DNA from: a virus
Direction: 5' to 3' (one strand)
IMG/VR virus record: IMGVR_UViG_3300025626_000158
Location: 1-21,433 of that record
DNA: 21,433 bases
Within the stretch, counting starts at the first letter, position 1; each line of letters opens with the position of its first letter. Positions 1-21,433 of this stretch are shown here, one piece after another. The position numbers and the translations under genes were made by a program. The notes under the pieces are model-generated. The model had not been told where the DNA came from. It searched no databases and worked only from the letters and a program-made list of their open reading frames with translations.

Positions 1-273
1 AGATTGATATTCAACTGCTCCACCCTTACCTGTCAATATTGTTTGATTGAAGGAAGATGATTGTCTGTCAAGATCAAATTCAAACATAGTCAATGCATTT
101 GTGTCTGCTGTTGTCAATGCTGTTACTGCACCAATATTTGCTCCTGTTGTTGATGTTGTCACAGCTGTCAATCTTGCTGCATCATAATAGTTTGCCAAAT
201 AGATCTTTTTGATCCCCCCAACTTGACCACCACAAAAATAGCCTCTACCACTTGTTATTGTACATCCTGCCAT
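1..273 (-). CDS. Partial virion structural protein (MCP-adjacent family)
   Basis: The reading frame opens at an ATG at 273 and stays open for 91 codons to the window edge, so the C-terminus is missing. The product starts MAGCTITSGRGYFCGG, followed by VGGIKKIYLANYYD. It has two early cysteines, a Thr/Ala-rich middle and a later FEFDLDRQSSSF segment. From memory this resembles a family found directly downstream of the major capsid gene in Bacteroidetes siphophages (N-terminal Cys, VGG-K-hydrophobic segment, then an F-x-F/L-D strand), usually called a structural protein. A tail-tube role is possible but unproven. It lies after the capsid gene and is separated from it by a long hairpin. No signal peptide or membrane segment is visible. 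I am confident that it is coding, less so about its role. Confidence 0.6.
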   Translation of the reverse strand, partial: MAGCTITSGRGYFCGGQVGGIKKIYLANYYDAARLTAVTTSTTGANIGAVTALTTADTNALTMFEFDLDRQSSSFNQTILTGKGGAVEYQS

Positions 274-295
274 TACTAACTTATTTTATTTTGTT

Positions 296-338
296 AATGA
301 ATGGAAGGTGATCAGTCAAGACCACCTTCATATTCATT
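296..338 (-). terminator. Long intergenic hairpin downstream of the capsid gene
   Basis: Read on the minus strand, the gap after the capsid stop codon folds into a long hairpin. The inner stem is ten pairs (GAAGGTGGTC at 329-320 with GATCACCTTC at 313-304, one of them G-U) around a six-base loop. It is extended by a seven-pair outer stem (AATGAAT at 338-332 with ATTCATT at 302-296) across a small internal loop. No T-run follows on the minus strand; the next bases are A-rich. It is therefore not a classical intrinsic terminator and may instead be an mRNA-stabilising or partial-attenuation structure that sets the level of the very abundant capsid transcript. Confidence 0.5.
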
Positions 339-341
339 TAA

Positions 342-1280
342 TTATACGAACCAAACAACGTCAGCAACAACACCGATTGCCGTACCTACTCCAAACCTCA
401 TTGTGATTCTGTAATTGTCAGAACCATCTAATGGTGTCATGTCAATTGCTTGTGCTAATGAATCAGAATCTGCCGTTCCAATACCTACAAAAATATTGTC
501 TTTTTTACCTACACATGCTTCACCTGATGCAATTCCATTTGCAGATACTAATTTGTACCCTAAGAATTTAGTTTGTGGTGCGCCTGCTACTGCTGAATTA
601 TATCCATCACCTGTCTGACCTACTGCAAGATTATACGCTGATATTGTTGCAGGATTCACATAAATGTTTGTGTTTTCATAATCACCTACAATTCCTGCCG
701 GCATTGCATTTACTATTTCTTGCAATCCTGCCAAAACCGTAGCTGATGCATCAATTGCATTTGCCAATGCTGTTGCTCCTGCTGTATCTCCTGATTTCTT
801 CTTAATACCATCAAATGCAGTATATGCAGATGCTGTTGAATTACCCATCCAAATATTGTTTTCAATATCTGCTTGTACATATTTTGCAACATACAAAAGG
901 ATAGCATCAGCAAAGTCATTTGGGACACCTGAATTAATGCTGTATGCATCACCTTGCCACCATGTCTTGAATTGTGACTTACAAAGTTGAAGATTTACCA
1001 TTTGATCAGTAATGTCCAAAGATGCTTCAGTCAAGGTTGTTGTTGCTGTTGTATCAAAGTCACATGCACCTGCCTTAATCAATGCAGCTGCTCCTGCTCC
1101 AAATGCCATCACCGGAATGATTGCTTTGTATCTGATGCCATCTAATAGTGTTACATTCCCACCATGTAATGTAGGAGCTGAAATTACAGCTGCATGTACG
1201 TATGGAAGTGCTAAATCGCCTGCATATGTTGATGCTGCGACATTTGGATTTGCGAAATTGTGTTGTTTATTATCAGCCAT
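342..1280 (-). CDS. Major capsid protein (HK97-fold type, probable)
   Basis: This 312-residue protein is probably the major head subunit. It is rich in Ala, Gly and Thr and has no signal peptide or transmembrane helix. Its C-terminal half has the pattern seen in HK97-type capsid proteins: an NTNIYVNPATISAYN segment like the usual 'mN' strand, a loop with TKFLGYKLVSANGI, and a final strand-rich end (YRITMRFGVGTAIG). The start is the ATG at 1280, one base after the stop of the scaffold-like gene and preceded by an A-rich leader (AAAAACAAATAAA). The run protease, scaffold, capsid in that order is the classical head cassette and is the main support. Length is on the short side of normal for a mature HK97-fold protein without a fused delta domain, which fits the separate scaffold gene upstream. 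Confidence 0.75.
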   Translation of the reverse strand: MADNKQHNFANPNVAASTYAGDLALPYVHAAVISAPTLHGGNVTLLDGIRYKAIIPVMAFGAGAAALIKAGACDFDTTATTTLTEASLDITDQMVNLQLCKSQFKTWWQGDAYSINSGVPNDFADAILLYVAKYVQADIENNIWMGNSTASAYTAFDGIKKKSGDTAGATALANAIDASATVLAGLQEIVNAMPAGIVGDYENTNIYVNPATISAYNLAVGQTGDGYNSAVAGAPQTKFLGYKLVSANGIASGEACVGKKDNIFVGIGTADSDSLAQAIDMTPLDGSDNYRITMRFGVGTAIGVVADVVWFV

Positions 1281-1281
1281 T

Positions 1282-1920
1282 TTATTTGTTTTTAGCTTTG
1301 TTAAAAATTGCGAATATTCTTTCGTCTTGTGATAAATTCTTCTTCACCTCTGCAACCTTTGGTGCATTTGGTGTGTGTTTAAATGTTTTCTGTGCTGACA
1401 TCTTCTTGACACCATCTATTTCTTTAGATTGTGCTTCAGTCAATTCAGCCATCTTTTCAGCAATCTGCAATTCAATTGCTTCTGTGATCATCTTGCCAAG
1501 TTCAAATCCATCAGCTTTTGTCATGTAGCTTGAAAGATCAACACCTTCAGATTTCACATCTTCTTCTTCTTTTGATGCCTCAACTTCTTCTGTTGCTTCT
1601 TCAACAACTTCAGATGAAAGATCTTCTTCAACTGCATCTTCAGATGCTTCAGGTGATTTTAAAGTAGTGATTTCACCATCAACAACTTCAATGACTGCAC
1701 CATCTTGCAATTCATATGTTCCTGTTGGAAGTGACATTCTTTCATCATCTTCACCAACAACAAAAACAACTGAACCTTCTTCAAATCTATCTGAATCAGT
1801 TTTGATTGTTGTACCATCAACAAGGAATGCTTCAGCCATCATTTTTGTTTCTTCCTGTACTTCTGAAAGTTCTTCTTTGAATCCAAGTAGATCTTTCATT
1901 TGCTTGTAAATATTTTCCAT
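1282..1920 (-). CDS. Scaffold-like, Glu-rich head assembly protein
   Basis: This 212-residue, highly acidic protein has charged, helix-prone ends. An N-terminal helix (about residues 1-30) is followed by a strand-rich stretch with VDGTTIKTDSD and MSLPTGTYELQDG (about 35-85). Next come a Glu/Val-rich low-complexity segment (about 90-125), a long predicted coiled coil (about 130-170) and a basic C-terminal tail (from about 172). Glu-rich and coiled-coil composition with a basic C-terminal end that can bind the capsid is typical of phage scaffolds. The position between the prohead protease and the capsid gene supports this. The small strand-rich module also looks like one seen in scaffold-region proteins of other phages. 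Assignment is by context and composition, not by a catalytic motif. Confidence 0.65.
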   Translation of the reverse strand: MENIYKQMKDLLGFKEELSEVQEETKMMAEAFLVDGTTIKTDSDRFEEGSVVFVVGEDDERMSLPTGTYELQDGAVIEVVDGEITTLKSPEASEDAVEEDLSSEVVEEATEEVEASKEEEDVKSEGVDLSSYMTKADGFELGKMITEAIELQIAEKMAELTEAQSKEIDGVKKMSAQKTFKHTPNAPKVAEVKKNLSQDERIFAIFNKAKNK

Positions 1921-1960
1921 CTGTTTTGAAAAGTTAAATTTTCCTAATAGTTAAAAGATT

Positions 1961-2740
1961 TTATTTTGTTTTTTTCCTTTCGCCCTTAATTATTGCCTTC
2001 ACTTGTGGAACAACTTTGGATGCAATAGTTCTGTTTTTAATTGCTCCACAAATTTTCTGTGCAACATCCTGTGAATGACCATCAGATTTTTGATCTGCAA
2101 TACATTGTTCCCATGGATAATCTGCAAGGTATTCTTCTTCCGATTTCATGATCAATTCTTTCACTTGATTTATTCTTGTTTCATCTTGTGATAAAGACCT
2201 TTTTGAAAGTGATTGCATCTTATCTGTGAAGAACCCTTCAATACTAAATCCAAGAACTTCACCATTCTTGACTTTGTCCCACATCTTATCATTGTCAACT
2301 CTCATTGTAACAAACCACGTTCCAACCGGACAATGTTCAAAGCCATATTTTACAGATTTGTCAATTTCAAATTCCTTGACCCATGATTCAACAACACACA
2401 ATCCATCAACTTCTTTTTCATGTTCAAATGTTGCCGACTGAAGATGATTTCTTTTCATAAACAATTCAGATGCTTTCTTGATTGTTTCTTTTGAAAAGAA
2501 TACATGATAATCAGAACCATCATCATCAAGTCTGAAGATCTGTTTATTCGGAACTAATGCCGGAGCAATTAAAAGTCTTTTATCTTCATCAACCTTTGTG
2601 AATTGAATCTGTTCTTTTTGCTTGTTTAATGCCACCCAAAATTCTTCAATTGCAGGGTCTTCAACTAAGCTAATCGCAAAGACACCATCCATGTCTTCTT
2701 TCTGTTCTTCTGAAATAATTAATTCAACTATTTTTGTCAT
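1961..2740 (-). CDS. XkdF-like prohead serine protease
   Basis: This 259-residue protein resembles the putative phage serine protease family XkdF. Visible hallmarks are the N-terminal 'GVFAISLVEDPAIE' segment (about 20-33), RLLIAPALVPNKQIFR (55-70), a histidine in TFEHEKEVDG (H107), and a serine in EVLGFSIEGFF (S166). H107 and S166 are the likely catalytic pair. In head morphogenesis such proteases cleave the scaffold and sometimes the capsid N-terminus. The C-terminal part (about 205-240) has a separate motif, YPWEQCIADQ...AQKICGAIKN, which recurs at the ends of phage head proteins. A Lys-rich tail closes the protein. It sits upstream of scaffold and capsid genes with a 40-base gap, as expected. 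The start ATG at 2740 follows the tape-measure stop by 11 bases. Confidence 0.8.
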   Translation of the reverse strand: MTKIVELIISEEQKEDMDGVFAISLVEDPAIEEFWVALNKQKEQIQFTKVDEDKRLLIAPALVPNKQIFRLDDDGSDYHVFFSKETIKKASELFMKRNHLQSATFEHEKEVDGLCVVESWVKEFEIDKSVKYGFEHCPVGTWFVTMRVDNDKMWDKVKNGEVLGFSIEGFFTDKMQSLSKRSLSQDETRINQVKELIMKSEEEYLADYPWEQCIADQKSDGHSQDVAQKICGAIKNRTIASKVVPQVKAIIKGERKKTK

Positions 2741-2751
2741 AATTTCTGTTT

Positions 2752-4530
2752 TTATAATGTGGAATTTTGTTCAATCATTGTGTTTACTTGCTGTGCATTT
2801 GTCACATCCTGTTCCAATACATAAGCCCTGACAGGTCTATCTTGTGTAAATGCTGTGTTAAATTGCTCAACCATTGAAGGTGTGTTTGAAAGATCAACCA
2901 ATTGTTCTTCATTTGCTGTTCCTCTTTCACCACCTCCTGAAGCAATTGATCCTGATGGAACAGATGCTGAAACAGGTTTCTTTGTTTTGACACCTAAAAT
3001 TTCTTTTACATTTTTCAATCCGGCTGCCAATGTAATTCCTGCCTGAATGAATGAAAATGGTGGTGGTGAAGATGCCAAAGCTAAATTCACAGCACGATAA
3101 GTGTCCATTGTTGCAACTGCAAATGCTGATGCTTTTGCAATGGCTGTATGTTCTGAAAACAATTCCCCAACCATTGTAAGCATGTTTCTTTGCTTGTTAA
3201 ATTCTTCTTCATCAAGTTTATCTTTTGCATCCTTCAATGCTTTGTCTGAATCAAGATCTTCCTGTCTATGTGTATCATTCAGATCAGAAATTTCTTGATT
3301 GTATTGTCTTGTGATTTCTGTAATATCAGAACCTGTCTTCCTTGCAAGATCAACTTTTGTTTCATAATCCTGTCGCATTGCTTCAAGTTCTTGCTCTCTT
3401 TCTGTCATTCCTGCAAGTGACAATTCCCTGACTGCATCTTCCTGTTCTTTGATTAAGGAATTTGTATTTGTAAGTTGTTCCGATCTTTGTCCGGCAATTC
3501 GTTCTTCAATATCAACTTGTTCCAACAATGCTTTTTGATATTGTTCCTGAAGTTGGATATTATCTTTATTTGTATCAAGTTCTAATTTTGCAATACGAAC
3601 CCTTTCATCAGCAATGGATTTTTCTTCCTTCAGCTGTTTATCTAAAATTTTAGCAAGTTCTTCATTCGCTTGAATACGTTCTTCAAATGTCTTTGATACA
3701 TCATCACGGATTTGACGTTGAATTTCTGCATCTAATTGACTTTGCAATTGCTGTTGTTGTCTTTGTATTTCAAGCAATTCTTGATTCTTCTTTGCGTCTG
3801 CTAATGCTTGACCTGTGGTAATAGCTGACTGAACAGATATATCCTTAACACCTTCAACAGCTGTCTGTGTCGCTATGGTGACACCTGTGGCAACTTCTGT
3901 GACTGCATCAGCAAAGTTTGTGACAATGTCTTTTCCTGCATCTATTGCATCCTTTTTTGTGTCTGCAAGTGAATCCCTTGTATTATTTATTTTAGCTGTT
4001 AATTCTTCAATTTTATCTGTGTCTTTTCCACCAAGCCATGATTGTTCCCATGCAAGTTGACCTTCTTGAATTGCCAATGTAATTCCAAAAAATGCAGTTT
4101 TTAAAGGTGTTATTGCTAATGTCAACAACCCACTCATGACTTTTGCAAGGCCATCAAATCCTTCTGTTGACTTTGAAACAGCTGAAACAATGTCTGTTAT
4201 GACTGATGTCACTTGATTAAATAAAACACTCAAAGTTTCTGTGGCAACAGATAAACCATCAACAATGGTTTGGTTTTTCATCACCACATCTTTGAGCAAT
4301 TTAAATGCTTCAACAATAAGCATGACACCTGTGGTTTTCAAAGCTAATCCAAAACCTTTAAATCCTTTAGTAAGTTTTCCAAGTGCTGTTTCAGATCCCT
4401 TTGATGATTTCTTAATATCTTTCATTTCATCATTGGTTTCTTTCAATGAATCCTTTACTGAATTAAGATCTTTAGAAATCTGTTTGACATTTGTTTTAAA
4501 CTCTATGTCAACAACTATTTGTTCTGCCAT
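2752..4530 (-). CDS. Tail tape measure protein (short)
   Basis: This 592-residue, mainly alpha-helical protein probably sets tail length and is injected with the DNA. The N-terminus is a heptad-like coiled coil (about 10-50) followed by hydrophobic segments (about 50-80 and 115-150, such as TTGVMLIVEAFKLL). The centre (about 240-460) is a long Gln/Glu/Lys coiled coil. A second hydrophobic region with AVATMDTYRAVNLALASSPP lies at about 465-505, and a Ser/Gly-rich linker and a disordered end follow. This composition is typical of tape-measure proteins, although 592 residues is short and would suit a short siphovirus tail. It lies at the end of the tail block. Unusually, it is separated by about 7.7 kb from the chaperone-like gene that normally sits right before it, and a small gene overlaps its start by 16 bases. 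Confidence 0.75.
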   Translation of the reverse strand: MAEQIVVDIEFKTNVKQISKDLNSVKDSLKETNDEMKDIKKSSKGSETALGKLTKGFKGFGLALKTTGVMLIVEAFKLLKDVVMKNQTIVDGLSVATETLSVLFNQVTSVITDIVSAVSKSTEGFDGLAKVMSGLLTLAITPLKTAFFGITLAIQEGQLAWEQSWLGGKDTDKIEELTAKINNTRDSLADTKKDAIDAGKDIVTNFADAVTEVATGVTIATQTAVEGVKDISVQSAITTGQALADAKKNQELLEIQRQQQQLQSQLDAEIQRQIRDDVSKTFEERIQANEELAKILDKQLKEEKSIADERVRIAKLELDTNKDNIQLQEQYQKALLEQVDIEERIAGQRSEQLTNTNSLIKEQEDAVRELSLAGMTEREQELEAMRQDYETKVDLARKTGSDITEITRQYNQEISDLNDTHRQEDLDSDKALKDAKDKLDEEEFNKQRNMLTMVGELFSEHTAIAKASAFAVATMDTYRAVNLALASSPPPFSFIQAGITLAAGLKNVKEILGVKTKKPVSASVPSGSIASGGGERGTANEEQLVDLSNTPSMVEQFNTAFTQDRPVRAYVLEQDVTNAQQVNTMIEQNSTL

Positions 4531-4769
4531 CCGAATATCTTTTTAAATTCTGCCATTAATGTATCATGATGAATCTGTTGTTTTTCATACCATGATAAAC
4601 ATTTATTGTTTTTATAATCTGATAAGTGCATGTTCTTGATTGATGCAGGAATGACATGCATACCACCCTTCCAAAAGTCAAATACATTTGTGAAATTTAT
4701 CACATTGCATTTTTCTGTGTTTACCTGATCTTCTGTTTTTACTTTTAATCTAATCATGTGATTTGCCAT
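4515..4769 (-). CDS. Small protein between tail tip and tape measure
   Basis: This 84-residue protein has no family I recognise. It overlaps the end of the large tail gene and the start of the tape-measure gene by 16 bases each, which argues for translational coupling and a real gene. The sequence is mixed alpha/beta, with an N-terminal strand (MIRLKVKTED), an aromatic centre (NVFDFWKGGMHVIP) and a helical, His/Lys-rich end (SWYEKQQIHHDTLMAEFKK). It has no membrane segment. By position it may be a tail assembly accessory protein. Confidence 0.7.
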   Translation of the reverse strand: MANHMIRLKVKTEDQVNTEKCNVINFTNVFDFWKGGMHVIPASIKNMHLSDYKNNKCLSWYEKQQIHHDTLMAEFKKIFGWQNK

Positions 4770-7700
4770 TTGGCTTTTAAGTAGTTTGTAACCTCATCTT
4801 TTTCTTGTGTTGTTAATGTAGCATTTGGAGTTGTTGATGAATAAAGTAATACTTCACAAATTTTACCATGCCACAATGAACCTGTGGTTGTATAATATTT
4901 CAAACCACCCATGCATAATTGTGGTGTATATCCATTTGTTGTTGCATTAAAATTTGAATCTGTATTGCCATCTTGATCTGTAATTTTTTGATCAAAACTT
5001 GGTGATGATGTATTGAAATTTCTTTGACCTATATTCACTTGCAAATCATTCGGATCAACATCATCAAGACTTGCATAATATGGAGTTGGTCCGGAATACG
5101 ATCCATTGTGAAAAGATGTTGAATCATACCCAATACCATATGGTGATTGTGCATCATTTGTGAACCCTCCACTTGGTGTTGTATATCCTGTTCCAAATAT
5201 CAATTCCCCCCTATTTGGTGCAGGTCCTGATCTTGGTTGCATTTGTGAAACAATAAATGCTGTGCAATTGCTGTTATTTAATAAATTATAAATTGATGAA
5301 TTGAAATTTCCAAGAATTGCGTAAAATGGGAAATACACATGTTTCATTCCATTTGAAAATGTTCCTGTTGTTGCATATGCTCCGGTTGGATTTAGTTGTG
5401 TCCAACTATTGTTTGTGAATCTGTTTGATTTATCTGTCCAAGAACTAATTGTTGTTCCTGATGAATATGTAATTGTACTTAAATCATTTGCATCAAGCCA
5501 TACAGATAATGTCTGAGATGTAATTGATGTCGGATCAAAAGATCTTTGTCTTGATTTGCTGTTTATTAATTTATAATCAAATTCAACATTATATTGTGAT
5601 GGTGATGTAATTGATGTTCCTGCCTGATTCACCTTTAGTGCAAACATACCATCATTGACAACCTTGTATGTTGTGCCTTCAAAATATCCTTTTGTGATTG
5701 CTGTTTCTAATGAAATTGTCAACCCTGAATATCCTGCTGTGGAATTTGATTTTCCTGATACTGCTGTCAATGATGTCACAGGTGTCAATGATGAAGTTTG
5801 ATTGTTTACTTCAAATTCATATGTTTCATCAACATATTCATCAGATTCATCAATGGATGTTGGTGTTGCAAACAACCTCAACTCACCTTTCATTAATGAA
5901 GGATATGGAATTTGTATATAATTATTCCCTTGCTGATTATATGAAGCATAAGGATCTGTTGGTGGTGTTGCATAATGTGCAAATGTACCATCTTGACCAA
6001 AATAAGAATATCCATTTGCCACAACAAGACCCTGTGAAATAAATGACCCTTTGCCACTTACAAAAGGATAAAATGTTCCTAAATCTTTAGGTGCAGGTGT
6101 TGTAAATTCACTATTGGATGAAATTGCAAATGCATTGTCACCTTTTGTTTTTACATTTCTAAATGTTTGATTTATTGAAATGTATTTGTCAACCCCTGAA
6201 ACAACATCCTTTCTTTGCAATCTTGGTGGATTTATTTCAGAATTATCACCATCAATCCTTGCATTTCTAACTGAACCACTCACATTGTTCCTTGATCCAT
6301 TAATTTCAACAGATTTTGGTGAAGGTCTTACGTCATTTCCTGCACCATTAATCAAAGCATGATCAGTCAATGTGTTTCCTATTCCATTGGCGAATGTGAA
6401 CAATCCTGTCCCACTTGATCCGACATCATAATCAGATGCATGAATGACGGAAACTGAAGGTGCTGAAATATCAATTGGTGTCACCGACCTTGAATAACAA
6501 GTTGAATTTGTACTTAAATACTCATAACCAAATGCCTCACAGCATTCTTGTGTAACTACTTCAGGCAATCCTGTTCTTGTATTTATGAAATTTACATGAC
6601 CACCTGAACTGAAGCTTTCCACCTGAACATTGCATTCATTACCATCTGCATCAATGATGTTTGTTGCCTGTGCTTTTATCAATTCAACTTTACAAGTAGA
6701 TTGTCCAATTAGTGAATAATTCTGTATTTTATTAATCCTGTAAAACTCATTTTCAACCTTTACAACATCATTAAAATTCAATGTCATAATATCAACCGAA
6801 GACAGGTTGAAGTGCGCAATCAACAACCTTGAATCCCTTGAATATGTTTCTTCCAAAAATGTCTTCCAATAGGTGTTGTATGTTCCACCATATATAGATG
6901 GTCCATCCAATTCACCGGAATTTTCGCCTGTAAAAGTCAGACATCTTGTAAGTGATGTAATCGAAGATGATGAATAATTTGAAAATTGTGGGTACAATGC
7001 ATATACTGATGGATTTGTTCCTTCAAAATTATCTGTCAGATAAAATGAATCAGATCCATTGTCTGCAAAGCTAAAACCATTCCAATAGGACAATCGCATT
7101 CCTTCAGAATTCTTTGTGCTTTCTCCTTCACCTTCATAACAAATACAACCCTTTAATGTAGTATATGGAATGTAAGTTGTGACAACCGGTTTAAATATTG
7201 TTTTTACTTCTGTTTTTCCTGTTGAAAAGTCATTTTGTGCATTATCAATATATACTGATCCATATTCCCTTCCTGCTGATTTTTCAAACAAAGCATTCAT
7301 GTTGTCTGAAGATTTATCATCTGTGAAAACCAATTCTTTGGACTGAATATGTGAAGTTGGTTTGAATTGGACATCTTTAGACTCATCCAATTTACCTGTC
7401 CAATCTAAATCATTACCTTGACCAATCCAATCCTTGTATGGCTCTATTAATAGCTTTCTTGGCTCTAATCGGTCAGCAATAATAACAAGGTTAAATTTCT
7501 TTGCAAGTGAAGTAAGGAAATCTAAAGCTTTAATTTTTGGAAATGCATATTTGAAATTCACTTCCAAATCACCATTAAATTCAGAATACTTATTTCCAAA
7601 ATACCCAATTCTTGGTTTAAATGATGTTTTTACTCTGTTTAAATATATTTCTGTTCCTGTTGATGCAATGAAATAATCCCCATTTACATTGAATCGGAAA

Positions 7701-8887
7701 TAATAATCTGTGACATTTAAAGGAACAGAAATTGTTGTAGGTGGAAATTCAACAACACCTGTGTAATAATTCCCTGATGTTCCTGCAATTTGATTTGCTG
7801 TTTCAAGCTTTGTTTTTCTACTTTGTGCAAATTCTCTATCGTTCCCATCTTGATCAATGTACATTAATGAAACGTATATTTCTGCACCTGTATATGGTGC
7901 AGATGTTCCAAAATTGGTTGATTCAGATGTTGTGAATGTCAAATTTGTAGATGCATCAAATGAGCTGAACCCTGATGATGGAATTGTATATACTCCTGTT
8001 GTGTGATTATACAATCCTGCATCATTTGTGTAATCAGCTGATGATGTATTTGTGTTTATGATCGTTACAAATCTTTCTGTTGTTATTGTTTGCACCCTTG
8101 TTAATGATGTTCCATCATAAGTGACAACATTATAATATTGATTATTTGTAGGTGTTGTTCCTTCGCCACCATTGTTTGCATCAACAAATAATTTTGTACC
8201 ATCAGATATGCCTGTGGTAAAAAAGTCAGATGTATATTCAAACCCACTTTGACCAAGAATTATGTCAAGAATTTTTTTGACTTTTACTTGTGGAATTAAT
8301 GTGTTTACATTTATTGCTCCTTCACGTGTTTGAATTGACCCTTCCAAATCACCACCATAAAATGGACTTTGTCCATAGTCAAATAATGAATATCTGACAT
8401 TCCCTTGCTTCAGGTTTGTTGCATCATTTGACCCCCATGATTTAGCAACATTTGACATTGATTTTGTATGGTTCAATTCACTCCAATTGAATTCAGTCAA
8501 ATACTTACCTTTCAATGCTTGACCAATAGAAGCCACACTATTGAAAACAACACATTCATAATGTGTCATCTTCCTGTTTGACCTAATCACATTTGTCAAT
8601 TGCAAATCACCATTTAAAATTTCAATTGTATCTTTTACAATAGTACATGAAACTTTTTTTGCAGGATTAAAATTTCCAAATGAAGTGACTTCAAAATACT
8701 GATCAAAGAACATATTATTCTTTGTCGTAGATGGAATTCTGAAATTGAATGTGTGACTTCCTTTTGTGTCTTTGAAGGTTTGTATGTCCTTAAATTGAAA
8801 GTTTGCTGTGATCGGTTGATCATCTTCCAAATCTAAATATACAATCCTACCATCATCCTGTGAAATTACTCTTATCTGTGTTGCCAT
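4754..8887 (-). CDS. Large tail-tip / baseplate protein with LamG-like C-terminus
   Basis: This 1377-residue protein is the largest in the window. The N-terminal half starts MATQIRVISQDDGRIVYLDL and contains strand-rich domains like those of tail-tip proteins of Bacteroidetes siphophages. Around residues 450-510 is a segment with KALDFLTSLAKKFNLVIIAD, of the kind found in tail hub proteins. A Cys pair and a further Cys occur in TQECCEAFGYEYLSTNSTC at about 780-798. Residues of about 815-900 form a Gly/Asn/Ile repeat (INGAGN, EINGSRNN, RIDGDNSE) like a short beta-solenoid. From about 1115 to the end a LamG/concanavalin-like domain is visible, beginning with LSVWLDAND and SSWTDKSN and ending in a helical TQEKDEVTNYLKAKW. 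The layout suggests a hub joined to a receptor-binding or glycan-binding tip. It begins three bases after the stop of the preceding tail gene. Confidence 0.75.
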   Translation of the reverse strand: MATQIRVISQDDGRIVYLDLEDDQPITANFQFKDIQTFKDTKGSHTFNFRIPSTTKNNMFFDQYFEVTSFGNFNPAKKVSCTIVKDTIEILNGDLQLTNVIRSNRKMTHYECVVFNSVASIGQALKGKYLTEFNWSELNHTKSMSNVAKSWGSNDATNLKQGNVRYSLFDYGQSPFYGGDLEGSIQTREGAINVNTLIPQVKVKKILDIILGQSGFEYTSDFFTTGISDGTKLFVDANNGGEGTTPTNNQYYNVVTYDGTSLTRVQTITTERFVTIINTNTSSADYTNDAGLYNHTTGVYTIPSSGFSSFDASTNLTFTTSESTNFGTSAPYTGAEIYVSLMYIDQDGNDREFAQSRKTKLETANQIAGTSGNYYTGVVEFPPTTISVPLNVTDYYFRFNVNGDYFIASTGTEIYLNRVKTSFKPRIGYFGNKYSEFNGDLEVNFKYAFPKIKALDFLTSLAKKFNLVIIADRLEPRKLLIEPYKDWIGQGNDLDWTGKLDESKDVQFKPTSHIQSKELVFTDDKSSDNMNALFEKSAGREYGSVYIDNAQNDFSTGKTEVKTIFKPVVTTYIPYTTLKGCICYEGEGESTKNSEGMRLSYWNGFSFADNGSDSFYLTDNFEGTNPSVYALYPQFSNYSSSSITSLTRCLTFTGENSGELDGPSIYGGTYNTYWKTFLEETYSRDSRLLIAHFNLSSVDIMTLNFNDVVKVENEFYRINKIQNYSLIGQSTCKVELIKAQATNIIDADGNECNVQVESFSSGGHVNFINTRTGLPEVVTQECCEAFGYEYLSTNSTCYSRSVTPIDISAPSVSVIHASDYDVGSSGTGLFTFANGIGNTLTDHALINGAGNDVRPSPKSVEINGSRNNVSGSVRNARIDGDNSEINPPRLQRKDVVSGVDKYISINQTFRNVKTKGDNAFAISSNSEFTTPAPKDLGTFYPFVSGKGSFISQGLVVANGYSYFGQDGTFAHYATPPTDPYASYNQQGNNYIQIPYPSLMKGELRLFATPTSIDESDEYVDETYEFEVNNQTSSLTPVTSLTAVSGKSNSTAGYSGLTISLETAITKGYFEGTTYKVVNDGMFALKVNQAGTSITSPSQYNVEFDYKLINSKSRQRSFDPTSITSQTLSVWLDANDLSTITYSSGTTISSWTDKSNRFTNNSWTQLNPTGAYATTGTFSNGMKHVYFPFYAILGNFNSSIYNLLNNSNCTAFIVSQMQPRSGPAPNRGELIFGTGYTTPSGGFTNDAQSPYGIGYDSTSFHNGSYSGPTPYYASLDDVDPNDLQVNIGQRNFNTSSPSFDQKITDQDGNTDSNFNATTNGYTPQLCMGGLKYYTTTGSLWHGKICEVLLYSSTTPNATLTTQEKDEVTNYLKAKWQIT

Positions 8888-8890
8888 ATA

Positions 8891-10384
8891 TCAACGTGTT
8901 GTTCGGTATTTTGGTGAAGCATATTTGAACCTTAATTCATATTTATACAATCCTGTGTTTTTGTCACCTTTCAACTTCATGTTGCTTGTTTCAAGGATCA
9001 ATGCTTTTGCTTCTTCACCTTCTAAGATATGAATTTGTGGTGACATCATTAAGTCTTTGACCATGTCAATTTCATAGTCTTTTAAGTTATCTGTGAACAA
9101 AGTAAATGATTCATTTGCAGATACAGATGTTGTCATTTTGCCTTGCTTTGCAACATTTGGTGGATATGATGAATCTACAAATACATCCCCTAATGATTGA
9201 AACCCCCTAATGTTTGACAACAATGGTTTGTTTATATATTCTCTTTTTACATCAAGATCATTTTCTTTTTCTTTGTTGAATGTCATGTATTCCCATGCAC
9301 CAAATCTATTCATATAGGCAATTCTTGATTGTTCATACCTATCACAATAGTCAACAACATTGAATTTATAGGTTGTAGACATATCGTTAATGTTTGATAC
9401 ATCCCTCATTTTTACTTCATAACTTTTTATTGCGTCAATGCCTCCTGCAACACCACTTGGTAATGTCCCGGAATAAAATTCATTTGTTGTCAATTTATCT
9501 AAATTTTTTAAACCAATACCACAATGCAAGTAAAATCCTTCCTTATTTGCCTCTACATCTGTTGTATCTTCTGCATAGATACCACCTGTTTGTTGTGTAT
9601 TTTTCAATCTTAAATTTGCAAGGAAGTTACTTGATGCATCATAATATACTATTGTCACCATTCCCGGCTGTGATCCCGGATTTATTTCACATCTATTTAA
9701 AAATGCAATTGTGTGATATTCATCTTTGCCAATGTTTACATTTGGAATACCATCTACATAATTATAATTTGATGAAAGGAATTTTTTAGTATTTCCTGTC
9801 ATTTTGTATTCATCAAAATTTATTTCAATAGGATCTGATTCATTTGCTCGACCCCAAAACATAAACACTTTTTTTGTTATTTCTGTTGCAACATCTTTCT
9901 GTGGAATTCCATCAGCTGTTGTTGAATTCATTTCATAAAATTTGAAATCAAGTACATTTGCATTTCCTCTGAATTCTTGATTGTCAACTTCACTTGTTGC
10001 AGGAATCCCTTCCAAAATACTCCATGAAAACAAGTAATTTGTTGCTGATGATTTTAAAGGTAGATTGTGAATTGACTCCCTACTAAATGGTGAACCAAAA
10101 GATGCAACGTCTGATTTCCTTGCACCCATAATCATAGGTGTGACAATTGTCTGATATATATCTGACAAATTAAATTGACAATATCCATTTCCATCTGTTT
10201 TCTGAACAAATGAAACGGTTTTTGATATTGATGGATTATTGTAATTAGATGCAAGGTTGTATGTCAATTCAACCAATACTTGGTGATTGTATGTGTTTAC
10301 AGCCGGTGTGATACTTGCACCAAATAAATTAATTTGTGTGCTTAAATTGAATTTGGTGTCATTTATATATACTGATAAACTCAT
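8891..10384 (-). CDS. Tail structural protein, beta-rich (distal tail-like)
   Basis: This 497-residue protein is strongly beta-rich and lacks ATPase, nuclease or peptidase motifs. Recognisable landmarks are an N-terminal MSLSVYINDTKFNLS and a C-terminal third with FNVVDYCDRYEQSRIAYMNR followed by FGAWEYMTFNKEKEN. This is a signature I associate with tail proteins encoded just before the tail-tip protein in Bacteroidetes siphophages. Its start overlaps the stop of the connector gene as ATGA, so translation is probably coupled, and its stop is three bases from the next start. Its size is close to that of a portal protein, but it lacks the helical stem pattern of portals, so I do not call it one. 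A distal-tail or tail-tip adaptor role is inferred. Confidence 0.65.
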   Translation of the reverse strand: MSLSVYINDTKFNLSTQINLFGASITPAVNTYNHQVLVELTYNLASNYNNPSISKTVSFVQKTDGNGYCQFNLSDIYQTIVTPMIMGARKSDVASFGSPFSRESIHNLPLKSSATNYLFSWSILEGIPATSEVDNQEFRGNANVLDFKFYEMNSTTADGIPQKDVATEITKKVFMFWGRANESDPIEINFDEYKMTGNTKKFLSSNYNYVDGIPNVNIGKDEYHTIAFLNRCEINPGSQPGMVTIVYYDASSNFLANLRLKNTQQTGGIYAEDTTDVEANKEGFYLHCGIGLKNLDKLTTNEFYSGTLPSGVAGGIDAIKSYEVKMRDVSNINDMSTTYKFNVVDYCDRYEQSRIAYMNRFGAWEYMTFNKEKENDLDVKREYINKPLLSNIRGFQSLGDVFVDSSYPPNVAKQGKMTTSVSANESFTLFTDNLKDYEIDMVKDLMMSPQIHILEGEEAKALILETSNMKLKGDKNTGLYKYELRFKYASPKYRTTR

Positions 10385-10965
10385 GCTTGTAATGTTTTTA
10401 TGTAATCCAATGCCATTGCAACAGCAACCTTTCCACCTTGCTGTGGAACAGCTTGTTCAATTGCATCTTTAAAATAATTTCTTGCTGACAAACCTTTTGT
10501 AGCAATTGCTTTACCTATTAAAAATGATGCTTGTTTTTTTGCTTGTTCTGTATTCTTCACAAATGACCCTGTCCCCAAATCACGCAATCTGACAGGTTTT
10601 GATTCCATCCATCCTGAAACAACACCTTTTGGAAGATTCTTTGATTTGAATTTAAATGGTGAATTCTTTGCTGATGGTTTTGTGCTTTCAGATCCTTTGA
10701 CACCCTGTTCCATAAAAGATGCATATGGCATTGATGAAATAAATTGAAGATCAAAACCTGATGCAAATTGACCTGATGATGATCTTTTTTGTTTAACCCT
10801 AAATCCAAGTGATTTTGATAATGCTCCGGTGTTGTTTGTCACTCGCATTTTACCATCAATCTTTTGCCTTGCTCCAAGATTTATCCTTGCAAGTTTTAAC
10901 ACCCTTGCACCAAGATTATTCATTTCTTGTTTTGTACTTCCTATCATCATCTGTAATTCAACCAA
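10381..10965 (-). CDS. HK97 gp10-like head-tail connector / tail completion protein
   Basis: This 194-residue basic protein resembles the HK97 gp10-like family of neck or tail-completion proteins. The order of features fits: an N-terminal helix with NLGARVLKLARINLG, a NNTGALSKSLGFRV strand segment, a MPYASFMEQGVKG motif (the family's 'Y-A-x-x-x-E-x-G'), an exposed Ser/Lys-rich loop, and a C-terminal helix in a GLSARNYFKDAI context, where such proteins usually read 'P-x-R-x-F'. It overlaps the upstream LamG-containing gene by 19 bases and the downstream tail gene by an ATGA. Its role would be to close the head-tail joint. The family call is by pattern only. Confidence 0.65.
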   Translation of the reverse strand: MVELQMMIGSTKQEMNNLGARVLKLARINLGARQKIDGKMRVTNNTGALSKSLGFRVKQKRSSSGQFASGFDLQFISSMPYASFMEQGVKGSESTKPSAKNSPFKFKSKNLPKGVVSGWMESKPVRLRDLGTGSFVKNTEQAKKQASFLIGKAIATKGLSARNYFKDAIEQAVPQQGGKVAVAMALDYIKTLQA

Positions 10966-12197
10966 TTCATTGTGTTGATTATTTCTTGATCTGTCATTGT
11001 TTCTAATGTGTAAAGAAATTCCTGAACATTAATGTCAACTTGATTTTTTATTGTTCCTGAAATTGGTTCTGTATTTCCTACGTATATTCTTTCATCACTT
11101 AATATAAATGTCGAATTTAAAGTGACAACATCATTCAAGTCATTTGAATAAAAAAGCTTTATGTTGTTGTTGCTGAACTGAATTCCCAAAGTTATTGGTT
11201 GAATTCTTTTGTGCTGTGTTTCTGCATCTGTTCCATTTGTAGGTAGTACAGCAAAATTTGTTGATGTTCCTGCCGGAATTGATTTTACCTTAATCATAAT
11301 TTTACCATCAACCCTTGTTTGCAGAATAATTTGATTATCCCCTGTTCCAAATGCCATGATTTGATTTGAATTTGTTGATGATGTCGATCCTGTTGTTTCT
11401 GCATATCTTCCAAAGTCTTTAATTTTAACAAAACAAACAATGTTGTTGTTTGTCAATGTTCCAATATCTTTGTATAAATGTGCAACTTGTGATGGTGTTG
11501 ATGATGCATTTTTAAAATGCAAAGCATTTGAAGTATAATTATATATTATAGACCCACCCTCCCTTCTTAACCATGTTGAAGTTTCTGTTGAAATATTGTT
11601 ATAAAATGGTTTCCATACAAATATTTGACCCTGATCTTGATTAAGAAAATCCTGTGTTTGATTGAACATTGTGTACCACATGCATTGTGATGGAACAAAT
11701 GAAGGAAATACAATTTCATTGTGGAATTGCTGTTCTTTACTGCTATATGGAATTGTGCATGAAGATGCTTCATTTGGTGTGATTACTTCAAATGATGTTG
11801 TCCATCCGGAACAATTGTCCGGCTGTGTGTCAATGAATGGTGTGGCCACAATTGGCATATCCATTGATATGTTTGTGTCTTCATTAATAAAATATTTTCC
11901 ATCTGTTAATTCCTTGCATATATCTTGTAAAATCAACAATGCATCAGATAGGCATGTTGCTTCATTGACCATCTTATTTGTTGATGTGTTGTATCTGTCA
12001 AATATTACAACATCAAATCCATATGTGATTGTCTGATCATCAATTGCTGTTCCTGTTGGTGTCAAATGTAATGCAGGATATTTTGTGAATTTTTCCAAAT
12101 CAAATAAACCAAGTTCACCATAAGTGAATGAATTTATCTGTTGATGTCTTTCACACATTACATCAAAATATTGAATAATAGCTTTGTAAGTGATCAT
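10947..12197 (-). CDS. Tail completion-like protein fused to a LamG-like domain
   Basis: This 416-residue protein seems bipartite. The first ~140 residues (MITYKAIIQYFDVMCERHQQ, then ALHLTPTGTAIDD and a CLSDALLILQDICKEL helix) look like a tail-completion or minor tail protein of Bacteroidetes phages. Residues of about 190-400 are beta-rich, with the order of strands of a LamG/concanavalin-like lectin (TWLRREGGSIIYNY, QIILQTRVDGKIMIKVKS, QPITLGIQFSNNNIKLFYSND, ERIYVGNTEP), and end in a helical 'MTDQEIINTMNWLNYR'. This would place a glycan-binding fold on the virion neck or tail. The start ATG overlaps the stop of the -1 frame extension of the chaperone gene by four bases (ATGA), implying that the shifted frame is translated. 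Function is inferred. Confidence 0.6.
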   Translation of the reverse strand: MITYKAIIQYFDVMCERHQQINSFTYGELGLFDLEKFTKYPALHLTPTGTAIDDQTITYGFDVVIFDRYNTSTNKMVNEATCLSDALLILQDICKELTDGKYFINEDTNISMDMPIVATPFIDTQPDNCSGWTTSFEVITPNEASSCTIPYSSKEQQFHNEIVFPSFVPSQCMWYTMFNQTQDFLNQDQGQIFVWKPFYNNISTETSTWLRREGGSIIYNYTSNALHFKNASSTPSQVAHLYKDIGTLTNNNIVCFVKIKDFGRYAETTGSTSSTNSNQIMAFGTGDNQIILQTRVDGKIMIKVKSIPAGTSTNFAVLPTNGTDAETQHKRIQPITLGIQFSNNNIKLFYSNDLNDVVTLNSTFILSDERIYVGNTEPISGTIKNQVDINVQEFLYTLETMTDQEIINTMNWLNYR

Positions 12198-12436
12198 CTT
12201 TTATTTTGTTTCTTTCTCATTTCTTTTTCTCTTTCTCTTTGCCTATCTGCATCAAGTGATAATTTTGTCAATGCAAACATCAAAGGTAATTCTGTGATGG
12301 ATTCAAATTTTAGGATGTCACCATTTGCCAATCCATCTATTACACTAAACCATCCATAACTTGATGATGCTGATGGTTTGCCTCCTTTTCTGAAGACTGA
12401 TGGAAATTGTGAAGTTGTTCGCTTCCTAAATTCCAA
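12194..12436 (-). CDS. -1 frame extension of the tail assembly chaperone-like gene
   Basis: This 80-codon stretch has no credible start codon of its own; its first possible codon is the TTG inside a T-run. It reads in the -1 frame relative to the preceding chaperone-like ORF and is open without stops back to about codon 154 of that ORF. Slippage on TTTTTTT would give a ~248-residue fusion (168 + 80). The extension is basic and ends in a charged helix (LSLDADRQREREKEMRKKQ), and its middle contains ILKFESITELPLMFALTKL. Its stop (TGA) overlaps the ATG of the next gene as ATGA, the same coupling seen elsewhere in this operon, which supports real translation of this frame. Confidence 0.6.
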   Translation of the reverse strand: MEFRKRTTSQFPSVFRKGGKPSASSSYGWFSVIDGLANGDILKFESITELPLMFALTKLSLDADRQREREKEMRKKQNKR

Positions 12437-12939
12437 AAAAAAACAGCAACAGCATTTCCAATGTTGATTGATAAGTTTTCAAATTTATCAGCATTTTTAC
12501 CATGCATGTCAATGTCATATGGTTCAATATCGTATCTGTTACCTTGTGTCTTTGTTATTGGTCTATAAAAGACAGACATCAATTTTGCCATATCATTATC
12601 TTTTGCAAATGTTTCAATGTCAACAAATTCACCCATTGTAATTTCATCAATTTTTGGATGAAATCCATACATTGTTCCTTCAATGTCTATCTTGTTGATG
12701 ATCTCTTTATTTATTGGTTTGCCTATCAGCTTTTGAAGACTACCTTGAATCTTTTGCAAATCAGACAACTTCATCACCTCCACCACAGATTCATCAATGT
12801 CACACAATGTGCTTATTGTCTTGACAATTATCTGATGCTGATCTTCCAATTCATTGACAGCATTATTGTATCTCATGAATTTTTTGATACTTATTTCTGA
12901 CCAATCTGTTGGAATGGTGATTTCAAATGTTTTCTTCAT
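12340..12939 (-). CDS. Tail assembly chaperone-like protein (short form)
   Basis: The 199-residue zero-frame product begins MKKTFEITIPTDWSEISIKK and contains HPKIDEITMGEFVDIETFAK, then MSVFYRPITKTQGNRYDIE. I associate this pattern (I-P-x-x-W/L-x-E-I, D-E-I-T-x-G-E-F/Y-V-D, Y/F-R-P-I) with putative tail assembly chaperones of Bacteroidetes siphophages. They bind the tape measure during tail assembly, and many make a longer form by frameshifting. At codons 166-169 the sequence is GTT TTT TTT TGG, a run of nine T with a perfect T_TTT_TTT heptamer. Beyond it the zero frame ends after about 30 more residues of lower complexity, while the -1 frame continues 80 codons. It follows the large terminase by a 37-base gap. 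The role is inferred from pattern and slippage site, and the location is atypical. Confidence 0.65.
   Translation of the reverse strand: MKKTFEITIPTDWSEISIKKFMRYNNAVNELEDQHQIIVKTISTLCDIDESVVEVMKLSDLQKIQGSLQKLIGKPINKEIINKIDIEGTMYGFHPKIDEITMGEFVDIETFAKDNDMAKLMSVFYRPITKTQGNRYDIEPYDIDMHGKNADKFENLSINIGNAVAVFFWNLGSEQLHNFHQSSEKEANHQHHQVMDGLV
12434..12444 (-). promoter_or_regulatory. T9 slippery site for -1 frameshift or transcriptional slippage
   Basis: On the minus strand the bases are G, nine T (12443-12435), then G. In the zero frame these read GTT TTT TTT TGG, which includes the canonical heptamer form X_XXY_YYZ with all T. Slipping one base back gives TTT TTT TTG GAA and enters the 80-codon open frame. 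A run this long also allows RNA polymerase slippage. I saw no clear downstream pseudoknot. A second, weaker possible shift site, GAA AAG GAG at 12390-12382, also lies in the overlap. Confidence 0.55.
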
Positions 12940-12976
12940 CTTATAAATTTAAAGGTTGTTTTGTTATTATTTCCTT

Positions 12977-14293
12977 TCAAAATGCATACACACCATAATT
13001 ACCTTTTACTTCATACCACATTCGCATCATCAATGCATCAGCATAATCAGGTGATCGACCAAGTAATGATTTGATTGTGTCCTTTGGAATGATTGAAAGC
13101 TTCTGTGTGTCTTTGTCAATCTTATCCCTTTTGATGATTTCAAGTTCTTCAATGATGGCTTGTTTATGTGCTTTGTCTTTTACTGCAATTTTTCCTTGAT
13201 TGACTAATTCAGCCAATTTGAAATAACATTGTGTTTTTAAGTTCTGAAAGTTTTCATTCTTTAGTGCTTTGCTTCCATTGACAAATCCTTTGCATCCGGA
13301 TATGCCATCCTTGACACCACCACCAACACCATCTTCATCCACAATAATGTGTGATCTTTGAACACCATTTTCAATTGACATCTTGTTTATCTGTTCAATT
13401 GTTGTTGTGACTGATGATTGTGCCAATGAAACAATCTTTTCAGCTGTCAACCCATTCCATAAAATGATGATGGTTTTATCTGCTCCAAATCGTGCAACAT
13501 CACAGGTGATATATTTCATTGATCCTTCCAACTTGTTTGTAAACATATCATGGATTGAATCATAATCAAATAACAATGCATCGTCTTCATTATATTCCCA
13601 ATCACCCAACAGAAGTCTTTGCCTTGACACCTTATCAAGTTTTTCAAGCTGTTTGATATAATGTTCTGATATTTCTGTATTGTCCCTTACAAGTGATTGA
13701 ATGAATTTTCTGTGATCAGACATTCGATCTTCTTTGTATGGCTTGTAAAATTCTGAATACAGCCATGTCTTTGTAGGATTGCAAGTCATTAATGTCTTTG
13801 GAATTAAATCGTATTTATCCAATTTAAACCTAATCCTTGAATTCAATATGTTGACAGCTTTCTGTGACACCTCTGCACATTCATCCACAAATGCATCTGT
13901 GATTTCTAATCCACCCAATGAAGTGAAGTCAGGATCTGAAGGATATAAAAATAAGTCTTTTAAATATATGATTGAATCATTGAAGAATGTGATGGTTGAT
14001 TCCTGTGCATTATAATTGAAATGTTCATTTGGTTTCAACCCACAGAAATCTTGTGCCACTTCAAAAAAGGTGTTTAATGTTGTTGCCTTTAGATTCTTCA
14101 GCTTTGATCTTCCAATTACTGACCTTGTTCCGGCATACGTCAATCGTCTTTGAATTTGCCATAAACAACCTGTGAATGTTTTTGAACCTCCTGCACCACC
14201 CCCAAATAAAACTTCTGTTGTTGTCTTATCATTTAGGTAATTAAAGCATTGTACTTGCTTTGGAAATAGTTCAATGTCAATCTTGTTGTTCAA
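12977..14293 (-). CDS. terL: Terminase large subunit
   Basis: This 438-residue protein has all the expected motifs of the packaging motor. There is a Walker A-type loop, GGGAGGSKT (31-39), and a hydrophobic Walker B strand with the acidic pair in AFVDECAE (D137, E138). The segment MTCNP at about 169-173 could be the coupling motif. The C-terminal RNase H-like nuclease carries acidic residues in ITCDVARFG (D265), VDEDG (D319, D321) and PDYADALMM (D416, D419). Size matches the family. It hydrolyses ATP to drive DNA into the prohead and cuts the concatemer. The start at 14293 overlaps the putative small subunit by 17 bases. The portal gene that usually comes next is absent. Confidence 0.95.
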   Translation of the reverse strand: MNNKIDIELFPKQVQCFNYLNDKTTTEVLFGGGAGGSKTFTGCLWQIQRRLTYAGTRSVIGRSKLKNLKATTLNTFFEVAQDFCGLKPNEHFNYNAQESTITFFNDSIIYLKDLFLYPSDPDFTSLGGLEITDAFVDECAEVSQKAVNILNSRIRFKLDKYDLIPKTLMTCNPTKTWLYSEFYKPYKEDRMSDHRKFIQSLVRDNTEISEHYIKQLEKLDKVSRQRLLLGDWEYNEDDALLFDYDSIHDMFTNKLEGSMKYITCDVARFGADKTIIILWNGLTAEKIVSLAQSSVTTTIEQINKMSIENGVQRSHIIVDEDGVGGGVKDGISGCKGFVNGSKALKNENFQNLKTQCYFKLAELVNQGKIAVKDKAHKQAIIEELEIIKRDKIDKDTQKLSIIPKDTIKSLLGRSPDYADALMMRMWYEVKGNYGVYAF

Positions 14294-14567
14294 TTTGCTT
14301 TGGAATTAAATTGATGGTGACTGATTTATCTGTGACTTCTGCTTTGACTTCGGTTCTTTGTAATTTAGGAACAATAAATTCAGCCATCTTAATCATGATA
14401 TTCAATGCTCTTTCAGGATCTTCATTTGCTACATCAGACAACCATATCTTCATATTATCAAGATTGTCAGTCATCAACATTTCAAATGCCTGTCTGATTT
14501 CATGTGTTGCCTTGTTAGGAACACCCTTTCTTGATCCTGCTAATTGATTCCCTTTTGCAAATGGCAT
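14277..14567 (-). CDS. Putative terminase small subunit
   Basis: This 96-residue protein begins MPFAKGNQLAGSRKGVPNK. This N-terminal motif is common in small proteins encoded right before the large terminase in Bacteroidetes phages (DUF5681-like start). A helical body (THEIRQAFEMLMTDNLDNMK, then PERALNIMIKMAEFIVPKL) and a strand-rich tail (KAEVTDKSVTINLIPKQ) follow. The 17-base overlap with the large subunit supports the role of DNA-recognition subunit. It has no classical N-terminal helix-turn-helix longer than about 40 residues, so the call is mostly by place and pattern. Confidence 0.7.
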   Translation of the reverse strand: MPFAKGNQLAGSRKGVPNKATHEIRQAFEMLMTDNLDNMKIWLSDVANEDPERALNIMIKMAEFIVPKLQRTEVKAEVTDKSVTINLIPKQIEQQD

Positions 14568-14569
14568 AT

Positions 14570-14653
14570 CTAATCTTTAAAAGTTAAATAAGCATAAAAT
14601 AGATAAACACCTACAATGACAATGACTGAAAAGAAAGCTGTTGTTGTTGCCAT
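14570..14653 (-). CDS. 27-residue single-pass membrane miniprotein
   Basis: This is a short ORF of 27 codons between the 91-residue gene and the small terminase gene. Its ATG (14653-14651) shares one base with the stop of the upstream gene as TGATG, and its TAG (14572-14570) is two bases from the next start. The product begins MATTTAFFSVIVIVGVY, has an uninterrupted hydrophobic core of about 20 residues and ends in TFKD. It should span the inner membrane once. The exact fit into the operon makes coding likely. The function is unknown. A holin or membrane anchor role would be guesswork, and its place before the terminase is unusual for lysis. Confidence 0.6.
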   Translation of the reverse strand: MATTTAFFSVIVIVGVYLFYAYLTFKD

Positions 14654-14928
14654 CAGTTTATGTCTTTTGAAGTCATTATGTCATCCATAGGTCTAATATC
14701 TTCCGGAATGACATCCATCAATTGCAATTCTTCAACACCACTTTCAAGTTTATCTTTAAATATAGATGCTGTTTCTATTGCCTTATCAAGTGCATATCCT
14801 TTGCATATTCCTTTTACATAAGATACAACACCTATTTGATCAGGAAATACTTCTTCAATCAATGTAAAGAAATCAACCCTTCCATCCGGCAATCTTGGTG
14901 TTTTGAAATTTTCCACTTTTTCACTCAT
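14653..14928 (-). CDS. Conserved-looking small protein upstream of terminase
   Basis: This 91-residue acidic protein has no recognised family. It starts with MSEKVENFKTPRLPDGRVDF, with two prolines and a Gly-Arg that suggest a turn, then forms a helix (FFTLIEEVFPDQIGVVSYVK). A second helix (ALDKAIETASIFKDKLESGV) and an acidic tail follow. The start follows an A-rich leader (AAATAAATAAACAAAAACA) and lies downstream of the tRNA gene, so it may be translated from a message cut by tRNA processing. Confidence 0.7.
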   Translation of the reverse strand: MSEKVENFKTPRLPDGRVDFFTLIEEVFPDQIGVVSYVKGICKGYALDKAIETASIFKDKLESGVEELQLMDVIPEDIRPMDDIMTSKDIN

Positions 14929-14952
14929 TGTTTTTGTTTATTTATTTGTTTG

Positions 14953-15046
14953 CTGTGGGGGAAAGACTCGAACTTTCAAGAAGGACATTTCTGTTGCCTT
15001 CGCCTTCGGGACAGGAAGGTGTGTCTGCCAATTCCACCACCCCACA
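14953..15046 (-). tRNA. Type II (Leu-like) tRNA with anticodon GUC
   Basis: The minus strand folds as a complete tRNA with a long variable arm. The acceptor stem is TGTGGGG (15046-15040) with CCCCACA (14960-14954), followed by U8-G9. The D-arm GTGGAATTGGCAGACAC is the bacterial Leu consensus apart from one base. The anticodon stem is CCTTC (15019-15015)/GAAGG (15007-15003), and the loop CTGTCCC (15014-15008) places GUC at 15012-15010. The variable stem is GAAGG (15001-14997)/CCTTC (14984-14980). The T-arm is GAAAG (14977-14973), TTCGAGT, CTTTC. GUC reads Asp codons, not Leu. C37 and G73 are also unusual, and the acceptor starts with U1-A72. No CCA is encoded (GCA follows). The gene starts two bases after the stop of the 50-residue ORF, so it must be cut from the operon mRNA. 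Confidence 0.8.
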
Positions 15047-15048
15047 AT

Positions 15049-15201
15049 TTAAGATCCACATGCTTCACAATCTTCATCATCAATATCACATACATCCGGT
15101 TGAACTTGATCAGTCATTGCATCAATCCAATTATCCCATGTGTCCCTTGCAACTTTTTCATTCTTCTTCTTCTTCTGTTCTTCTTTTTCTTCATTGCTCA
15201 T
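15049..15201 (-). CDS. Hidden 50-residue acidic small protein
   Basis: This 50-codon ORF fills the space between the DUF3310 gene and the tRNA. Its ATG (15201-15199) lies 11 bases inside the end of the upstream gene, and its TAA (15051-15049) is two bases from the tRNA. The product begins MSNEEKEEQKKKKNEKVARD, a charged helix. It continues DTWDNWIDAMTDQVQ and ends in an acidic, Cys-containing tail, VCDIDDEDCEACGS. The C-terminal cysteines might bind a metal. Charged small proteins at this place are common in phages. I do not recognise it. The operon fit is the chief support. Confidence 0.55.
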   Translation of the reverse strand: MSNEEKEEQKKKKNEKVARDTWDNWIDAMTDQVQPDVCDIDDEDCEACGS

Positions 15202-15379
15202 TGTACTGACTTTTTAAAATGATTTGTAAATAGTGCATTGCTTTTTTGATGTCTTCTGATCCATTCTTTGATTTATGCCTTGATACATATTTTATCACGT
15301 TACCTTCACAGAAATCAATTCCATTTGATACAATGTAATCAACCGGCTCAATCTTCATTTTATCATAGTGTTCTGTCAT
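15191..15379 (-). CDS. DUF3310 family small protein
   Basis: This 62-residue protein matches the DUF3310 pattern well: HYDKMKIEPVDYIVSNGIDF with the E-P-x-D-Y/W-I start, FCEGNVIKYVSRHK as the 'F-x-x-G-N-x-x-K-Y-x-x-R' core, then KNGSEDIKKAMHYL. The family is common in phages and is often labelled a nucleotide-kinase-related small protein, but no activity is firmly known to me. The whole domain is present. Its start overlaps the HNH gene stop as ATGA, and its end overlaps the hidden 50-residue ORF. Confidence 0.85.
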   Translation of the reverse strand: MTEHYDKMKIEPVDYIVSNGIDFCEGNVIKYVSRHKSKNGSEDIKKAMHYLQIILKSQYNEQ

Positions 15380-15639
15380 CTTCTTTTGTAGTTTTCAAGT
15401 CTTTGTTTATGTCTGTCTTTCAGCATATCCATATATTGCTTTTTATCACCATATGTGATATGGCAATTTCTACATAATGCCATCAGATTATTTATGTTGT
15501 CCTTGCCTGTTCCACCCATACCCCTACATTCTATGTGATGAATGTCAACAGCTTTTTTGCCACATATTTCACATGGTATAAATTCATCACCAAAATAATC
15601 AAAGTGCTTGATATATATTTTAGTATGCTTCTGCATCAA
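15376..15639 (-). CDS. HNH endonuclease
   Basis: This 87-residue protein is a minimal HNH nuclease. A zinc knuckle is formed by C23-x2-C26 and C56-x2-C59. The catalytic motif is VDIHHIECRG (H34, H35), followed by the Asn-rich segment TGKDNINNLMALCRNCH with N51 and the final H60. HNH proteins encoded near the terminase often act with it in cutting cohesive ends, and one lies here about 1 kb upstream of the small terminase. It may equally be a general nicking enzyme. A charged C-terminal helix follows. It overlaps the upstream gene by 20 bases. Confidence 0.9.
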   Translation of the reverse strand: MMQKHTKIYIKHFDYFGDEFIPCEICGKKAVDIHHIECRGMGGTGKDNINNLMALCRNCHITYGDKKQYMDMLKDRHKQRLENYKRR

Positions 15640-15994
15640 GTTTGTCTTTTATACGATCAATCAACCTGTTCATGTATCGCAAATAAAATATATCAAATTC
15701 AATGTCATTCTGTTTGTGTTGTTTCCAATACACATATAAAACTGATCTCAATCTTTGCGATGGTGTTTTGCCATCATTCTTTTCAGATGATAATTTAAAG
15801 CCATCTAACGCATCCAATTCTTCTTGTGATATGTTTTCACTTGAAAGATACATCAATGCTTCCGTCTTCCTTAAATCAAATAATTTGACAGCTGATTTAG
15901 TATTCAATTCATATGTCCCCATGACAATCTTTACAGATCCATCATGTCTTGTTGCAATTGTTTCAACGCTTACCGGTAGTACAAGTTTCGCCAT
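15620..15994 (-). CDS. Hypothetical protein, 124 residues
   Basis: This is a complete 124-residue ORF with no motif I recognise. The N-terminal half looks like beta strands (MAKLVLPVSVETIATRHDGS, KIVMGTYEL). The C-terminal half is helical and basic, with SQRLRSVLYVYWKQHKQNDIEF and FYLRYMNRLIDRIKDKLD. The start overlaps the stop of the upstream gene as TAATG. The second half, with its Arg/Lys and aromatic helices, could bind nucleic acid. That is only an inference. It is surrounded by DNA-metabolism genes. Confidence 0.75.
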   Translation of the reverse strand: MAKLVLPVSVETIATRHDGSVKIVMGTYELNTKSAVKLFDLRKTEALMYLSSENISQEELDALDGFKLSSEKNDGKTPSQRLRSVLYVYWKQHKQNDIEFDIFYLRYMNRLIDRIKDKLDAEAY

Positions 15995-16215
15995 TACTTA
16001 ATCATGTCATAAAATTCAGGATCAATTTCTTTGATCTCTTTTTTAAACTGCTCCCATGCCAAATCAACCCCTTCATCACCAATATCATGTTTTGATCCTG
16101 TTCCACTTGATGCAACATTCCGTGCATTCTTTTCCAACATCCTGTCAATCTTTGATCTGACAGATTTGTTTGTGTAGTATTTTGGTTTCAGTCTATTCTT
16201 TTTCATATTCTTCAA
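15994..16215 (-). CDS. Hypothetical basic small protein, 73 residues
   Basis: This 73-residue ORF starts with a Lys/Arg-rich segment (MKNMKKNRLKPKYYTNKSVR) that would suit nucleic-acid binding. A Gly/Ser linker (NVASSGTGSKHDIGDEG) leads to an acidic helix (LAWEQFKKEIKEIDPEFYDM). It overlaps the upstream Cys-rich gene by 23 bases and ends at the start of the next (TAATG). No family recognised. Confidence 0.65.
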   Translation of the reverse strand: MKNMKKNRLKPKYYTNKSVRSKIDRMLEKNARNVASSGTGSKHDIGDEGVDLAWEQFKKEIKEIDPEFYDMIK

Positions 16216-16603
16216 CTATTTGTTCCATCTCTTTCAATGCAGATTTTAAACATGGAACACAATTTGATGTCTTTGTATTTCCACCAATGTATTTCCTTTG
16301 CATATCATACAACAATTCCTTCTGTGTTGGATTGATTGTTTGCTTAACATCTTTCAGTAATTTCTTTATTGCAAGATAGTCATTTTCAGCGACTTGTGAA
16401 ACACCCCAATAAGAAAAAGGACACCTTGAAAAAGTTAATTTTGTTTTGACATCCATGAAACATCCACATGTTCTTTTGCTTCCCACCTTATTTCCAACAA
16501 CTGCTGTTCCACATGTCCTTGTTTTCTTTCTGAAATGTCGACAGGATTCACAAATTGCAATCCTTTTGTTTGATAATTCTTGATCAACTTTAAATGGTAT
16601 CAT
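16193..16603 (-). CDS. Cys-rich probable zinc-binding protein
   Basis: This 136-residue protein has eight cysteines arranged as C18-x2-C21, C31, C46-x-C48, C61 and C115-x2-C118. The first six probably form a zinc site like small phage zinc-ribbon proteins (AICESCRHFRKKTRTCG, then TCGCFM, then RCPF). The C-terminal half is helical and ends in an acidic coil (EMEQIVEEYEKE). Its start overlaps the stop of the sigma-like gene as ATGA, so both may be coupled, and a role with transcription or replication is possible. The exact function is unknown. Confidence 0.75.
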   Translation of the reverse strand: MIPFKVDQELSNKRIAICESCRHFRKKTRTCGTAVVGNKVGSKRTCGCFMDVKTKLTFSRCPFSYWGVSQVAENDYLAIKKLLKDVKQTINPTQKELLYDMQRKYIGGNTKTSNCVPCLKSALKEMEQIVEEYEKE

Positions 16604-17133
16604 ATTATTTCCTTGATGTTCTTTTTTACTTTTTCAATTGTGTATTGAATTGACTTAAATGTAATGCCTGTTTCTTCAGATAATTTTCTGACAGACAATC
16701 CGGTTTGATAATAAAGTTGAAATAATTTTCTATCATAATCATCAAAGGTGTCAAGACAGCTGTCAATTCTTTTGTGTAATGAATCAACATATTCATCTGT
16801 GGTGTTGTCTATTTCCACATTCTTATTCACTAAATGTTCCAAAAATGTTTGATCAGATTTTATCTTGTTTTTTTTATACTTGACATTTTTTTTATTGAAT
16901 TGTGACTTTGATGAAAAGTATTTTACCATCATAATTTTGCAAATGTATGTTTTGATTTTACCACTATCAATAATGATTAGCAATTTGTGTTGATTCATAG
17001 TCATCAATTGAAGGAATGTTTCCTGAACTAAATCTTCAGACAGATCTTTGTCTTTGGTTTGTTTGATTGCAAATCCAAGAAAGTATTTGTAATCTTTATA
17101 AACCCATTCAATCGGATGCCATTTATCCTTCAT
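16600..17133 (-). CDS. Sigma-70-like RNA polymerase sigma factor
   Basis: This 177-residue protein has the layout of a small (ECF-type) sigma factor. A region-2 helix pair is seen at about 14-75, including KDKDLSEDLVQETFLQLM (the usual 'D-x-V-Q-E-x-F' patch). A basic, Lys/Asn-rich linker occupies about 75-110. The region-4 part at about 126-177 contains FDDYDRKLFQLYYQTG and a helix-turn-helix, LSVRKLSEETGITFKSIQYT (146-165). Such a factor would redirect host RNA polymerase, perhaps to the late operon. It is coupled by ATGA overlaps to the nuclease gene before it and the Cys-rich gene after it. Region-4-only regulatory proteins are an alternative, but the region-2 patch favours a sigma. Confidence 0.8.
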   Translation of the reverse strand: MKDKWHPIEWVYKDYKYFLGFAIKQTKDKDLSEDLVQETFLQLMTMNQHKLLIIIDSGKIKTYICKIMMVKYFSSKSQFNKKNVKYKKNKIKSDQTFLEHLVNKNVEIDNTTDEYVDSLHKRIDSCLDTFDDYDRKLFQLYYQTGLSVRKLSEETGITFKSIQYTIEKVKKNIKEII

Positions 17134-17531
17134 TCCTTAATTGTATAATTTATTTCAACTTCAGGAATGGTTGAATTGATATACCATTCAATCACTTCAA
17201 TTGTCTGATCGAATCCTGTGCAAACCTGTGCATGAAATTTTTTATCATTCAAAGATTGCAATGTGTTCTTTTGTGATTCTGTTGGATAATTACCTTTTAC
17301 TTTTAATTCAATGGCCAATCCACCTTTCAATTCACCATCAACGATTCTTTGTTCATAAATGAAAAGATCCGGAAATCCTTTTTTATATCCACATTGTTTT
17401 GCTTTCAACCTTTGTGAATGGTGTTTGATGTATATACCACCCATAGATCCATTAATGAATATTTTTGGATGTTGTAGTTTCATGTATTTGATGATTGACT
17501 TCTGAAGATCATGTTCATTCTGTTTCCTCAT
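17130..17531 (-). CDS. VRR-NUC domain nuclease
   Basis: This 133-residue protein is a stand-alone VRR-NUC nuclease of the PD-(D/E)xK fold. An N-terminal Glu (E6 in NEHDLQKSI) is followed by a strand with GFPDLFIYE (52-60, D55), then GLAIELKVKG (71-80) giving E75 and K77, and a Gln (Q87 in TESQKNTL). This is the usual order of catalytic residues. Such phage proteins can resolve branched DNA or act in DNA processing. Its length is normal for single-domain members. It overlaps the zinc protein by 17 bases and the sigma gene by an ATGA. Confidence 0.9.
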   Translation of the reverse strand: MRKQNEHDLQKSIIKYMKLQHPKIFINGSMGGIYIKHHSQRLKAKQCGYKKGFPDLFIYEQRIVDGELKGGLAIELKVKGNYPTESQKNTLQSLNDKKFHAQVCTGFDQTIEVIEWYINSTIPEVEINYTIKE

Positions 17532-17724
17532 ATGGATTCATTGTTGGATGAAATTTTAACCACAAATCTTCATGTGGCTTTGCTTCTTTAAAGCATTTAG
17601 GACATACACCTATTAATGTTGAATATGCTTCTTTGCAACATTCTGAATACGAATCATAAGATGGTATCATCAAATGATCTTTTAAAAATTGTGCTTCTCG
17701 TTCTTCTTTTAATTCTTTACTCAT
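17515..17724 (-). CDS. Small Cys-containing probable zinc protein
   Basis: This 69-residue ORF starts with a charged helix (MSKELKEEREAQFLKDHLM). Four cysteines follow, C29, C30, C41 and C44, the last pair as GVCPKCFKEA. A zinc ribbon or treble-clef-like fold is plausible but small. The tail is WLKFHPTMNPYEETE. It overlaps the genes on each side by 8 and 17 bases, which supports coding. No name can be given. Confidence 0.65.
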   Translation of the reverse strand: MSKELKEEREAQFLKDHLMIPSYDSYSECCKEAYSTLIGVCPKCFKEAKPHEDLWLKFHPTMNPYEETE

Positions 17725-18229
17725 GTCTAAATAAATCTTTTATTGTTATTTCTGAAGATCTTTTGCCAAGACCTGACCACTCTGCATTTTGCTGTGCCTT
17801 CTGTTTTTCACGTTCATTTACAATCATGCCGGTTCTGTCAATGTCGTATCTTGTTAATAGTTCTAAAATCATGCCACCATCAATCCGGTCATATATTTTT
17901 GTGTGCAATTTTGCTTGTTTCAAACACATGGCAATATCATAATAATTCAAATGCCTAAAATGCTGTATTAAAATGTACGCTGTTTCTTCCAATTGTGGTT
18001 TGTCCATCTTTGATTTACAATTGTAAAAATTCTGAAATTGAATCAACATCAGCATAAGCATGTCAATTGTTTTTTCTTCAGCAATTTTATATGACTTGTA
18101 TATTGATACAGGTTTGTCTTCAAGTGCTATTTTAATGATTCCATTCATATCAAGTTTCAAAACATCTTTATTGAATGATGGATGCATTGGTGCAAAGAAA
18201 TTATCATTTGTATTTTGCAAGGATGTCAT
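17717..18229 (-). CDS. Helical replication-region protein (possible helicase loader partner)
   Basis: This 170-residue, mainly helical protein is encoded directly after the replication-initiator-like gene and overlaps its end by 26 bases. The central part, ETAYILIQHFRHLNYYDIAM then CLKQAKLHTKIYDRIDGGMI, is a pattern I associate with Bacteroidetes phage and plasmid proteins next to replication genes (DUF6633-like). The C-terminal end is charged and flexible. There is no Walker motif, so it is not a DnaC-type ATPase itself. A non-ATPase loader or accessory role is an inference from the neighbours. Confidence 0.65.
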   Translation of the reverse strand: MTSLQNTNDNFFAPMHPSFNKDVLKLDMNGIIKIALEDKPVSIYKSYKIAEEKTIDMLMLMLIQFQNFYNCKSKMDKPQLEETAYILIQHFRHLNYYDIAMCLKQAKLHTKIYDRIDGGMILELLTRYDIDRTGMIVNEREKQKAQQNAEWSGLGKRSSEITIKDLFRHE

Positions 18230-18962
18230 CAGCTATGTTTTTTTGGTTATTTGTTTTTTTAAGGTTCTGAATGATGTTCGGTAAATTACTATTTATCTGT
18301 GACAATTTAATTTGCTTCTGAAGAAATTCATCCAACCTTGACCAATTCGCAAAAATGAATTTAAAAGCATTTAAGACATCTTCTTCTGACTCCTTACCCT
18401 TTTGTCTACACAATTGCTTTAGATAGCTTAGAATGGATTTTAATGCCTTTCCTTGTATGCCATCAATCTTTGCCGGTGCATCCATATTTGATAAACAGAA
18501 TTTGTGATAAATGTCGACAGACATTTTATATATGTGTTTACTATCTGTTCTATTATCTGTTATAGTATAAGGTATAGGTTTGTCGGTTTCGACAGATGCA
18601 TTTGTTTGTTTAGACAAATCCATTTGTGCTTTTGAAGAATTGCATTTGTGCAAATCAACAAATCTTTGTTCATCTACAATTGCGAACCATTTTGTCCTGT
18701 CGTACTTTGCAGAATTGTAATTCCCTTCAATGATAAATTCATTACTTACAAGTGATTTTAGAATTCTTCTGATTTGACTTTTTGTGAAGTAAGGAAATAG
18801 ACCATCAAATGCAGATACAGAATTGTATGTCCATGTTCTTCCATCATGATTGTGTTTGTTATTGTGCTTATTTTTTGAAATCCAAAACACAATATGTTTC
18901 ATCATAATAGATTCTTCAAGTCCAATTTCAGAAGCAAGGTGAATGTCAAATGAATGTTCCAT
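18204..18962 (-). CDS. Replication initiator-like winged-helix protein
   Basis: This 252-residue protein has an N-terminal winged-helix domain. MEHSFDIHLASEIGLEESIM leads to a helix, and GRTWTYNSVSAFDGLFPYF then FTKSQIRRILKSLVSNEFII form the recognition helix and wing. This is the usual start of phage replisome organisers. A polar linker (about 110-145) leads to a helical C-terminal domain (KALKSILSYLKQLCRQKGK, AFKFIFANWSRLDEFLQKQI), which resembles the DnaD/organiser helical part. It would bind the phage origin and recruit the helicase loader. The ATG overlaps the stop of the HTH gene as TGATG. No origin repeats were evident in its coding sequence by eye. Confidence 0.7.
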   Translation of the reverse strand: MEHSFDIHLASEIGLEESIMMKHIVFWISKNKHNNKHNHDGRTWTYNSVSAFDGLFPYFTKSQIRRILKSLVSNEFIIEGNYNSAKYDRTKWFAIVDEQRFVDLHKCNSSKAQMDLSKQTNASVETDKPIPYTITDNRTDSKHIYKMSVDIYHKFCLSNMDAPAKIDGIQGKALKSILSYLKQLCRQKGKESEEDVLNAFKFIFANWSRLDEFLQKQIKLSQINSNLPNIIQNLKKTNNQKNIADDILAKYK

Positions 18963-19168
18963 CAGTAGTTTATTAATTTAAACAATCTAAGTTCTGAAAC
19001 CCTTTTCAATTTTGCAATTTTCTTGATCTGTGCATTCATCAAATTTGGGTCTGAAAGATATGCATCAAGGGTTTGCCTTGACACATTTAATCCTTTCGCC
19101 ATATCTGTCTTTGTGTAAAACAAATCTTTGAACAATTCTTCAGCTTTATTTTTAGGTGTCCAAGTCAT
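18962..19168 (-). CDS. Small helix-turn-helix DNA-binding protein
   Basis: This 68-residue protein is a short HTH unit. After MTWTPKNKAEELFKDLFYTK comes a helix-turn-helix, TKTDMAKGLNVSRQTLDAYL (19-38), then a basic helical end with QIKKIAKLKRVSELRLFKLI. It is like the Cro/XRE or MerR-type small regulators of phages. It lies two bases after the SSB-like gene and just before the replication initiator, so it may control early transcription. The target is unknown. Confidence 0.75.
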   Translation of the reverse strand: MTWTPKNKAEELFKDLFYTKTDMAKGLNVSRQTLDAYLSDPNLMNAQIKKIAKLKRVSELRLFKLINY

Positions 19169-19170
19169 AA

Positions 19171-19611
19171 TTAAAATGGAAGATCATCTTTTGGTTGTAC
19201 CTTTGTGAATTCTTGTTTCACCTCTTTCTTTTCAGCCATTACCCATTTTATGATTTCTTCAGCTTTGGCAATTACAGAATTTAAATCTGTTTTACCTTCA
19301 GCAATACACAAATCAGATGCAACCTTGATTGAAGATTGTTTGACAATCATCAGCTGTCTTTCAGGATTATCATTAAATGATTTATTACCTGATGTAAATG
19401 GTTTGTTATATACCGGTTTTATCTTTGGATATTTACCACCGATGAAATCATATTCAGCCTGTTGACCAACAACAAACTTTGTTTGATCCTTTGACTTTGA
19501 TGAATATTCACCTACATGTTCACCAATTTCAATTTCAAATTTATACATCAGACCATAAGATCCTTCAAATGTTCCGTTCGGTGTTACTGATTTTACAATT
19601 CCTTGTGCCAT
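19171..19611 (-). CDS. Single-stranded DNA-binding protein-like
   Basis: This 146-residue protein looks like a phage SSB. The N-terminal part is strand-rich (MAQGIVKSVTPNGTFEGSYG, MYKFEIEIGEHVGEYSSKSK, VGQQAEYDFIGGKYPKIKPV), fitting an OB fold. A flexible Asn-rich link follows, then a helical part (about 90-125). It ends in KDDLPF, very close to the acidic hydrophobic tip of bacterial SSB (DDDIPF), which binds partner replication proteins. Length is in the SSB range, though the helix before the tip is not typical. It lies in the replication block between small genes. The OB fold call is by pattern, the tip is directly visible. Confidence 0.7.
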   Translation of the reverse strand: MAQGIVKSVTPNGTFEGSYGLMYKFEIEIGEHVGEYSSKSKDQTKFVVGQQAEYDFIGGKYPKIKPVYNKPFTSGNKSFNDNPERQLMIVKQSSIKVASDLCIAEGKTDLNSVIAKAEEIIKWVMAEKKEVKQEFTKVQPKDDLPF

Positions 19612-19613
19612 GA

Positions 19614-19817
19614 TTATTGTTTTAATGGTTGATTTTTAGTGTTAGGTTTGCCGAATTCACTCCATTCATCTGTTGTTGAATCCAATGGATTGATTTCATT
19701 TCTTTTTGCATAGTATTGTGCTTCAATAGATTCAGCTTCAATTCTTTTTGCTTCTTCATAAAGGTGTGGGTTTGATCCGAACACCTGTTGAACAAATTCT
19801 TCAAATACTTTTGACAT
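19614..19817 (-). CDS. Hypothetical small protein, 67 residues
   Basis: This 67-residue acidic ORF begins MSKVFEEFVQQVFGSNPHLY and continues with a helix (EEAKRIEAESIEAQYYAKRN), then a loop with NPLDSTTDEWSEFGKP. The leader AATAAAAACCAAAAAAC directly before the ATG is almost identical to that of the 114-residue gene upstream. The stop lies two bases before the start of the SSB-like gene. I recognise no family. A longer ORF in another frame here lacks such a leader, so I prefer this one. Confidence 0.65.
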   Translation of the reverse strand: MSKVFEEFVQQVFGSNPHLYEEAKRIEAESIEAQYYAKRNEINPLDSTTDEWSEFGKPNTKNQPLKQ

Positions 19818-19838
19818 GTTTTTTGGTTTTTATTGGTT
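19818..19838 (-). promoter_or_regulatory. A-rich leader with AAACCAAAA element, second copy
   Basis: The bases before the ATG at 19817 read AATAAAAACCAAAAAAC, nearly the same as the leader of the gene starting at 20727. There is again no Shine-Dalgarno. The 51-base gap here is one of the longest between early genes, so a promoter could also be present, but none is clear. Confidence 0.4.
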
Positions 19839-19868
19839 AATAATATGTGCAATATAGTTAAAATTATT

Positions 19869-20120
19869 TTACAAATCTTCAATGATTTCAAGAAATTTAT
19901 CATTCCCTTTTTTGACAATCCATTGTGATGATACCTTTCTGTTTATTGTTGATTCCATCTTTGCAATCACCTGTCTTTTGATGTTTCTGATCATTTCCTT
20001 TTCCCTTTCTTTCAATTGGTATTCTATCATAGGAAATATATTATCATCGTTTAAATGGCTTTGTTTGATTTCATTGGATAGTAAATGCATCCGGCTTAAA
20101 AATTCTTTTCTTGATTCCAT
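19869..20120 (-). CDS. Hypothetical helical protein, 83 residues
   Basis: This 83-residue protein is predicted mostly helical and charged: MESRKEFLSRMHLLSNEIKQ, then EREKEMIRNIKRQVIAKMES, with a basic VSSQWIVKKGNDKFLEI end. It overlaps the previous gene by 25 bases and is followed by a 51-base gap. No motif or family recognised. Confidence 0.6.
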   Translation of the reverse strand: MESRKEFLSRMHLLSNEIKQSHLNDDNIFPMIEYQLKEREKEMIRNIKRQVIAKMESTINRKVSSQWIVKKGNDKFLEIIEDL

Positions 20121-20386
20121 ATATCTGTGGTGTTGTTGTTGTTCATTTTATTGAAGTCATAAATGTATCGACATACACTTTTCAATTCTTCATTTTTTTC
20201 AATCATCCAATCCGGAATCAAAATATCCCATTTCAAACCTTCATGCATTTCTTGTGGTTCAATTGGTATCATCATGCAGTGTTTTTTTGATACAAATTGT
20301 AATTCTGATTTTCTGAATTTAATTGCAAATGCATTTTCTGTTTCACAATTTTTCACTCTAAATGATTTTGTAAGTCTTAGTTTCAT
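20096..20386 (-). CDS. Hypothetical protein, 96 residues
   Basis: This 96-residue ORF starts with a basic strand segment (MKLRLTKSFRVKNCETENAF). It continues with beta-like and Met/Pro-rich stretches (KKHCMMIPIEPQEMHEGLKW) and a helical end, and has an Asn run (NNNN) encoded by a short trinucleotide repeat. The start overlaps the upstream winged-helix gene as ATGA. No function assigned. Confidence 0.65.
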   Translation of the reverse strand: MKLRLTKSFRVKNCETENAFAIKFRKSELQFVSKKHCMMIPIEPQEMHEGLKWDILIPDWMIEKNEELKSVCRYIYDFNKMNNNNTTDIWNQEKNF

Positions 20387-20727
20387 AAATGTTTCTTTAG
20401 TTGATTAATAATTTGCTTTTGTGAATCAATCCTTTGTTGAATTGATATGCATGTGTCTTTTATTTCTTGAATGTTTTCAGGATAAAAATATCCTTTTGAT
20501 GTGCTACATATCGCTTCGCCTTCATTCCTTAAATAATTAATAATCTTTCTTAACCGGACACCTGTCAATCTAAAATCTGTATTGTTGTTAAATCCTAAAC
20601 AGATCTTTGATCCTGCAATTGCATATGACTTGCCTTTGTACTTTTTTAATGAATTCCTGACTATGTCAGCAATGTTCAATTCTTGATCAGTCAATTTTGA
20701 TGTTTGTTCCTCAAAGTTTCTTAGCAT
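20383..20727 (-). CDS. Winged-helix DNA-binding protein
   Basis: This 114-residue protein has a winged-helix pattern over about residues 14-82: DQELNIADIVRNSLKKYKG, then a buried helix with FRLTGVRLRKIINYLRNEGE as a recognition helix, and a wing with AICSTSKGYFYP. A C-terminal helical coil (IQEIKDTCISIQQRIDSQKQ) may dimerise it. Such proteins are common early regulators or replication helpers of Bacteroidetes phages. The ATG follows an AATAAAACCAAAAAACA leader, which recurs at another gene nearby. It lies between the methyltransferase and the replication block. Confidence 0.7.
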   Translation of the reverse strand: MLRNFEEQTSKLTDQELNIADIVRNSLKKYKGKSYAIAGSKICLGFNNNTDFRLTGVRLRKIINYLRNEGEAICSTSKGYFYPENIQEIKDTCISIQQRIDSQKQIINQLKKHL

Positions 20728-20746
20728 TGTTTTTTGGTTTTATTGT
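20728..20746 (-). promoter_or_regulatory. A-rich leader with AAACCAAAA element before a start codon
   Basis: Reading toward the ATG at 20727, the leader is AATAAAACCAAAAAACA. A near-identical leader stands before the ATG at 19817, and a related one (two AAACCA units) before the ATG at 21386. No Shine-Dalgarno is present. The element may be a translation enhancer of the kind used in Bacteroidetes. Confidence 0.4.
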
Positions 20747-20761
20747 TTGTCTGTGTTGTAC

Positions 20762-20789
20762 TTTATATCAATCTTAATTGTGATTTATG
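20762..20789 (-). repeat. Imperfect direct repeat copy 1 (gene 3' ends)
   Basis: Copy 1 of a 28-base imperfect direct repeat lies at the end of the methyltransferase gene and includes its stop codon. It matches 21402-21429 at 24 of 28 positions by eye. Both copies encode a QLRLI-stop ending in the same frame. Confidence 0.6.
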
Positions 20790-21386
20790 TTCATTTATTC
20801 TTTTTATTGCCGATTCAAAATAATCTTTATCTAATTCACAAGCTGTCAAATCATATCCTAAATTATGACAACCTATGGCAATACTCCCACTACCTAAATG
20901 AGTATCAAGTATTTTATCCCCCTCTTTAGCATAGTTCATTAATAGCCATTCGTATAGTTTGACAGGCTTTTGTGTAGGGTGTATTCTTATTTTGTCAGCA
21001 CCCAAAAAACCTTTATATCTAATAGGAGCTATTCTTAAAACTTTATCAAAACTACACCAAGCCAATTCACCGTCAGCAAAATCACAATCCCCATTTATTC
21101 CCTTATCCCAAAATATATAACATCTACTTGGCTTTAATTTATCAGAAAAATAATTGCCTCCCCAAATTATTTGATTCTTACTCACTCTTTGCAATTCTAA
21201 AAAATATTCATTTGTTGGTGTTTCGTTATCCCATTTTTTACCCTTTTTATATTTCTTATTTTTGCCATTCCCCATCGTCATTTCTGATGCACCAATACCA
21301 TAAGGTGGGTCTACAATAGCCAAGTCAAAGTAATTATCCTCGTACCTTGACATTAATTCCATGTTGCACTCGTTTGTAATTTTCAT
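20763..21386 (-). CDS. DNA adenine/cytosine-N4 methyltransferase
   Basis: This 207-residue enzyme is an amino-methyltransferase of the beta class (motif IV before motif I). It shows DPPYGIG (26-32) for the catalytic loop, HPTQKPVKLYEWL (from 136), and DTHLGSGSIA (161-170) for S-adenosylmethionine binding. The order and length fit an N6-adenine or N4-cytosine methylase without a long recognition domain. In phages such enzymes protect DNA from host restriction. No restriction enzyme partner is seen. The C-terminal end, QLRLI, is repeated at the end of the previous gene just outside the window. The start is preceded by an A-rich leader with two AAACCA units. Confidence 0.95.
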   Translation of the reverse strand: MKITNECNMELMSRYEDNYFDLAIVDPPYGIGASEMTMGNGKNKKYKKGKKWDNETPTNEYFLELQRVSKNQIIWGGNYFSDKLKPSRCYIFWDKGINGDCDFADGELAWCSFDKVLRIAPIRYKGFLGADKIRIHPTQKPVKLYEWLLMNYAKEGDKILDTHLGSGSIAIGCHNLGYDLTACELDKDYFESAIKRINEHKSQLRLI

Positions 21387-21401
21387 TGTGGTTTATTTTG
21401 G

Positions 21402-21429
21402 TTTATATCAGTCTTAGTTGTGCTTGATG
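21402..21429 (-). repeat. Imperfect direct repeat copy 2 (gene 3' ends)
   Basis: Copy 2 of the 28-base imperfect direct repeat lies at the end of the truncated upstream gene, about 640 bases from copy 1. The two copies flank the methyltransferase exactly, so the gene together with one copy forms a unit. Confidence 0.6.
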
Positions 21430-21433
21430 TTGG
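21403..21433 (-). CDS. C-terminal end of an upstream gene (partial)
   Basis: Only the last ten codons before the TAA at 21405-21403 are inside the window, reading QHQAQLRLI. This is very close to the end of the methyltransferase (HKSQLRLI), suggesting that the upstream gene ends in a related C-terminus or that the sequence was copied. The frame has no support beyond this similarity and the operon spacing, so it is tentative. Confidence 0.35.
   Translation of the reverse strand, partial: QHQAQLRLI

Follow-up and report, generated by a model that had tools for sequence, protein, structure and literature searches.

A Class II tRNA-Derived RNA Family with a Leucine-Type Body and Aspartate-Type Determinants in Phages and Sphingobacteriaceae

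The 21.4-kb virus sequence analyzed here, the whole of which (21,433 nucleotides) we call the window, encodes an RNA with the body of a tRNA-Leu and the anticodon of a tRNA-Asp. Which amino acid would such an RNA carry, and would it read codons? The original prediction was that it could be charged with leucine or serine and misread Asp codons, or that it could be a poor decoder serving another purpose.

The RNA gene in the window and its close relatives

The check with ARAGORN that the original prediction had proposed gave a single tRNA in the whole window, on the minus strand at 14952 to 15046, with anticodon GTC. The gene (nucleotides 1 to 73; 14953 to 15046, minus strand) is also supported by covariation and by the Rfam tRNA model, which scored 38.8 bits across the entire molecule when the short stretch alone was searched; the Rfam run over the whole window listed nothing. 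Read directly on the minus strand from 15046 to 14953, it is the complete class II tRNA that had been described, with loop CUGUCCC (anticodon GUC), C37, and G73, and it has the four stems, T loop, G18G19, and complete acceptor of a cloverleaf. The folding energy of the RNA by itself was unexceptional (z = −0.48).

All parts lie on the minus strand. The 5′ strand of the acceptor stem, UGUGGGG (15040 to 15046), begins with U1, which gives an Asn-type first pair, and G2, which gives an Asp-type second pair; the 3′ strand, CCCCACA, and discriminator G73 occupy 14953 to 14960, and C74 is encoded. The D arm, GUG-GAAUUGGCAGA-CAC (15021 to 15037), is nearly identical to those of bacterial and phage tRNA-Leu, with exact or near-exact matches of 22 to 25 nt to annotated phage tRNA-Leu genes, which bears out its earlier description as Leu type. 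In the anticodon arm, CCUUC-CUGUCCC-GAAGG (15003 to 15019), the anticodon lies at 15010 to 15012 and C37 and C38 at 15008 to 15009. The 25-nt variable arm (14978 to 15002), with stem GAAGG/CCUUC, is followed by the T arm GAAAG-UUCGAGU-CUUUC (14961 to 14977), which contains A51-U63, a putatively weak EF-Tu pair.

The RNA lies within a codirectional operon leading to the large terminase gene. A 50-amino-acid open reading frame (ORF) (15049 to 15201, minus strand) has its stop codon 2 nt before the RNA start, and directly downstream, after a gap of ∼25 nt, is a 91-amino-acid ORF (14653 to 14928, minus strand) with no family match in PHROGs. Two genes downstream of the RNA is the terminase large subunit gene (12977 to 14293, minus strand; phrog_979, E value 1e-30), whose closest annotated phage counterpart, from Flavobacterium phage 11b, has 64.5% DNA identity. 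PHROGs matches elsewhere in the window were a nucleotide-kinase-like small ORF (15191 to 15379), an HNH endonuclease (15376 to 15639), a sigma-factor-like protein (16600 to 17133), and a DNA methyltransferase (20763 to 21386).

The terminase large subunit gene served as the anchor for finding relatives. In four distinct contigs (L001, L037, L003, and L004), the RNA occupies the corresponding position and is 89 to 100% identical, with loops CUGUCCC, UUGUCUC, and CUGUCUC, and with GUC, C38, and G73 in all. Thus, where an ordinary Leu anticodon in homologs had been named as a refutation, GUC was found instead, and the same loop in independent contigs speaks against a sequencing error. A compensatory change occurred in the T stem of L003 and L004. 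In an alignment of 20 family sequences, standard pairs filled 100% of the 400 pair cells (45 to 60% in slid controls), and 12 of the 20 pairs, including all five of the anticodon stem, had changed on both sides, a score reached by none of 500 shuffles. A decaying or erroneous tRNA-Leu gene would account for the unusual loop, but given the loop's recurrence in independent contigs, the compensatory changes, and covariation that no shuffle equaled, it can hardly be the explanation. As originally argued, the gene is intact, and it is kept in place in its close relatives.

Among more distant relatives, with terminases 78 to 91% identical, ARAGORN reported no tRNA. In two of these relatives, the slot of the RNA is occupied by a small Cys-rich ORF (MKHLSSYEGESNCCGAG...) (L011, 5190 to 5330; L006, 3075 to 3220), which suggests cassette exchange.

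A family shared by phages and Sphingobacteriaceae

Viral and bacterial sequences were scanned with a pattern in which the Leu-type D arm is followed by the GUC loop. This pattern matched 88 stretches of viral sequence and, in bacterial genomes, at least 120, nearly all from Sphingobacteriaceae among the matches listed. Of 299 matches, 287 fold into a cloverleaf with a 7-bp acceptor and a 5-bp T stem, mostly 83 to 169 nt in total length. Extra scans with the anticodon loop or position 33 left free added viral loci; a final relaxed scan gave 17 viral loci, which are outside the comparisons below. The strict pattern was found in 36 of 91 Sphingobacteriaceae genomes, with up to 7 copies per genome. 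Copies with a larger D loop were found beside the Lrp gene in nine pattern-negative genomes among those examined and in G226, so that about half of the 91 genomes carry the family, which was also found in ∼120 phage contigs. It is thus well supported from sequence comparison that the family is conserved, largely unannotated, and common to many phages and soil bacteria of the Sphingobacteriaceae (Pedobacter group). Of 25 host stretches, ARAGORN missed the RNA in 24 (nine bear copies, all of them unreported), Rfam at curated thresholds listed none of the copies at five family loci, and a literature search found no description of this RNA family. Cultured phages and plasmids gave no convincing match. 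Spread outside the Sphingobacteriaceae was rejected: a relaxed phylum-wide draw matched 7 of 297 genomes, and the match in G126 looks like chance.

Members share the Leu-type D arm, a first pair that is U1-A72 or A1-U72 without exception, G2-C71, G73, anticodon GUC (sometimes GUU), a pyrimidine at position 37, usually C38, and a variable arm of ∼5 to 101 nt. Because G10 belonged to the search pattern, its presence cannot count as independent evidence; the same holds for GUC and C38 in the two D-arm/GUC scans, and a later scan left both free. G73 was present in all 204 distinct members of a table preselected on G73 and an A-U first pair, and, in a table made without either selection, in every member with a GUC- or GUU-type loop and an A-U first pair. 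In a set of 56 viral members found with the acceptor free, the first pair was U-A in 50 and A-U in 6 and the second was G-C in 55, with pairs 3-70 to 7-66 variable. In 27 viral members found with the loop free, position 33 was U in 14, G in 7, A in 3, and C in 3; 34 was G in 24 and A in 3; 35 was always U; 36 was C in 17 and U in 10, corresponding to an Asp or Asn anticodon; 37 was U in 25; and 38 was C in 21 and A in 6. The C37 originally singled out as unusual is therefore one form of the pyrimidine that is a hallmark of the family, with U37 in most relatives.

The 121 host copies all have U1-A72, G2-C71, and G73; 117 have U37, 118 have a U29-U41 mismatch, and two host genomes (L365 and L368) have C33. 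A51-U63 does not vary among the hosts or within alignment A1, and the RNA has G49-C65. Ordinary host tRNA-Asp has G1-C72, G49-U65, and G51-C63, and host tRNA-Asn has U1-A72.

Several variants were observed among the matches. A viral subfamily with GUU, the Asn anticodon (L302, L303, L304, L310, L313, L317, L321, L323, L324, L325, and L330), has the same U1-A72/G73 class II body, with U37 and a 13-nt arm, and its CCA end is encoded. Loop CUAUCUC, in L296, L299, and L315, has a wobble A34 that would need inosine or special reading. Long members (L124, 5386 to 5529; L089, L067, L106, and others) have a variable region of 70 to 100 nt in which a GGGUUGACCAC-like motif recurs; the region had no Rfam match. 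Solitalea longa (G008) has seven copies, five of them spaced 150 nt apart.

A gene encoding a 158-amino-acid Lrp/AsnC regulator is the divergent neighbor of the RNA, at a distance of ∼157 nt, in 96 of 120 host loci, and host copies lie behind a conserved, Bacteroidota-type promoter-like sequence, TTTG...TACATTTG. Lrp was rejected as a partner exclusive to the RNA, since 81 of 91 Sphingobacteriaceae genomes have an orthologue, many without an adjoining RNA. In many phages, the window included, the RNA starts a few nucleotides past the upstream stop codon, and several phage copies are near other tRNAs. A phrog_6681-type terminase lies downstream of the RNA in 38 of 84 viral loci; by inspection, the large terminase and portal genes of these 38 are crAss-like, with the large terminase gene (TerL) 116 to 2,133 nt downstream. 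A packaging RNA or signal beside the terminase was rejected because other phages carry the RNA beside different genes (DnaB-like and sigma-like, by inspection) and its position is inconstant. Neither packaging nor a fixed neighbor accounts for the phage RNA.

Charging identity and decoding capacity

The bacterial Asp determinants are G73, G10, G34, U35, C36, C38, and, as a minor one, G2-C71 (PMC9976931). The window RNA has all of these; it departs from tRNA-Asp in having U1-A72 instead of G1-C72, with only G2-C71 present in the acceptor, and a 25-nt arm instead of a class I loop. U1-A72, the mark by which bacterial GatCAB recognizes tRNA-Asn (PMC4206432), is present in the window RNA; the 6 acceptor-free viral members noted above have A1-U72. 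Bacterial LeuRS requires A73 (PMC9976931), and the window RNA and its homologs have G73. The original prediction took G73 as Ser type; it is the Ser discriminator, but it is equally that of Asp and Asn. Instead of the bacterial Ser-type C72 and C11-G24, the window RNA has A72 and U11-A24 (as do most members at 11-24), and the large arm as a Ser feature is undercut by its unconstrained length in the family. The D-arm matches to tRNA-Leu and the published Asp set together indicate a body derived from tRNA-Leu with the identity of Asp, and it is very likely that the family as a whole has switched away from Leu or Ser and acquired Asp determinants.

Charging with leucine or serine, as originally proposed, is unlikely in view of G73 versus the A73 of Leu and the defined long arm of Ser. 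The Leu-type D arm, the long arm, and the G73 held in common with Ser favor an RNA so charged that misreads Asp codons, but the set that is kept is that of Asp. Furthermore, Asp codons make up ∼65 per 1,000 in the window's genes, so such a tRNA would be very costly, indeed highly toxic. We consider this reading very improbable. Two metagenome-assembled genomes, from a planctomycete (Planctomycetota; L130) and a member of the Blastocatellia (L193), have matches with GUC, A37, A73, and G1-C72; these look like Leu-type tRNAs merely bearing GUC, and the mischarging idea would suit them better than it does the window RNA.

The joint conservation of U37 or C37, frequent non-U33, the U29-U41 mismatch in the hosts, and A51-U63 suggests that the RNA is excluded from decoding; at the level of the family, we think that this is probably so, although each feature singly could be tolerated. 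At the EF-Tu positions of the T stem, A51-U63 is conserved and G49-U65 is lost. An ordinary class I tRNA-Asp is also present in 10 of 12 genomes, so the RNA need not act as the sole Asp decoder. The earlier alternative of a poor decoder with another purpose is probably right.

In the window copy itself, the anticodon stem is intact and U33 is retained, as it is in about half of the members found with the loop free. It could therefore be a working extra tRNA-Asp that reads GAU and GAC, with an odd loop and body that resist anticodon-cutting defenses so that phage translation continues after cleavage of the host tRNA-Asp. The retained Asp determinants fit this explanation, as do a window loop that departs from the host loop CUGUCAC at position 37 alone, the closeness of several phage copies to other tRNAs, and published phage tRNAs whose altered loops are predicted to escape anticodon nucleases (PMC10264068). 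However, U37 shows conservation, not neutrality, U33 is frequently missing, and the host stem mismatch is conserved; the first pair and T stem deviate from tRNA-Asp alike in phages and hosts; and cellular copies fixed beside Lrp are ill suited to an origin in phage counterdefense. We regard an extra tRNA-Asp as a minority possibility to be taken seriously. That the RNA instead serves anticodon nucleases as a decoy substrate, or acts as an RNase P or RNase Z processing signal in a late operon, is quite improbable. Its start so close to the upstream stop codon is consistent with such roles, but the strict 1-72, 2-71, and 73 marks and the promoter-driven host copies would be unexplained. Position 33 falls within the site recognized by anticodon nucleases, and the loops vary there, which argues against a nuclease decoy.

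A possible carrier role and comparison with known systems

The reading that we prefer, with a probability of about 0.4, is that the RNA is a carrier charged by AspRS, perhaps amidated to Asn, and used outside ordinary translation. Charging, amidation, and use are what we infer from the conserved marks. Host AspRS would load Asp by means of GUC, C38, G73, G10, and G2-C71. Because the first pair is U1-A72 as in tRNA-Asn, not G1-C72, the loaded Asp could then be amidated to Asn by GatCAB. Pyrimidine 37, the frequent loss of U33, and the distorted host anticodon stem would prevent decoding, and the oversized arms and putatively weak EF-Tu pair would keep the charged RNA off codons. The outcome would be a nontranslational carrier of Asp or Asn for amino acid synthesis or donation, and phage copies may supply or compete in the pathway during infection. 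The full sequence of loading by AspRS, amidation through U1-A72, and exclusion from the ribosome is more tentative, well short of even odds. G1-C72 has been described as strictly conserved among bacterial tRNA-Asp species and helps with placement of the 3′ end by AspRS, so charging may be lowered by U1-A72, and the marks are not uniform: some members have A1-U72, A34, or A38. No candidate aminoacyl transferase that could be the acceptor enzyme was identified next to the RNA at the loci inspected.

GatB was present in all 11 RNA-bearing host genomes tested, and AsnRS and GlnRS were both present in 5 of 6, leaving no obvious other task for GatCAB in these hosts; GatCAB alongside both enzymes has been treated as a puzzling combination (PMC4206432). 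We rejected co-occurrence as proof: GatB was equally common (18 of 20) in Bacteroidota genomes without the strict-pattern RNA, so its presence fails to link the two and is permissive, not diagnostic. Loss of AsnB was likewise rejected as a general feature of hosts, because 10 of 11 host genomes have the gene (in the exception, Solitalea longa, nothing scored above the cutoff); Asn synthesis via the RNA would therefore be nonessential.

The RNA might instead bind AspRS or an AspRS-GatCAB complex as a regulator or decoy, tuning Asp and Asn charging without handing on an amino acid. Conservation mainly at AspRS and GatCAB contacts, a host gene adjoining an amino-acid-sensing Lrp/AsnC regulator, and the known control of a synthetase by a tRNA-like RNA (PMC9976931) are in keeping with this idea. 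A decoy would not need a complete acceptor end, G73, and C74, and we consider it doubtful.

If the carrier reading is true, a bacterium with a discriminating AspRS could feed GatCAB, and phages would bring their own copies. Confirmation would offer a specific candidate reason for the retention of GatCAB by bacteria that have AsnRS and GlnRS, add a new example to the tRNAs that have left translation, and reveal a new contribution of phages to their hosts. The family spans the phage-host divide and joins Asp and Asn marks in one molecule that has lost decoding marks.

Known systems share some of these properties. Like bacterial tRNA-Asp, the family has GUC, C38, G73, G10, and G2-C71, and like tRNA-Asn, it has U1-A72 and G73; unlike either, it is class II, has pyrimidine 37, often lacks U33, and mixes acceptor marks. 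Nematode nev-tRNAs (Hamashima 2012, as cited in PMC3923123), class II with Gly or Ile anticodons, likewise join a Leu-type body to a foreign anticodon and are reportedly charged with leucine, whereas G73 removes Leu identity from the family. The allo-tRNAs and tRNA-Sec-like RNAs are also class II with non-Leu/Ser anticodons, GUC being among the commonest (PMC7609411), but they have 8/4 or 9/3 branches; the window RNA has a 7-bp acceptor and a 5-bp T stem, and the family is 7/5 with U1-A72 and a Leu-type D arm. Phage tRNAs with nuclease-evading loops (PMC10264068) are, like the family, phage encoded with an altered anticodon loop, but they are read as normal decoders, and the family also exists as a host gene passed on vertically. 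The Staphylococcus aureus nonproteinogenic tRNA-Gly species, donors for cell wall bridges, are charged by the normal synthetase and marked for weak EF-Tu binding by A51-U63, which the family has as well (PMC4052509). No Fem-type acceptor enzyme like theirs was found for the family, which differs from them in amino acid and body, keeps the D-loop GG, and is shared with phages.
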